Shown in pieces: positions 1 to 64,000 of a stretch of DNA of 64,000 nucleotides. The DNA lies in assembly GCF_022984075.1 (NCBI RefSeq), contig NZ_JALAAD010000001.1, positions 1,592,455-1,656,454 of the forward strand, read 5' to 3'. The position numbers and the translations under genes were made by a program. Origin of the DNA: Synechococcus sp. C9. Lineage in GTDB: Bacteria; Cyanobacteriota; Cyanobacteriia; Gloeomargaritales; Gloeomargaritaceae. Under the pieces are notes generated by a model, which saw nothing but the letters and a program-made list of their open reading frames with translations, ran no database searches and was not told the DNA's origin. Each line of letters starts with the position of its first letter. The stretch's first letter is position 1.

Positions 1-766
1 CGGCGATGCCCTGGCTGGCTAAATATTCCCCCAGATACATCAAACTGCGCCCGGTTTGACCGATGCCGTGACTGAGTAATACCAGGGGTACTGGCTCCGA
101 CCCAGGGGGATAAAATAAATGCACCTTGAGGGAACGCTGGGGCTGGTCGGGGGGGGTAAAACTCCAGGCTTGTTCCCGCCAGGTCGTACCCGTAAAAGCG
201 GGGGTGGTGCCGGTCGGCGGCAGGAGGGGGAGGGCGGCCAGGGCTTGGGCCGTTTGTTGCTGGTGGGTCTGGGCATTGATCAACAAATTGGCTACCGCTA
301 GGGCATCCACCGCCACGGTTTCCGCAGGCAATGCCTGGAGGAGGTTGAGGGCGGTAATGGGTTGGCGTTGTTGCACCACCAGGGTGAGGGCTTGTTTGAG
401 GGCTTGGGGGTCAGGGGGGATGAGCAATTGCCCCAGCCGGTACAGGGCTTGACTGGCCGCTTCCGTATGCAATAAACGCTGGCTTTGGCTTGGGGTCAGG
501 GGTACGGGGTGGGTCAACCAATTGCGTAATTCCTCCAGGGTGGGCGGTGCCAAGAGTTGGGTAAGGGGCGTTAAACTCCCCTGGGGACGACCGGACTGAA
601 CCCAGGTTGCCACATCCGCCAGGGTGACGCTCCAGGTGGTCTGACCAGCGATCAGATCGATTCGTTCGGCGGCCAGGGCGGCTCGGGGCAGGCAAAACCA
701 CCCCACCAAGACCCAAAATCCAAAAAATTGCCGACCCCACTGCCAAATCCGTAGGTTTACAGGCAT
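1..766 (-). CDS. DUF1400-type alpha/beta hydrolase, truncated by window edge
   Basis: This reading frame is open from an ATG at 766 down to the first base, about 255 codons, and its 3' part lies outside the window. Residues 1-33 form a signal peptide: charged start, hydrophobic core ending LPRAALA-AE. A helical region follows (about 34-200) that matches the cyanobacterial DUF1400 module. The visible hydrolase core then begins with the strand PLVLLSHGIGQTG, whose HG is the oxyanion-hole motif of lipase-like alpha/beta hydrolases; the catalytic triad lies beyond the edge. Family knowledge suggests an exported or membrane-facing esterase or lipase of unknown substrate. It is divergent from the pentapeptide gene at 877. 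Confidence 0.8.
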   Translation of the reverse strand, partial: MPVNLRIWQWGRQFFGFWVLVGWFCLPRAALAAERIDLIAGQTTWSVTLADVATWVQSGRPQGSLTPLTQLLAPPTLEELRNWLTHPVPLTPSQSQRLLHTEAASQALYRLGQLLIPPDPQALKQALTLVVQQRQPITALNLLQALPAETVAVDALAVANLLINAQTHQQQTAQALAALPLLPPTGTTPAFTGTTWREQAWSFTPPDQPQRSLKVHLFYPPGSEPVPLVLLSHGIGQTGRSLMYLGEYLASQGIA

Positions 767-876
767 GATAAACATAGAACGTTTGCTGTTCCCTCCCCAG
801 CGGTTCCCAATTAATTCTGCGGAACAATCCATTTTTAGACCAGCTTGCGACCTTTGTCCCCTTCCGTCCAGCCGTT

Positions 877-2088
877 ATGCCTACCCCCTCCGAACTGCGG
901 GATGCCTACAATGCCGGTGCCCGGTCGTTCCCCCAGGTGCAATTGGCGGGGCAGATGTTGGAAGGAATCGTCCTGAATGAGGCATTCCTCGCCCGGGCCA
1001 ATCTGCGGGGGGTCTATCTCTGTTATAGCCAGATGGTGGGGGTGAATTTATCCCAGGCCAACCTGCGGCACGGGGAACTGGTGCGGGTGAATTTGAAGCA
1101 GGCCAACCTGAGTGAGGCGGATTTGCGGGGGGCCAATCTCCTGGAGGCCAATCTCACCGAGGCGAGTTTGTTCCGGGCGCAGTTGGACGGTGCCAATCTC
1201 ACCGAAGCCGACCTGGCCTATGGGAATTTACAGCAAGCTAGTTTGAGTGGCGCTATTTTATCCGGGTGCAACCTGCGGGCAGTGGATATGCAGGGTGCCT
1301 ATCTGGCCCGGGTTGCCCTGGCGGGGGCGGATTTGGGGGAGGCTAACCTGGAGGGGGCGGTGTTGACCCAGGGGGAATTGAGCGGGGTGAGTTTGACCCA
1401 GGCCAACCTGCGGGGGGCGGATTTGGCGGGCAGTAACCTCACCCGGGCCGACCTGTACCGGGCGGATTTGACGGGGGCAAACCTGATCCGGGCTAATCTG
1501 ACGGCGGCGGAATTGGGGCGAGCCTGTCTGCGCCAAGCCTGTTTGAGTGCGGCCACCTTGAACCGAGCCATGTTGCAGGGGGCGGACCTGAGTGGTGGGG
1601 AGGAATGGACCGATTTGAGTTCCGCCATCTTGACCGATGCCAATCTCACGGATGCGGACCTGCGCCGGGTCAACCTCACCCGTGCCAATTTGAGTGGTGC
1701 CGTGCTCATGGGGGCGGATTTGCGGGGGGCGCAACTGTGGGGCACCAATCTCACCAATGCCAACCTGGTGGGGGTCACCTTGGCGGGCACGGATTTACGC
1801 ATGACCACCCTGACCGATGCCAAAATGCACCGCTGTGACCTCTCCGGCTGTAATCTCCAGGGGGTGGATTTGAGTCGGCGGGAATTGACCGGCGTGAATT
1901 TTCACCAGGCGGATTTGCGGGGAGCCAATCTCAGCCGCACGGTTCTGACCCAGGCGGACTTGATGGATGTCCTGCTGGCGGGAGCGGACCTGAGCGAAGC
2001 GGATTTGCGGGGGGCACGGCTGACCCAACAGGTGGCGGGGGCAAATTTGAAGGGGGCCCGTCTGCCCAACGGTCGCTTGGTTGCTTAG
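877..2088 (+). CDS. Pentapeptide repeat protein (403 aa)
   Basis: After about 25 residues the whole protein consists of tandem five-residue repeats of the type A(D/N)Lxx, to the C-terminus. Such arrays fold into a right-handed quadrilateral beta-helix. There is no signal peptide, membrane segment or second domain, so a soluble cytoplasmic scaffold is likely. Function in most cyanobacterial members is unknown; the DNA-mimicking gyrase-protection role is known only for a few relatives (Qnr, MfpA). The repeats keep long antisense frames open; those are artefacts. The ATG at 877 is chosen because the typical N-terminal motif PSELRDAYNAG follows directly. Confidence 0.9.
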   Translation: MPTPSELRDAYNAGARSFPQVQLAGQMLEGIVLNEAFLARANLRGVYLCYSQMVGVNLSQANLRHGELVRVNLKQANLSEADLRGANLLEANLTEASLFRAQLDGANLTEADLAYGNLQQASLSGAILSGCNLRAVDMQGAYLARVALAGADLGEANLEGAVLTQGELSGVSLTQANLRGADLAGSNLTRADLYRADLTGANLIRANLTAAELGRACLRQACLSAATLNRAMLQGADLSGGEEWTDLSSAILTDANLTDADLRRVNLTRANLSGAVLMGADLRGAQLWGTNLTNANLVGVTLAGTDLRMTTLTDAKMHRCDLSGCNLQGVDLSRRELTGVNFHQADLRGANLSRTVLTQADLMDVLLAGADLSEADLRGARLTQQVAGANLKGARLPNGRLVA

Positions 2089-2138
2089 CACCCGCTTCGG
2101 TTACAATTTATAGATGAATTGCAAATTCTGGTAACACC

Positions 2139-2261
2139 ATGACTCCAACCTTGGCAAATTTTTTGTACAGTTTGCTGGCGGGGACAGTGATTGTCGTGAT
2201 TCCCGTCACAGCGGCGTTGATCTTTGTCAGCCAAAAGGATAAAATCCGGCGGTCGTCCTAG
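2139..2261 (+). CDS. psbX: Photosystem II protein PsbX (40 aa)
   Basis: A 40-codon gene with one transmembrane helix (about residues 8-30) followed by a basic tail [10 protein letters not shown]. The pattern [14 protein letters not shown], helix, then Q-K-D-K-(I/V)-(R/Q)-R-S matches cyanobacterial PsbX, a low-molecular-weight PSII subunit near cytochrome b559 that affects QB-site plastoquinone exchange. Length is normal (about 38-41 aa). It lies 50 bases after the pentapeptide gene and 81 bases before ycf66, and a TACAAT hexamer at 2102-2107 could be its -10 element. Assignment rests on recognition of the motif and size. Confidence 0.85.
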
Positions 2262-2342
2262 GAAATGCCATTTAGAATGGGGTTAGGCGTGAGCCGTGAA
2301 GGTCTCTCTGCCGCTCTGTATTGATCTGTAAAGGAGCCTGCC

Positions 2343-3041
2343 GTGGGTATTGGTATCCCCGCCCCAATTTTTTTGGGCATTATTTTAATTTTGGGAAGTT
2401 TGATTTTATTCTTCCTGGGGCGACTGCGGCCTTCCCTGCGGCGGGACTCGGATGTGGTTTATGCGGTGATTGGTCTGCTGAGCGGGCTGATCCTGCTGGC
2501 GAATTTTGGCAACCTGGGGTTTGGGCTGGTATTTCAACAGGTGCTGATGATCGGGGCATTGGTGGCCCTGACCTGGGAAAATTTGATTTTGCGGGGGAAA
2601 AATCCCCCCAACCGCGGTAGGGAAATCCCGCCCCGCCGTCCCCGGGAAAACTACACCCCCCCCAGCTATCGGGAAGCGGAATCCTACCGGGATTACCAAC
2701 GGGATTATGACTACGAGGAAGCGCCCCGTCGTCCTAGCCGTCGTCGTAGTGAAGTCGTGCTTGACCCGGTGGATGCCTGGGAAGCGGAATTGCCCCAATC
2801 GCCCCGGGCCCGGATGCGGGGGGAAACGGCCAACCCAGCCCCCAGTCGCTATCGGGATTGGGAGCGGGAGGAAACTGACCGGGATGCGGAGGAAACGGCT
2901 ATTGTCACGGCGGCACCCCCCCGTCAGGAAACTACGCCGCCCCGGCCCCGTCGTCCTCGTCCCCAATACCCCCCCCGGCGGAGTCGTCCCAGCGACCTGG
3001 AACTGGATAATTCCAGTAATTTTGACGATGAGGACTTTTAG
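2343..3041 (+). CDS. ycf66: Ycf66 family membrane protein
   Basis: A 232-residue protein with a GTG start, preceded by a good ribosome-binding site (AAGGAG at 2331-2336); no in-frame ATG lies nearby upstream. Two or three hydrophobic segments occupy residues 5-75, including the conserved (R/L)RP-L-RD-D pattern and GLLSGLILLANF, both typical of Ycf66. After residue 85 the protein becomes a low-complexity, charged Arg/Pro/Glu/Tyr-rich tail, probably disordered and cytoplasmic. Ycf66 is conserved in cyanobacteria and some plastids, without a firmly established role. Adjacent to psbX on the same strand, possibly co-transcribed. Confidence 0.85.
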   Translation: MGIGIPAPIFLGIILILGSLILFFLGRLRPSLRRDSDVVYAVIGLLSGLILLANFGNLGFGLVFQQVLMIGALVALTWENLILRGKNPPNRGREIPPRRPRENYTPPSYREAESYRDYQRDYDYEEAPRRPSRRRSEVVLDPVDAWEAELPQSPRARMRGETANPAPSRYRDWEREETDRDAEETAIVTAAPPRQETTPPRPRRPRPQYPPRRSRPSDLELDNSSNFDDEDF

Positions 3042-3721
3042 GGCATCCCCTGCCCCCAGGCCAGCCACACCCCCTGCACCAGAAAGGCGGGTAAAAAATT
3101 CACCACCGGCATTTTTTTAATCTCCAACACATCCAGCCCCGTCGCCAGCAGGAGGAGTCCCCCCAGGGCATTGACCTCCCGCACCGCCATTTCTGGCAGT
3201 CCTTGCCCCCACCCATAGGCCAGCAGGGTCAACCCCGCCTGGTAAAGGAACAGGGGAATTCCTGCCCAAGCCACCCCCACCCCCAAGGTACTGCCCAACA
3301 GCAGGGCGGCCACCCCATCCATGAGGGTTTTTTGGAGCAAAATCAGGGGGAATTGCCCCAACCCGGCCTCGAAACAGCCCAGCAGGGTCATGGCACCCAC
3401 ACAAAACAGCAGAAATCCCCGACTCATCCCCGCAGACACCCCGGCGAATTGGCCCCCCAACCAGCGATTCAGACGGGCTTCCAGACCCAAGCCTTCCCCC
3501 AGGGCCGCCCCCCCCAACAGGCTCAATCCCAACACCCACGGGGCACGGGTGGGCAGTACCAACCCCATCCCCAAAGCCAAAAGAAACACCCCCAACCCCT
3601 GCACCCACCGCTCCAGCAAGGCCGCAGGCAAATAACGTCGCCCGTACCAGCCCACCCAACCCGCCACCAGCACGGTCAGGGCATTCACCCCGCTCGGCCA
3701 GAGTACCCACAGCCACGCCAT
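3038..3721 (-). CDS. DUF554 family membrane protein
   Basis: A very hydrophobic protein of 227 residues with six or seven predicted membrane segments. The N-terminal SGVNALTVLVAGWVG and the later GMSRGFLLFCVGAMTLLGCFEAGL fit the DUF554 family (the YdfK/YqgA group), whose function is unknown. The ATG at 3721 is preferred because the family's Asn-containing first segment begins shortly after it. An alternative ATG at 3769 would overlap the upstream pentapeptide gene by 38 bases. Its 3' end overlaps the last 4 bases of ycf66 on the opposite strand. It probably shares a transcript with the pentapeptide gene, whose stop is only about 10 bases upstream. Confidence 0.8.
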   Translation of the reverse strand: MAWLWVLWPSGVNALTVLVAGWVGWYGRRYLPAALLERWVQGLGVFLLALGMGLVLPTRAPWVLGLSLLGGAALGEGLGLEARLNRWLGGQFAGVSAGMSRGFLLFCVGAMTLLGCFEAGLGQFPLILLQKTLMDGVAALLLGSTLGVGVAWAGIPLFLYQAGLTLLAYGWGQGLPEMAVREVNALGGLLLLATGLDVLEIKKMPVVNFLPAFLVQGVWLAWGQGMP

Positions 3722-3731
3722 CAACAGACCA

Positions 3732-4877
3732 TCAGGGTGAATAGCGTTTATCAAGGGTGGTACGACCATCAGGCATTTGGGTCCCCACCAATTTAGCCCC
3801 CGTGAGATTCGCCCGCCCCAGATTCGCTCGGGTCAAATTTGCCTCAGTCAAATCCGCATACCAAAGATTGGCGCAACTCAAATCCGCCCCCACCAGATTC
3901 GCCCGTTTGAGATTGGTACGGCTGAGGTTTGCCCCCGTAAAATTAGCCCCATCAAACGTACCCCAACTCAAATCCGCCTTGTTCAACGTAGCTTCGACAA
4001 AAGAACAGAGCTTGGCATTCACCCGGGTGAGGATGGCACCGGTTAAATTTGCCTGATCCAAACAGGCTTCTTCGAGGGCGGCACGGGTCAAATCCGCATG
4101 GGACAAATTCGCCCGCAGGAGGGTGGCTTTTTTGAGGTTGGTACTAATGGGAACGGCGGCTCCCACCAGGTTATTTACCGCCTGACCTCCCAATTTCATA
4201 CATCCAAAATTTGCCCCGGTCAAATCCGCTTCGGTCAAATCCGCTTCAATTAAATTCGCCCCCGCAAAATTCGCATTTTTCAGAATCGCCCCTGCCATTT
4301 TAATGCGCCGCAGTACCGCCCGACTCAAATCCGCATCCTGCAAGATAATTTCATTCAAAACCGCATCAATTAACGAGACCTGAATTAACTTGACCCCGGT
4401 AAAATCCCGCACCCCCTTTTGATACCGCCGCAGTAATTCCTCCGCATAGGTTTCCAGGGGTATATCCACCTCGTCACTGGTGAGGTTTACCGGGCTACCC
4501 GAGTCGTACACCCCGTTGGTAATGGTGGGCGTAGCTTTGGGGGTCATGGGGGGCGTAGAGCGGGGGGGTAGGGAATCGGCCGCTGTCCCCAAGCTAAAAA
4601 CCTCCATCCATTCCGGGAAGGTTTCCCCCGCTTGCAGGGCATAGACCTTCACCGTGCGGATGGACGGCACTTCCAAACGGGTCAAGCCCTGGCGAATGAT
4701 ATGCAGACATTGCCGCTGGTCGGGGGTGGTTTTGCCCGTCAGGACGACTTCCAAACAGCCCTGCCGTAACTTCGCTTGCGCCGTCACCCCCTGGGCGGTC
4801 AGGGCTTGGGTCATCAGGGCGGCAATCGCCTGGGGGTCACCCTGCTTCGCCTGGTGCAGGAGGTTGGCAATGCTCAT
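3732..4877 (-). CDS. Pentapeptide repeat protein with N-terminal globular domain (381 aa)
   Basis: Residues 1-90 begin SIANLLHQAKQGDPQAIAALM and form a non-repeat alpha/beta domain found at the start of several cyanobacterial proteins. A Pro/Thr linker (about 95-125) follows, then A(D/N)LxxA pentapeptide repeats to the C-terminus, ending with the typical LVGTQMPDGRTTL. The N-terminal domain contains segments such as KLRQGCLEVVLTG and VYALQAGE; its ligand is unknown. The ATG at 4877 starts exactly at that conserved domain; an upstream start at 4922 would add 15 unconserved residues. The domain architecture is certain, the function is not. Confidence 0.88.
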   Translation of the reverse strand: MSIANLLHQAKQGDPQAIAALMTQALTAQGVTAQAKLRQGCLEVVLTGKTTPDQRQCLHIIRQGLTRLEVPSIRTVKVYALQAGETFPEWMEVFSLGTAADSLPPRSTPPMTPKATPTITNGVYDSGSPVNLTSDEVDIPLETYAEELLRRYQKGVRDFTGVKLIQVSLIDAVLNEIILQDADLSRAVLRRIKMAGAILKNANFAGANLIEADLTEADLTGANFGCMKLGGQAVNNLVGAAVPISTNLKKATLLRANLSHADLTRAALEEACLDQANLTGAILTRVNAKLCSFVEATLNKADLSWGTFDGANFTGANLSRTNLKRANLVGADLSCANLWYADLTEANLTRANLGRANLTGAKLVGTQMPDGRTTLDKRYSP

Positions 4878-5241
4878 GTCACAAGGCTCCGATGGGGTAT
4901 TCCAAGGACAGGCTGATACCAATTGCCAGGACTACCATGAGAACAACCGCAAAAATACGGAAAAAAGCAGGTTCACCTTGGCTTCATCTTACACGAATTT
5001 CCGGTACCCTGGGGGAGCTTCCTATCAATGCCCTATTGGGAACTTTTCAGTGCGATATTTCATCATGAAGGCAGTTACGTCGCCGCACAGGTTGCGTACA
5101 GAATTTATTTGAGGCACGACTTAGCTCAATGGGTTGGCGTGCCGGAGTGACCTCGCCCTCACCTGTGGGAAATTGCCGAGAAATCCGTTAAGGTAGCTCT
5201 AGCGGCATCCCATCGGAATTTCCAAAATCACTTCCAACGGG
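4878..5241. other. Intergenic region between divergent genes
   Basis: About 360 bases separate the pentapeptide gene (-) and the tamB-like gene (+), so promoters for both must lie here. A small inverted repeat GGCACG...CGTGCC spans 5112-5142. A 44-codon plus-strand frame starts at about 4936 but resembles nothing I know and has no good ribosome-binding site. I see no tRNA or recognisable riboswitch. Confidence 0.4.
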
Positions 5242-8200
5242 GTGCGCTGTATGGGATTTGGGTTGATACGTTTGGCAAAGACCATGGCACGGTTTGAGGA
5301 GGTGGGTTACCCCCGGCGGGGCTGGTGGGTCGCTGGGGCAATTCTCCTGGGCACGGGAACTGGTCTGTGGGTGGGGGGGAGTTTTTTCGTGCGGGAAAAG
5401 CTGGCACCCCTGATTTCCCAAGAATTGAGTCGCACCCTGAACCGCCCGGTCACTTTGGGCAAGGTGGAACGGTTTGGCTGGACGGGGGTACGCTTTGGGG
5501 CTTCCACCATCCCGGCGACGGCGACGGACCCGGATTATCTGCAAGTCCAGGGGATTGAGGTGCAGTTTCAACCCTGGCAGTTGTTCCAAGCACGGCGGTT
5601 AGATATTCAGGTAAATTTAATCCAACCGCAAGCCGTATTGCACCAGTCCTCGGATCGGCGCTGGCTCCGCATTACCCCTGCCATCGGGGCAGAGACCAGT
5701 CCTCCCCCCATCCAGGTGCAGGTGACCCAGGTGCGCTTGCGTGGGGGGCAGGTGACCTTGGTGCCCTGGGCAACCCGGCGGGCGCAGACCTACGCACAGA
5801 TTCAGGCTCAGGTGCGTCCGGGGAGGGAGCAAATTACCTTTCAAACCCAAGCCCAAGCCCCGGCTGGCGGCTCCCTAGACTTGGCAGGCATCTGGGATTT
5901 GCAGACACATTCCCTCCAGGCGCACCTCCAAACCCAGGAGATGGCACTCCCGCCGGTGGGGGAATTGGTGGGCAGTCATACCCCATTGCCCGTGACCCTG
6001 CGCCAGGGACGGATGACCAGCGACCTCAAACTGGCTTGGCAGAGGGGGCAAATGCCGCAGATTACGGGACCGGTGCAAGTGCGGGGGGGGGTGGTGGCGG
6101 CTCCCCAATGGGGACAGGTGCGACCGGAAGTGAACGCCCGTTTCCAACTCACTCCACAGGAAGTGCAAGTGACCCAGGGGCAAATTCGCCTGGTTGGGGT
6201 GGAGGTGGGGGTCACTGGGAACATCCATTTCCAACGGGGTTATGACCTCACGGCGCAGGTACCAGGGGTAGCCCTTGCCCAGGTGACGCAATCCTTGGGG
6301 CTAAAATCCCCCGTTCAGGGGCGGGTGCAATCCGAGTGGGTGGTGCGGGGTGCCCTGGCGCAACCCTCTATCCGGGGGCGATTGACTGCCCTGGGTGCCC
6401 TAAAAATTGACCAAACCACCCTGGAACAGGCAACTGCCGAGGTGGTGCTTAGCCAAGGGGGGGTGGAGATTCCTCGTTTTCAGGTGGGGTTGGCTGGGGC
6501 GCAGGTGCGGGGTGCAGGGCGGATTGACCCCCAACAACGCCTGGCTATTCGTTTTCAGGGCACTGCCCAACCGGAGCGCTGGTTGCCACCGGGGGAAACC
6601 CTGCCTCTGCGGGTGGGAAATGTGATGGTACAGGGGCAATTGCAGGGAACGTTACCCCAGCCCCAGGTCTCAATGGACTTTCAGGCTCCCCAAGCCCAAA
6701 TACCTCTGCGGGGGCAGATGCAATGGCGGGCGGAGCGGTTGCAATTCCGGGCGCAAGGGGAACAGGTGCAGGCAATGGGCGAAGTGAATACCCGCACCCT
6801 AGCCGCCGATGTGCAAGTGCAGGTGCGCCAGTACGACCTCAAGGGGTTGCCCCTGGCATTGCCTTTGGATTTGGCGCTGCGGGGGGAGGTGGACTTCCAG
6901 GGACGACTGCGGGGGAATTTGCGGCAACCGGAAATTAGCGGGGATTTGGGGCTGATCGGTCTGCGGGTGAACCACTGGCAGTTTGAACCGCAACTGCGGG
7001 GGACGGCGAGTTTTGCGGCTGACCGGGGACTGCGGCTGGATGTGCGGGGGGTGCAGGACCAGGTGGCGGTGAATATGGTGCCTGGGTCATTGCCGCGCAC
7101 GGTGACGATTCGCCGGGGTCAAGCCCTCATCCAAGGGCAAGGGCGGGATGGCACACTGGCGGTGAATTTTCGCCATATTCCCCTGGCTTTGTTCAGCGGC
7201 GGTCTGTTGCAGGGGGACTTGCAGGGAACGGGGCTGTGGGATGGACTGCAACAACGGGCGACGGGGCAGTTGCAGGTGGATCAGGCTCGCTGGGGGAATC
7301 TGGTGGCGACCAAGCTGGGCGGGCAGTTCCAGTGGCGCAATCAGGAACTCACCCTCAGCCAGGGGGAATTGCACCAACGCCAGAGTCGTTATCACTTTGA
7401 GGGGCAGGCACGGTTCCAGCCCCAGTTACGATGGCAGGCGCGGATTCAGGCGGTGGAGGCGGAAATTCAAGACCTGGTACCGGCTCTACTCACCACCCCC
7501 CAGCCCGGTGCCAATGCCCTGGCGGTCACCCCCGTTGGTGCACCGAACCTCCCCCTGGGGGAGCAATTGGCGTATTTCAACCAGGTGCAGGCGCAGGTGC
7601 AACAGTACGTCGCCAACCAACAAAAAGCCCTGGGGTTACCCGATCTGCAGGAATTGCGGGGGCGATGGCAGGGGCAGGCGACCCTGGAGGGCAATCACCG
7701 GGGGGAACTGGCGGCGAATTTTGACCTGCGGGGGCGGGACTGGGCGTGGGGGCAGTACAAAGCCGAACGTTTAACCCTGCAGGGACGTTATGAAGGCACA
7801 CTACAACAGGGGCGATTCACCCTCCAGCCCTTGCAGTTCGTCCAAGGGGAAAGCCAAATGCTTTTCACCGGGGTACTGGGGGGGCAACAGCAGACCGGGC
7901 AACTCCTGCTCAGCCAGATTCCCATTGCCTACCTGACCCAACTGCTCCCGATTCCCGGGGAATTGACCGGCTTGGTGAGCGGTAGGGCGACCTTGGGGGG
8001 AAACCAAGCCAACCTCCAAGCCAAGGGAGAGGTGCGGATTCAGGATGGTACTTGGGAGCGTACCCCCATCCAGGTGGCGCAATCCAGTTTTAACTACAAC
8101 CAAGGGCGGTTGGACTTTGGGGCGGAACTGTTGGTGAGTGACCAAACCAGCGGCGTGGAGCCAGTGCGAGCCAGAGGCAGTGTGCCGCTCCAGTTGCCCT

Positions 8201-9702
8201 TTAGCACGACCAAAGCCAGCGATGACCAGATTCAATTGAGCCTCCAGGTCAAAAACAGCGGACTGAACCTGATCAACAGCTTGAATCCCTTTGCCCAGTG
8301 GCAGGGGGGCGCGGGGGAAATCCAGGTAGATGTGGCGGGCACGTGGCGGGAACCCCGTTTGAGCGGGCTGGCACGCTTCCAAGGAGCCAAGGTCGCCCTG
8401 GCGGGTCTGGGGGATACCTTGGAAAATCTCACCGGGGAAATTCGCTTTTTGGATGACCGTCTGGATGCGAAACAACTGCAAGCCCAACTCAACGGCGGCA
8501 CCCTGACCCTGGAGGGGATTTTACCCATCAGCCGTCCCCTCACCCCGGCGGACCCAGCCTACAAACAGCCCCTCACCCTGACCCTGTTACCCGCCCGCAT
8601 CGAGCAAAAAAATATCTACAGCGGGTCAGCCAGCGCCCAAGTCACCATTACCGGCAGTGCCCAAGCCCCGGTGGTAGGCGGTGAGATTCAACTCAGCCAA
8701 GGGCGGGTGATGCTAGCCGATGCCTTACTCCGAGGGGCGGAGGAACCCCAAACCAGCAATGGGACAGTCAGCGAGAGTGCCCCGGTGGACAATGGTAATG
8801 GACAAAAAAACGGTCAACCCAAGGGTCAAAAAGCCCGGTTTCAGGACTTAAAAATTCGTTTGGGTCAAGGGGTGCAGGTGGTGCGTAGCCCAAACTTAAA
8901 TGTCACTACCGAGGGCACCCTCACCCTCAACGGTCCTTTAGCGCAACCCCAACCCAGCGGCACCCTGACCCTCGACCGGGGGGAAGTGAACCTATTTCTC
9001 ACCCGTTTCCGTTTGGACCGCACCTACAAAAATCAGGTGGTTTTCGACCCCCGCTACGGTTTTGACCCGGAACTGGATTTACGCCTGACCACCACCGTCA
9101 CCCAGGGTGCCAATCAACTGGCGGGAACGATTTTGCAACGGCAGGGGAACTTCCCCAGTGAGGTGCCCATTACCGTGGCGGAACGGGTGCAGGGGTTGGA
9201 GGCGGTACGGATTCAAGCCAGTATTGCCGGTCGTGCCAGCCGTTTACCCAACGGGTTGACCTTGAGCAGTAGCCCCAGCCGCACCCAGGAACAAATTGTT
9301 GCCCTACTGGGGGGATTTTCCGCCAATTCCAGTCCTGAATCTGCCCAATTATTCCTCACCAGCCTCGCCAGTCAAACCCTGTTAAATGAAATTTCCCGTT
9401 CCTTTGAAACGGATTTTGGCGGCATTTCCTGGCGGTTTTTCCCCACTGTGTTACCCGCTCTGCCCGATAGTCGCAATTTGCAACAGTCTGCCCTAGCTTT
9501 GGGGGGGGAAGTGCGGTTAGATATTCGCCGGTTTTCTGCTTCGTTTCTGCAAATGTTCACCAGTTTTGGCAATTCGGTCAGCGACCCCAATTTATCCCAA
9601 TTGACTTTAGCTTACCGGATTAATAACCAGCTACGGATTCGGGCGGTGGGTTCTTCGGACCGGGATAACCGGGTAATTATTGAATACAATAAACAATTCT
9701 AA
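5242..9702 (+). CDS. tamB: TamB-like translocation/assembly module protein (DUF490)
   Basis: A 1486-residue protein with one N-terminal membrane anchor (about residues 28-48, WWVAGAILLGTGTGLWVGG) and a very long beta-rich body. Repeating GxxxLQG/VRGxL motifs are typical of the AsmA/TamB and bridge-like lipid transfer superfamily. The C-terminal 350 residues (LTLDRGEVNLFLTRFRLDRTY..., ending RDNRVIIEYNKQF) match the DUF490/TamB domain. Such proteins span the periplasm and are linked to outer-membrane protein assembly or lipid transport; plastids have the related TIC236. The GTG at 5242 is the longest start; ATGs at 5251 and 5284 are alternatives, and the last gives a more usual short cytoplasmic head. 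No Omp85/TamA gene adjoins it. Confidence 0.88.
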   Translation: MRCMGFGLIRLAKTMARFEEVGYPRRGWWVAGAILLGTGTGLWVGGSFFVREKLAPLISQELSRTLNRPVTLGKVERFGWTGVRFGASTIPATATDPDYLQVQGIEVQFQPWQLFQARRLDIQVNLIQPQAVLHQSSDRRWLRITPAIGAETSPPPIQVQVTQVRLRGGQVTLVPWATRRAQTYAQIQAQVRPGREQITFQTQAQAPAGGSLDLAGIWDLQTHSLQAHLQTQEMALPPVGELVGSHTPLPVTLRQGRMTSDLKLAWQRGQMPQITGPVQVRGGVVAAPQWGQVRPEVNARFQLTPQEVQVTQGQIRLVGVEVGVTGNIHFQRGYDLTAQVPGVALAQVTQSLGLKSPVQGRVQSEWVVRGALAQPSIRGRLTALGALKIDQTTLEQATAEVVLSQGGVEIPRFQVGLAGAQVRGAGRIDPQQRLAIRFQGTAQPERWLPPGETLPLRVGNVMVQGQLQGTLPQPQVSMDFQAPQAQIPLRGQMQWRAERLQFRAQGEQVQAMGEVNTRTLAADVQVQVRQYDLKGLPLALPLDLALRGEVDFQGRLRGNLRQPEISGDLGLIGLRVNHWQFEPQLRGTASFAADRGLRLDVRGVQDQVAVNMVPGSLPRTVTIRRGQALIQGQGRDGTLAVNFRHIPLALFSGGLLQGDLQGTGLWDGLQQRATGQLQVDQARWGNLVATKLGGQFQWRNQELTLSQGELHQRQSRYHFEGQARFQPQLRWQARIQAVEAEIQDLVPALLTTPQPGANALAVTPVGAPNLPLGEQLAYFNQVQAQVQQYVANQQKALGLPDLQELRGRWQGQATLEGNHRGELAANFDLRGRDWAWGQYKAERLTLQGRYEGTLQQGRFTLQPLQFVQGESQMLFTGVLGGQQQTGQLLLSQIPIAYLTQLLPIPGELTGLVSGRATLGGNQANLQAKGEVRIQDGTWERTPIQVAQSSFNYNQGRLDFGAELLVSDQTSGVEPVRARGSVPLQLPFSTTKASDDQIQLSLQVKNSGLNLINSLNPFAQWQGGAGEIQVDVAGTWREPRLSGLARFQGAKVALAGLGDTLENLTGEIRFLDDRLDAKQLQAQLNGGTLTLEGILPISRPLTPADPAYKQPLTLTLLPARIEQKNIYSGSASAQVTITGSAQAPVVGGEIQLSQGRVMLADALLRGAEEPQTSNGTVSESAPVDNGNGQKNGQPKGQKARFQDLKIRLGQGVQVVRSPNLNVTTEGTLTLNGPLAQPQPSGTLTLDRGEVNLFLTRFRLDRTYKNQVVFDPRYGFDPELDLRLTTTVTQGANQLAGTILQRQGNFPSEVPITVAERVQGLEAVRIQASIAGRASRLPNGLTLSSSPSRTQEQIVALLGGFSANSSPESAQLFLTSLASQTLLNEISRSFETDFGGISWRFFPTVLPALPDSRNLQQSALALGGEVRLDIRRFSASFLQMFTSFGNSVSDPNLSQLTLAYRINNQLRIRAVGSSDRDNRVIIEYNKQF

Positions 9703-9720
9703 AAAGCCATCCTCAACAGC

Positions 9721-9808
9721 CATAGCAATTCTCTTTGATTAACGTTAGCTTGCGTGCCGTAGGCATACAAACATTCCTCAGAACCAGGGCGGGGCGGTGC
9801 CCTGCGAC
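9721..9808 (-). repeat. Dispersed palindromic repeat, copy A
   Basis: Read on the minus strand this is GTCGCAGGGCACCGCCCC...TGGTTCTGAGGAAT, ending in AGAATTGCTATG. It matches copies near 32.8, 35.2, 42.4 and 56.8 kb. Unlike the others it carries about 25 extra bases (around 9749-9770) between the TTGTTTG and TTAATCAA segments. Confidence 0.7.
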
Positions 9809-9815
9809 GAGCAGT

Positions 9816-9881
9816 GAGGAGTAAGGAGTGAGAAGCGAGAAGTGAGATTCCCTAGAACCAAGGGCGGGGGCAGGGAACCTC
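9816..9881 (-). repeat. Dispersed repeat, copy A2, with GAGTGAGAAG prefix
   Basis: Begins with short tandem GAGTGAGAAG/GAAGTGAG units and continues as ATTCCCTAGAACCAAGGGCGGGGGC, the core of the same repeat family. Copy B at 14301-14369 has the same arrangement. It is a partial copy lying directly beside copy A. Confidence 0.6.
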
Positions 9882-9918
9882 AGTCCATACCCCCATCCAT
9901 CCTGGCTAAATTGGCACG

Positions 9919-10770
9919 TTAGGCTGGTGTGATCCCGGCGATCCGTCCCCCTTGGCGGTGGATTTGTTGCATCCGCTGGAGCAGTTGGTCGTAGGGCACC
10001 AAAAAGCTGGTGGTCACCCGGCGCACCTTGGGATAGCCCGGGCCAGCCAAACCGGCGACTTCCACCCGGTACATCCGGGCATCCTGGCCGAGGGTGGGAC
10101 CTTGGCGGGATTGGGTGACGGTGTTTTGGGGGGCACGGTAGGCCCAGGCATCATTCACCCCGGCGGGACCCACGACGGTGCTGGCTTTGTTTTGCGCCAA
10201 TTCCCAGTTCAAGCGGGGGCTGGTGCGTTCCAGTTGGCTCCGGTCGCTGTTGGCATAGCCCCGGTAGAGCCGGAAGATGCGGGTAAATCCGGCAATTTTT
10301 TGCCCCGGTTGCGTCCAAAAGCCCCGGTAGGTGGGAACGGTATGTTCCCCAAAATTGGCTTGGTACTCCGGGCTGTCAATGTAGCTGTCAATTTCCGCAT
10401 CGTAGCCCTGGGCATGGTACAAGTCCAGGTGAAAGCTGATTTCGCTTTGGTCGTAGGGTGCCCGCCCCAGCAGGTGTTTGTAATTCAGTTCGATGAAACG
10501 GTTGTTGGCATTGGGGTAAAAGAATTTTTGTTTATACAGTTCTGATTTGGCGACCGCCCGCACCAATTCCCGCACGGTGATGTTGCCGTTACGGAGTTGG
10601 GATTCGGCGTAGGTGAGCCGTTCACTTTTCATTAGGTAATCGTTGCCCAGGACTTGGCGGTAAACGGCGCGGATCACCAGGTCTGTGTCCATCGGACTGC
10701 GCCATTCGATGCGGTCTTGCGGGGAAAAATCGCTGATGCCCAGGTTTTGGGCGGAGGTGGATTGGGTCAT
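9919..10770 (-). CDS. cpcC: Phycobilisome rod linker polypeptide (CpcC-type)
   Basis: A 283-residue linker with two domains. Residues about 20-150 form the PBS_linker domain, with the hallmark [21 protein letters not shown]. Residues about 230-283 are a CpcD-like capping domain ([14 protein letters not shown]... [24 protein letters not shown]). This two-domain order and length fit the phycocyanin rod linkers of 30-35 kDa (CpcC), not the rod-core linker CpcG. It assembles phycocyanin hexamers into rods on the thylakoid surface. Unusually, no phycocyanin or lyase gene is next to it, so it is a single-gene unit here. A phycoerythrocyanin or phycoerythrin linker cannot be excluded from sequence reading alone. 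Confidence 0.88.
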
Positions 10771-10964
10771 AACAACTCCAAATGGGGGTTCGGTTCTGAA
10801 TTTTCTAATAAAATGGTGAAAAGTTTATAAATGCGCCCAGTTTTCGCAATAAAATGTAGCTTCATTTAGCAATTATTGATGTTTACCTGGGAATTGCCGC
10901 CAGCGATGGATGGGATGGACAGGCTGGTTAAGATGGAGGATACAGCCTGTTTGGGCAAGGGCGC

Positions 10965-13757
10965 ATGAGTAGGTCGGAACCGACGGTGTGCGGGCGATGG
11001 GAGTGGGAACCGGCGGGTATCCGTTGCACGCCTGAGTTGGCAACCCAACTGGAATTGAGCGGGGAAGTGTGTTCCCTTGACCAGTGGTGGGAGCGGGTGC
11101 CAGTGGCGGAACAGGCGCAGGTACAAAAGGCTTGGCAGGATTGGTTGGCGGGGGAAGGGGAGTTGCGCGTGGGGCATGGGTGGCTATTACCCCGGGGCGG
11201 GTGGCGCTGGTTGTGGGTGATTGGACAGGTGTGGCGGGGTCAGCGGTTGGGTTGGGTGCTGGATATGACGACCCTGACGGCTCCGGGGGAAATGGATCGG
11301 GAGGAGTTGCAAACGGTTTTGGATGCGTTTCCGGGTACGGTGTCCTGGATTGGTCAGGATTTGCGGTATTTGGGGGTGAATCGCCAGTTGGCGCATTCGT
11401 TGAATTTGCCCGTGACGGCGTTTCCGGGGCGTGAGGTGGGGTTTCTCAGCCCTGATCCGGTGTTTAACGAGTTTGTCCGGGGGGTGTTTGCCGACCCCGA
11501 TCCCCATCTGCAACGGGAGTTGGAATTGCAGGTGCCGGTGGGAGACGGTAGCCATAAAACGTTTCTGGTCATGGCGCAAAAATACCAGCAGGGGCGTGCC
11601 GCCGTGTTTGTCGGGGTGGACATTACGGAGCGGCGGCGGGTGGAAGCCCAACTGCGTTATAGCGAGGACCGGTTCCGGCGGTTGATTGAGGATTTGCAGG
11701 TGGGGGTGCAGTTGTGGAATCCCCAGGGGGAAGTGGTTCTGACCAATCGGGCGGCGTTGGCTATGCTCGGGCTGACGGAGCGGGAGTTGCGGCGCTACCA
11801 TCTGCGGGCACCCTATTGGAATGTGATTGATGAGGAAGGGAACCCGATGGCGGCGGAGGATTTACCGGTGGTACGGGCTGTGGCGGATAGACAGAGTGTC
11901 CGCAACCTGGTGATGGGGGTCTATCGCCAACGGTATCAGGACCGGGTGTGGTTGTTGGTGACGGCGGAACCCCAGGTGGATGACAAAGGGCAGGTGGTGC
12001 AGGTGATTTGTACGTTCAGTGACATTACCGAGCGGCGGCGGGTGGAGCAGGCATTGCGGGAAAGTCGGGAGCGGTATGCCCTGGCGGTGGCGGGGGCGAA
12101 TGATGGTCTCTGGGACTGGGATTTGAGTACCAATGCCATGTATTTTTCCAGCCGGTGGCAGGAGATGTTGGGCTACGAGGCGGGGGAAATCAGCCCCAAC
12201 CCGGATGAGTGGATGGACCGGATTCACCCGGAGGACCGGGACCGGGTGCGGAAGGAATTGGCGGCGCATTTGACCGGGTTGACCCCCCATTTTGAAAGCG
12301 AACATCGGGTAGTGCATCGGGATGGTACCTACCGCTGGATGCTTTGCCGGGGATTGGCGGTGCGGGATACGGACGGGCAGGTGTACCGGATGGCGGGTTC
12401 CCAAACGGATATTACCCAGCGCAAGCAGACGGAATCCCAACTGCGCTACGATGCCACCCACGATTCCCTGACGGATTTGGCGAATCGGGCTTTGTTTTTG
12501 GAATGTTTGGAGCAGGCATTGCGCCGTCGTCAGGATTGCCCCCAGGGGGTGAATTTTGCGGTTTTGTTTTTAGATTTAGACCGTTTCAAAATTGTCAATG
12601 ACAGTTTGGGGCACATGAGCGGCGACCGGTTGTTGGTGGCGATTGCCCGGCAGTTGCGCGCCTGTCTGCGCCCGGGGGATGTGCTGGCACGGTTTGGGGG
12701 GGATGAGTTTGCCATTTTACTGCATGGGATCACCAGTGCCCTGGATGCCCGTTTGATCGCCGAGCAGATTCATCGGGTATTTCGGGAACCCTTTGCCCTG
12801 GAAACGGATGGGCTGGAGGTGTTTACCAGTGCCAGTATTGGGGTGGTGCTGGGACCGGGGCACTATACCCGCCCGGAGGAGGTGCTACGGGATGTGGATG
12901 CGGCGATGCACCAGGCGAAATTGCAGGGGAAAGCCTGTACCGTCGTCTTTGACCATGCCATGCACGTCCAAGCTCTGCGCCTGCTTCAGGTGGAGACGGA
13001 TTTACGGCGGGCGATTGAACGGCAGGAATTGTGCATTTTTTACCAGCCAATTGTTTCCTTGGTGACCGGCGGGTTGACCGGGTTTGAGGCGTTGGTGCGC
13101 TGGCGGCATCCCCAGTGGGGCTTGGTGTCCCCGGGGGAATTTATCCCCTTGGCGGAGGAAACCGGGTTGATCCTCCCTTTGGGGCGGTGGGTACTGCACC
13201 AGTCCTGTCAGCAGATGCGCCAGTGGCAAAAAAACCTACCGGGAGCCGACCTCCTCACCATCAGCGTCAACCTTTCCGGGCGACAACTTTTGCAACCCCA
13301 TTTGCTGGAACAGGTCGGGGAAATCCTCACGGAGACGGGGTTAGACCCCCAGTTTTTGCGCTTGGAAATCACCGAGAGTGTGTTGGGCGACTACGACGAG
13401 GCGGTGACGATTTTGAAAAAACTTAAGGATTTGGGGGTGGATGCCTGTATTGACGATTTTGGTACAGGGCATTCGTCCTTAAGTCGTCTGCATCGCTTTC
13501 CCATTGACCGCTTGAAGATTGACCAATCCTTTGTCTCCCAGGCGGAGCATGACCGGGAATCGGGGGAAATCATCCGCACCATCATGTCCCTCGCCCAAAG
13601 CCTGCAGATGGATGTGATCGCTGAGGGGGTGGAGACCCGGGCGCAACGCCAGTTACTCCAAAACTTAAACTGCCAGTATGCCCAGGGGTTTTTGTTTTCC
13701 CGACCCTTACCCAGTGCGGACGTGGAGCAATTACTCCGCCAGTCCCCCGGTTGGTGA
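10965..13757 (+). CDS. PAS-GGDEF-EAL c-di-GMP signalling protein
   Basis: A 930-residue soluble protein. Residues 1-100 are a divergent region, followed by three PAS-like domains (about 105-220, 225-355, 365-485), each ending in a D-I-T-E/Q-R motif. The GGDEF domain has an intact FGGDEF active site (about residue 576) and an intact RxxD inhibitory site (RPGD) five residues before it. The EAL domain (about 665-925) keeps FEALVRWRHP and DDFGTGHSSL. Both cyclase and phosphodiesterase active sites therefore look competent, so net activity cannot be predicted. The stop overlaps queF (opposite strand) by 27 bases. No membrane segment is seen; the sensed signal is unknown. Confidence 0.92.
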   Translation: MSRSEPTVCGRWEWEPAGIRCTPELATQLELSGEVCSLDQWWERVPVAEQAQVQKAWQDWLAGEGELRVGHGWLLPRGGWRWLWVIGQVWRGQRLGWVLDMTTLTAPGEMDREELQTVLDAFPGTVSWIGQDLRYLGVNRQLAHSLNLPVTAFPGREVGFLSPDPVFNEFVRGVFADPDPHLQRELELQVPVGDGSHKTFLVMAQKYQQGRAAVFVGVDITERRRVEAQLRYSEDRFRRLIEDLQVGVQLWNPQGEVVLTNRAALAMLGLTERELRRYHLRAPYWNVIDEEGNPMAAEDLPVVRAVADRQSVRNLVMGVYRQRYQDRVWLLVTAEPQVDDKGQVVQVICTFSDITERRRVEQALRESRERYALAVAGANDGLWDWDLSTNAMYFSSRWQEMLGYEAGEISPNPDEWMDRIHPEDRDRVRKELAAHLTGLTPHFESEHRVVHRDGTYRWMLCRGLAVRDTDGQVYRMAGSQTDITQRKQTESQLRYDATHDSLTDLANRALFLECLEQALRRRQDCPQGVNFAVLFLDLDRFKIVNDSLGHMSGDRLLVAIARQLRACLRPGDVLARFGGDEFAILLHGITSALDARLIAEQIHRVFREPFALETDGLEVFTSASIGVVLGPGHYTRPEEVLRDVDAAMHQAKLQGKACTVVFDHAMHVQALRLLQVETDLRRAIERQELCIFYQPIVSLVTGGLTGFEALVRWRHPQWGLVSPGEFIPLAEETGLILPLGRWVLHQSCQQMRQWQKNLPGADLLTISVNLSGRQLLQPHLLEQVGEILTETGLDPQFLRLEITESVLGDYDEAVTILKKLKDLGVDACIDDFGTGHSSLSRLHRFPIDRLKIDQSFVSQAEHDRESGEIIRTIMSLAQSLQMDVIAEGVETRAQRQLLQNLNCQYAQGFLFSRPLPSADVEQLLRQSPGW

Positions 13758-14135
13758 ATCGGGATAGACCACTTCAATCACGGTATGCACATTCCCCCGG
13801 GGGTTGAAATCCGCTTTCAAACGCACCGCAAGAGGGGCGGCAACGGCGACAAAATCATCCAGAATTTGGTTGGCGGCGGCTTCGTGGGCAATCCGTTTAT
13901 CCCGATAACTATTGATATATAGTTTGATGGATTTAAGTTCTACCACCCGCTGGTCAGGAATGTAGTCCAGGTAAATGGTGGCAAAATCAGGGTAGCCGGA
14001 AAAGGGGCATTTACAGGTAAATTCGGGCAGGGTAATGCGAATCCAATAATGCCGACCGGGGCGAGGGTTGGGAAAGGTGAGCAGTTCCCCTTCCCGGATC
14101 AATCGCTCGCCGTAGGGTTCCGAGGTGGTGGTCAT
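13731..14135 (-). CDS. queF: NADPH-dependent 7-cyano-7-deazaguanine reductase QueF
   Basis: A 134-residue short-form (unimodular) QueF, which reduces preQ0 to preQ1 in queuosine synthesis. FTCKCPFSGYPDFA holds the catalytic Cys (C43, aligning with the Cys of FT-x-x-CP in Bacillus QueF) and the catalytic Asp (D50). VELKSIKLY (66-72) is the E-(S/L)-K-S-x-K NADPH/substrate motif, and the RIAHE segment carries the substrate-binding His/Glu. Length is normal for the type I enzyme. I saw no preQ1 riboswitch in the leader. The gene is convergent with and overlaps the GGDEF-EAL gene by 27 bases. Confidence 0.95.
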   Translation of the reverse strand: MTTTSEPYGERLIREGELLTFPNPRPGRHYWIRITLPEFTCKCPFSGYPDFATIYLDYIPDQRVVELKSIKLYINSYRDKRIAHEAAANQILDDFVAVAAPLAVRLKADFNPRGNVHTVIEVVYPDSPTGGLAE

Positions 14136-14300
14136 CGGGGCAAAAGGGCATAGACTTTATCACTATAACAATCCTGGGCAATGGATGGGAATATGGCAAT
14201 CCGATTCGATGAACAAACAGAAATTTTTCAGAGTCAAATATGGGGACAACGCCCTTGTAACCCTTGATTTTTTAAGTATAAAATTTACTCACAATGCCAA

Positions 14301-14369
14301 GGAGTGAGAAGTGAGGAGTGAGAAGCGAGATTCCCCAGAACCAAGGCCGGGGGCGGTGCCCCTGTGACC
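14301..14369 (-). repeat. Dispersed repeat, copy B
   Basis: Contains tandem GAGTGAGAAG units followed by ATTCCCCAGAACCAAGG and the palindromic core GGGGGCGGTGCCCCTG. It is almost the same arrangement as copy A2 at 9816-9881. It lies in the gap between queF and the VOC gene. Confidence 0.65.
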
Positions 14370-14421
14370 CCTGTTCTAAACTCAGTTAGGATGGCTATAT
14401 TGCGTAATCCATTGAAGATTG

Positions 14422-14829
14422 CTACAGGATTTCCATTAGTTCAATCGGTAACCCATCGTAGTCTTGAATAAACGCCACTCGATAATTTTTTTGCCCAATG
14501 GTTTGGGGTGTTGGTGCAAGTAATACTTTTGGTGGCTCGGGTAATTGTTCCCTCAGTTGGTTGAGAAGATTTTCCAAGTTTTCGACCCGAAAAGAAAGAT
14601 GATAATAACCCACATAATGTTCATCCCCAAAGGCATCGGGAGCGGGACGGGGCAGGGGTACTTGCATCAATTCCAAACGGGTGCCCAGCCCTTCCAACCA
14701 ACAGGCTAACGTGATCCCCGCCGTAAATCGCTCAATGACTGCAAACCCCAAGACTGTATAAAATTCCATCGCCCGATGAATATTGCCGGTGCGAATCGCA
14801 ATATGATGATATTGGATTAACTTTGACAT
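14422..14829 (-). CDS. VOC (glyoxalase/bleomycin resistance) family protein
   Basis: A 135-residue single-domain protein with the paired beta-alpha-beta-beta-beta fold. YHHIAIRTGNIHRAMEFYTVLGF opens the first module, HLSFRVENLENLLNQLRE the second, and DYDGLPIELMEIL closes it. Candidate metal ligands are the His in HHIAI, the Glu in RLELM, the His in YYHLSF and the Glu in IELME. That set resembles glyoxalase I or dioxygenase-like VOC enzymes, but the substrate cannot be deduced. The ATG at 14829 is used because the conserved domain begins immediately after it. Confidence 0.82.
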   Translation of the reverse strand: MSKLIQYHHIAIRTGNIHRAMEFYTVLGFAVIERFTAGITLACWLEGLGTRLELMQVPLPRPAPDAFGDEHYVGYYHLSFRVENLENLLNQLREQLPEPPKVLLAPTPQTIGQKNYRVAFIQDYDGLPIELMEIL

Positions 14830-14932
14830 TACCAATCCCGCAAGGGTCACTAAAATCATTCCCGCCCACCATTATCCACCAGTTTATGGTGCCATGCGCT
14901 AGGGTGGATGGGAGTATCACGACCTGCGACCC

Positions 14933-17785
14933 ATGACCGATGCTTTTGCCCGCCGCCATTTGGGGCTGACTTCTGAGGATCAAGCCATCATCCTGCGCTT
15001 TTTGGGCTGTCCTGACCTCGATACCTTGATTGACCAGGTAGTACCGGCACAGCTACGCACCCAAACACCCCTGCATACCCCAGCGGCACAGACGGAGTAT
15101 CAAGCCCTGAAAACCCTCAAAGCCCTGGCACAACAGAACCAACTTTGGCAAAGTTTTCTGGGAATGGGTTATTACAATTGCATTACTCCGCCCGTCATTC
15201 AGCGCAACATTTTAGAACATCCGGGTTGGTACACGTCCTATACGCCCTATCAGGCGGAAATTGCCCAAGGTCGTCTGGAGGCGTTGTTCAATTTTCAAAC
15301 CTTGATTACGGAATTGACGGGGTTAGAAATTGCCAATGCGTCCCTGTTGGATGAGGCAACGGCGGCGGCGGAAGCGATGATTTTGAGCTATCAGGTGCAT
15401 CATCAACAACGGCGGGTCTTTTGGGTGGATCAGCACTGCTGGCCGCAAACGTTGGCGGTTCTGCAAACCCGTGCCACAGCCCTGGGTATGGATTTACGCA
15501 TTGCCCCGCTGGCAGATTTTCATTTGGATGAAACCACCTGTGGTTGTTTGGTACAATATCCCAATTCCTATGGGGTTTTGGTTGATCCCCAGCCGGTTTT
15601 CGCTCAGGCGCAAGCAGTCGGGGCATTACGGATCATGGCCGCTGATGTGTTGAGTTTGGCACTGTTGAAACCACCGGGGGCTTGGGGAGCGGATATTGCG
15701 GTTGGCAGTACCCAACGGTTGGGCGTGCCCCTGGGCTATGGGGGCCCCCATGCGGCCTATTTTGCGACTCGCTCCATGTACAAACGGCAGGTGCCAGGAC
15801 GGATGGTGGGTTTATCCAAGGATAGTCAGGGACGACCTGCGCTACGATTGGCTCTGCAAACCCGGGAACAACATATCCGCCGGGAGCGGGCGACCAGCAA
15901 TATCTGTACAGCACAAGTACTGTTGGCGGTGGTGGCGAGTATGTACGGGGTCTATCACGGAGCCGAGGGGTTGCGGCGCATTGCCCAGCAAATTCATCAT
16001 CAGGCGCAGGTGTTGGCGAAAGGCTGTGCCCAATTGGGTTATGCGGTGCGGTTGCAGGCATTTTTTGATACGGTTTTTTTGGAATTAAATTCTGCCCAAC
16101 GTCAGGCACTTCAGGAACGCTTTTACCAGGCTCAAATTAATCTAAATTGGTTTTATCCTGAAGGGGTGGGAATCAGTTTGGATGAAACCACTGAATGGTC
16201 GGATGTGGAACGGTTACTGCGTCTATTGAACGGGGGTCAGGAATTGCCCTTTGCGTTTCAGGAATGGGTGGATCAGACGGCATATGAGTACCCAGAAATG
16301 TGGGCGCGAACCGGGGATTTTCTCACCCAGGAAGTGTTTCGGCAATATCATTCGGAAACAGAATTTTTACGCTACCTTTATCGCTTACAAAGTCGGGATT
16401 TGTCCCTCACAACCGCGATGATGCCCTTGGGTTCCTGCACCATGAAATTGAATGCCACGAGTGAAATGGTGCCGATTTCCTGGCCCGAATTTAATCAAAT
16501 TCATCCCTTTGTGCCGTTGGAACAAACCCAGGGGTATCAACGCCTGTTTCGGGATTTGACCACCTGGTTGGCGGATATGACCGGTCTGCCGGGGGTGTCG
16601 TTGCAACCGAATGCGGGTTCCCAGGGGGAATTGACGGGGTTGTTAGTCATTCGTCAGTACCATCAACAGCGGGGAGAACCCCAACGCCGGGTGTGTCTGA
16701 TTCCCCAGTCGGCGCATGGTACGAATCCAGCGAGTGCAGTGATGGCGGGGTTCCAGGTGGTGCCGATCGCCTGCGATAAACAGGGGAATGTGAATAGTGA
16801 CGATTTACACACAAAAGCCAGCCAATATGCAGACGAATTAGCCGCATTGATGCTCACCTATCCCTCGACGCACGGGGTGTTTGAAACCGGGGTGCGGGAG
16901 TTGTGCCAGGTGGTGCATGCGTTTGGGGGGCAGGTGTATCTGGACGGGGCGAACCTGAATGCGCTGGTGGGCTTGTGTCGTCCGGGGGAATTGGGGTTTG
17001 ATGTCTGCCATGTGAATTTGCATAAAACCTTCTGCATTCCGCATGGGGGGGGCGGGCCGGGGATGGGGCCGATTGTGGTGGCGGAGCATTTGCAAGCCTT
17101 TCTGCCCACTCATCCGCTGATCCCTACAGGCGGCGATCAGAGTATCGGGACAATTGCGGCGGCTCCCTGGAGTAGTGCCAGTATTTTGCCCATCTCTTGG
17201 ATGTATATGGTACTGATGGGAGCAGAAGGTTTGACCCAGGCGACCCGTTTGGCGATTTTGAATGCGAATTACATTGCCCAACGCTTAGACCCCTATTTCC
17301 CGGTGCTGTATCGGGGCAAGTATGGCTGGGTGGCGCACGAGTGTATCTTGGATTTGCGCCCTTTGAAGGCTCAGACGGGGGTGGAGGTGGAGGATGTGGC
17401 GAAACGGTTGATGGATTACGGGTTTCATGCGCCGACCGTGTCCTGGCCGGTGGCGGGGACGATGATGGTGGAACCGACGGAAAGCGAATCCCTGCGGGAG
17501 TTGGACCGGTTTTGCGAGGCGATGATTGGTATTTACCACGAGGCGATGGCGATTGCCCAGGGGCAGGCGGACCCCCAGGATAATCTGCTCAAAAATGCCC
17601 CCCACCCGGCGGAAGTTGTCATTACAGATACCTGGCATCATCCCTACAGTCGGGAACAGGCTGCCTATCCGGTAGCGGGGTTACGGGCATATAAATTTTG
17701 GTCACCGGTGGCTCGGATTGACAATGCCTACGGGGATCGCCACCTGGTCTGTAGTTGTCCACCCCTACTGGATGACGACCATTAA
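14933..17785 (+). CDS. gcvP: Glycine dehydrogenase (decarboxylating), P-protein
   Basis: A 950-residue, full-length homodimeric-type P-protein. It decarboxylates glycine with PLP and passes aminomethyl to lipoyl-GcvH; in cyanobacteria it works in the photorespiratory 2-phosphoglycolate pathway. The PLP lysine lies in [21 protein letters not shown] (about residue 697). Other hallmarks are FARRHLG at the N-terminus, [19 protein letters not shown], and SQGELTGL with [14 protein letters not shown]. The start ATG at 14933 fits the family. gcvT and gcvH are not in the window, and I saw no glycine riboswitch. priA follows after 12 bases, suggesting co-transcription. Confidence 0.97.
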
Positions 17786-17797
17786 GGAACTTTAAGG

Positions 17798-20179
17798 ATG
17801 TCCGCCCCCTGGGTCGAGGTGCTGGTGGATGTCCCCGGCTCAACCGCAGTCCTGACCTATCAAGCGCTGGCGGGGGTCACCCCGGGGGATGTGGTGCAGG
17901 TGCCCCTGTCCGGTCGGTCGGTGGCGGGGTTGGTGCTGGGCTGGGCGGCGCAATTGCCCCCTGGGATAACGGCGGCGCAGGTGAAACCCATTACTGCCAT
18001 TGTCCAGACCCAGTTATTCCCAGGCGATTACTTGCCGTTATTACAAAAGGTGGCGGATTACTACCAAACGTCCCTGGTCAATGTATTGCGTTTAGCATTA
18101 CCGCCGGGGGTCTTTCGTCGCAGTCAAACCCGGATTAAGGTGACGGCAACCGAGGCTCCCCCTACCCTGTCAGCTAAGGCGCAAACGCTCTGGGAGGTGC
18201 TGAGTACCGGAAGCGGGGACTACAGCCGCCGGTATCTGGAGCAAAAGGTACCGGGTTGTGGGGCGGCACTGCGGGAATTGGCTCGGTATGGTTTAATTAC
18301 AAGTTACTGCTATTTCCCCGGTTCCCCCCAGGCGCAGTACCGGAAGTTGGTGATGTTGGGGACGGGGGACACTACGACTTTGACCCCAGCCCAGCAACGG
18401 GTGGTGGAGGTTTTGCGGCACCGGGGGGGAGAACTCTGGTGGCATGAATTACAAAAGCAGGTCAAAACCAGTGCCAGCACCCTGGAAAAATTAGCCGAAT
18501 TGGGGGTGGTGAGTTGCGAAAAACGGCAGTGGCTCCGGCGGGAGATGGGGGCGGTGACAGCGGATCAACCCCGCAGTTTGACCCCAGCCCAGCAACAGGC
18601 GGTGGCGCACATTACCCAGGCGATAGCGTCCCAACAATATACGGAAATATTACTGCACGGGATCACGGGTTCGGGCAAGACGGAAGTGTATTTACAGGTG
18701 ATTGCCGGGGTGTTGGCGCAGGGAAAACAAGCCTTAGTCCTGATCCCGGAAATTGGTCTGACTCCCCAGTTGACGGAGCGGTTTCGGGCACGGTTTGGCG
18801 AGCGGGTGTGGGTGTATCACAGCGGGCTGTCGGAGGGGGAGCGGTACGATACCTGGCGGGCGGTTTGGCAGGGGTCAGCGGGGGTGGTGATTGGCACCCG
18901 GTCGGCGGTGTTTGCTCCGTTGCCCCGATTGGGGTTGGTGATTCTGGATGAGGAGCACGATGCCAGTTTCAAACAGAGCCAGATGACCCCTTGTTACCAT
19001 GCCCGGACGGTAGCCCAGTGGCGGGCACAAGCCGTAGCCTGTCCGATGGTGTTGGGTTCGGCGACCCCCAGTGCAGAAACCTGGCAACGGTTGGCGGGGG
19101 GCATTCATTACCTATCCCTACCGGAGCGGGTGCCTGCTCGTCCCTTGCCGCCCATGCGGTTGGTGGATATGCGAGTGGAATTGGCGAAAAAAAATTTCTC
19201 CCTGTTCAGCCAACTGGTTCAGGAAAAACTCGGGCAATTGCGGGCGCAGGGGCAACAGGCGATTGTGTTTGTCCCCCGCCGGGGTCACAGTACGTTCGTA
19301 TCCTGCCGTGCCTGTGGTTATGTCCTGCCCTGTCCCCGGTGCGATGTGTCCCTCACCTACCATCAGCCGGAAGCCAACCAGCAACCTTTATTATTTTGTC
19401 ATTACTGCAATTGGCGGCAACTACAACCGCAACGCTGTCCCGCCTGTGGTTCCGCCTTTCTCAAACATTTTGGCTGTGGCACCCAGCGGGTGGTGCAGGA
19501 ATTGGGGCGGTTGTACCCGGAGTTGCGGGTGTTGCGGTATGACCGGGACAGTACCACTACCAAAGGGGCGCATCAGGAAATCATGCAGGCGTTTCAGAAC
19601 GGGGCGGCGGATGTGCTGGTGGGAACCCAGATGCTCACCAAGGGGCTGGATATGCCGAACGTGACCCTGGTGGTGGTGTTGGCGGCGGATGGGCTGTTGC
19701 ACCTGGGGGATTACCGGGCGCAGGAGCGGGCGGCGCAAACCCTGGTGCAGGTGGCGGGGCGGGCGGGGCGGGGCGACCAACCCGGTGAGGTGATCATCCA
19801 AACCTATAGCTATGAACACCCAGTGCTATCCGCCGTTTGCCGCTATCAATACCCAGACTTTCTGGAGCAGGAATTGCAGTCCCGCCGGGAGTTGGGGTAT
19901 CCCCCCTGGGGCAGGTTAATTCTCCTGCGCTTGAGTGGTCTGGACGCTGGCTTGGTTGAGCAAACCGCCCAGAAATTAGCATTACAATTGCAGGATGAAA
20001 CCTGGGAATGTATTGGTCCAGCCCCCGCCTTTATCCCCCGCATCGCCAACCGCTACCGCTGGCAATTGTTATTAAAAAATACGGACAATTCCCCTCCGCC
20101 CAACCTCCAGCCCTTGCATCGCCTCTGTCCGCCGGGGGTGCAGTTGTTGATTGATGTGGACCCGCTGGAATTGCTGTAG
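17798..20179 (+). CDS. priA: Primosomal protein N' (PriA helicase)
   Basis: A 793-residue 3'-5' superfamily 2 helicase that reloads the replisome at stalled forks. Residues 1-110 form the 3'-DNA-binding domain. Walker A is GITGSGKTEVY (about 287-297) and motif II is DEEHD (about 383). The zinc-binding insert has four CxxC pairs (CRAC, CPRC, CHYC, CPAC; about 505-555). The C-terminal helicase lobe has VGTQMLTKGLDMPNVTLV and QVAGRAGRGDQPG. All motifs look intact. It starts 12 bases after gcvP with an AAGG ribosome-binding site just upstream. Confidence 0.96.
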   Translation: MSAPWVEVLVDVPGSTAVLTYQALAGVTPGDVVQVPLSGRSVAGLVLGWAAQLPPGITAAQVKPITAIVQTQLFPGDYLPLLQKVADYYQTSLVNVLRLALPPGVFRRSQTRIKVTATEAPPTLSAKAQTLWEVLSTGSGDYSRRYLEQKVPGCGAALRELARYGLITSYCYFPGSPQAQYRKLVMLGTGDTTTLTPAQQRVVEVLRHRGGELWWHELQKQVKTSASTLEKLAELGVVSCEKRQWLRREMGAVTADQPRSLTPAQQQAVAHITQAIASQQYTEILLHGITGSGKTEVYLQVIAGVLAQGKQALVLIPEIGLTPQLTERFRARFGERVWVYHSGLSEGERYDTWRAVWQGSAGVVIGTRSAVFAPLPRLGLVILDEEHDASFKQSQMTPCYHARTVAQWRAQAVACPMVLGSATPSAETWQRLAGGIHYLSLPERVPARPLPPMRLVDMRVELAKKNFSLFSQLVQEKLGQLRAQGQQAIVFVPRRGHSTFVSCRACGYVLPCPRCDVSLTYHQPEANQQPLLFCHYCNWRQLQPQRCPACGSAFLKHFGCGTQRVVQELGRLYPELRVLRYDRDSTTTKGAHQEIMQAFQNGAADVLVGTQMLTKGLDMPNVTLVVVLAADGLLHLGDYRAQERAAQTLVQVAGRAGRGDQPGEVIIQTYSYEHPVLSAVCRYQYPDFLEQELQSRRELGYPPWGRLILLRLSGLDAGLVEQTAQKLALQLQDETWECIGPAPAFIPRIANRYRWQLLLKNTDNSPPPNLQPLHRLCPPGVQLLIDVDPLELL

Positions 20180-20334
20180 CTGTCCTAGCCTTTAACAAAA
20201 AAATTGCCAATTTGCAATAAATTTATCTCGATGTGAAGCAAGGTATCAAATTGTTGCGGTCACGGGGCAGAGGGCAACGGCGGGGTGGGTTTTCGGTAAG
20301 AATACTCATAGACCAATTTGTGTGACAGCGACCT

Positions 20335-23300
20335 ATGTTCACCTACGTCAAGCCTGCTATCCGTCAGTTAGAGCCAGAAAATGTGGAAAACCGTACTGTG
20401 ATGCGGGTGGTGTATGTGTTATTGGAACCCCAATACCAAAGTACGTTGACGGCGGCGGCACGGGCAATCAACAGTCAGCCGGGGCATTTGGCGGTGCAAT
20501 TGAGTGGTTATTTAATTGAGGAATTGCGTTCCCCGGAAAACTATCAACAATTTCAGGCGGATATTGCCCAGGCGGATGTGTTCATTGCGTCGTTAATTTT
20601 CGTAGAAGATTTGGCGCAAAAAATTGTCCAAGCGGTAACCCCTTACCGGGAAAAATTGCACGCCATTGTGGTGTTTCCTTCCCTGCCGGAGGTGATGCGG
20701 CTGAACAAGATGGGAACCTTTTCGATGGCGCAGTTGGGGCAGTCCAAAAGTGCCATTGCCCAGTTCATGCGGAAACGCAAAGAAGCCGCCGGGTCTTCCT
20801 TTCAAGATGGGATGTTGAAGCTGTTGCAAACCCTGCCCAAGGTGTTGAAATATCTGCCCCTGGATAAGGCGCAAGATGCCCGGAATTTCATGCTGAGTTT
20901 TCAGTATTGGTTGGGAGGGTCGCAGGAAAATATTCGCAATTTTCTGCTGATGTTGGCGGATAAATATCTGCCCCAGGTGGAACAAAAATTAACGTTTCAA
21001 GAGCCGGTAACCTATCCCGATATGGGGATTTGGCATCCCCTAGCCGACCGGATGTTTGAGTCTTTGCCTGAGTATTTACAATGGTACGATCAGCGGTGGG
21101 ATATTAGGGAAGAATTGCGGGACCCCTTAGCCCCAACGGTGGGTTTGGTATTGCAAAGAACCCATTTGATCACCGGGGATGATGCCCATTATGTGGCGAT
21201 GGTGCAGGAGTTGGAATGTTTGGGTGCCAGGGTAATTCCAGTATTTGCGGGAGGTTTAGATTTTTCCAAGCCCGTCGAAGCCTATTTTTATCATCCCAAA
21301 CCCCCCCAAAAACCGCTGGTGGATGTGGTGGTTTCCTTAACTGGGTTTGCCCTAGTGGGGGGACCCGCCCGACAGGATCATCCCAAGGCGGTGGAAGCCC
21401 TGAAAAAACTCAATCGTCCCTACATTGTTTCCCTGCCCTTGGTGTTTCAAACCACCGAAGAGTGGCAGGCGAGCGATTTGGGATTGCACCCGATTCAAGT
21501 GGCACTACAAATTGCCATTCCTGAGTTGGATGGGGCGATTGAACCAATCATTTTATCCGGGCGGGATGGGGCAACGGGGAAAGCAATTGCCCTACAAGAC
21601 CGGGTGGAATTATTAGCCAAACGGGTACTGCAATGGGCAAATTTGCGCCGAAAACCCAAATGCCAGAAAAAAATTGCCATTACCGTGTTTAGTTTTCCAC
21701 CGGATAAGGGCAATGTGGGGACGGCGGCTTATTTGGATGTGTTTGGTTCCATTTATCGGGTATTAGAAGCTCTGCGTAATAATGGCTATCACGTTGAGGA
21801 AATGCCTGCGGATGCGGAAGCCCTGATGGAAGCGGTTTTACATGACCGGCAAGCCCTAATTGGTAGTCCGAATTTGAATATTGCCTACAAAATGTCCGTG
21901 CCGGAATATGAGCGGTTTACCCCTTACTATGAACGGATTGTGGAACAGTGGGGACCAGCGCCGGGGCAATTAAACAGTGATGGGCAGAATTTACTCATCT
22001 ACGGGAAACATTTTGGGAATGTATTTATCGGGGTACAACCCACCTTTGGGTACGAGGGTGACCCGATGCGTTTGCTATTTTCCCGTTCGGCGAGTCCCCA
22101 TCATGGTTTTGCCGCCTATTACACCTATTTGAATCACATTTGGCAGGCGGATGCGGTTCTGCATTTTGGGACGCATGGTTCCTTGGAATTTATGCCGGGG
22201 AAACAGATGGGTTTGTCGGGGGATTGTTACCCGGATAATTTGATTGGGGAATTGCCGAATTTCTATTACTATGCGGCGAATAATCCTTCCGAAGCTACGA
22301 TTGCCAAGCGGCGGGGTTATGCGACCACCATTAGCTACCTCACCCCGGCGGCGGATCAGGCGGGGTTGTACAAGGGGTTGCGGGAATTAAAAGAACTGAT
22401 CAGTTCCTATCAAACCCTCAAAGATTCCGGGCGCAGTGAGGCAATTATTAATAGCATCATGGAGCAATGTCGGCTGGTGAATTTAGACCAGGATGTGCCC
22501 TTACCCGATCAGGAGGCGGCGAGTTTAACACCAGCACAACGGGATGAATTGGTGGGGAAAATTTACCGGCAATTGATGGATATTGAGTCCCGTTTGTTGC
22601 CCTTTGGATTGCACGTGATTGGGCAACCCCCATCGGCACAGGAAGCGATTGCAACGTTGGTGAGCATTGCTAAAGTGGATCGCCCGGAGGATGGTTTAGA
22701 AAGTTTACCCCGAATTTTGGCACGTAGTTTGGGGCAGGATTTGGATGATATTTATCGCCTGAGCAACCAGGGCAATTTAGAGGCGGTCACACTACTCGAA
22801 AAACTGCAAAATCACACCCAAAAAGCGATTGAGACCCTGGTGCAAACCGTGACGGATCAGGAAGGGCGAATTGGGCGCACCTCTCGCTTTAATTTCTTTG
22901 GTTTGGGGGCGCAGGAACCCTGGTTTCAGGTGTTAAAAACCGATTACCCCCAATTGGAACAGGTGCAGTTGCAACCCTTGATGAATTATTTGGCGCAATG
23001 TTTGGAATTGATCGTCGCCGATAACGAATTGGGCGCATTATTAAAAGCCCTAGAAGGCGAATATATTGTCCCTGGTCCCGGCGGTGACCCGGTGCGTACC
23101 CCGGAGGTTTTGCCCACCGGGAAAAATATCCACGCCCTCGACCCCCAATCCATTCCTACGGCGGCAGCGGTGGCACAGGCGCAGGTGATTGTGAATCGGT
23201 TGTTGGACCGCTATCGTCAGGAGTCGGGGGGGGCATTCCCGGAGAGCATTGCCTGTACGTTGTGGGGCACGGATAATATCAAAACCTACGGGGAATCCCT

Positions 23301-24306
23301 GGCGCAAATTTTCTGGTTGGTGGGCGTAAAACCCCTGCCGGATGCCCTGGGGCGGATGAATAAATTGCACCTGATTCCCTTAGAAGAATTGGGGCGACCC
23401 CGGATTGATGTGGTGGTGAATTGTTCGGGCGTGTTCCGGGATTTGTTTTTGAATCAAATGTATTTGATTGACCAGGCGGTGAAATTAGCCGCTGAAGCGG
23501 AGGAACCCCTGGAATTGAATTTTGTCCGCAAACACGCTTTGGAACAGGCGCAAGAGTTAAATATTCCCCTACGGCAGGCGGCAACCCGGGTGTTTTCCAA
23601 TGCGTCGGGTTCCTATGCGGCGAACGTGAATTTGGCGGTGGAAAATAGTACCTGGGAGCAAGAAAAAGACTTGCAAGAAATGTATCTAAGTCGCAAATCC
23701 TACGCCTTTGATGCAGATGCCCCAGGGACGATGCGCCAAAATGCCCAACTCTTTCAAAGCAGTTTGCAACGGGTGGATGTGACCCTGCAAAATTTGGATT
23801 CCTCGGAAATTTCCCTCACGGATGTGTCCCATTACTTTGATTCTGACCCGACCAAAGTTGTCGCTGGGTTACGCAAGGATGGCAAACTTCCCCAAGCCTA
23901 TATCGCCGATTCCACCACGCCGGATGCCCGGGTGCGGAGTTTGAGCGAGACGGTGCGCCTGGATTCCCGGACTAAGTTGCTCAACCCCAAATGGTACGAG
24001 GGGTTATTACAACATGGGTACGAAGGGGTGCGGGAAATTGCCAAGCGGTTGAACAACACCCTGGGCTGGTCGGCGACGGCGGGGGCGGTGGACAATTGGA
24101 TTTACGAGGATGCCAACAACACCTATATCAACGACCCCCAAATGCGGGAACGGTTGATGAACCTGAATCCCCACTCCTTCCGGCGGATGGTGGGCACCCT
24201 CTTGGAAGTGCATGGGCGGGGCTATTGGCAGACCAGCCCGGAAAATATCCAACGCTTACAACAGCTGTACCAGGACATCGAAGACCGGATCGAAGGGGTG
24301 TCCTAG
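20335..24306 (+). CDS. chlH: Magnesium chelatase subunit H
   Basis: A 1323-residue ChlH, the porphyrin-binding catalytic subunit that inserts Mg into protoporphyrin IX with ChlI and ChlD, the first committed step of chlorophyll synthesis. Length is typical (about 1330). Hallmarks include [43 protein letters not shown]-type core segments with the His and Glu residues proposed for metal handling, and the C-terminal [22 protein letters not shown]. The ATG at 20335 follows 155 bases of non-coding DNA that should contain the promoter. DUF429 begins on the base after the stop codon. Confidence 0.97.
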
Positions 24307-25041
24307 TTGCGGTTTCTGGGGATTGACCTGGGCTGGAGTTCCGGCGCATCGGGTCTCTGCTGTCTCGCCTGGGAGGGTAATGCACTTGTCCTGCGGGATT
24401 TAGACCGTAAGCAAGCGACGGAAGCAATTTTATCTTGGGTGGACACCTGGGCACCCCCAGGGCAACCCGCAGCCATAGCGGTGGATGCGCCCACGGTGAT
24501 TACGAATGGGACGGGGATGCGCTTGGCGGATCGGTTGACCCATCGCTATTTCCGTCGCTACCATGCGGGGTGCTACCCGGCGAATTTAAGCCGTCCGTTT
24601 GCCAGCCGTACGGTGGGGTTTGGGCAAGCTCTCGTTCAACGGCAGTTTCGGCATGGCACCCACATCATTCCCCAAAAGCCCGACCGTTGGCAGATCGAGG
24701 TGTTTCCCCACCCAGCCGTCGTGCATTTATTTGATTTAGAAAAAATCCTCAAGTACAAAAAAGGGGCAGTGGCGGAGCGGCAGAAGGAATTAAATAAATT
24801 ACGCAATTTACTACTAACCTTAATTACCTCGGAACCCCCATTAAATCTATCAAGATCATTACCGGATATTCCCGACAAAACCACCCAATTAAAAATCCTG
24901 GAAGACCAACTGGATGCCCTGGTGTGCGCCTACGTGTGCGCCTACTGGTGGTACTGGGGGGAGGCGAAAAACCAGGTGTTGGGCAATGAACAGGAGGGGT
25001 ACATTGTCGTACCCCATCGCCGTTGTCGCCCTGATGCCTAG
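24307..25041 (+). CDS. DUF429 domain protein
   Basis: A 244-residue protein beginning RFLGIDLGWSSGASG, the conserved opening of DUF429, an RNase H/actin-fold-like family. AIAVDAPTV and the final DALVCAYVCAYW are further family signatures. The conserved segment starts at residue 2, so the rare TTG at 24307 must be the start; it lies directly after the chlH stop (GGGGTG a few bases upstream may serve as the ribosome-binding site). This implies translational coupling to chlH. Family members are predicted nucleases or nucleotide-binding proteins with no established role. The 3' end overlaps the sigma-factor gene by 4 bases. Confidence 0.85.
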   Translation: MRFLGIDLGWSSGASGLCCLAWEGNALVLRDLDRKQATEAILSWVDTWAPPGQPAAIAVDAPTVITNGTGMRLADRLTHRYFRRYHAGCYPANLSRPFASRTVGFGQALVQRQFRHGTHIIPQKPDRWQIEVFPHPAVVHLFDLEKILKYKKGAVAERQKELNKLRNLLLTLITSEPPLNLSRSLPDIPDKTTQLKILEDQLDALVCAYVCAYWWYWGEAKNQVLGNEQEGYIVVPHRRCRPDA

Positions 25042-26081
25042 CTCGCCAGGTATTCCCGGATGTTGACCCGCCGCCGCCGCAGGTGTTCGAGTGCCTGCTG
25101 TTCCAACTGGCGCACCCGCTCCCGGGACAGGTTCAACCGTTTGCCCACCTTAGACAGGGACAATTCCTTGCCGTCCTGCAGACCGAAGCGCAGGCTGATC
25201 ACCTCCCGCTGCTGGGGCGTGAGTTCCGCCATCAACCGCTCCAAATCCCCCCGCAGGGCTTCCCGGGTGGTGAAATCCTCCGGCGAAATCCCCCGGTCCT
25301 CCAGCAATTCCCCCAGTTCCGTGTCCTGGTTGTCCCCGATGCGTAAATCCATCGAGATGGGCTGGCGGGACATGAGCAGGTATTCCCGAATCTGGGCTGG
25401 TTCCAACTCCAGGGCTTGGGCAATCTCTGAGGGCGTCGCCGACCGCCCCAACTGCTGGGACAACTCCCGCTGGGTTTTTTTGATCTTGTTCAGCTTTTCG
25501 GTGATGTGAATCGGCAAACGGATGGTGCGGGCTTGCTGGGCAATCGCCCGGGTGATGGCTTGGCGAATCCACCAATAGGCATAGGTGGAGAATTTGTAGC
25601 CCCGGGTCGGGTCAAACTTTTCCACCCCCCGCTCCAAGCCCAGGGTGCCCTCCTGGATCAAATCCAGCAGTTCCAGGTTGCGTTTCTGATACTTTTTGGC
25701 AATCGAGACCACCAAGCGCAAATTCGCTTCGATCATCCGTTGTTTTGCCCGTTGCCCCCGGCGCAGGGTGTCTTGCAGAGCCGTCACCGTCATCCCGGCT
25801 TTTTCCGCCCAGAGTTCCATATCCGGGGTTTGCCCGGTTTCGGCGGCAATTTTATCCCGCAGTTCCAGCAACTGCATCATCTGTTGCACCTGCTTGCCAA
25901 AGACAATTTCCTGCTCATGGGTCAACAGCGGCACCCGCCCAATCTCCTGCAGGTAGGTGCGAACCATATCCGGGGTCACCGCTCCCCGCCGCCCACCCGT
26001 CGGTTCCAAGTCACCGGGGGAAGTCAGGGGGCTGTCCAAATCAGTGAGGGCTTCGGTGTAGTCAGTCATGGGTTCAATCAT
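25038..26081 (-). CDS. Sigma-70 family RNA polymerase sigma factor (group 2-like)
   Basis: A 347-residue sigma factor with regions 1.2 to 4.2: MVRTYLQEIGRVPLLTHEQE (1.2), IEANLRLVVSIAKKYQ and LLDLIQEGTLGLERGVEKFDP (2.1-2.2), YKFSTYAYWWIRQAITRAI (2.3-2.4), IRLPIHITEKLNKIKK (3.0) and LSLSKVGKRLNLSRERVRQLEQQALEHLRR (4.2). Region 1.1 is short, and the primary SigA is usually longer, so this is more likely a cyanobacterial group 2 factor (SigB/SigD type) that responds to stress or redox, but the subgroup needs a phylogeny. The ATG at 26081 is preferred over the TTG at 26147, which adds 22 unconserved residues. Confidence 0.9.
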   Translation of the reverse strand: MIEPMTDYTEALTDLDSPLTSPGDLEPTGGRRGAVTPDMVRTYLQEIGRVPLLTHEQEIVFGKQVQQMMQLLELRDKIAAETGQTPDMELWAEKAGMTVTALQDTLRRGQRAKQRMIEANLRLVVSIAKKYQKRNLELLDLIQEGTLGLERGVEKFDPTRGYKFSTYAYWWIRQAITRAIAQQARTIRLPIHITEKLNKIKKTQRELSQQLGRSATPSEIAQALELEPAQIREYLLMSRQPISMDLRIGDNQDTELGELLEDRGISPEDFTTREALRGDLERLMAELTPQQREVISLRFGLQDGKELSLSKVGKRLNLSRERVRQLEQQALEHLRRRRVNIREYLAS

Positions 26082-26448
26082 AGTTGGGGCATTCAGGGGC
26101 GAGGTGGATGAAAACTTTTCCCAGGGGTCGCGGTTCAGTTGAGCCAATCAGCAATAGGTTCCCGTCGCAGAAACGAGCAAATAGACCAAGAACCAGGAAT
26201 CCCAATAGGTCTCTAGGAACGGGAGCACCACAGGGGAATGGGGACGGTAGCAGTAAGTGTTTCTATTAACATGGTAAACCAAATGTATCCTTATGTAAAC
26301 TGATACGTTGGGCGGGAGCGGTTGGATTGAGTCCCAGACGAAGTTTAACCCTTCTCATCCTTCAGTATCTCAGAAATGCATAGTCACCTGGGGGGTGGGT
26401 TCCCACACCTAGTCTTTTAAGAAACGTTCTCCCAGGGGCAAAAGTTCC
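26082..26448. other. Intergenic region upstream of the sigma-factor gene
   Basis: About 366 bases between two minus-strand genes. It must carry the sigma-factor promoter and the 3' end of the HerA-like gene. AT-rich tracts occur at 26255-26310. I see no repeat copy, tRNA or convincing small gene. Confidence 0.4.
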
Positions 26449-28092
26449 CTAGAAGCCCAAATCCCGGCGGGCGGACTGGGCACGGGCAAGGATTTTGTCC
26501 CGATCCCGTTGGGTATCCAGGTACCCCAATTCCTGGTAAAAGGTCATGTCGTAGGGGCGAGTCTGCACCACCACCGGCATGGGCACCGCATGACCCAGCA
26601 CCAGTGCCTGTTGTTTGGAATCTAATTTCGCCAGCACCGAACGCAGTCCCTGACCGCCGGAAACCCCGGTAAAAATCGCATCAATGTCCTTTTCATCATT
26701 TAATAACGCCGTGATCCGGGTGCCAATCTGGGACATCACCTCGTTGTCAATCCCAGAAGGGCGTTGATCCACCACCAACAACGTGACAAAATACTTCCGC
26801 ATTTCCCGGGCGATGGTGCCAAAAATGGTCTGGTGTGCCACCCCTGGGTTCAAAAACCGGTGCGCCTCCTCAATGGTGATCACCAACTGCCGGGGACGGT
26901 CGCTGGGGTCTTTACTTTGCAGAAATTTCTCCGCTTTTTTCACATAGGAACTGTGAATCCGGCGGGTAATGATATTGGTCGCCAACATATAAGCCAACAG
27001 GTTAGACTGGGAGCCAAATTCCACCACCACATGGTGCCCGGCATCTAGGTCCCGCAGGATTTGGTTCACGTAATTGTTCGCCGAACCGGAACGGATATAG
27101 GTGAGATTTTCCAACCGTTGGAGTTTGCGTTGTAGTGCCATGATTGCCGCCGGACTGCCCCGTTTGGTCTGGCAAAATTCCTGAATGTCATCGTTCGACA
27201 TTTGCAGTAACTGGGCAATCCATTGCTTATTAAATTCCGCCCGCAGAATGTTGGCATTTTCCAAACTGGCTTCGGAAAGATTTAACACCTCCCGCAGAAG
27301 TTCCAAATCCTCTACTTCAATTTGGTCTAAACTAATCCACAATTCCTGGGCATGGCGCACCCCCCGCCGTTGGGTCGAAGCCGGGTCAAGGGTGTAGATT
27401 TTAATCTGGTCAGGAAATAACTGCTGTAACCCCTTCACCATCGAGACATCTTTACCTTCTTTCATCGCCTCCCAGCCGTACTCCGAGTGCATATCAAAAA
27501 TCAAGTTCACCGCCGCCTGTTTGTGAATAATGCCGCAGAGTAATAGGCGGGTCAAAAAGGATTTCCCCGTCCCCGATTTCCCAAAAATGCCATTGCTCCG
27601 CTCCACAAACCGGTCTAGATCAATACAGATGGGCACATCCATATCCAGGGGGCGACCGATGGCAAAATTGCGCCGGTGCGGGTCATCCTCCCACCCAAAA
27701 ACCGAGCGAAAATCCTGCTCCGAAGCATCATAAACCTGGCTGAAATGGCTGGGTACGGTTTTCACCGGTAGAAGTTCCATTGGCTGATCCCCATCCCCGG
27801 TAATCAGGGTCAACATGGGGCTAAGATTCACCGTCGAATAGGTGCCCGTCCCCGCCAAAACCTGAGTGAGGAATTGATTGTGGGGTGCGGGGGGATCGGC
27901 GAGAATCCGGGGGCTGGCGGTGCCCAAGACCACATCCGTGAGCATACAAAAAAACCGTGCCCTGCGTCCTTGCACCACCAAAAATTTGCCCACCCGTAAA
28001 TCCTCAACGGAAATATCAGGATGTAACCGCACTTCTAAACCTTGGGTGAGTGACCCTTGAATGACAGAACCGAGCGGAGGCATGGTGGTCAT
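26449..28092 (-). CDS. HerA-like ATP-binding protein (DUF87)
   Basis: A 547-residue HerA/FtsK-superfamily ATPase. An N-terminal beta-barrel (HAS-barrel-like, about 1-100) precedes the P-loop IFGKSGTGKSFLTRLL (about residues 167-182). Walker B is LVITIEEAHRFLNPG, and DQRPSGIDNEVMSQIGTRI is the sensor/arginine-finger region. HerA proteins form hexameric DNA pumps, in archaea with the nuclease NurA at recombination breaks; no NurA-like gene adjoins here. Closely similar proteins are widespread in cyanobacteria without known function. The ATG at 28092 is used; one at 28083 is an alternative. Confidence 0.88.
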   Translation of the reverse strand: MTTMPPLGSVIQGSLTQGLEVRLHPDISVEDLRVGKFLVVQGRRARFFCMLTDVVLGTASPRILADPPAPHNQFLTQVLAGTGTYSTVNLSPMLTLITGDGDQPMELLPVKTVPSHFSQVYDASEQDFRSVFGWEDDPHRRNFAIGRPLDMDVPICIDLDRFVERSNGIFGKSGTGKSFLTRLLLCGIIHKQAAVNLIFDMHSEYGWEAMKEGKDVSMVKGLQQLFPDQIKIYTLDPASTQRRGVRHAQELWISLDQIEVEDLELLREVLNLSEASLENANILRAEFNKQWIAQLLQMSNDDIQEFCQTKRGSPAAIMALQRKLQRLENLTYIRSGSANNYVNQILRDLDAGHHVVVEFGSQSNLLAYMLATNIITRRIHSSYVKKAEKFLQSKDPSDRPRQLVITIEEAHRFLNPGVAHQTIFGTIAREMRKYFVTLLVVDQRPSGIDNEVMSQIGTRITALLNDEKDIDAIFTGVSGGQGLRSVLAKLDSKQQALVLGHAVPMPVVVQTRPYDMTFYQELGYLDTQRDRDKILARAQSARRDLGF

Positions 28093-28267
28093 AAATTCTT
28101 TTCGTACCCAGAATAAATTGGTTCTATACTAATCCGAATTGCCCTCTTTTGGGGATAATTCAACCCAAAGTAACCCCAATTTACCAAAATTTTTTTGTTA
28201 CCCCCAGGTAACTAAGCGGGGAAACGGCTTCTGCTATGGTAAGGATGCAGTGACCCAGGAGGGCAAA

Positions 28268-28804
28268 ATGGCAGTCCTAGAGCGTGTACCGGATGTGGTG
28301 TTCAAGACCCGGGTGCGGGATGAGTCGGTGGGTGGTCCCAACCCCTTTCGGTGGCAAGACCTGACCACCCAGGATATTTTTGGCGGCAAAAAGGTAGTTT
28401 TATTCGCCCTACCGGGAGCCTTTACCCCCACCTGTTCCAGCACCCATTTACCCCGCTATGAAGAACTTTACGATGAGTTTCGTGCCCTGGGGATTGATGC
28501 GGTGATTTGCCTGTCGGTGAATGATGCCTTTGTCATGTACCAATGGGGCAAACAACAGGGGGTGAAAAATGTATTTTTATTGCCCGATGGTTCCGGGGAA
28601 TTTACCCGCAAGATGGGAATGTTAGTACGCAAGGATAATCTGGGGTTTGGGATGCGTTCCTGGCGTTATTCCATGTATGTGAATGATGGGGTGATTGAAA
28701 AAATGTTCATCGAACCCAACTTTAGCGATGATTGCCCGATTGACCCCTTTGAAGTCTCCGATGCGGATACCATGTTGAATTATCTCAAATCCCTAAAATC
28801 CTAA
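28268..28804 (+). CDS. Peroxiredoxin, PrxII/Prx5 type
   Basis: A 178-residue peroxiredoxin. The peroxidatic cysteine is C56 in [17 protein letters not shown], the PrxII/Prx5 signature. A second Cys ([14 protein letters not shown], about residue 158) could act as a resolving residue. Such enzymes reduce hydrogen and organic peroxides with glutaredoxin or thioredoxin. The ATG at 28268 follows a strong CAGGAGG ribosome-binding site; in-frame sequence upstream to 28139 is not conserved. It is divergent from the HerA-like gene and is the first of several redox genes between 28 and 38 kb. Confidence 0.92.
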
Positions 28805-28915
28805 GGCAATGGGCTGGCAAGGGGGATTTTATTTATGAACTTAGCATGATGAAATTCCCCTAGCCCTGCTTGTAAAATCTTGCCTAATACCGCATTATCT
28901 TGGGGGATAAAATTC

Positions 28916-29374
28916 ATGCTCAATACCCTCTACGAAACTGATTTTTACGCCTGGACGCAGGAACAAGCTACTCTGCTCAAACAGGGTAAATTTGAATGTT
29001 TGGATGTTGGTAATCTTATCGAGGAAATCGAGTCCTTGGGCAAACAACAGCGGCGGGAATTAAAAAATCGGCTGGGTATTTTAATCGGGCATTTACTCAA
29101 ATGGCATTTCCAACCCAAAAACCGGAGCAAAAGTTGGCGGGTAACCATTCGGAATCAACGCCGGGAAATCATGGACATTCTGGCAGAAAATCCCAGCCTC
29201 CAATCCTATTTACCTGAAGTTATCCCTAAAGCTCATCAGATGGGTTTAGACTTGGTGGTTTTAGAAACACCCTTAGACTATGCCGACTTGCCCGCAACCC
29301 CCATCTACACCGTCACCCAACTGCTTGACCCCAATTTCCCCGAGGATTTACATCCCCACCCAACCTGCCCTTAA
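28916..29374 (+). CDS. DUF29 family protein
   Basis: A 152-residue protein with the DUF29 pattern: LYETDFYAWTQEQATLLKQGKFECLDVGNLIEEIESLGKQQRRELKNRL, then IGHLLKWHFQP and SWRVTIRNQRREI. DUF29 is an alpha-helical family found in large paralogous sets in cyanobacteria; its function is unknown. The ATG at 28916 sits directly before the conserved start; a longer frame from 28880 is not supported. Confidence 0.9.
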   Translation: MLNTLYETDFYAWTQEQATLLKQGKFECLDVGNLIEEIESLGKQQRRELKNRLGILIGHLLKWHFQPKNRSKSWRVTIRNQRREIMDILAENPSLQSYLPEVIPKAHQMGLDLVVLETPLDYADLPATPIYTVTQLLDPNFPEDLHPHPTCP

Positions 29375-29415
29375 AATCCTATCCTATACTTGTATCGAAC
29401 CATAATTGATTCCCC

Positions 29416-30429
29416 ATGAAACTCACCAGCAAAAACCTCGACCAACGTTTGGATACCCTCTACGATGCCGTGATTGCGGGGGGGGGAGCCGGGGGGCTGT
29501 CGGCGGCAATTTATCTGGCTCGCTACGGGTTGAAATGCTTGGTGATTGAAAAGGGCAAAGGACGCTCGCTCTGGATGCAAGAATTGCGGAATTATGTGGG
29601 ACTTGACCCCCACACGCCGGGGCGGGATTTGCTCAAACATGGGACGGATACGGCTTTGCATTGGGGAGCAGACCACCTGCGGGCATTTGTGGATGGGGTA
29701 AAAGACCAGGGAGACTATTTAGAAATCCAGGTAAAAGTGGGGAAAACCAATCCCATGTATGTGACCTTTAAGGCTAAATATCTGGTCGCCGCTACCGGAA
29801 TTATTGACATTCTGCCCCAACTTGAAGATATGCAAAATGTCTATGATTATGCGGGCTATACTTTGCACGTCTGTATGATTTGTGATGGGTTTGATATGTG
29901 GGATCAAAAAGCGATTTTAATTGCCGGTAAAGAATCGCAAATTGAAGCCGCCTTTGTTCTGAATTGGTTTACCCCTTACATCACCGTATTAACCAATGGT
30001 AAATTCCCGGTTAGTGAAGCGATGAAAACCCGTTTGCGGGAACATGGTTATCCCCTGATTGAAACCCCGATTGCCCGCTTTTTGGGGGAAAATCATCAAC
30101 TCCAAGGGGTAGAATTTACCGATGGGAGCCGGATTGCAGTGACCACCGGCTTGATTAATATGGGTTCGATTTATCACAACCATTACTTAAAATCTATTCC
30201 CGAACTCACCTGGGATGGGGAAAATTTGGTCACGGATGAATTTTGCCAGACCACTCACCCCCGGATTTTTGCGATTGGGGATTTGAAAAAAGGGGTCAAT
30301 CAGGTGGCGGTGGCGGTAGCGGATGGCTGTTTGGCGGCGACCAAAATCTGGCGACTGATCCGCCGTACCCATCCCCCCCGGGTGTGGACAGAACGGGTGG
30401 TTGCCCCTGAACCCCTACCAGCAGGTTAA
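29416..30429 (+). CDS. Thioredoxin-reductase-like flavoprotein lacking NADPH motifs
   Basis: A 337-residue protein with the two-domain thioredoxin reductase fold. The FAD motif is AGGGAGGLSAA (21-31) and the second FAD motif is RIFAIGDL (283-290). A redox-active CxxC (C153-M-I-C156) sits where TrxR has CATC. Where NADPH-dependent TrxR has GxGxxA and HRRxxxR, this protein has AGKESQIEAA (170-179) and VLTNGKFPVS (191-200), so neither pyridine nucleotide motif is present. This pattern fits the NADPH-independent reductases described in cyanobacteria (ferredoxin-dependent FFTR, or the diflavin DDOR type); I infer that class, and the electron donor is unproven. Confidence 0.85.
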   Translation: MKLTSKNLDQRLDTLYDAVIAGGGAGGLSAAIYLARYGLKCLVIEKGKGRSLWMQELRNYVGLDPHTPGRDLLKHGTDTALHWGADHLRAFVDGVKDQGDYLEIQVKVGKTNPMYVTFKAKYLVAATGIIDILPQLEDMQNVYDYAGYTLHVCMICDGFDMWDQKAILIAGKESQIEAAFVLNWFTPYITVLTNGKFPVSEAMKTRLREHGYPLIETPIARFLGENHQLQGVEFTDGSRIAVTTGLINMGSIYHNHYLKSIPELTWDGENLVTDEFCQTTHPRIFAIGDLKKGVNQVAVAVADGCLAATKIWRLIRRTHPPRVWTERVVAPEPLPAG

Positions 30430-30441
30430 AAGCTGATATTT

Positions 30442-30447
30442 TATAAT
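30442..30447 (+). promoter_or_regulatory. Candidate -10 element upstream of larE
   Basis: A perfect TATAAT lies 18 bases before the larE start codon in the short gap after the flavoprotein gene. No good TTGACA-like -35 is at the normal distance, so the site is only suggestive of an independent larE promoter. Confidence 0.3.
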
Positions 30448-30465
30448 ACAGCAGATGTAGTGTAA

Positions 30466-31287
30466 ATGAACATACAAAAGCAACTTGAAGTATTGCAGGA
30501 CTGGTTCCAACCTTGGGAGCGGGTGGTGGTCGCTTACTCCGGCGGGGTGGATAGCAGTTTGGTTGCTAAAATTGCCTACGATGTGCTGGGGGAAAACGCC
30601 CTCGCCGTAACTGCCGTATCCCCTTCCCTGCTGCCGGAGGATTTGGCGACAGCCCAGGAACAAGCCCAGTACATTGGCATTACCCATGAATTGCTTTTTA
30701 CCAATGAATTAGCGAATCCCAACTATGCCGCCAATCCGGTCAACCGCTGTTATTTTTGCAAAAGTGAACTGCATGAGCGGCTCAAAGTTTTAATACAAAA
30801 TTACGCTTCAGGGCAGATTGTAGATGGGGTGAATGCGGATGATGAACGGGATTATCGCCCGGGGATTCAGGCGGCGAGGGAACGGGGGGTGCGCTCGCCC
30901 TTGAGTGAATTAAATATCAGTAAATTGGCAGTACGGGAACTGTCTCGCCATCTGGGGCTACCCTGGTGGGACAAACCGGCGCAACCTTGCCTGAGTTCCC
31001 GATTTCCGGCGGGGGAGGCGATTGATGCGGCAAAACTCTACCGGGTGGGACGGGCGGAACAATACCTGCGGCAGTTGGGCTGGCGGGTGGTGCGGGTGCG
31101 CTCGCTGGGGGAAACCGCCCGGATTGAAATTCCCGCTGAGCAGATTGTCCCCTTTGTGCAGACGATGGATCTGCCCGCCCTGGTCAGCTATTTCCAGGAG
31201 TTGGGATTTCGCTGGGTAACTCTGGATTTGGAGGGGTTTCGCAGTGGCAAATTAAACCCACCTCACCCGGTGAATATAACTGATTGA
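30466..31287 (+). CDS. larE: ATP-dependent sacrificial sulfur transferase LarE
   Basis: A 273-residue PP-loop ATPase. AYSGGVDSSLVAK (24-35) is the PP-loop. NRCYFCKSELHERL (93-106) is a conserved Cys-containing segment of the family. PCLSSRFPAGEAI places a Cys at residue 175, aligning with the sacrificial Cys176 of Lactobacillus LarE. The enzyme adds sulfur to the pyridinium dicarboxylate precursor of the nickel-pincer cofactor of lactate racemase. No larA, larB or larC is nearby, so the cofactor role here is inference; orphan LarE homologues are common. Confidence 0.92.
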   Translation: MNIQKQLEVLQDWFQPWERVVVAYSGGVDSSLVAKIAYDVLGENALAVTAVSPSLLPEDLATAQEQAQYIGITHELLFTNELANPNYAANPVNRCYFCKSELHERLKVLIQNYASGQIVDGVNADDERDYRPGIQAARERGVRSPLSELNISKLAVRELSRHLGLPWWDKPAQPCLSSRFPAGEAIDAAKLYRVGRAEQYLRQLGWRVVRVRSLGETARIEIPAEQIVPFVQTMDLPALVSYFQELGFRWVTLDLEGFRSGKLNPPHPVNITD

Positions 31288-31552
31288 AAACTCGTATTAC
31301 GTTTTATTAATTCTGTAAAAAATTAAATAAAGTAATTGCCCGTAAGTCCGGTGAAGTGGGGATTTTTGTGGAAAATGTAGTCTAAGTCACCTGCAACCGT
31401 GTGGGGAATTTTTTAGTATGGGTTATAGGTTAAACAGTGGGGTTTATCTACTTGTATGCCCCATTGTAATCCGCATTTTTTACCCGCATGGGTGGTTTCG
31501 GAAGTAGTCATGGCTTGCTTCTCACCCCATGTTCTTCTATGTGAGGTTGTCC

Positions 31553-31831
31553 ATGCCTGTGGATTCTTGGTTGAAGCTGTGGATGCCTGTGAAACGTTGG
31601 CTGAATGGGTTGGAAATTCATGACCCCCAAATGGCGCACCGTCTCTGCCGTTGGATTCCGGCTCAGTGTCCCTTCGAGCGGGAAATCTGGTTCCGGGGGC
31701 GGCGGATATTGCGGATTCCGGCACTGTGTCATTTGAATCCGGTGTACGGGGAACTGATGCAATTACGCTGGCGGGCGTTGTGTTTTTTGGCGGATCAGTG
31801 CGGGGAGGATGTGAGTTGTTATTGCCATTGA
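31553..31831 (+). CDS. Mo-nitro_C domain protein (small, Cys-rich)
   Basis: A 92-residue protein matching the 'Mo-dependent nitrogenase C-terminus' family: WLNGLEIHDPQMAHRLCRWIPAQCPFERE, then IPALCHLNPVYGEL and LRWRALCFLADQCGED. The family name derives from fusions or neighbours in diazotrophs, but stand-alone copies are common in cyanobacteria and no function is known. It has seven cysteines in 92 residues, which suggests metal or disulfide chemistry. The ATG at 31553 follows GTGAGGTTG; an ATG at 31529 is an alternative. The IS element begins about 100 bases downstream. Confidence 0.85.
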   Translation: MPVDSWLKLWMPVKRWLNGLEIHDPQMAHRLCRWIPAQCPFEREIWFRGRRILRIPALCHLNPVYGELMQLRWRALCFLADQCGEDVSCYCH

Positions 31832-31976
31832 TTATTGATTACTGATTCATAAGGACGGGCGATGGCAACAGGGGTGATTCCCCCGGGATTTACTTTTCCA
31901 AAAATATTTGTATAATGGGTGTCTCTATAGAACCTGTTTGCAATTATACTGGGAGAAAGAAATTACAGGTAGAGCA

Positions 31977-32261
31977 ATGACATACACAACCAATTTAAGC
32001 GCATCACAATTTGAGATTTTAGACCAATATCTACCAAAGAGTAAGACAAAAAAGCATGTAGTTTCAAGGCATGCCATCGTGAATGCCATCATGTATCAGC
32101 TCAAAAATGGCTGTCAATGGCGAGACTTACCTCGAGATTTCCCCAAGTGGCAGACTGTGTACTCTCAGTTTCGGCGATGGCAAAATAATGGTACTTGGGA
32201 AAGGGTATTGGTAGCATTGGAGAAAATTGAAAGAGAGAGATTAAAAAAAAGAATATCCTAG
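31977..32261 (+). CDS. IS5-family transposase, N-terminal part (orfA)
   Basis: Ninety-four residues carrying the DUF4096-type helix-turn-helix domain: LSASQFEILDQYLP, then RHAIVNAIMYQLKNGCQWRDLPRDFPKWQTVYSQFRRWQ. It ends just after a run of eight A residues (32243-32250). The +1 frame opens at 32245 within that run and continues as the catalytic part (orfB), so a full transposase needs a +1 shift or slippage there. The ATG at 31977 is 47 bases inside the element; the longer frame from 31908 starts outside it. Confidence 0.85.
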   Translation: MTYTTNLSASQFEILDQYLPKSKTKKHVVSRHAIVNAIMYQLKNGCQWRDLPRDFPKWQTVYSQFRRWQNNGTWERVLVALEKIERERLKKRIS

Positions 32262-32808
32262 CTTGCTCATAGGGGACTCTATGTGTGTGAAGAACACAGA
32301 TACAGCAGGCATTGAAACGAAAGGATTTTGTCACTATAAATGCACTAACGGAATCAAACGGCATTTATTGGTGGATACTTTAGGGAATCCCTACTTTATC
32401 TTATGTAGTAAAGCAAGCCTGAGCGACAATCATGGATTATTAGAAATAATAAGAGAGCATAAACAATTCTTTTTAGAACTGCCTCAAGAGGTAACAATTT
32501 TACTAGATAACGGCTATCAAAAAAGATATTTAGAAGAAGAGATAGAAAAAATGGAACCACTTTTGCGGAATAAGATAATCATTGAGATATCAAAAAAAAT
32601 TACACCGGAACAGAAAGCCAAATCGAAGAAAGAGAATCCACAGAAGCAAGGATTTGTGGTGATTGCGAAGCGATGGATAGTAGAAAGAACCAATGCGTGG
32701 ATAAATCAATGCAGAGTATTATGGAAAAACTGTGAAGGCTTAATCAAGACAAGTCAAACAAAAATCAGAATTTGTGCCATACGCTTAATCCTACGTAGAA
32801 TCGCTTAA
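32245..32808 (+). CDS. IS5-family transposase, catalytic part (orfB)
   Basis: Entered from orfA through the A8 run at 32243-32250; the first in-frame ATG of its own is at 32281. It encodes EYPSLLIGDSMCVKNTD, then GIKRHLLVDTLGNP, ILLDNGYQ and RWIVERTNAW. The three catalytic acidic residues are the Asp in IGDS, the Asp in LLDNG and the Glu in IVERT, the last within the R-x3-E signature of IS4/IS5 enzymes. No other stop or lesion interrupts the frame, so the element may be active if frameshifting occurs. Confidence 0.85.
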   Translation, partial: KKEYPSLLIGDSMCVKNTDTAGIETKGFCHYKCTNGIKRHLLVDTLGNPYFILCSKASLSDNHGLLEIIREHKQFFLELPQEVTILLDNGYQKRYLEEEIEKMEPLLRNKIIIEISKKITPEQKAKSKKENPQKQGFVVIAKRWIVERTNAWINQCRVLWKNCEGLIKTSQTKIRICAIRLILRRIA

Positions 32809-32846
32809 AATGATTGCAAACAGGTTCTATAAATTCAAAGTTAGCG

Positions 32847-32916
32847 GTCGCAGGGGGGAACCCCCCGCCCTTGGTTCTGGGGAATTTCTGTTTGCCAATT
32901 CAGGAGGATTGCTATA
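32847..32916 (+). repeat. Dispersed palindromic repeat, copy C
   Basis: GTCGCAGGGGGGAACCCCCC core, then GCCCTTGGTTCTGGGGAATTT, ending in AGGAGGATTGCTATA. It begins 16 bases after the right end of the IS element. The core is a strong potential hairpin. Confidence 0.7.
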
Positions 32917-33102
32917 AATATAGATTTATTTCCACTAACTGCATAGGAGTATTACAGATTGACTTAGCCTGACGGATTGTAAATATTTTGTCATTTCTCT
33001 AGGATTATTCCTAGAATCAAGGTTGTAGCATAGTTCTAGGTATAATTATCCAATCGCCATGTCCCTGATGCCCTTGTTTTGCTCCTGTTTTTGGTGATGT
33101 TC

Positions 33103-33345
33103 ATGACAGAATATGATCAGACCCATGTGTTGCCCTCCGGGGCGGTGAACACCTCTCCCCAACCTATGCAACCAAAAGTGCCTTTTCCGCCGGAAGTGCG
33201 GGAACTAATTGCCAGTTTGAAATTTCATTTCCGCAAAAGTTTAACCGAGATGCCCTTAGAAGTAGCTTTGCTGGCGATGCGGGAGGCTTGGAAGGGATGT
33301 AATGGGGAACAGGATGCCCCTCCACCGCCACCCATGCGTCGTTAA
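33103..33345 (+). CDS. Small hypothetical protein heading a redox operon (80 aa)
   Basis: An 80-residue protein I do not recognise. It has a Pro/Gln-rich head, a compact central part FPPEVRELIASLKFHFRKSLTEMPLEVALLAMREAWKG that should form two or three helices, and a Pro-rich tail APPPPPMRR. There is one Cys (CNGEQ). It ends 3 bases before the FAD oxidoreductase start, so it is very probably translated from the same mRNA. The ATG at 33103 is chosen; ATG 33097 and an upstream start at 33079 would add only hydrophobic residues. A regulatory or assembly partner of the next enzyme is possible but unproven. Confidence 0.6.
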   Translation: MTEYDQTHVLPSGAVNTSPQPMQPKVPFPPEVRELIASLKFHFRKSLTEMPLEVALLAMREAWKGCNGEQDAPPPPPMRR

Positions 33346-33348
33346 ATC

Positions 33349-34737
33349 ATGGCATTAGCATTTACGGACATGACCGCTCTACCAACCCTCGCCGAGGTGG
33401 ATATTTTGGTGGTCGGGGGGGGAACCGCAGGGGCTGTAGCGGGGATTGCGGCGGGGCGCACGGGGTATCGGACGCTGGTGGTGGAGCAGTTGGGGTATGT
33501 GGGGGGAACCCAGACCGGGGCGTTGGTGACACCGATGATGCCCAATCAGGTGGAGGGGGTGCCGCTCAACGGGGGGATTGATGCGGAAATTAACCGGCGC
33601 ATGAATGATTTGTACGAATCAGGGGTCTGGTCGGACGGCAACCGGGGCTGGTTTAACCCGGAGTCCCTGAAGTGGGTGTTGGAGGAAATGCTGTTGGCGA
33701 GTGGGGCACAGCTTTTGTATTACAGTTTTTTTGAGGATGTGATTCTCGCTGAGGGGCAGGTGGTGGGGATTGTGGTTACCAATAAGGCGGGGCGGGTGGC
33801 AATTTTCGCTCAGCGTACCATTGATGCCACCGGGGATGGGGATGTGGCGGTTCGGGCGGGGGTGCCCTTTGCCAGTGGCGACCCGGAGACGGGGGTGAAT
33901 CAGCCGTTTTCGGTGCGGTTTCACCTGGGGAATGTGGATTTACAGCGGTTGGCGGCGTTTTTGCGTTCCCTGGGGCGGTCGGAAATTCTCCCGGAGGCGG
34001 AGGGTTCCCAGGTGCCTTTGCTCCATACGGCGATGGTGTGGGGGCGGGGCTGGACTTTGGAGCCGTTGTTTCAGCAGGCGGTGGCAGAAGGGGTGCTCCT
34101 GCCGGAGGATGGGGAGTATTTCCAGGTGTTTACGATGGCGGGTCGTCCGGGGGAGTTGGCGTTTAATTGCCCTCGCATCAGTGGGCAGGTGGATGGGACG
34201 AATCCCTGGCATTTGACCCAGGCGCAAATTTTGGGGCGGCGGGCGATGCGGCGGTATTTGGCGTTTTGTCGGCGGTATTTGCCGGGGTGTGAAAACGCTT
34301 ATCTGGTGCTGAGTGCGCCCTTGGTGGGGGTGCGGGAGTCCCGGCGGATGGTGGGGGAATACGTGTTGACGGAGGCGGATGTGTTGGGGGCACGGAAGTT
34401 TCCCGATGGCATTGCCCGCAACAATTACCCGATTGATATTCACCGTCCCACCAAGGATCAGCGTCCGGGGTTGACCCGTCTGCCGCCGGGGGAGTACCAC
34501 GAAATTCCCTACCGCTGTCTGGTGCCCCTGGGGGTGGAGCAGTTGTTGGTGGCGGGGCGGTGTCTGTCGGCGACCTTTGCGGCCCAGGGGTCGGTGCGGG
34601 TGCAGTCCAACTGTCGGGCGATGGGGGAAGCGGCGGCGGTGGCGATGGGAATGTCCTTGGATGCTCAAATTCCACCCCGGCAGGTGGATGGGGTGCAGTT
34701 ACGCCAGAAATTGATTGCCCAAGGAGCGTGTTTGTAA
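33349..34737 (+). CDS. FAD-dependent oxidoreductase (FAD_oxidored family)
   Basis: A 462-residue flavoprotein. VDILVVGGGTAGAVAGIAAGRTG (18-40) is the N-terminal Rossmann FAD motif and VVEQLGYVGGTQT follows it. IDATGDGDVAVRAGVPF is the conserved mid-region, GVRESRRMVGEYVLTEADVL is characteristic of the FAD_oxidored family, and LLVAGRCLSATFAAQGSVRVQSNCRAMGEAAAVA is the C-terminal FAD-binding stretch. No signal peptide or Fe-S motif. The substrate is unknown. A ferredoxin gene starts on the base after its stop, strongly suggesting that the ferredoxin is its redox partner. Confidence 0.9.
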   Translation: MALAFTDMTALPTLAEVDILVVGGGTAGAVAGIAAGRTGYRTLVVEQLGYVGGTQTGALVTPMMPNQVEGVPLNGGIDAEINRRMNDLYESGVWSDGNRGWFNPESLKWVLEEMLLASGAQLLYYSFFEDVILAEGQVVGIVVTNKAGRVAIFAQRTIDATGDGDVAVRAGVPFASGDPETGVNQPFSVRFHLGNVDLQRLAAFLRSLGRSEILPEAEGSQVPLLHTAMVWGRGWTLEPLFQQAVAEGVLLPEDGEYFQVFTMAGRPGELAFNCPRISGQVDGTNPWHLTQAQILGRRAMRRYLAFCRRYLPGCENAYLVLSAPLVGVRESRRMVGEYVLTEADVLGARKFPDGIARNNYPIDIHRPTKDQRPGLTRLPPGEYHEIPYRCLVPLGVEQLLVAGRCLSATFAAQGSVRVQSNCRAMGEAAAVAMGMSLDAQIPPRQVDGVQLRQKLIAQGACL

Positions 34738-35106
34738 ATGCCACGTTATTATCAAGTAATTATTCACGACCGGCAAAAAAATGCCATCTATCGGGCGCAG
34801 GTGCCTGGGGATCAGTATTTATTGACGAGTTTAGAAGCCCAGGGGATTGCCCTGCCCTTTGCCTGTCGCAATGGCTGTTGTACCACCTGTGGGGTGCGAG
34901 TGTTACAGGGGGAGGTGTACCAACCGGAGGCATTGGGGATTTCGTCAGCACTGCGGGCGCAGGGGTATGCCCTGACCTGTGTGGGCTATGCCCGGTCGGA
35001 TTTGGAGTTAGTGACCCAGGACGAGGACGAATTATACGAGTTGCAGTTTGGGCAGTATTTTGGCAAAGGGCGGGTGCGGGTGGGGTTGCCTTTGGAAGAG
35101 GAATAG
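34738..35106 (+). CDS. 2Fe-2S plant-type ferredoxin with C-terminal extension
   Basis: A 122-residue ferredoxin. The cluster ligands follow the CxxxxCxxC...C rule: C-RNGC-C-TT-C then LTCVGYA. The first Cys is preceded by Phe-Ala, and the ligand loop has Arg-Asn-Gly where photosynthetic PetF usually has RAG-Ser. The C-terminus is extended by about 20 residues (YELQFGQYFGKGRVRVGLPLEEE) beyond a standard PetF, reminiscent of the FdC2-type ferredoxins of cyanobacteria and plants, which I suggest only tentatively. It abuts the FAD oxidoreductase with no gap, so translation is coupled. Confidence 0.9.
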   Translation: MPRYYQVIIHDRQKNAIYRAQVPGDQYLLTSLEAQGIALPFACRNGCCTTCGVRVLQGEVYQPEALGISSALRAQGYALTCVGYARSDLELVTQDEDELYELQFGQYFGKGRVRVGLPLEEE

Positions 35107-35200
35107 GCGTTGCATCATGGGCGCATGAATTGGGATGAGCAGAAGGTTTATCCTAACAAGTACTTAAAACGCCACTTATAGCCGATTTCAATGGAATAGG

Positions 35201-35271
35201 GGTGGCAGGGGCACCGTCCCCGTCCTTGGTTCTGGAGAATTCTTGTTTGTTAATCAAGTAGGATCGCTATA
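35201..35271 (+). repeat. Dispersed palindromic repeat, copy D
   Basis: GGTGGCAGGGGCACCGTCCCCGTCC, then TTGGTTCTGGAGAATTCTTG, TTTGTTAATCAAGTAGGATCGCTATA. It lies in the gap after the ferredoxin gene. Apart from this repeat, 35107-35457 holds nothing I can identify as a gene. Confidence 0.7.
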
Positions 35272-35293
35272 GTTGTTATTTGGTGATCCTGCA

Positions 35294-35458
35294 TCACATG
35301 GGCACCGTTTCATTCAGCAATTCCAAATGCTCCTGGATGGCTTCCAAGATTAGCACTCGCACTTCATCTTCAGATTCAGCAACGGCTACGCATCCCGGCA
35401 ATTCGGGAACGTATGCACCCCAACTGGTTTCCCCTTGCTCAATCACATAGTCGTACAT
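35294..35458 (-). CDS. HicB family antitoxin-like protein (54 aa)
   Basis: A 54-residue HicB fold: YDYVIEQGETSWGAYVPELPGCVAVAESEDEVRVLILEAIQEHLELL, with the family's AYVPELPGC and E-x-x-I-x-x-H-L-E patterns. It lacks the C-terminal DNA-binding domain present in longer HicB proteins. The ATG at 35458 begins the conserved strand; an upstream start at 35485 adds nine unconserved residues. Fifty bases upstream lie the remains of hicA, so this is the antitoxin half of a decayed type II toxin-antitoxin pair. Confidence 0.85.
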   Translation of the reverse strand: MYDYVIEQGETSWGAYVPELPGCVAVAESEDEVRVLILEAIQEHLELLNETVPM

Positions 35459-35507
35459 GGTGTTAATCCTCTTAGAATGCGACACTTTTTAGGTATTTGC
35501 AATCGTC

Positions 35508-35698
35508 CTATCCCCTTCTAAGACAGGGTTTACAGGTAAAGGCGAATGTCGCAAACTTGTTTGAAATTACTATGATTTTCCCGCCACCATCACCAGTCCT
35601 GCTTTAGTCGGATGTCGGAAGTGCCTATGGCTCCCCTTCGTTCGCACCTGATACCAGCCATCTGCTTCTAAACGCGCGATCACCTCCCTAACTTTCAT
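35508..35698 (-). pseudogene. hicA toxin gene, 3' part frameshifted
   Basis: From the ATG at 35698, 42 codons give MKVREVIARLEADGWYQVRT, then KGSHRHFRHPTKAGLVMVAGKS and a stop at 35570-35572. This is a typical HicA mRNA-interferase N-terminus including the catalytic His (GSHRHF). The normal end of HicA, which resembles GTLxSILxQAGL, is lost; a degraded version (ATFAFTCKPCLRRG) can be read in another frame just downstream, ending at 35508. The lesion and the retained hicB indicate toxin decay. Confidence 0.75.
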
Positions 35699-35863
35699 AG
35701 TCAGGCATTCGCACCTTGGATACCAAGTGCCCGTAGGTTTGACTCACCATGCGTAAATTGGCGTGATCCGCTACCGCCGCCGCCTGCGCTAAACTCCATT
35801 CCCCTGATCCAATTTTTAGCCAGTTTTTATACTCCCAACATACCCTAACACCACCCAAACTGA
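35688..35863 (-). pseudogene. ORF remnant with integrase-like C-terminal motif
   Basis: A frame open from a TGA at about 35864 to a TAG at 35688-35690 reads WEYKNWLKIGSGEWSLAQAA and ends ANLRMVSQTYGHLVSKV plus a few residues. It has no plausible start codon, and the end overlaps the hicA start. The LRMVSQTYGHL segment resembles the region around the catalytic Tyr of tyrosine recombinases, which suggests a degraded integrase tail. The assignment is weak. Confidence 0.25.
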
Positions 35864-35942
35864 TCCTAACTCAGACTATGTGTACTAATGGGATGACGGT
35901 GGAATGCGGTGTCTGGCGGGTGAAAGAGGCTTTTAATGCCTA

Positions 35943-36016
35943 TCGGAGCGGCGGGATTTGAACCCACGACCCCCACTACCCCAAAGTGGTGCGCTACCAA
36001 GCTGCGCTACGCCCCG
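35943..36016 (-). tRNA. tRNA-Pro (anticodon TGG)
   Basis: The reverse complement folds as a standard 74-nt cloverleaf. The acceptor is CGGGGCG with CGCTCCG (one G-T pair) and discriminator A. The D arm contains AGCTTGGTAGCGC, the anticodon loop reads CTTTGGGG with TGG, and the T arm GTGGGTTCAAATCCCGC has the invariant TTCAAAT. CCA is not encoded. Confidence 0.96.
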
Positions 36017-36113
36017 AAACTAGCTTCATCATCATAACCTAAATCTATCCCTTGCCGCCGTCTCCCCCTACCCCTTATACTGTTATTCATAGTCGTTATG
36101 AGTTTGAATTAGC

Positions 36114-37490
36114 ATGGATACCCCAAGGGTGGAAAATGTGGTGATTATTGGTTCGGGACCGGCGGGTTACACGGCGGCGATCTATGCGGGACGGGCCAAC
36201 CTCAAGCCGGTGGTCTTTACGGGGGTCGAGCGGGGCGGACCGGCGGGGGGGCAGTTGATGACCACGACGGAGGTGGAAAATTTCCCCGGTTTTCCCGAGG
36301 GGTTGACGGGGCCGGAACTGATGGAACGGATGCGGGCGCAGGCGGTGCGCTGGGGAGCGGAGTTGATCCCGGAGGATGTGCTGGCGGTGGATTTGCAACA
36401 GCGACCCTTTGTCCTGCGGTCGGCGGAGCGGGAGGTGCGTGCCCATGCGGTGATTATTGCCACGGGGGCGACGGCGAAACGGTTGCACTTGCCCTCGGAG
36501 GAGAAGTTTTGGAATTTGGGCATTTCCGCCTGTGCGATTTGCGATGGGGCTTCGCCGCTGTTTCGGGGGGTGGATGTGGCGGTGATTGGCGGGGGGGATA
36601 CGGCCTGCGAGGAGGCGGTTTATCTCACCAAGTTTGCCCGCCATGTGCATTTGTTGGTGCGTTCGGAGCGACTGCGGGCGAGTAAAACCATGCAGGAACG
36701 GGTGTTGCGCCACCCCAAAATTACGGTGCATTGGCACACGGAGGCGGTGGATGTGTATGGGAATGGCACCTTGCAGGGGGTGCGGGTGAAAAATAACCAA
36801 ACCCAACAAGAGCAGGATTTGCCGGTGGGGGGCTTGTTTTACGCCATCGGGCACACCCCCAATACGGATTTGTTCCAGGGGCAGTTGGCCTTGGATGCGG
36901 CGGGTTATATTGTCACCGAACCGGGTACGGTGGCGACGAGTGTGCCGGGGGTGTTTGCCTGTGGGGATGTGCAGGACCATGAGTACCGGCAGGCAATTAC
37001 GGCGGCGGGCACGGGCTGTATGGCGGCATTGTTGGCGGAACGGTGGTTGACGGAGCAGGATTTAGCCCAGGAGTTTGCCAGTGCCCCAGCAACCGCAACG
37101 GCTACCCCAGCGGCACCAGCCCCATCGGTTGCCCCGGCATCCCCATTTGACCCGCACCAGCCGATCCAAACCGGCAGTTATGCCCTGCGGAAGCTGTACC
37201 ACGAAACGGACAAACCCCTGTTGGTGATGTACAAGGCTCCCGGTTGTGGTCCCTGCCGTTCGTTGAAACCGATTCTGGAAAAGCTGGCTGGGGAATTGGC
37301 TGACCAGATGTACCTGGTGATCATTGATATTGAAGAGGACCCGGAAATTGCCCAAGCTGCTGGCGTGACTGGGACGCCCACGGTGCAACTGTTCCACCGC
37401 AAGGAACGGCTCCAGGAATGGCGGGGGGTCAAGCCCAAAAGCGAGTACCGGGAGGCAATTCAGCGGTGTCTGTCCGTCACATCGGGGTAA
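36114..37490 (+). CDS. trxB: NADPH-dependent thioredoxin reductase with fused thioredoxin (NTRC)
   Basis: A 458-residue fusion. The N-terminal thioredoxin reductase domain has FAD motif [12 protein letters not shown] (11-22), redox CxxC C140-A-I-C143, NADPH motif [12 protein letters not shown] (157-168) and FACGDVQD. An Ala/Pro-rich linker (about 324-350) leads to a thioredoxin domain with C378-G-P-C381 and a GTPTVQLF cis-Pro motif. This is the NTRC type, which in cyanobacteria and chloroplasts reduces 2-Cys peroxiredoxin and regulates photosynthetic enzymes. All catalytic and NADPH residues are intact. A YbjN-like gene follows after 30 bases. Confidence 0.96.
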
Positions 37491-37520
37491 AATGGGGGCA
37501 TTTCCTTGCGTGGGGGGCTT

Positions 37521-38087
37521 ATGGCGGCAACGCTGGCGCAGATTGTCAGCTATCTGGATGGGATTGGTTGGGCATACGATGTGAGGACGGAGGAGGGTCG
37601 GGTCGTCACGGGTGTCCAGGCAACCCATTTGGAAAATTTACTCATCGTGATTGCCCTGGAGGAGGCGGGGGAATTTTTCAAAATTTATGCCCCCCAGGTG
37701 CTCAGTGGGTTAAAAAATCATCCCCATTTGGGGGCGGCTTTGCAGACCCTCCTGACGATTTCCTGGGAAACCAAAATGGTGCAGTGGGAATACGACCCCA
37801 GCGACGGGGAAGTGCGCGCCATGATTGAATTTCCTTTGGAGGATTCCTTGCTCACCCAACGGCAGTTCTTGCGCTGTTTGGATGCCCTGGTGAGGATTGT
37901 GGATGAAAAAGCCTTTCCCCGGTTGCAAAAAACCCTGCTCACCGGTCAAGACCCCGGGGATGAGGCGGACGATGAACGGTTCTTGCTGGAATTTGAACAG
38001 CATTTGCCGGGGGTCGCCGAACGGATTTACCGGGCGGTCAGCCGTCGCAAACAACGGATTCAGAGTTTTCCCCCTGGGGAAGATTAA
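37521..38087 (+). CDS. YbjN-like / T3SS-chaperone-fold protein
   Basis: A 188-residue acidic protein whose N-terminal 130 residues match the YbjN fold (TLAQIVSYLDGIGWAYDVRTEEG, ENLLIVIALEEAGEFFKIYAPQVL, TKMVQWEYDPSDGEVRAMIEFPLED, LTQRQFLRCLDALVRIVDE). Cyanobacterial homologues are common and uncharacterised; the fold is that of small secretion-chaperone or regulator proteins. The ATG at 37521 is preferred to the start at 37506. It is probably co-transcribed with NTRC. Its stop lies close to that of the convergent hydrolase gene, overlapping by 4 bases. Confidence 0.82.
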   Translation: MAATLAQIVSYLDGIGWAYDVRTEEGRVVTGVQATHLENLLIVIALEEAGEFFKIYAPQVLSGLKNHPHLGAALQTLLTISWETKMVQWEYDPSDGEVRAMIEFPLEDSLLTQRQFLRCLDALVRIVDEKAFPRLQKTLLTGQDPGDEADDERFLLEFEQHLPGVAERIYRAVSRRKQRIQSFPPGED

Positions 38088-38938
38088 CCCGCTAACCAAT
38101 CCAAAAGTAGGGGATTGACCAACTCCGGGGCTTCATCCTGGGGACAATGCCCCACCCCAGGCAGGGTGACAAAGGGGTGAATTTGGGGAAATTGCTCAGC
38201 CAAACGTTTGCCCAACGCCAACGGCTCCCAGGGGTCTGCTTCCCCCCAAACCAGCAGTACCGGGCAGGTGACCTGGGGCAATAAATCTTCCAGCAATGGT
38301 CCATCGCTGTAGCGCACAAACGCCAAAAATACCTGCGCCGCCCCTGGGTCTTGGGAGGGTTTGTACAGCATTTGGACTAAATCATCCGTAATGGCTTCCC
38401 GGCGGGCATAGGCTTGCTGGAGAATGCGGCGAATCACCTGGGGTTGCGCCAACCGCTGGAAAAACCAAACCCCAAACGGCTCCCAGCCCAGGAGATTTTG
38501 GAATACGGGTGCCCCCCACCGGCGATACCAGGGCAGTTGTGCCCGTTTGCGCCGATGCAGTAACCGCAAAGAGGGGTTGAGCAGTGCCACCCGCGTCACC
38601 CATGCCGGAGCCTGTACCGCCGTCTGCAGTGCCACGATCCCGCCGATGGAATTGCCCACCACCGCCGCCGGTTCCCCCACCACTTCCCGGATAAAATCCG
38701 CCACCAACGCCCCCCAAGTTTCAAAGGTGTAGGCAATTTCTGCCCCTGGCGCGGGTTTCGCCGACCCCCCAAACCCCAGCAAATCCAGGGCAAACCCCCG
38801 ATGCCCTTGCCCCAACACCCCCAAATTCTGCCGCCAATGGTCGCTGGAAGCCCCAAACCCATGCACCAACACCACCGGCGACCCCTGTGCCCCCGCCCGC
38901 TGGTAACGAATCCGCTGCCCCCGCCAAAAATATTCCAT
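38084..38938 (-). CDS. Alpha/beta hydrolase
   Basis: A 284-residue alpha/beta hydrolase. VVLVHGFGASSDHW contains the oxyanion HGFG, GNSIGGIVAL carries the nucleophile Ser, LLVWGEADPWEP the acid, and GVGHCPQDEAPE the catalytic His. The arrangement and the GNS(I/L)GG elbow resemble cyanobacterial relatives of plant pheophytinase-type hydrolases, but the substrate is not determinable. The ATG at 38938 starts the conserved part; an in-frame extension to 39058 is Tyr/Asn-rich and unconserved. Confidence 0.9.
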   Translation of the reverse strand: MEYFWRGQRIRYQRAGAQGSPVVLVHGFGASSDHWRQNLGVLGQGHRGFALDLLGFGGSAKPAPGAEIAYTFETWGALVADFIREVVGEPAAVVGNSIGGIVALQTAVQAPAWVTRVALLNPSLRLLHRRKRAQLPWYRRWGAPVFQNLLGWEPFGVWFFQRLAQPQVIRRILQQAYARREAITDDLVQMLYKPSQDPGAAQVFLAFVRYSDGPLLEDLLPQVTCPVLLVWGEADPWEPLALGKRLAEQFPQIHPFVTLPGVGHCPQDEAPELVNPLLLDWLAG

Positions 38939-39260
38939 GATAACTGATGTAAATAAACTGTCATATCTTTTATAAAGTTTACTAAAGAAATTTATGTTTA
39001 TGTAAATGCGAGTAAAGTTCCTGTGGGATGGGTATCGCAGGCATTGATGTAAGTACAAATTAAGTAGGGCACTGGGAATGAATTTATCTCCTGTCGGGGG
39101 TAAATGCGCGCAAAAGTCCCTATTTGATGGGGTTTATCGCCCGCCCCGGGGTGAACCGAATTGCCCCAGGATTACGAAGTTTTCTTAATGCCCTCTTTAG
39201 ATTGTGCCAAGATGAAGGGTAGGGGGATAACCCCAATTCATTACATTGCAGGTACAGACC
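38939..39260. other. Divergent promoter region, hydrolase / comFB
   Basis: About 320 bases between the hydrolase gene (-) and the ComFB gene (+). AT-rich DNA at 38940-39000 could serve the hydrolase, and the 39170-39245 stretch the ComFB gene. No repeat copy or small gene is evident. Confidence 0.4.
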
Positions 39261-39605
39261 ATGATGAAGTCAGTGGTGAACCTGAATGAGCAGTTGATCA
39301 TCAGCGAAGTGGAAGCGGTGTTGGATAGCTATCCCCACCATCCCTATCAACAGGCGTTTGCCATTCCGGCGTTGCGGCAGGAGTTGGTCGCCTATGTGCT
39401 CAACCATCTGCCCGGTGCGGGGATGTATGTGGCGCAGGATCGGGATTGGGATGGGCGGCAATCCTGTACGGCACGGCGCTTGGAGATTGAAAAATTGCTC
39501 CACCAGGGGATTCAAGAAATACTGCAACAGCGGGGGGATTGGATCAGCCACCACATTCCCAGTGTGGCGGAAGCGGGTCGGGAACCCTCCCATTGGTTTG
39601 GTTAA
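39261..39605 (+). CDS. ComFB family protein (CdgR-type c-di-GMP receptor)
   Basis: A 114-residue protein of the ComFB family: SVVNLNEQLIISEVEAVLDSYP, the segment YQQAFAIPALRQELVAYVLNHLPG and CTARRLEIEKLLHQGIQEILQQ. Cyanobacterial members (CdgR in Anabaena, ComFB in Synechocystis) have been reported to bind c-di-GMP and to influence cell size or motility. That makes it a plausible reader of the signal made or destroyed by the GGDEF-EAL protein at 10965. The ATG at 39261 is used; ATG 39264 and an upstream start at 39246 are possible. Confidence 0.88.
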   Translation: MMKSVVNLNEQLIISEVEAVLDSYPHHPYQQAFAIPALRQELVAYVLNHLPGAGMYVAQDRDWDGRQSCTARRLEIEKLLHQGIQEILQQRGDWISHHIPSVAEAGREPSHWFG

Positions 39606-39639
39606 TTTCGGGCTGGTTGGATGAGTTAGTGGAAGTGCT

Positions 39640-41838
39640 TTAATTTCGCTCATCCGGTTTAATTTCCTGCCCCACCCGATGCAGATGCAGAATATCGCTG
39701 ATTTTGCGGACGTGGCTGAGGGCGGTCTCCAACTGGGCGACGTTGTGGACATCCACCCGGAGGGTAATCACCGCCGTTTGGTTGGCACGGGTGGTCATGT
39801 GGACATCGCTGACATTGATCCGCTGGTCGCTCAACCGGCTGAGAATGTCTTTGAGTACCCCCACCCGGTCAATTACCGTGACTTGGATCACCGCCGGATA
39901 GGTTTGGTACTGCTGGCTGGTCTCGACCCCGGACCAGTTCACAGGCAACAGCCGTTCCACCGGGATGGCTTTCAAATTGGCACAGTCCTGGCGATGGATG
40001 GAAATCCCCCGTCCCCCCAGGGTGACCACACCGATAATCGGTTCGCCGGGGATGGGATGGCAACACTGCGCCAGATGGTGCGCCAACCCGTGTAATCCCG
40101 CCACTTCATGGGTACTGGTGGATTTCCCCAGGGCGGGAATGCTCTCTGGCTCCGGGGTTTGGGTTTGTTGTTGCACAACCTCCTGCCAGCGACCCACCAC
40201 CTGCTTCAGACTCACCTCCCCATAGCCCAAAGCCGCCAGCAGGTCTTCCACCTGGGGATAATTGCACCGTTGGGCGACGGTTGCCATCACCTCGGATTTC
40301 AGCAAATTATCCAAGCCACTGCGCCCCAATTCCGCCTCCAGTAGCGCTTTCCCCTGGGCAATGTGGTCTTCCCGGTTGAGTTTTTTGTACCATTGGCGGA
40401 TGCGATTGCGTGCCGTATTGGTGACCACAAAATTCAACCAATCCAAACTGGGGCGGGCGTTTTCCCGGGTGAGAATGTCCACGATGTCCCCATTCCGCAG
40501 AGGCGTATGCAAAGGCACCAACCGCCCATTCACCCGTGCCCCCCAGCAGTGGTTGCCCACCTCCGTATGAATCCGATAGGCAAAATCCACCGGCGTTGCC
40601 CCCGCCGTCAAGTCCACCACATCCCCCTTGGGGGTAAAGACATACACTTCCTGGTCGAAAAAATTATCCCGAACATTGTCCACGTATTCCTGGGCATCCT
40701 TCAGGTCGTGTTGCCACTCCAACAACTGCCGCAACCAGGTAAACCGTTCATCCGCCGGTTTGATTTTGGCACCACTGCCCGCTTCCTTATACTTCCAATG
40801 GGCGGCAATCCCGTATTCCGCCACATAGTGCATCGCCAGGGTACGGATTTGCACCTCCAAGGGTTTCCCCTGGGGGCCGATCACCACCGTATGCAGAGAC
40901 TGGTAATGGTTGGGCTTGGGCAGACCCACATAATCCTTAAACCGCCCCGGCACCGGCGTAAAACTGTTATGCACCACCGCCAACGCCCGGTAACATTCAT
41001 CAATCGTATTCACAATAATCCGCACGGCAGCCACATCCATAATTTCGTGGAATTCCTTTTGTTGCCGTTGCATTTTTTGAAAAATACCGTACAGATGTTT
41101 GGGTCGCCCGGTAATTTCCTGAAACCCAATCCCCATTTCCCGCAAACGCCCCCCCAACTGCCCCACCACCTGTTCAATTTGCTGTTCCCGATTCGCCCGT
41201 TTTTCCGTCACATACTGTTGCATCTGCCGGTAGGATTCCGGTTCCAGGTACTTAAACGCCAAATCCTCCAATTCCCACTTAAACCGCCAGATCCCCAACC
41301 GATTCGCCAAGGGAGCAAAAATATCCAACGTCTCCCGGGCAATCCGCCACTGCGCCTCCGGGGATAGATATTCTAATGTCCGCATATTGTGCAGACGGTC
41401 GGCGAGTTTGACCACGATCACCCGAATATCCTGCGCCATTGCCAAAAACATCCGGCGAAAACTCTCCGCCTGCCGCTCCGTCTTGCTGGAAAAACTAAAT
41501 TTAGAAAGTTTCGTCACCCCCTCCACCAGGCGGGTCACCTCCGCACCAAATTCCTGGGTCAGGGTCTCCGCCGTCACCTGGGTATCTTCCAAAATGTCAT
41601 GCAAAAAACCGGCAGCCACCATCTGGGCATCCCCCCCCAAATCCCAGAGCAGACCCGCCACCGCCACCGGATGGACAATATAATCTTCGCCGGATTTACG
41701 CTTTTGCCCCCGATGCAGTCGTTCCGCAAAGGTAAACGCCTTAGTCATCAAAATACTGTCCGCAGTCGGATGCTGGTTTAATGCCTGTAACCACGGAGGA
41801 CAATCAACGGGTTGGGAAATCGTTGCTACCGCATCCAC
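39640..41838 (-). CDS. rsh: Bifunctional (p)ppGpp synthetase/hydrolase (RSH)
   Basis: A 732-residue long RelA/SpoT homologue. The hydrolase domain has the catalytic HD at H80-D81 (FLHDILEDT). The synthetase domain has GRFKDYVGLPKPNHYQSLHT; the RxKD form marks bifunctional enzymes rather than ExDD RelA-only ones. TGS (VYVFTPKGDVVDL, about 400-460) and a C-terminal ACT domain (IQVTVIDRVGVLKDILSRL, about 655-725) complete it. All active sites look intact. The start is GTG at 41838, needed to include the usual N-terminal helix; the next in-frame ATG is 30 codons later. It is the main stringent-response enzyme expected in cyanobacteria. Confidence 0.95.
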   Translation of the reverse strand: MDAVATISQPVDCPPWLQALNQHPTADSILMTKAFTFAERLHRGQKRKSGEDYIVHPVAVAGLLWDLGGDAQMVAAGFLHDILEDTQVTAETLTQEFGAEVTRLVEGVTKLSKFSFSSKTERQAESFRRMFLAMAQDIRVIVVKLADRLHNMRTLEYLSPEAQWRIARETLDIFAPLANRLGIWRFKWELEDLAFKYLEPESYRQMQQYVTEKRANREQQIEQVVGQLGGRLREMGIGFQEITGRPKHLYGIFQKMQRQQKEFHEIMDVAAVRIIVNTIDECYRALAVVHNSFTPVPGRFKDYVGLPKPNHYQSLHTVVIGPQGKPLEVQIRTLAMHYVAEYGIAAHWKYKEAGSGAKIKPADERFTWLRQLLEWQHDLKDAQEYVDNVRDNFFDQEVYVFTPKGDVVDLTAGATPVDFAYRIHTEVGNHCWGARVNGRLVPLHTPLRNGDIVDILTRENARPSLDWLNFVVTNTARNRIRQWYKKLNREDHIAQGKALLEAELGRSGLDNLLKSEVMATVAQRCNYPQVEDLLAALGYGEVSLKQVVGRWQEVVQQQTQTPEPESIPALGKSTSTHEVAGLHGLAHHLAQCCHPIPGEPIIGVVTLGGRGISIHRQDCANLKAIPVERLLPVNWSGVETSQQYQTYPAVIQVTVIDRVGVLKDILSRLSDQRINVSDVHMTTRANQTAVITLRVDVHNVAQLETALSHVRKISDILHLHRVGQEIKPDERN

Positions 41839-41872
41839 TCAAGCTATCCACCCAGATGAACTTATGTAAATT

Positions 41873-42154
41873 TTATTTTAACCGATCCCGACGAATTTGT
41901 TCCCTTTGCCGTTGACCCTTGCGCTGTTCCCACCGCCAGAGCCAGGTCATCGCCCCCACCAGCCCCAGTTGCAACAGGAGGTTCACCCCAGTGCGAAGAT
42001 TCCCATCCCCAGCCAGGAGGTCGGTGGCAAAAATGAACGCCCCCGCCAACCCGGACAGGGCAAACGCCAGATAGACAAACTGCCTGAGACCCCGGTAGGG
42101 CGCCTGCGCCTCTGCTTGTAACCGGAGGAACTGCTCCTCGTCTCGGTTCGCCAT
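41873..42154 (-). CDS. DUF3493 membrane protein
   Basis: Ninety-three residues: a charged head with EAQAPYRGLRQFVYLAFALSGLAGAFIF, which opens the DUF3493 family, two membrane helices (about 25-45 and 55-75), and a strongly basic C-terminal tail (RWEQRKGQRQREQIRRDRLK). The family is conserved across cyanobacteria and plastid-bearing plants; its function is unknown. The ATG at 42154 avoids overlap with the tRNA-Thr gene, which the longer frame would run through. Confidence 0.85.
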   Translation of the reverse strand: MANRDEEQFLRLQAEAQAPYRGLRQFVYLAFALSGLAGAFIFATDLLAGDGNLRTGVNLLLQLGLVGAMTWLWRWEQRKGQRQREQIRRDRLK

Positions 42155-42204
42155 AGGTTTTGCCGGTAAATTTCGGTGAAGTTTGATATTCTTATATTTT
42201 AAGT

Positions 42205-42276
42205 GCCGGTGTAGCTCAGTGGTAGAGCACTCGATTCGTAATCGAGCGGCCGTGAGTTCAAATCTCATCACCGGCT
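42205..42276 (+). tRNA. tRNA-Thr (anticodon CGT)
   Basis: A 72-nt cloverleaf: acceptor GCCGGTG paired with CACCGGC and discriminator T, D arm AGCTCAGTGGTAGAGCA, anticodon arm CTCGATTCGTAATCGAG with CGT, and T arm GTGAGTTCAAATCTCAT. It reads ACG codons. CCA is not encoded. Divergent from the DUF3493 gene. Confidence 0.96.
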
Positions 42277-42767
42277 TACCCCTAATATAGCCCAAATACC
42301 CATAAACACGGCACTACAGGCGCTGTATTAACACTGTAAACAGTTGGGGCGATTTAGCCTAAACTTGGCATAAAAAGTGGTATGGCCATCTCAGACAGTT
42401 TGTGTACTTATTGGCTACCTAAGTGAATAATTAATGGACACCTCTAAAAATAGGTCGCAGGGGCACCGCCCCCGTGCTTGGTTCTGGAAACTTTTTGTTT
42501 ATAAATCAAGGGACTTTTAGCTCTCTGAGTTGGATGATGTAACCCGTATGAGAAAATACTTTAATGGGGGTGCTGAATAGTCGGACTCCTGCTCGCCTGA
42601 ACGCTGGCAAAATAATTGTTTGCCATCATTATTAAATCTCAGAACAAATGTGCCTCCTGTCTTTACGTTGACAGTAAAAAGCCCTAGCCTTCACGACTAG
42701 AGCCGACATTCCACAGGGAGTAACTAACATGGCGTATCGTAACCTATTTTAGAGGAAAGTGCCAGAC
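42277..42767. other. Long intergenic region with repeat copy and possible IS remnant
   Basis: Nearly 500 bases after tRNA-Thr. It contains repeat copy E (42453-42520). Farther on (about 42640-42725), the minus strand has a short frame and a sequence (CCTGTGGAATGTCGGCTCTAG) that vaguely recalls the 3' end of IS605-type tnpB genes, but it is too short to assign. No convincing gene is seen. Confidence 0.4.
42453..42520 (+). repeat. Dispersed palindromic repeat, copy E
   Basis: GGTCGCAGGGGCACCGCCCC, then CGTGCTTGGTTCTGGAAACT and TTTTGTTTATAAATCAAGGGAC. The left two thirds match copies C and D; the right end is degraded and lacks the AGGATTGCTATA terminus. Confidence 0.7.
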
Positions 42768-44099
42768 TCATTCGTAACATTTCGCACCCAGTGCCAAAAA
42801 CTGGGCTTGCGCCTTGTGCAGGGCTTCCCACCACTCCCGCTCCGGGTCGCTGTCGCTGACAATCCCGGCTCCCACTTGCCCCCAGGCGACCCCCGTTCCC
42901 GCCGGAAACAGCAAGGTGCGAATCAGGATATTCCAATCCATCCGCCCGTGTTGGCTCCAATACCCGCAGGAACCATAAAATAAATTGCGGGGATCGGGTT
43001 CCAATGTATGTAAAATCTCCATACATCGTACTTTGGGACAGCCGGTGATCGTGCCTCCGGGGAAAACGGCTTTTAGCACATCGGTTACCGTACACTCTGG
43101 GCGCAGGGTGCCGGTAATGCGGCTGACCAGGTGCATGACATGGCTGTAAAATTCTAGGGTCAAGAGTTCGGGGACCTGCACGGAACCCCATTGGCAGACC
43201 CGCCCCAGATCATTCCGCTCTAAATCTACCAACATAATGTGTTCCGCCCGTTCCTTGGGATGGTGGCGCAATTCCTCGGCAAGCATTTGATCCGCTGTGG
43301 GGGTGCGACCTCGGGGGCGAGTCCCAGCAATCGGTCGGGTTTCAATGTAGTTATCTTGTACTAAAACCAGGCGTTCTGGAGAACAGCTAACCACATGACC
43401 CCAAGGGGTTTGCCAATAACAGGCGAAGGGGGAGGGATTCAACTGGGTTAAATTTTGATATACCCGCCAGGGGTGGATGGGGGTGGGCACCCCAAAGCGC
43501 AGGGAGAGATTGGCTTGGAAAATGTCCCCCGCTTGGATGTGTTTTTGCACCTGCTGTACCCGCTGTTGGTACGCCTGGGGAGAAAGTTGCCATTGGACAG
43601 GGGCAAGGGGGGTTGGGTCGGGGACAGGGTCAGGGCAGGGGGTGTTGAGTTGGTGTATTAATTTTTGCAGTATATCATTAGCACTAGCCCCCAGGGAGAG
43701 TCGGTGCTGTTGATGATCCAAAATGGCGCACCAGTCGGGTTGAAACCAAAAGGCGACGGGAAAGGGGAGGGGGTCAGGGGCAAGGGGGGGCAACCGTTCC
43801 CATGCCCAGACAGCTTCGTAAGCCAGCCAGCCCCACCAACCGCCGGTGAAGGGGAGGGGAGGATCGGGGTTCGCACCCGGTTGGGGCACCAGATTTTGGG
43901 TCATCCAGGGCAGGAGTTCCGCCAAAGAGGGTGTCACCCAGCGGCTTCCAGCGGCACAGAGGGAATAGCGTCCACCGCTCCCAGGGGGGCTTTCCAGCAG
44001 GGCGGCGAGGGGTTCTGCCCAGGCGAGGTGGCGAAAGAGGTCACTGCCTGTGCGTCCGTTGCGGGGGAAATGCGCCCAAACCCAGTCAGTCCCAGCCAT
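42768..44099 (-). CDS. pabB: Aminodeoxychorismate/anthranilate synthase component I (PabB-like)
   Basis: A 443-residue chorismate-binding enzyme. Signature segments are QAGDIFQANLSLRF, SPERLVLVQDNYIETRPIAGTRPRGRT, LVDLERNDLGRVC, and FPGGTITGCPKVRCMEIL; all chorismate- and Mg-binding Glu/His positions appear present. PIAGTRPRG with a short N-terminal domain is more typical of PabB (4-amino-4-deoxychorismate synthase, folate pathway) than of TrpE, but the split needs a tree. No glutamine amidotransferase is fused or adjacent. The ATG at 44099 overlaps the upstream EcfT gene by 14 bases, implying coupling. Confidence 0.85.
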   Translation of the reverse strand: MAGTDWVWAHFPRNGRTGSDLFRHLAWAEPLAALLESPPGSGGRYSLCAAGSRWVTPSLAELLPWMTQNLVPQPGANPDPPLPFTGGWWGWLAYEAVWAWERLPPLAPDPLPFPVAFWFQPDWCAILDHQQHRLSLGASANDILQKLIHQLNTPCPDPVPDPTPLAPVQWQLSPQAYQQRVQQVQKHIQAGDIFQANLSLRFGVPTPIHPWRVYQNLTQLNPSPFACYWQTPWGHVVSCSPERLVLVQDNYIETRPIAGTRPRGRTPTADQMLAEELRHHPKERAEHIMLVDLERNDLGRVCQWGSVQVPELLTLEFYSHVMHLVSRITGTLRPECTVTDVLKAVFPGGTITGCPKVRCMEILHTLEPDPRNLFYGSCGYWSQHGRMDWNILIRTLLFPAGTGVAWGQVGAGIVSDSDPEREWWEALHKAQAQFLALGAKCYE

Positions 44100-44955
44100 A
44101 GACCAGGCGCAGACCGCACAAACCCGCCAAACCCAATAGGGCAAGGCTATCTGCCCACCGCCAGCGGGAGGGATACCAATTCAGGGGGGGGGGTTGGGTC
44201 GGGGCATACCCCCGGGCCACCATTGCCACTGCCACCTGCTCCGCCCGCAGAAACAGGTTTAGGAGCAACCGGTCGGCTACCAGCAACCACAGGCGCACCA
44301 CCTGCCGCAGTTTGAGCTTTGACCAGCGAATCCCCCGCATTTGCACCGACCGCACCAGATTTTGCACTTCTTCCAGCACCAGGGGGATAAATCGTAAGGA
44401 CAGGGTTAAACATAAACTGATTTCGCCCACCGGCAAGCCCCAGCGTTTGAGGGGCTGTAAACACCAGGTCATGGCGGCGGCAATCGCTTCACTGGGGGTT
44501 GTCAATAGATATAAATGGGTGGCATAGACCAGGGTAAAAAACAAACTGCCCAGCCGGAGCGCCAACTGCCAGGAGCGTTGGGTGATGGTGAACCAGTGCC
44601 ATTGCCAGAGAATGTAATGGTAATTGGTGGGGGGGGTGGCACCCTCGGGGGGCAGGCGGGGTTGGCTGGTCACGGAGAGTCCATCGGGAGCTAGGGCAAT
44701 AATCACCAGCAGGAGCAGGGAAAAAATGCCCAAGCCCAGCAGTTGTTTCCCCCAGACCCGCCGGGGCAGACCGGCAATCAGGGTCAAAACCAGCAAAACC
44801 ACCACCAGCATCCCCCGCCAAAAATTATTCGCCAGGATGGGGGTCAACAGTAACGCCATCAGCCAGCCCAGTTTCACCCGGGCATCCAGGCGGTGTACCC
44901 AGGTTTGGGGGGATTCTAAATACAACCCCAGGGGCAGGGAGCGCATTAAATCCAT
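44086..44955 (-). CDS. Energy-coupling factor transporter T component (CbiQ/EcfT family)
   Basis: A 289-residue membrane protein with five or six membrane segments. The N-terminal HRLDARVKLGWLMALLL is the typical opening of CbiQ/EcfT. The conserved ARG motif occurs in AVAMVARGYAPTQ near the C-terminus, where EcfT contacts the ATPases, after an earlier SVQMRGIRW. A single-copy homologue is widespread in cyanobacteria and plastids (ABCI12-like). No ATPase or S-component gene is nearby, so the substrate is unknown. It overlaps pabB by 14 bases, downstream in the same direction. Confidence 0.85.
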   Translation of the reverse strand: MDLMRSLPLGLYLESPQTWVHRLDARVKLGWLMALLLTPILANNFWRGMLVVVLLVLTLIAGLPRRVWGKQLLGLGIFSLLLLVIIALAPDGLSVTSQPRLPPEGATPPTNYHYILWQWHWFTITQRSWQLALRLGSLFFTLVYATHLYLLTTPSEAIAAAMTWCLQPLKRWGLPVGEISLCLTLSLRFIPLVLEEVQNLVRSVQMRGIRWSKLKLRQVVRLWLLVADRLLLNLFLRAEQVAVAMVARGYAPTQPPPLNWYPSRWRWADSLALLGLAGLCGLRLVYGWD

Positions 44956-44967
44956 TGGTTCCCTCGC

Positions 44968-45720
44968 TCAAGGGCGGGTGACAAGAATGGTCATCTGGCG
45001 TTCAAAACCTTGGAGGGTTTCGCTGAGGCTCCGCAATTCCTGGAGTTGCTGTTGGTTGTGAATGTCAAACGTGCGGAGTTGGTTTTGCAATTGTTGCAGT
45101 ATGCCTGCGGTATTTTGGATTAATGTCATCAGGGCGGTGACTTGGGCGATACAGGTATCCTGCCCCATCTGGGCATATTGAATATTGCGGACTAAGGTGG
45201 CTTCCAGTTGATCCAACTGTGCCCCCGCCAACTGACCGACCCGGCGTTTTTGCCTGCGTACCTGCGCCAGTTGTTTTTCCAAATCCTCCACCGAAAGCAC
45301 CCCATCGAAGCGGGTTTGGTACAGCCGTTGCACCCGCTGATCCACCGCTTGGGGGAGGGTTTGCACCTGGTTGCAGACTTCCTGCACCGCCACCAGCAAA
45401 TCCAAATCCGGGGCATCCACCAGCAACCGGGATGCCTGTGCCTGTACCTTTTGCGCCGCCTGTACCAAAAATCCGACCTGTTGCCGCAGTTCCCGAATCT
45501 CCCTGGACAAAGCCCCATCATCCAGGGGTGACTGTTGGCGTTCCCGCCAGTGCAAAACCCAACTGCCCCCCAGGGCAATCACCACCGCCACCGCTAACAT
45601 CAACCAACGGGGCAACCAGAATACCCGTACCCCCACCACCAGCACCAGGGCGGCAGTGAAGATCGCCGTAGGATAATGGAGGGGATTGATCAGCGGCACG
45701 GAATTGACAGAAGTGAGCAT
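44968..45720 (-). CDS. Membrane-anchored coiled-coil protein of unknown function
   Basis: A 250-residue protein with two hydrophobic segments close to the N-terminus (about 18-33 and 36-58), followed by about 180 residues rich in Gln, Leu, Arg and Glu with heptad-like periodicity (LSREIRELRQQVGFLVQAAQ, then LEKQLAQVRRQKRRVGQL and LQQLQNQLRTFDIHNQQQLQELRSL). A long cytoplasmic coiled coil is likely. I do not recognise a named family. It precedes the EcfT gene by 12 bases and is probably co-transcribed with it. Confidence 0.7.
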   Translation of the reverse strand: MLTSVNSVPLINPLHYPTAIFTAALVLVVGVRVFWLPRWLMLAVAVVIALGGSWVLHWRERQQSPLDDGALSREIRELRQQVGFLVQAAQKVQAQASRLLVDAPDLDLLVAVQEVCNQVQTLPQAVDQRVQRLYQTRFDGVLSVEDLEKQLAQVRRQKRRVGQLAGAQLDQLEATLVRNIQYAQMGQDTCIAQVTALMTLIQNTAGILQQLQNQLRTFDIHNQQQLQELRSLSETLQGFERQMTILVTRP

Positions 45721-45780
45721 TACTTTCCAGATTAAACGGTTGAGGCACTAGACTGGTACAGAGGATTCATTTACTGGTTT

Positions 45781-48700
45781 ATGTCCCCGCTCAAAAAAAA
45801 CCTTGCCCCCCTGGTGCGGAACACGTTGCTGGGATTCACGGCGGCAACGGCGGTTTTGGTGGTGGGTAGTGCGGTATTTTACCAAAGTTTACGGGCACAG
45901 CAACGTTCCGAAATGTGGGTGCGTCATACGGGCGAGGTGCTGAACCAGTTGACCCAAATTGAGGCTAAACTTGCCACCCTGAGAGTCCAACACCGGAGTT
46001 ATTTACTCCTGGGGGACGTGACCTATTGGCAACGCTATGACCTGGCGCGCACGGAATTGCGGTTGGCACTGGATGAACTGCGGCGGTTGGTGCAGGATAA
46101 CCCCGAGCAATTGACCCGCTGGGGGCGTTTGGACACTTTGATAACGAATAAACTGCTGTATCTTGACCAGAATATTCGGATTTATCAACAACAGGGGCAA
46201 AAGGCTAGTGTCAAAGCCCTGGGTTCCCAGGTAAATCGGAGTTTGGAGGATAGCCTCCGCAATCAGTTGGATTTGATGAAACAGACGGAGCGGTTTCTCC
46301 TGCGGGAGCGGCTGGATAACGTCACCCGCTTTAGTCGGCAGGCGCAGGGAATTTTTATTTTGGGTTTGGGCAACAATATCTTAATTCTGCTGGCAACGGC
46401 GCTGGTGGTGGTGCGGCAAATTCAAGCCCGTCAGATCGCCCAGCAGACGGCAAGTCAGGAAACCAGTTTTACCGAAGCGATTTTCCAGACCACCCAAGCC
46501 TTGATCCTGGCACTGGATGGGGATGGGCGGATCGTGCGCTGGAATCAGTTTTGTGAAACCCTGAGTGGGTACACCCTGGCGGAGGTGAATCCGCAACCTT
46601 TTTGGGAAATGCTGGTGCCGGTGGAGGAGCAAGCCCACCTGCGGGAGTGCTTTGCGAGAATTTTGCAGGGAACGGCAATCGGGGTACAGGAACACCACTG
46701 GCTGACCCGCACCGGGGAACGACGGCTGATCCGCTGGGTGAATACCCTGCTCACGGACCACCAGCAGGAGACGGAATATGTGATTGCCACCGGCATTGAT
46801 GTCACGGAGGAACAGGAAGCCCGAGCCGCCTTGAGTGCCAGCGAAGCCCGCTATCGGGATTTGTTTGAAAATGCCCACGACCTGATCCAAAGTGTGGATA
46901 TGCAGGGGCGGTTTCTCTACGTCAATCGGGCTTGGAAACGGGCGTTGGGGTATCAGGATGAGGAGGTCAAAAGTTTAACCCTCTGGGACATTATTCACCC
47001 GGACTCCCTAGAGCAGTGTCGGCAAAAATTCCAAACCCTGATCGCCACTGGCAGTCTGCCCTTTGTGGAAGTCAAATTTCGCACCCGGGATGGGGATACC
47101 CTGCTGTTGGAGGGCAGTACCAGTTGTTCCTACGATGACCAGGGGCGACCGGTGGCGACCCGGGGCATTTTTCGGGATGTAACTGAGCGCAAACGCACGG
47201 AGGCGGAACTGGCACGGCAAAACCGGCGGGCGCAGATTTTTAGTGAAATTACCCTGAAAATTCGCCAAAGTCTGGACTTGGGGGTGATCTTGGAAACCAC
47301 AGTGCAGGAGGTGCAAAAAATCATTCACGCCGACCGGACGTTTATTTACCAACTCACACCGGGGGGAACTGGGCAGGTGGTGGCGGAAGCCCGCTTAGCC
47401 CATGTCCCTAGCCTGGTCGGTCAGGAGGGGGCTTGGCATGAATTGATCCAAACGGAACTGGCTTGGTGTCAGCAGGGGCAACCGCTGGTGGTGGACGATG
47501 TGGGGGGGCTGACCCTCACCCCGGCACAGGATGCGCTTTTGCGGGATTTGGGGGTGCAATCGCAACTGCTCGTCCCCCTGATGTGGAAGGCGGAATTGTG
47601 GGGGATGTTGGTCTGCCACCAATGTGATACGGCACGGATTTGGAGCAGTTTTGAACAGGATTTACTCACCCAGATTGCCGACCAGGTGGGGGTGGCGTTG
47701 ACCCAGGTGTATTTGATCCAGGAATTGGAACAGGCACGGCGGGCGGCGGAGGAGTCTTCCCGGATCAAGAGTGCGTTTTTAGCCAATATGAGCCACGAAA
47801 TTCGTACCCCCATGAATGCGGTGTTGGGCATGACGGGGTTGTTGTTGGATACCCCTTTGAATGCGGAACAGCGGGATTTTGTGAATACCATTCGCACCAG
47901 CGGGGATACCCTGTTGAATTTGATTAATGAAATTTTGGATTTATCCAAGCTGGAAGCGGGGCAGGTGCAGTTGGAGGAGTTGGATTTTGAAATTCTCACG
48001 GTCGTGGAAGAGGTGGTGGAACTGCTGGCACCCCAGGCACACATCAAGGGGTTGGAAATTGCCGCCCTGGTCAACCCACAGACACCCAGTTGGGTACGGG
48101 GGGATGCCACCCGCCTGCGGCAAGTGTTGATCAATTTGGTCAGCAATGCGATTAAATTTACCGCCAAGGGAGAGGTGGTGATCCGGGTACAGCCGGGGGC
48201 GCAGGCACCTTGGGTGGAATTTGCGGTGAGCGATACGGGGATTGGCATTCCCCCGGAGGTACAAGCCCGGCTGTTCCGTCCCTTTACCCAGGCGGATGTC
48301 TCTACCACCCGCAAATTTGGGGGCACCGGGTTGGGGTTAGCGATTTGCAAACAACTGGTGAATCTGATGGGGGGAGAAATTCACCTGGAGAGTACCCCGG
48401 GTCAGGGTTCCCGGTTTTTCTTTAACCTGCCCTTGCCCGTCGTCCCGGCACCGACCCCTCCTGAGGCGACCCCGGTGCTACCGGCGCAACCCATTGCCGG
48501 GAAATCCCTGTTGGTGGTGGACGACCATCCCATCAACCGGAAGGTGGTGCGGTATCAGGCGTGCCGCTGGGGGTTGCGGGTGGAGGAGGCGGCTTCGGCG
48601 GCGGAGGCTTTGGCGAAAATGCGCCAGCAGGACTACGCGGTGGTGTTGGTGGACATGAATATGCCGGAAATGGACGGACTGACCCTAGGACAGCAGATTA

Positions 48701-49329
48701 AACAAGACCCCCAGTTGGCGCAGGTGCCCCTGATTATGCTCACGTCCAGCCATTTGCGGGAGGAAGCCAAACAAGCCCTGGAGATTGGATTTTCTGCCCA
48801 TTTGGTTAAACCGGTGAAGGCATCCCGCCTGCTGGATACGATCATGAATGCCCTGGAGGGCACGATTGCGGAAACTGCCACCGAAGTACCCTCGGCACCC
48901 GTGCTGGCTAACCCCTCGCCCCTGCGGATTCTGCTGGCGGAGGACAACCCGGTGAACCAAAAAGTGGCACTGAAACAGCTCGCCAGCCTGGGGTTTTCAG
49001 CGGATGTGGCGGCGAATGGGCAAGAAGCCCTGGAAATGATCCTGCGTTTTGCCTACGATGTGGTATTGATGGACTGCCAAATGCCCGTGTTGGACGGCTT
49101 TAGTGCCACCCGCCGCCTGCACGAACTCTATCAGGAAGGGCGTTTGCGCCAGCGACCGATTGTGATTGCCCTCACCGCCAACGCCATGAAGGAAGACCGG
49201 GAGCGCTGTATTGCCGCCGGGATGGACGATTACCTGAGCAAACCGGTTCACAAGGAGGACCTGCGCCAGACCCTCACCCATTGGCAGGAACGGTTACGCA
49301 CCCAGCCGGAGGTGGTCGGGCAGTCATGA
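45781..49329 (+). CDS. Hybrid sensor histidine kinase, double receiver
   Basis: A 1182-residue hybrid kinase. Two membrane helices (about 15-33 and 198-218) flank a helical periplasmic sensor domain (CHASE3-like by position). Two PAS domains (about 228-345, 350-475) and a GAF domain (about 490-650) follow. HisKA has [18 protein letters not shown] with phospho-His at about 670; the ATPase has the expected N, G1 (DTGIGIP) and G2 (GGTGLGLAI) boxes. Two receiver domains have intact phospho-Asp in VLVDMNMP (about 957) and VLMDCQMP (about 1097). No output or Hpt domain. Its stop overlaps the rimM start as ATGA. Confidence 0.93.
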
Positions 49330-49868
49330 GGGAAATTGGGCGCATTTTATCCCCCCACGGCCTGCGGGGCGAGGTGAAAGTATTGTGTTTAAGCGACTTT
49401 CCCGAACGGTTCACCCAGCCGGGTCAACGCTGGTATTCCCTGCCCCACCAACCGGATTATTACCCCCTCACCCTGGTGCGCTCCCGGCCGGTACCGGGGA
49501 AAAATCTCTACATTGTCCAGTTTCAAGAATTGCCAGACTGCGACCAAGCAGGGGCATTGCGGGGGGCAACCCTGTGGGTGGAAGCGGCAAACCGTCCCCC
49601 CTTAGCGCCGGATGAATTTTATGTGCCGGATTTGATCGGGCTGACCGCCTGGCAGGGGGGGGAACCCCTGGGGCAGATTACGGGAGTGATCCCGGCGGGG
49701 AATGATTTGCTGGAGATCACCACCCCCACGGGGCGGGTGCATTGGGTGCCCTTTGTGCGGGAACTGGTGCCCCAGGTGGATGTGGACCAGGGGCGGCTGG
49801 AATTGCGTTTGCCCCCAGGGTTACTGGAATTAAACCATCCCCAATCCAAAACCCCAGGATTTGCGTAG
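49326..49868 (+). CDS. rimM: Ribosome maturation factor RimM
   Basis: A 180-residue Rim[29 protein letters not shown] is the N-terminal beta-barrel signature, and [14 protein letters not shown] opens the C-terminal PRC-barrel domain. It binds S19 in late assembly of the 30S head. The ATG at 49326 overlaps the hybrid-kinase stop by 4 bases (ATGA) and begins the conserved MREIGRI; the upstream frame from 49281 is inside the kinase gene. Translation is therefore probably coupled to the kinase, an unusual partner. Confidence 0.94.
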
Positions 49869-49910
49869 TTTTTATGTAATTGTTTCACCACTCACACCGG
49901 AGTCCTTCCC

Positions 49911-51230
49911 ATGAAACGGCGGCACGCACTGGCTCTCTTCGGTTTAGGTTTAACCAGCACCCTGGCGTTGCCCCATCGGACGTTCGCCCAGGAGGTGATT
50001 GACCTCGACCCCCGCACCCTGGGGTTTGACCCGGTGGACAAGATGGAAAACCTCTGGAAAAACCAGTACGCCCCCCAGTTGCAGATGGACTTTACCGCCC
50101 CGATGCTCAACCAACAGCAGGTGGGGGAGGATTTGCAGGCGGTGGTGAACCTGAAAAACCAACGGACGGGACTCATTTATCTCGTACCCCGCCCGACGGA
50201 TTTGGAACTTTTGCTGGTGCTACCGGGGGGTGGCTCGGTGGTGAAATTGGTCACCGAAGCCGTGCCTGGGGTGTTGCAACCCACGGTGGAGACTTTTTTG
50301 CGGGAAATCCGTGACCCCCGTAAAGTCGGCACCCAGAGCTACCTCGCCTCGGCGCAAAAACTGTACCAATGGATGATCGCCCCCCTGGAACCCACCCTCA
50401 AGGCGGAGCGGATCAATGCGGTCATTTTCTGCGCTGGACCGGGACTCCGCACCCTGCCCTTTGCCGCCCTGCACAGTGGCGAGCAGTTTTTAATTGAACA
50501 ATACGCCGTTGGTCGGATGCCCGCCTACAGCCTCACCAACCAGGATCACACCCGCTTGGCTAATTTACGCATCCTGGCGATGGGTGCTTCCGAGTTTCGC
50601 AACCAAGCCCCCCTGCCCGCCGTGCCTGTGGAATTGGCGACCATTACCACCCAACTCTGGTCAGGAAATCAGTTCTTGAACGAAGCCTTCACCATCGAAC
50701 AACTGCAAGACCAAAAATTGCAGAACCGTTACAACGTGGTGCATCTGGCGACCCATGCGGATTTTCGCCCCGGGGCGATCAACAATTCCTATATTCAGTT
50801 TTGGGACCGTCCCCTGCGCTTGAACCAACTGGCGCAAATGCCCTGGAATAATTTAGACCTGCTGGTGCTGAGTGCCTGCCGCACCGCCGTCGGGGACAAG
50901 GGGGCAGAGATGGGGTTTGCCGGGGTGGCCGCCAAAGCCGGGGTCAAGTCCGTCCTGGCCAGCCTCTGGTATGTGAGCGATCAAGGCACGTTAGCCCTGA
51001 TGACTGAATTTTACCGGCAGATGCGGGATGCCCCCATCAAAATCACCGCCCTCCAACGGGCGCAGGTGGCGTTACTCCGCAATCAGGTCAGCTTCCGGGA
51101 TGGGGAACTGGTACGGGCGGGACAACGGGGGGGCATCAGCTTACCGCCAGCGCTGAATTTTGCCGGGGAACGCACCCTCAGCCATCCCTACTACTGGGCG
51201 GCGTTTACTTTGGTGGGAAATCCCTGGTAA
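49911..51230 (+). CDS. Exported CHAT domain protein
   Basis: A 439-residue protein with a Tat-like or Sec signal peptide (residues 1-26, MKRRHALALFGLGLTSTLAL, cleavage after FA-Q). The C-terminal half is a CHAT domain, a caspase-related peptidase fold: the catalytic His is in VHLATHADF (about 279) and the Cys in LVLSACRTAVG (about 322). Typical CHAT segments GFAGVAAKAGVKSVLASLW and YWAAFTLVGNPW complete it. Most cyanobacterial CHAT proteins carry N-terminal TPRs; here only a short helical N-terminal region replaces them. An extracytoplasmic protease-like role is inferred; no substrate is suggested by neighbours. Confidence 0.9.
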   Translation: MKRRHALALFGLGLTSTLALPHRTFAQEVIDLDPRTLGFDPVDKMENLWKNQYAPQLQMDFTAPMLNQQQVGEDLQAVVNLKNQRTGLIYLVPRPTDLELLLVLPGGGSVVKLVTEAVPGVLQPTVETFLREIRDPRKVGTQSYLASAQKLYQWMIAPLEPTLKAERINAVIFCAGPGLRTLPFAALHSGEQFLIEQYAVGRMPAYSLTNQDHTRLANLRILAMGASEFRNQAPLPAVPVELATITTQLWSGNQFLNEAFTIEQLQDQKLQNRYNVVHLATHADFRPGAINNSYIQFWDRPLRLNQLAQMPWNNLDLLVLSACRTAVGDKGAEMGFAGVAAKAGVKSVLASLWYVSDQGTLALMTEFYRQMRDAPIKITALQRAQVALLRNQVSFRDGELVRAGQRGGISLPPALNFAGERTLSHPYYWAAFTLVGNPW

Positions 51231-51272
51231 AACCCTGCTAAGATGGATCAAACCTAATTTTTTACCCCAGAT

Positions 51273-51842
51273 ATGACTTATCGCCATGTGTGTCTTTCCA
51301 TCTTTGTAGATGGGAATAATATGTTTTATGCCCAGCAGAAGAATGGTTGGTTTTTTGACCCCAAACGGGTGCTGGATTACTTTACCCGGGAGCCGGAAGT
51401 GCAATTGATCAATGCCTTTTGGTACACGGGGATCAAGGACTACAGCGACCAACGGGGGTTTCGGGATGCCCTGATCAACTTGGGCTATACGGTGCGGGTG
51501 AAACTGCTCAAGGAGTTTTACGACGAACATTCCAACCGTTATTTTCAAAAAGCCAACTTGGATATTGAAATCGTGGTGGATATGTTCAACACCGTAGAGC
51601 AGTACAACCGGGTGGTGCTCTTCAGCGGCGATGGGGATTTTGACCGGGCGGTGGAATTGCTCCGCTCCAAAAATACCCACATTATCGTGGTGTCCACGGA
51701 GGGGATGATCGCCCGGGAGTTACGCAATGCCGCTGACCGGTATATTGACCTGAATGAATTGCGCCCCTACATCGAAAAGGTGGACGCCCACCCCCTGCGC
51801 CCGGAATTTCCCCTCACCCGTAGCTCGGTACTGACGGAATGA
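51273..51842 (+). CDS. NYN domain (LabA-like, DUF88) protein
   Basis: A 189-residue NYN-domain protein. Acidic residues of the PIN-like RNase site appear in IFVDGNNMFYAQ, DIEIVVDMFN and FSGDGDFDRAVELL. Cyanobacterial relatives include LabA, which acts downstream of the circadian clock in Synechococcus; whether this is an orthologue cannot be told by eye. Predicted activity is RNA cleavage. Its TGA overlaps the ddl start codon (ATGA), so the two are translationally coupled. Confidence 0.88.
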   Translation: MTYRHVCLSIFVDGNNMFYAQQKNGWFFDPKRVLDYFTREPEVQLINAFWYTGIKDYSDQRGFRDALINLGYTVRVKLLKEFYDEHSNRYFQKANLDIEIVVDMFNTVEQYNRVVLFSGDGDFDRAVELLRSKNTHIIVVSTEGMIARELRNAADRYIDLNELRPYIEKVDAHPLRPEFPLTRSSVLTE

Positions 51843-52879
51843 TCCGGGTGGGGTTGCTCTTTGGCGGTCAGTCGGCGGAGCATGAAATCTCGGTGCAGTC
51901 GGCTCGCAATATCCTGGCGGCTTTGGCACCGGAGCGTTACGAAGTGGTACCGATTGGGATTACCCGGCAGGGGCAGTGGTGGTTGGCTGACCCGGAATGG
52001 CTAACCCAAGCCAGTCCCCAGAAATTGCCACCCTTTGAGCGGGGGATCACGCCGGTGGGGGTTTTGCCGGGGCAAGGGCTGGTGCAATTCCGCAAGCACC
52101 AGTGGGAACCCCTCCCCCTGGCGGTGGTGTTTCCCGTCCTGCATGGTCCCCGGGGGGAAGATGGCACGGTTCAGGGACTGCTCACCCTGGCGGGGTTGCC
52201 CTTTGTGGGGGCGGGGGTGCTGGGTTCGGCGCTGGGCATGGACAAGGAGGTGATGAAACGCCTGCTGACCCAGGCGGGTTTGGCGGTGGGGGCGTACCAC
52301 TGTTACCGGCGGGGGCAAGCGGTGGACGTGGCGAGGGTGGTGGGGGAATTGGGCTTACCCCTATTTGTGAAACCCGCTAATATGGGGTCTTCTGTGGGGG
52401 TGACCCAGGTGTGTACCGCCGAGGAATTGCTCCCTGCCCTCGCCAAAGCCTGGCAATACGACCCCAAAGCCCTGGTGGAACAGGCGATTCCTGGGCGAGA
52501 GATTGAATGTGCGATTTTGGACGGCGACCCCCCCCAGGCGTCCGTGCCGGGTGAAATTATTCCCCAGCATGATTTTTATTCCTACGAGGCGAAATATCTG
52601 GATGCCCAGGGGGCGCTCTTAAAAATGCCTGCGGATTTGACCCCGGCGGAGGTGGCGCAGGTGCAAGCCCTGTCCATTCAGGTCTTTCAGGTGTTGGAAT
52701 GTGCGGGGTTGGGGCGGGTGGACTGGTTTTTGACCCCGGATGGTCAGTGGATTGTGAATGAAATGAACACCATCCCCGGTTTCACCCAGATCAGTATGTA
52801 CCCCAAACTGTGGGAACTGAGTGGCATCAGCTACGGGGATTTGGTCAACCGGCTGTTGTCCCTAGCCTTGGGAACTTAA
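51839..52879 (+). CDS. ddl: D-alanine--D-alanine ligase
   Basis: A 346-residue ATP-grasp enzyme that makes D-Ala-D-Ala for peptidoglycan. RVGLLFGGQSAEHEISVQSA is the N-terminal signature, FPVLHGPRGEDGTVQGLL binds substrate, GSALGMDKEVMKRLL and PLFVKPANMGSSVGV bind ATP, and VNEMNTIPGFTQISMYPKLW ends the Mg site. All are intact, and length is normal for cyanobacteria. It overlaps the NYN gene by 4 bases. Confidence 0.96.
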   Translation: MIRVGLLFGGQSAEHEISVQSARNILAALAPERYEVVPIGITRQGQWWLADPEWLTQASPQKLPPFERGITPVGVLPGQGLVQFRKHQWEPLPLAVVFPVLHGPRGEDGTVQGLLTLAGLPFVGAGVLGSALGMDKEVMKRLLTQAGLAVGAYHCYRRGQAVDVARVVGELGLPLFVKPANMGSSVGVTQVCTAEELLPALAKAWQYDPKALVEQAIPGREIECAILDGDPPQASVPGEIIPQHDFYSYEAKYLDAQGALLKMPADLTPAEVAQVQALSIQVFQVLECAGLGRVDWFLTPDGQWIVNEMNTIPGFTQISMYPKLWELSGISYGDLVNRLLSLALGT

Positions 52880-52898
52880 ATTCGTCCAATTCGCCGCT

Positions 52899-53759
52899 TC
52901 AAGGAAACCGCCCCTGCAACCAGGGCAGTGGGTCAATGGATTGCCCGTGGACATACAACCCCCAGTGCAAATGGGGTGCCGTGGAAATCCCGGTTGACCC
53001 CACCGCCCCAATCACTTGCCCTGCCCGCACCCGTTCCCCTTCCCGCACATCAATCCGACTCAGGTGCAAAAAAATGCTCGTCACCCCCTGTCCGTGGTCC
53101 AGCCCAATGGTATTCCCGTGCAGGCGAAAGCCCTGGGCAACCAACCCCACCAAAGCCACCTGCCCCGCCGCCGGAGCCACCACCGGGGAACCCAGCGTCC
53201 CCCCATAGTCAATGCCCCGATGGTAATAATCCTGGGCAGATTCGCCATTATAATACCGTCGCACCCCAAATCCGGTGGTCACAGCCCCTGGATGCGGTCG
53301 CAGAAATGCCCCTTGCCAATAGCGTTCCGGGGTGGTCAACGCCTTAAATTCCCGCACCCGGTTGAGTTCCAGTTCCGTGGGTTCAAGGCTACTGCTGGCT
53401 GGTCCCAACCAGAGCCGTTGGGTGGGGAAAAACCGATTTTTGATCCACACGGCTAAATTCCGAGTCTCCCCTTCGCCGGTAATTCTCAATACCTTTTTGC
53501 CGGGGGTATCCAAGGGAGTGGTGGGCAGGAGGGCTTGCCATAATCGGGGTTGCATGGGAAAGGCGGGATAAGTTTTGCCCGCAAATACCACCGTGGGGGC
53601 TACGTCAGGGCTATCGGGCTGTTCATACCGGATGCGAATTTCCAAGGTATCGCCCAATTGCGGGGTTTCGGGACGCACCTGTACAGCCAAGGCGAGTACC
53701 GGCGTAACCTGCCCCACCCAGAAACCAAAGAGTAATAGCAATTCCCGCATCCTGGTCAT
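52899..53759 (-). CDS. M23 family metallopeptidase (LytM-type)
   Basis: A 286-residue exported protein. A signal peptide (LLLLFGFWVGQVTPVLA) is followed by a beta-rich region (about 25-140) and a C-terminal peptidase M23 domain. Zinc ligands are the H-x3-D of YHRGIDYGG and the H-x-H of APHLHWGL. Such enzymes cleave peptidoglycan cross-bridges or regulate other hydrolases. All metal ligands are present, so it should be active. The ATG at 53759 is chosen over the TTG at 53765. It is convergent with ddl, 19 bases apart. Confidence 0.9.
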   Translation of the reverse strand: MTRMRELLLLFGFWVGQVTPVLALAVQVRPETPQLGDTLEIRIRYEQPDSPDVAPTVVFAGKTYPAFPMQPRLWQALLPTTPLDTPGKKVLRITGEGETRNLAVWIKNRFFPTQRLWLGPASSSLEPTELELNRVREFKALTTPERYWQGAFLRPHPGAVTTGFGVRRYYNGESAQDYYHRGIDYGGTLGSPVVAPAAGQVALVGLVAQGFRLHGNTIGLDHGQGVTSIFLHLSRIDVREGERVRAGQVIGAVGSTGISTAPHLHWGLYVHGQSIDPLPWLQGRFP

Positions 53760-53948
53760 GATCAATCACAAGCGTCTGGTGCAATGGTAAGGCAATTTTG
53801 AACGGTGATCCTAAAACACGTCTGTACTTGATTTTTCTGAACATTGGTTCGCCCAGTTGCCACGCCAGCCGTGCTAAAAGATGGGATTACCATCAGGGTA
53901 TCCCGCAGGTGAACCAGAAACGAACCATTACTTATCATTTACTGATGA

Positions 53949-56582
53949 TTACTTATTGGAAGGATCAGCGAGTTTTTGCCGCAATTCCCGCCGGGCTTTC
54001 TCAAGGGCTTGCGGCAGTCCCTGCGGGTCTTTGCCCCCGGCTTGGGCGAAATTGGGTCGGCCACCACCCCCACCGCCACAGCGTTTTGCCAAATCCCCCA
54101 CCAATCGCCCGGCTTGTAGCCCCAACTGCACCACTTCCGGGCTAAAAGCGGCGACCAAGGTCACTTTATCTGTAGCAGGAACTGAACCCAACACCACCGC
54201 CCCTTTGCCCAATTTTTGCAGTAATTCCTGGGCGGCATTTTTCAGGGCTTCTCCTTCCACCTGCCCCAACTGACCGACGAGTAATTGATAGCCATTAATC
54301 GTTTCCGTTTGGTTGAGCAATTGCAGGGCTTGATAACGGGCTAATTGGGTGTTTAGTTGGTCAATGTGTTTGGTTTTGGCTTTCAATTCCTGTTGCAATT
54401 CTCGCACCCTTTGGGTGATTTCTTCCGGCTTAATTTTGAATAAATCGGTTAACTCTTTCACCACCGTATCCCGCTGGTTTAGATAATCCAAAACTCCTAA
54501 ACCCGCTACCGCTTCAATCCGACGAATACCACTGGCAATGCCCATTTCCGCCACAATCTTAAATAAGCCAATTGCCGCCGTGTTGGTGACATGGGTGCCG
54601 CCGCACAATTCCATCGAAACCCCAGGAATATCAATCACCCGCACCGGGTCGCTGTACTTTTCCCCAAACATGGCAATCGCCCCCCGTGCCTTCGCCTCCG
54701 CCAAGGGTAGGGTCAACACCTGCGCCGGATGGGCTTCCGCAATCCAAACGTTGATTTGCCATTCCAACTGTTGCAATTCCGCCGGGGTGAGGGGACGGGA
54801 ACAATTGAAATCAAACCGCAGGCGTTCCGCCGTCACCAGAGAACCCGCCTGGGCAATGTGGGGGTCAATCAGCTTTTGTAATGCGGCTTGCAGTAAATGG
54901 GTAGCCGTGTGATGGGCTTGGGTGCGATACCGCCGCCACCGATCCACCTGCGCCTGTACCGACATTCCGACGGCTAATTCCCCCTGTTCCACCCGCCCGT
55001 AATGCACCCACAGGTCGGCTTTTTTTTGCACATCCGTCACCCGGAATTGCAACGTGCCATCGGGACTGGTTAGGATGCCCGTATCCCCCACCTGACCGCC
55101 GGATTCGGCATAGAACGGGGTTTCCTGTAAAATCACCAACACATCCCCAGCCGTGGCATCACACCGACTGACCCGCTCCCCGGCTTGTAAAATCCCTTGT
55201 ACTGTGGTTGTACCGGTAATATTTAAGTACCCTGTAAATACGGTTTTCCCCAATTCCTCGGCTAATTCCACCCATTGATTCGCCGCTAGGACATCTACCG
55301 TTTCCTGTCCTTCCCGGGAGAGTTCCCGGTGTTTGGTCATTTCCTGTTCGTAGCCCGCCATATCCACAGTGAGTCCCTGTTCGGCGGCAATTTCGGCGGT
55401 CAATTCCACTGGGAAGCCGTAGGTGGTGGCTAAATCGAATGCCACTTTGCCACTGATCCCCGCCGATTTTTGCGCCATGACATCAAAAAGTAATTGTTCC
55501 CCCACCTCCAGGGTTTTCAAAAATTGCTGTTCCTCCCGGTGCAATTCATTTTGAATGGTTACTGCCCGTGCCGCCACATGGGGATAGGCAGAGCCAGTTA
55601 AATTAATAGCAGTTTGCGCCAATTCGGCGGTAAACGGACGACGCAATCCCAACAAACGCCCATGCCGTACCAACCTGCGGATCAACCGCCGTAAAATGTA
55701 ACCCCGGCGGACATTACTGGGAATCACCCCATCGGCAATCAAATGCACCACCGCCCGGATGTGATCCCCGATAATTTTTAAGGATAATTGTTGTTCTAAA
55801 GAGGCTTTGGGATAATTCACATTCACCCATTCCGCCATCTGTTGCATCAGGGGAAAAATCAAATCCGTTTCGTAATTGCTGGGGACATTTTGCAGGATAC
55901 GGGCTAACCGTTCCAACCCCATGCCCGTATCAATGTTTTTGTGCGCCAGGGGGGTCATGTTCCCAGTAGCATCCCGGTTCAATTCCATGAAAACGAGGTT
56001 GTAAATTTCCACAAACCGTTCGTCATCCGTGAGGTCAACCGCACCGGGTTGGGGGGCAAAATCGTAGTAAATTTCCGAGCAGGGACCACAGGGGCCCGTC
56101 GGACCCGCCGCCCAAAAATTATCCTCCGCACCCATTTTTTGAATCCGTTCCGGGGGTAGTCCCACCACCTCCTGCCAGAGGGTCACGGTTTCCGTATCCT
56201 GTTCAAACACACTCACCGCCAGATGTTCCGGGGGTAGCCCAAACCCCTGGGTGACCAGTTCCCACGCCCAGGCGATGGCTTCGGCTTTGAAATAATCGCC
56301 AAAGCTGAAATTCCCCAACATTTCAAAAAAGGTGTGGTGGCGGCGGGTGCGTCCCACATTGTCAATATCATTGGTGCGTAAACAGCGTTGCGCCGTAGTG
56401 ACCCGAGGGGCTGGGGCGGTCTGCTGTCCCAAAAACACCGGCTTGAAGGGCAACATCCCGGCAATGGTCAACAGCACGGTGGGGTCGCTGGGAATCAAGG
56501 ACGCACTGGGCAGAACCTGATGCTGGCGCTGGGCATAAAAATTGAGGAATTGTTGCCGGATGGCATCACCGCTGAGGGGCAT
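53949..56582 (-). CDS. alaS: Alanyl-tRNA synthetase
   Basis: An 877-residue class II synthetase. The N-terminal catalytic domain has LPSASLIPSDPTVLLTIAGMLPFKPVFLG and TFFEMLGNFSFGDYFK. The editing domain has the zinc motif HHTATHLL and CGGTHV, which remove mischarged Ser and Gly. The C-terminal C-Ala domain ends with the glycine-rich CGGGGGGRPNFAQAGG. Complete and normal in length. The ATG at 56582 is preferred; the upstream TTG at 56612 is not conserved. Confidence 0.96.
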   Translation of the reverse strand: MPLSGDAIRQQFLNFYAQRQHQVLPSASLIPSDPTVLLTIAGMLPFKPVFLGQQTAPAPRVTTAQRCLRTNDIDNVGRTRRHHTFFEMLGNFSFGDYFKAEAIAWAWELVTQGFGLPPEHLAVSVFEQDTETVTLWQEVVGLPPERIQKMGAEDNFWAAGPTGPCGPCSEIYYDFAPQPGAVDLTDDERFVEIYNLVFMELNRDATGNMTPLAHKNIDTGMGLERLARILQNVPSNYETDLIFPLMQQMAEWVNVNYPKASLEQQLSLKIIGDHIRAVVHLIADGVIPSNVRRGYILRRLIRRLVRHGRLLGLRRPFTAELAQTAINLTGSAYPHVAARAVTIQNELHREEQQFLKTLEVGEQLLFDVMAQKSAGISGKVAFDLATTYGFPVELTAEIAAEQGLTVDMAGYEQEMTKHRELSREGQETVDVLAANQWVELAEELGKTVFTGYLNITGTTTVQGILQAGERVSRCDATAGDVLVILQETPFYAESGGQVGDTGILTSPDGTLQFRVTDVQKKADLWVHYGRVEQGELAVGMSVQAQVDRWRRYRTQAHHTATHLLQAALQKLIDPHIAQAGSLVTAERLRFDFNCSRPLTPAELQQLEWQINVWIAEAHPAQVLTLPLAEAKARGAIAMFGEKYSDPVRVIDIPGVSMELCGGTHVTNTAAIGLFKIVAEMGIASGIRRIEAVAGLGVLDYLNQRDTVVKELTDLFKIKPEEITQRVRELQQELKAKTKHIDQLNTQLARYQALQLLNQTETINGYQLLVGQLGQVEGEALKNAAQELLQKLGKGAVVLGSVPATDKVTLVAAFSPEVVQLGLQAGRLVGDLAKRCGGGGGGRPNFAQAGGKDPQGLPQALEKARRELRQKLADPSNK

Positions 56583-57090
56583 AGGGACTGGGGGAACGCT
56601 GAGATATGTCAATTCTACGGATTTTCCCCGGTCGCAGGGGCAATGCTTCTGGTGCTCAACAATTTTCTAGGGAGATCACCTGTTCCTGGTGTCCATGCCT
56701 TGGGATTGTCAAGAAAAATAGTGATTCCTCGGAAATTTTGCAATTCTGACAGGGGTGATATGGAGCAAGCCTCGCTGAGTTGGGCACCGGCTCCGTCCTT
56801 GGTTCTGCGGAATTGCCGTTCGTTGCCTGGCTTCAACCCACAAGCGAATAAATCGGATGACCATATAGTAATCACATTTGAATTGTGAGTGAAATTCTAT
56901 TACCTAGAACATCAAAAGTCTTAGGATACTGATCCATCCTGGTTTTTAGAAATTTGATTATTCCCACAGATGCTGAAAAATTCCACAGTGGTAATCGGGG
57001 TATCCGGGAAGTGTCCTTAGGTTTACTTAATGTTTTCCCGCCAAAGTACGTTACAATGTTTAACAAATCACTTCTAGGTATTTATTCCTA
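56583..57090. other. Intergenic region between alaS and ndhD with repeat remnants
   Basis: About 508 bases between divergent genes. Two fragments of the dispersed repeat occur: GTCGCAGGGGCA at 56631-56642 and the larger piece at 56782-56820. A TACAAT at 57052-57057 could be a -10 element for ndhD. Short frames here on both strands lack recognisable products. Confidence 0.45.
56782..56820 (+). repeat. Dispersed repeat, partial copy F
   Basis: GGGCACCGGCTCCGTCCTTGGTTCTGCGGAATTGCCG matches the core-to-middle of copies C-E. The isolated GTCGCAGGGG about 140 bases upstream may be the separated left end, implying that another sequence has entered the copy. Confidence 0.55.
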
Positions 57091-58671
57091 ATGGACACAC
57101 AGATTCCTTGGCTGACGGTGGCGGTGCTGGTTCCGATGGGGGCGGCACTAGGAATGCCTTTTTTGCCCGCCAAATCGGGGCGCACGGTACGCTGGTATGC
57201 GCTGGGGGTGGGTTTGTTGGATTTTGCTTGGTTGGTGACGGGGTTGTGGCAGGGCTATGACCCGGCGCTCCAGGGGTATCAGTTGGTGGAGCAGTGGGCG
57301 TGGTTGCCCCAGTTGGGTGGGCATTGGGCGATGGCGGTGGATGGGTTGTCCCTGCCGTTGCTGGTGCTGGGGGCGTTGGTGACCACGTTGGCGATGGCGG
57401 CGGCGTGGCGGGTGGAACACCGTCCCCGTTTGTTTTATGCCCTGATGTTGGTGCTGTACGGGGCGCAGTTGGGGGTGTTTGCGGCTAAGGATGTGCTGTT
57501 GTTTTTCCTGATGTGGGAGTTGGAGTTGGTGCCGGTGTATCTGTTGATTGCCATTTGGGGTGGGCAACAACGGCAGTATGCGGCGACCAAATTTATCCTT
57601 TACACGGCGCTGGGTTCGGTGCTGATTTTGGTGGGGGGGTTGGCGTTGGCGGTGGCGGGGAGTCCCTTCACCTGGGATATGGCGGTTTTGCGGGAGCGGT
57701 CTTTGCCCCTGGGGTTGGAGATTTTTGCCTATCTGGCGTTTTTGGTGGCTTTTGGGGTGAAATTGCCGATTTTCCCGTTCCATACCTGGTTGCCCTTTGC
57801 CCACAGTGAGGCTTCAGCGCCGGTTTCGATGGTGTTGGCGGGGGTGCTGTTGAAGTTGGGGGGCTATGGGTTACTGCGGGTGAATGGGCAGATGTTGTCC
57901 CAGGCGCACCAGTTTTTGGCGCCGATGTTGGTGGTGTTGGGGGTGGTGAATATCCTCTACGGGGCGTTGACCGCCTACAGCCAGACCCATCTGAAAAAAC
58001 GGTTAGCCTATTCCTCGATTTCCCACATGGGGTTTGTGTTGGTGGGGTTGGGAAGCTTGCATGATTGGGGGTTGCAGGGGGCGATGTTGCAAATGGTGTC
58101 CCACGGGCTGATTGCCGCCGTGTTGTTTTTCCTGGCGGGGGTGGCCTACGAACGGACGCATACCCTGGACATGGGGCAGTTGGGGGGGTTGGCGCCATCC
58201 GCACCCCGGATTTTTGCCCTGTTTACGGCGGCGAGTTTTGCATCCTTGGCCTTGCCGGGGATGAGTGGCTTTATCAGCGAACTGTCGGTGTTTTTGGGGC
58301 TGGTGGATGCTCCCTACAATGCCCTGTTCAAAGGGGTGGTGGTCAGCTTGGGGGCGGTGGGGTTGATTCTCACGCCGATTTATCTGCTGGATGCCCTGCG
58401 GCGGGTGTTTTACGGGGCACCGGGGGCGGCGGTTTGGACGGGCACCGATGCCAATCCCCGGGAGTTGTTCATCGCCCTGAGTTTGCTGGTGCCGGTGCTG
58501 TGGGTGGGCATTTATCCCCGCAGTCTCAGCGATTGGTCGAATCCCGCCACAACCCTGATGGCGGCTCAATGGCAAACCCCGGCTGTCATGGTGGCACAAC
58601 CCCTCGCCGTGCCGCCGGTGCTATTCTCGACGATGCACCAGGAGGGCGTTGGCCTGGTCGGTGGGCAGTAG
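57091..58671 (+). CDS. ndhD: NAD(P)H-quinone oxidoreductase subunit 4 (NdhD)
   Basis: A 526-residue antiporter-like membrane subunit of the NDH-1 complex with about 14 helices. Hallmarks are MWELELVPVYLLIAIWGG (with the proton-channel Glu), KLPIFPFHTWLPFAHSEASAPVSMVLAGVLLKLGGYG (with essential Lys and His) and SHMGFVLVGLG. Sequence character fits the NdhD1/D2 type used in respiration and cyclic electron flow rather than the CO2-uptake NdhD3/D4, but that needs a tree. No ndhF or other ndh gene adjoins. Its 3' end overlaps the SDR gene on the other strand by 51 bases. Confidence 0.94.
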   Translation: MDTQIPWLTVAVLVPMGAALGMPFLPAKSGRTVRWYALGVGLLDFAWLVTGLWQGYDPALQGYQLVEQWAWLPQLGGHWAMAVDGLSLPLLVLGALVTTLAMAAAWRVEHRPRLFYALMLVLYGAQLGVFAAKDVLLFFLMWELELVPVYLLIAIWGGQQRQYAATKFILYTALGSVLILVGGLALAVAGSPFTWDMAVLRERSLPLGLEIFAYLAFLVAFGVKLPIFPFHTWLPFAHSEASAPVSMVLAGVLLKLGGYGLLRVNGQMLSQAHQFLAPMLVVLGVVNILYGALTAYSQTHLKKRLAYSSISHMGFVLVGLGSLHDWGLQGAMLQMVSHGLIAAVLFFLAGVAYERTHTLDMGQLGGLAPSAPRIFALFTAASFASLALPGMSGFISELSVFLGLVDAPYNALFKGVVVSLGAVGLILTPIYLLDALRRVFYGAPGAAVWTGTDANPRELFIALSLLVPVLWVGIYPRSLSDWSNPATTLMAAQWQTPAVMVAQPLAVPPVLFSTMHQEGVGLVGGQ

Positions 58672-59388
58672 GGTGAGTTCCTGAATGTTGACATGGGGGG
58701 GACGGGTCAGGCAAAAGGCCACCGTCTCCGCCACATCCCGCCCGGTTAAGGGAGTCAACCCCCGATAGACCTGTTGTGCCCGCTCGGTGTCCCCCCGAAA
58801 CCGTACCGGCGAAAATTCCGTATCCACCAGACCGGGGTTAATGGTCGTCACCCGCACCGGTGTCCCCAACAAATCCTGTTTCAGGGCATCCCCCAAAATC
58901 CGCACGGCGGCCTTGGTCGCACAGTACACATTCCCCCCCGGATAGGCGGCCAATCCGGCAATGGAAGCAATGTTCACCACATGACCCCGCCCCCGGTGGA
59001 TCATGCCCGGTAGCACCAGGCGGGTCACATAAAGTAAGCCCTTGAGGTTGGTATCAATCATTTCCTCCCAGTCGTTTATATCCCCGTCCTGGAGCTTGTC
59101 TAATCCCCGGCTGAGTCCTGCATTATTAATGACAATATCAATATTTTGCCAGTCGGGCGGTAAATGCTCAAACCAGGTTTGCACCCCCAGGCGATCCCGC
59201 ACATCCAAGGCTTGGGCGAAACAGGAAGCTTTATACTGCGTTTGTAATTCCTCTGCCAATGCCATCAACCGCTCATACCGCCGTGCCACCAGCAGTAACC
59301 GCACCCCCAGAGGAGCCAACACCCGGGCGCATTCCAACCCGATGCCGCTACTGGCGCCCGTGACCAATACCGTTTGTCCTGCCAGCAT
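58621..59388 (-). CDS. Short-chain dehydrogenase/reductase (SDR)
   Basis: A 255-residue classical SDR. TVLVTGASSGIGLE is the nucleotide-binding motif, INNAGLSRG follows, and the catalytic set is the Ser of NIASIAGLAAYPG with Y-x3-K in VYCATKAA. It resembles the YdfG/serine-dehydrogenase-like NADP enzymes; the substrate is unknown. The ATG at 59388 starts at LAGQTVLVTG; an upstream frame to 59424 lies inside the RND gene. It starts 4 bases after the RND pump stop and is probably its operon neighbour. The final 51 bases overlap ndhD antisense. Confidence 0.92.
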   Translation of the reverse strand: MLAGQTVLVTGASSGIGLECARVLAPLGVRLLLVARRYERLMALAEELQTQYKASCFAQALDVRDRLGVQTWFEHLPPDWQNIDIVINNAGLSRGLDKLQDGDINDWEEMIDTNLKGLLYVTRLVLPGMIHRGRGHVVNIASIAGLAAYPGGNVYCATKAAVRILGDALKQDLLGTPVRVTTINPGLVDTEFSPVRFRGDTERAQQVYRGLTPLTGRDVAETVAFCLTRPPHVNIQELTLLPTDQANALLVHRRE

Positions 59389-59392
59389 CCCC

Positions 59393-62300
59393 CTAGCTCT
59401 GCCCCTCCGAGGAACCCCCCTCAAAGCGCATCACCGGCGCAGGCTGTTCCGTGGGCGTGGGGGCAGGCGTTTCTGCCGGGGTTTCTCCTTCATCATCGGA
59501 GAAAAATTGCCGCTCCAGGTTTTTAATCACCACGTACAGCACCGGCACCAGGAATAAACTCAGCACCGTAGAAATCAGATAACCCCCAAACAAGGCCGTT
59601 CCCAAGGACCAACGGCTCATCGCCCCCGCCCCCTTCGCCACCAACAGCGGCGCAAACCCCACCAACCCGGAAAACACGGTCATCAAAATCGGGCGCAGTC
59701 GCTCCTGACAGGCATGAATGGCCGCCTGGGTGAAATTCATCCCCGTCTCCTTGTGGGACTGGTTGGCAAATTCCACGATCAAAATCGCATTTTTACTCGC
59801 CAACGCAATCAGCATCACCAGGGCAATTTGGGTGTACATATTGTTATTCACCGCCGGCCAGCCGCTCCAGGATTGCAGGAGATTCGCCCGCAGTTGGATC
59901 GCCCCCAACGCCCCCAGGATCGACAGGGGCACCGTCAGCATAATAATCAACGGGTCAATATAGCTTTCGTACTGCGCCGCCAACACCAAAAACACAATCA
60001 CAAACGACAACCCAAACACAATGGGAGCCGCCCCCGCCGCCGCCCGTTCCTGAAACGCCATCCCCGTCCAGGCAATCGCAAACCCCGGTGCCAACTCCTC
60101 CTTGGCCACCTCCTCAATCGCCCGCATGGCATCCCCCGTACTATACCCAGGAGCAGGGCTGGCAAGAATGTCAATAGCTGTATAAATATTGTAATGCTGT
60201 ACAATCGGCGGATAGGTAATCTTTTCCAACCGTACCACCTGGCTCAACTGCACCGAACGGCCATCCCGGGAACGCACATACAACTGGTCAATCGCCTGGG
60301 GGTCGGAGCGGTATTGGGCATCCGCCTGGGCATAGACCCGGTACAAAAAGCCGCCCAACACATACTGATTCACATAGGTCGCCCCCAGGTAGGTCTGCAT
60401 GGTATTGAACACCGTATTGATGTCCACATTTTGAGCATTGGCTAAATTCCGGTCAATACTCACCTGCAGTAGAGGCGCACTGGGGGTGAAATTGGGAAAA
60501 ATACTGGCAATTTCCGGGCGTTGCTTCGCCGCTTCCAAAAATTTCAGCCCATTGCCAATCAGGGCATCCATCCCCCGGTACGCCCGATCCTGGAGATAAA
60601 ACTCCATCCCCCCCGTACTGCCCAACCCATCAATCGCCGGGGCATTCACCGCCGACACCCGCATCCCGGTGATTTCCGTCGCCATCAGCCGATTCGCCCA
60701 GCGCAGGAGACCAAACACGGATTTTTGAATCCCTTTGCGTTCCTCCCAGGGTTTGAGCTTCACAAAAAATAGCGCCTTATTGCTGGCATTCCCCGTAAAA
60801 CTAAAACCGCTGATGCCCATCACACTCGCCACTTCCTCCTTCTGGAGCATCAGTTCCTCCACCCGCTTGACCTGCTCGGTGGTGTACTGCAAGGAAACGG
60901 TCGCAGGCGCTTCCCCCAGCATAAAGAAATAGCCCTGATCCTCCTCCGGGATAAACCCCTGGGGCGTGACCTGGTAAATCCAACCCGAGGCGATCAACCC
61001 CACCACAAAGACCGGGATCACGAACCAACGCCAGCGGATCACCTGGCTCACCAACCCCGTATAACCCTGTTTGACCCATTCAAAGCCCTGGTTAAATGCC
61101 TCAAAAAGACTCGCCAAGGGCCCGTGCATTCCCTGGTTGGGACGCATCAAAATCGCCGCCATCGTCGGGGAAAAACTCATAGCATTAAACGTCGAAATAA
61201 TAATGGCAAATACAATAATCAGGGCAAATTGTTTATACACAATCCCGGTCGTGCCAGGGAAAAAGGTCACCGGGATAAACACCGCCACCAATACCAAGGA
61301 TGTGGCAATAATCGCCCCCAACAATTCCCCCATCGAGTCCAGCGCCGCCTGCACCGGGCGCAACCCTTGCCCAATTTTGTGCGCCACCGCCTCCACCACC
61401 AAAATCCCGTCATCCACCACCAACCCGGTGGCCAAAATCACCCCAAACAAGGTGAGTTGGTTCATGCTAAATCCAAAAGCCAGGGCAAAGGCCATCGCCC
61501 CAATCAGGGAGACGGGAATGGCAATGGAGGGAATAATCGTGGTGCGCCAATCCTGCAAAAAGAGCAAAATCACCAAAAAGACCAGCAGAATCGCCTCAAA
61601 CAGGGTCTTGAAGGCTTCCTGCAAGGCGGCGGCCACAAAGTCCGTATTATCCAACGCCACGGTGGCCTTGAGTCCCGGCGGAAAATCCCGTGCCAGTTCG
61701 TCCATCTTGGCCCGCACCAACTGACCCGTATTCCAGGCGTTGGAACCCGGCAACTGATACACCAACAAGGCCACCGCCGGGGATTGGTTGAAAATCGCCG
61801 TCACGCTGTAGTTCTGGGCACCCACCTCCGCCCGCCCCACATCCTTGATCCGGATCAACGCCCCATCGCTCCCCGTTTTCACCACAATCGCTTCCGCTTC
61901 CTGGGGTGTGGTAAATCGCCCCACCGCCCGCAAATTCAACTGGTACTGTTGCCCAAGGGGAGCCGGTTCTTGGCCAATCACCCCCGCCCCCACCTGAATA
62001 TTCTGATTGTTAATCGCATTGATCACCTCCTGGGCGGTTACCCCCCGGGCGGCCAGGGCATCGGGATTCAGCCAAATCCGCATGGCGTACTGCCGTTGTC
62101 CCGCAATGGTGACTGCCCCCACCCCATTCAGGCGTTTGATTTCATCCGTAATATAACGGTCAACGTAATTGCTTAAAAATGTGTTGTCGTAGATAAATTC
62201 CCCTTGCTCGTTTTTCTCGGAATAAATCCCGTAGGCAATCGTGATACTGGGGGATTGTTTGGTGGTGGTCACCCCGGTACGGTTCACGGATTCCGGTAAC

Positions 62301-62659
62301 TGGGGTTGGGCGGTTGACACATTGTTTTGCACCAAAACCTGGGCGATATTGGCATCAATTTCCACCGGAAAAGAAACATTAATCGTAGCATTGCCCGTAC
62401 TATCCGTATAGGAAGACATATACAACATATCTTCCGTGCCATTGATTTGCCGTTCCAAAACCGTGGTCACATTATCGGTGGTGGTTTGGGCATCCGCCCC
62501 TTGGAAATTCGCCGTTACCTGCACCTGTTTGGGAGCCAAATCCGGCAATTTTGCCAGAGGTAACAGGGGAATGGCGATCCCCCCCAGCAAGATAATCAAC
62601 AACGAGCAAACCGTGGTCAGTACCGGGCGTTTGATGAAACCAGCGGCAAGATTGAACAT
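59393..62659 (-). CDS. RND efflux transporter, HAE-1 (AcrB-like) family
   Basis: A 1088-residue inner-membrane pump with twelve membrane helices and two large periplasmic loops. The N-terminus IKRPVLTTVCSLLIILLGGIAIPLLP is typical. Proton-relay residues are present: two Asp in GLVVDDGILVVEAV (helix 4) and the Lys in LASKNAILIVEFA (helix 10). PxxNVSxxQPQLPE-type periplasmic segments fit hydrophobe/amphiphile exporters. The C-terminal 30 residues are Pro/Thr/Glu-rich. It follows the adaptor gene by 8 bases; no TolC-like gene is in the window. Substrate range is unknown. Confidence 0.94.
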   Translation of the reverse strand: MFNLAAGFIKRPVLTTVCSLLIILLGGIAIPLLPLAKLPDLAPKQVQVTANFQGADAQTTTDNVTTVLERQINGTEDMLYMSSYTDSTGNATINVSFPVEIDANIAQVLVQNNVSTAQPQLPESVNRTGVTTTKQSPSITIAYGIYSEKNEQGEFIYDNTFLSNYVDRYITDEIKRLNGVGAVTIAGQRQYAMRIWLNPDALAARGVTAQEVINAINNQNIQVGAGVIGQEPAPLGQQYQLNLRAVGRFTTPQEAEAIVVKTGSDGALIRIKDVGRAEVGAQNYSVTAIFNQSPAVALLVYQLPGSNAWNTGQLVRAKMDELARDFPPGLKATVALDNTDFVAAALQEAFKTLFEAILLVFLVILLFLQDWRTTIIPSIAIPVSLIGAMAFALAFGFSMNQLTLFGVILATGLVVDDGILVVEAVAHKIGQGLRPVQAALDSMGELLGAIIATSLVLVAVFIPVTFFPGTTGIVYKQFALIIVFAIIISTFNAMSFSPTMAAILMRPNQGMHGPLASLFEAFNQGFEWVKQGYTGLVSQVIRWRWFVIPVFVVGLIASGWIYQVTPQGFIPEEDQGYFFMLGEAPATVSLQYTTEQVKRVEELMLQKEEVASVMGISGFSFTGNASNKALFFVKLKPWEERKGIQKSVFGLLRWANRLMATEITGMRVSAVNAPAIDGLGSTGGMEFYLQDRAYRGMDALIGNGLKFLEAAKQRPEIASIFPNFTPSAPLLQVSIDRNLANAQNVDINTVFNTMQTYLGATYVNQYVLGGFLYRVYAQADAQYRSDPQAIDQLYVRSRDGRSVQLSQVVRLEKITYPPIVQHYNIYTAIDILASPAPGYSTGDAMRAIEEVAKEELAPGFAIAWTGMAFQERAAAGAAPIVFGLSFVIVFLVLAAQYESYIDPLIIMLTVPLSILGALGAIQLRANLLQSWSGWPAVNNNMYTQIALVMLIALASKNAILIVEFANQSHKETGMNFTQAAIHACQERLRPILMTVFSGLVGFAPLLVAKGAGAMSRWSLGTALFGGYLISTVLSLFLVPVLYVVIKNLERQFFSDDEGETPAETPAPTPTEQPAPVMRFEGGSSEGQS

Positions 62660-62667
62660 GAATCAAC

Positions 62668-63900
62668 TCAGGGGGTAGGGTTGGTCGCAGTCTGGGCGGT
62701 GGGACGGATCGGGGCACCATCCACCAACCCCAACAAGCCGGAGACAATCACCTGTTCATTCGGCTGTAAACCGGAGCGGACTTGGTACTGTTGCCCCTGG
62801 ATGGCTCCCAACTGCACCGGTTTTTTGCGGGCCACGGGGCGGCCCTCTTGCTCCCCTACGGTGAAGACAAAGGCTTGGGCCCCCACGGGGGTGACGGCGA
62901 CCACAGGCACCAATAAACCCGGTTGCCGGTTCCAGACCAGCCGAGCCTGCACATATTGTCCATCCCGCAGTTGTCCCTGGGGATTGCGAAATTGCGCCTT
63001 GGTGAGAATGGTTTGTGCGCCCGTATCCACCTCTGGAGAAATGAAATACAATCGCCCTTGGGACAGGCGTTCACCGGTATTGGGGTCTTCTAAAATCACC
63101 GGCAAGTCCCGGCGCAGTTGGTTCAAGCGGCTGGTGGGCACGGCAATCCGCAAATCTAGCACATCATTTCTCACAATTTGGGTGATCTGTTGCCCGGTCT
63201 GGACAAAATCCCCTACCCGCAGGGGAATATCCGCCACCATGCCATCAATGGGAGACAAAACCGCCTTAAAATCAAAACTCACCCGGGCCGTACCCGCATT
63301 GGCCTGGGCTTGGCGCAAATTGGCATTGGCCTGTTCCAGGGCGGCTTCGGCGGCTTTCACCTGATCCGCTGTGGCTTTCAAATTCGCCTGCGCCACTTCC
63401 AAATTTTTGGTGGCCGTGTCCTTGGTTTGTTGGGCAATGACCCCTTCCGCCAACAATTCCACCGCCCGTTTGTACTCTAATTTTTGTAACTCTAGGGTGG
63501 CTTGAGCGGCATTCTGTTGGGAACGAGCCGCCCGCAAATTCGCCTGCGCTTGGCGCACCCCATCCTGAGCCGCCTGTACCCCAGCCAAGGCCCCCGCCAA
63601 TTCTGTGGCGGTCTGATCCGGCTCCAAACGGGCAATGACCGTCCCGGCGCGCACCTGTGCCCCATTGGTCACGGGAATTTGGGTAATCCGGCCGTTGATT
63701 TGGGGACGTAGGGAGACCCGCGCCAGGGCTTCCAAATTGCCGACAAATTGGGAACTATCCTCCAATAGACCGCTTACCACTTCCTGGGTCTTGACGGGGA
63801 TTTCCCTGGGACCAGCGGCTTTTTTGGTGCTACAGGCGGCGGTGACGAAGACCAATAGGCTCAAAACCCCGCCCCATGCTCCCCGTTTCCAGGTTTTCAT
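62668..63900 (-). CDS. RND efflux periplasmic adaptor lipoprotein
   Basis: A 410-residue membrane fusion protein. The signal peptide ends in the lipobox VTAAC (Cys23), so it is predicted to be lipid-anchored. Residues about 60-220 are a lipoyl half-domain split by a long alpha-helical hairpin rich in Ala and Gln (VQAAQDGVRQAQANLRAARS). A beta-barrel and membrane-proximal domain follow (GQYVQARLVWN, EGRPVARKKPVQLG, ending GLLGLVDGAPI). It connects the RND pump to an outer-membrane channel. The ATG at 63900 is preferred to a GTG at 63909. The promoter should lie in 63901-64000. Confidence 0.93.
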   Translation of the reverse strand: MKTWKRGAWGGVLSLLVFVTAACSTKKAAGPREIPVKTQEVVSGLLEDSSQFVGNLEALARVSLRPQINGRITQIPVTNGAQVRAGTVIARLEPDQTATELAGALAGVQAAQDGVRQAQANLRAARSQQNAAQATLELQKLEYKRAVELLAEGVIAQQTKDTATKNLEVAQANLKATADQVKAAEAALEQANANLRQAQANAGTARVSFDFKAVLSPIDGMVADIPLRVGDFVQTGQQITQIVRNDVLDLRIAVPTSRLNQLRRDLPVILEDPNTGERLSQGRLYFISPEVDTGAQTILTKAQFRNPQGQLRDGQYVQARLVWNRQPGLLVPVVAVTPVGAQAFVFTVGEQEGRPVARKKPVQLGAIQGQQYQVRSGLQPNEQVIVSGLLGLVDGAPIRPTAQTATNPTP

Positions 63901-64000
63901 AATCCCCACATGACCGACAACATACCTCAGTTACTATAACAAAGGGGTTCCTTGGTTTCCCGGTTTGCCGTAGTTTTCTTAATCAAATGTTTTGCATCCT

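Follow-up and report, generated by a model that had tools for sequence, protein, structure and literature searches.

A Flavoprotein Gene of Putative Foreign Origin Set before the Ferredoxin Gene fdC2 in Gloeomargarita

Introduction

The window analyzed here, a stretch of 64,000 nucleotides from Synechococcus sp. C9 (Gloeomargaritaceae), carries three genes in close succession, which encode a protein of 80 residues (P0001), a flavoprotein (P0002) and a [2Fe-2S] ferredoxin (P0003). The Gloeomargarita lineage is frequently cited as closely related to plastids. In functional terms, the locus raises a question: Do the three products form a dedicated ferredoxin-linked redox module with a small partner, as a first-pass annotation of the sequence had proposed, or have genes of different origin come to share one operon?

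The Gene Block and Its Conservation

The three genes and their intergenic gaps of 3 bases (atc) and 0 bases, as given in the first-pass annotation, are borne out by the coordinates of the open reading frames (table 1), and its description of a tight, coupled operon agrees with the order of small gene, FAD gene and fdC2, which is intact in all six readable genomes of the genus Gloeomargarita. In the seventh the contig stops within the FAD gene, with the small gene still adjoining it. Spacing at the junctions of the block varies in these relatives, the extremes being an overlap of 4 bases and a gap of about 9. A scan of the block region found no terminator, which is weak evidence consistent with a single transcript.

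Table 1. Features in and around the three-gene block, with positions in the window
Feature	Position	Strand	Basis
Two consecutive transposase-like ORFs, 117 and 181 aa	31908-32808	+	By eye (IS5-like)
Promoter-like matches 5' of the block	32959..33017	+	Consensus only, weak; 4 in region vs 2.1 expected
First gene: 80-aa protein P0001	33103..33345	+	ORF; 7/7 genus genomes; dN/dS
Second gene: FAD_oxidored (PF12831) flavoprotein P0002, 462 aa	33349..34737	+	ORF, Pfam, AF2, Foldseek
Third gene: FdC2/Fed2-type [2Fe-2S] ferredoxin P0003, 122 aa	34738..35106	+	ORF, Pfam, tree, alignment
HicB-like and short HicA-like frames, just 3' of fdC2	35294-35698	-	By eye
Thioredoxin reductase with C-terminal thioredoxin domain (NTRC-like), 458 aa, 3' of the operon	36114-37490	+	By eye

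The flanks of the block, with genes named by eye, are of three kinds on either side: upstream a LarE-like gene, a methyltransferase gene with a pentapeptide-like one, or groEL; downstream a thioredoxin-reductase-like gene, a gene for about 370 residues, or a transglycosylase-like gene with an allophycocyanin-like one. All rearrangement breakpoints in the six genomes lie outside the block and none within it, which likely reflects selection for co-expression of its genes, a conservation that pertains to the genus Gloeomargarita only. In the sister genus (genome G007) the flavoprotein gene and fdC2 lie on separate contigs, the former followed by a gene of the aminotransferase family. The operon, which is found throughout the genus Gloeomargarita and is absent from its sister genus, is probably a later construction. 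We found no description of it in cyanobacteria in the literature accessible to us.

The genome of the window (G000) has the LarE-like upstream neighbor plus an added transposase. The transposase-like pair lies about 0.3 kb 5' of the operon and is probably a recent insertion, since genome G005, which is 97% similar, lacks it there. On the other side, the HicB-like and HicA-like frames could form a toxin-antitoxin pair, of which the HicA-like member, only 42 residues long, may be truncated; the NTRC-like gene follows on the strand of the operon.

A Ferredoxin of the FdC2 Class

P0003 matches the Pfam family Fer2 (E 5e-15), has the plant-type CxxxxCxxC pattern of 2Fe-2S proteins in its cluster loop CRNGCCTTC and ends in the tail TQDEDELYELQFGQYFGKGRVRVGLPLEEE. 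PDB ferredoxins align only to its residues up to 100-104 of 122, in line with the C-terminal extension of about 20-27 residues beyond PetF-type proteins that characterizes the class. All 59 sampled cyanobacteria have a match, nearly all of them one clear best match of near-full length, with mostly 50-70% identity outside the genus. These FdC2-type sequences share the loop CRNGxCTxC and the tail TQDEDE.YELQFG.YFGKG.., and, counted from the first cysteine ligand, run for about 80 residues up to the C-terminus versus 58-69 in the paralogues. One split of the tree, with moderate support (80/80 and 77/92) and with no named Fed2 sequence among its rows, parts them from the PetF-like paralogues.

By its sequence, P0003 is thus assigned to the FdC2/Fed2 class, which is nearly universal in cyanobacteria. 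With Synechocystis Fed2 and barley VirK it shares its size and the loop CRNGxCTTC, with the class also the long acidic tail (TQDEDE.YELQFG.YFGKG.v..GLPLDED) and the presence of one such orthologue in nearly every sampled cyanobacterium. The acidic tail that the first-pass annotation regarded as extra is the normal tail of FdC2/Fed2 and, being common to the class, does not mark a dedicated ferredoxin.

The loop reads CRNGCCTTCG in all six sequences of the genus Gloeomargarita, CRNGACTTCG in the sister genus and CRNGACTTCA in most others. The GCC triplet appears again in two genomes of another cyanobacterial family (f2; L154, L155), so that an extra cysteine recurs beside a cluster ligand. Plant FdC2 likewise has GCC in its loop.

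FdC2 has been described as conserved across all photosynthetic organisms (PMC10947542). The Synechocystis gene, fed2 (sll1382), lies in "cluster c" beside a suhB-like gene (PMC4284462), and in several other cyanobacteria fdC2 adjoins an inositol-monophosphatase-like (suhB-like) gene, as judged by eye. Unlike these, the Gloeomargarita gene has left the nuc/suhB neighborhood to stand third in an operon.

Origin of the Flavoprotein and Its Probable Partners

The assignment of the middle gene to FAD_oxidored is confirmed by Pfam over the full length of the protein (PF12831, E 5e-112; 375.6 bits against a cut-off of 27; profile positions 1-416 of 416), and its N-terminal dinucleotide-binding motif GGGTAG follows the pattern GGG.AG, which is invariant in the alignment. 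The AF2 model (pLDDT 82) finds its top Foldseek matches among GR2-type flavoproteins, the best being 3oz2, a geranylgeranyl-bacteriochlorophyll-reductase-like structure with TM 0.46 on query length; halogenases and MnmG score similarly, and no solved structure has a TM-score much above 0.5. Sequence matches in the PDB cover mostly the dinucleotide-binding part only. The predicted structure supports only a generic fold of GR2 type, which gives no hint of the substrate. Identification as a geranylgeranyl reductase (ChlP/GGR) was rejected, the score for TIGR02032 being 22.9 bits against a cut-off of 158.8, with likeness in fold only.

The nearest relatives of P0002 are found in the Gloeomargaritales cyanobacterium VI4D9 (97%), Gloeomargarita sp. 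SKYG116 (85%) and Gloeomargaritaceae C42_A2020_066 (80%). Of 291 cyanobacteria, the eight Gloeomargaritales all have a close relative and are alone in this; the other 283 show matches that are weak (E 2e-15 or worse) or no match at all. Outside the order, the closest sequences belong to Ignavibacteria-class/Bacteroidota genomes (63-69% identity along the entire protein), followed by Sericytochromatia (49-55%). In the maximum-likelihood tree the Gloeomargaritales clade (98/95) is nested within Ignavibacteria-class rows, at forks of moderate support (89/88, 90/90), with the Sericytochromatia outside; the simplest reading of this nesting is that the gene was transferred into the Gloeomargaritales stem from bacteria of Bacteroidota/Ignavibacteriota type. 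Six flavoprotein-bearing genomes of Ignavibacteria-class bacteria and Sericytochromatia that were searched for FdC2 gave no match. Hence the separation of ferredoxin and flavoprotein in related genomes, which the first-pass annotation had named as telling against its module, is what we find outside one genus: FdC2 occurs without a close relative of the flavoprotein in the sampled cyanobacteria, the flavoprotein without FdC2 in those six genomes, and the two apart in every other examined lineage that has either one.

The Ignavibacteria-class/Bacteroidota relatives (L070, L071, L176-L181) show the flavoprotein gene in other company. A gene of about 500 codons follows it directly in six of seven Ignavibacteria-class loci and lies 3.5 kb off in the seventh; we call its product a transporter from its hydrophobic, repetitive sequence, which matched no Pfam family or other family model. 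A hydantoinase_A (HyuA) gene then comes after it in all five loci readable that far, with DUF4855-like genes next in some and a ROK repressor gene 5' in some. The Gloeomargaritales too have both partners, each in seven of eight genomes versus 0/283 other cyanobacteria (HyuA at E<=1e-40); the transporter is absent from G004, and HyuA was not found in G006, a genome 83% complete. The genes of the set are contiguous in the other bacteria but scattered in Gloeomargarita, where the FAD gene has fdC2 as its coupled neighbor instead. The transporter counterpart (about 55% over its length) and that of HyuA (47-50%) lie far from the FAD gene: in G000 the FAD gene stands at C1:1.63 Mb, the transporter gene at 2.77 Mb and the HyuA gene at 1.16 Mb.

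From gene order on the donor side and common distribution, the flavoprotein is most likely part of one imported uptake or catabolic pathway with the transporter and HyuA, which are better supported as its partners than those of the proposed module. Their co-occurrence counts as one acquisition event and not as independent evidence, because all three mark a single clade. We found no description of this set in a cyanobacterial order in the papers accessible to us, and a literature search for a link between hydantoinase, FAD and Ignavibacteria returned nothing.

In three Gloeomargarita loci (L192, L194, L199) the imported transporter gene lies directly behind genes for an Mrp-type antiporter and a DUF1350-like gene, identified by eye; this tandem with native genes suggests that imported genes simply settle behind host genes. 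Distant pairs of PF12831 proteins in Ignavibacteria-class loci L182 and L183 are encoded beside NanE, diaminopentanoate-dehydrogenase-like, YegS-like kinase and hydantoinase_A-like genes, apparently a catabolic locus without pathway assignment.

The Small Protein

P0001 is encoded in all seven genomes of the genus and was not found in the sister genus by sequence or profile search. Its core is nearly invariant in the alignment and its pairwise dN/dS is 0.01-0.12, far from the value near 1 that the first-pass annotation had set as refutation, with changes mostly at third codon positions; on these grounds it is read as a real coding gene under strong purifying selection. The same annotation had recognized nothing like it, and Pfam, NCBIfam and PHROGs indeed contain nothing convincing; the search also gave no match to NblA, so that an NblA-like protein was discarded. 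The AF2 model, built on an alignment of four sequences, is of low confidence (pLDDT 61) and too weak to interpret: it places helices at about residues 30-42 and 52-66 and leaves about 28 N-terminal residues and the Pro-rich C-terminus without structure.

Profile searches found relatives mainly in genomes of a cyanobacterial family (f26), in 1-10 copies each and with E down to 1e-10. Invariant LKFH, P and W are common to P0001 and these proteins, which indicates membership of a small cyanobacterial protein family without a name, with the motif SLKFHH...P...A...W..C. Like its other members, P0001 has LKFH...P...A...W..C and falls in the size range of about 60-110 residues; unlike them, it carries in Gloeomargarita an additional PPPPP tail. 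The inspected relatives stand beside other genes, for example that of an era-like GTPase, and none adjoins FAD_oxidored or FdC2 (neighbors by eye), which weakens the idea that the small protein is a partner in the proposed module. In f26 and related genomes (L085-L104) the family reaches 10 copies per genome, matching no Pfam or NCBIfam entry, and one copy repeatedly has genes for the era-like GTPase and an amylase-like protein as neighbors.

Competing Explanations

The whole reading that we favor, and consider fairly probable, is that the flavoenzyme of an imported pathway was later set before the native fdC2, the block being kept by selection on co-expression. P0002 would be a FAD-dependent dehydrogenase or reductase of a small compound, which the transporter would import and the HyuA-type protein would process; this might be a sugar-derived acid or a cyclic amide, as we guess from gene contexts in Bacteroidota. 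Its gene would have entered the Gloeomargaritales stem together with those of the transporter and HyuA and later been put ahead of fdC2, where selection would hold the block, since expression of the enzyme is thereby tied to the supply of FdC2. The small protein would probably be an adaptor or regulator drawn from a separate cyanobacterial family. An exchange of electrons between FdC2 and the flavin of P0002 seems plausible, if rather doubtful. One point against a shared pathway is that the transporter and HyuA genes are unlinked to the flavoprotein gene in Gloeomargarita, so that this part of the reading leans on donor gene order and on co-occurrence in one clade. The lack of the transporter in G004 and the moderate support (89-90) of the forks behind the nesting also weigh against the explanation.

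A less probable account, yet a serious one, is that the genes share a promoter only, the flavoprotein and the small protein having no functional tie to FdC2, and that the order persists as breakage would part the ferredoxin from its promoter; this can hold alongside the pathway part of our preferred explanation. With 0-3 bases or a short overlap in front of it, fdC2 depends either on the promoter of the operon or on one inside it, and Synechocystis requires Fed2 for photoautotrophic growth (PMC4284462). The unlinked state of flavoprotein and FdC2 in all other examined lineages also fits, but the equally strict junction between the small gene and the FAD gene is left unexplained, and the transposase insertion 5' of the small gene in G000 indicates that the locus takes insertions.

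The module of the first-pass annotation, in which FdC2 would receive its electrons from photosystem I or FNR and would pass electrons to the flavoprotein or take them from it with the small protein as adaptor, we regard as unlikely. A conserved tight operon with a real small protein stands from that proposal, and the persistence of gene order through flank rearrangements, the minimal spacing and the strong purifying selection on P0001 speak for it, as do the need of a flavin dehydrogenase for some electron partner and the reduction of FdC2 by photosystem I or by NADPH via FNR (PMC8408499). What falls is the dedicated ferredoxin, since FdC2 is nearly universal and already has a lineage-wide role; moreover, the six flavoprotein genomes give no FdC2 match, the sister genus has both genes apart and no small protein, and the imported transporter likewise stands in tandem with native genes. 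That the flavoprotein acts with FdC2 in chlorophyll synthesis or maturation, for example in a geranylgeranyl-reductase-like step, is highly improbable, for although 3oz2 is its best fold match and barley VirK, the FdC2 orthologue, drives Mg-protoporphyrin monomethyl ester cyclase (PMC8408499), the match is generic, the closest relatives outside the order lie in catabolic-type loci of Ignavibacteria-class bacteria and other cyanobacteria make chlorophyll without this flavoprotein.

Significance

The ferredoxin and the flavoprotein belong to known classes, and the small protein is the only one of the three that does not. It would be a bold and decidedly improbable extension of our preferred reading that FdC2 has been rewired, with a new small adaptor, to serve the imported FAD enzyme of the transporter/HyuA pathway; if true, this would be a photosynthesis-coupled catabolic or salvage route of a kind not described in cyanobacteria. 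The co-occurrence of flavoenzyme, transporter and HyuA in Gloeomargaritales and Ignavibacteria-class bacteria points to a pathway without assignment, whose genes are now named together. FdC2 has proved essential wherever this was tested, its partners are still debated, and a lineage-specific operon partner kept through rearrangement is a concrete candidate for one of them.
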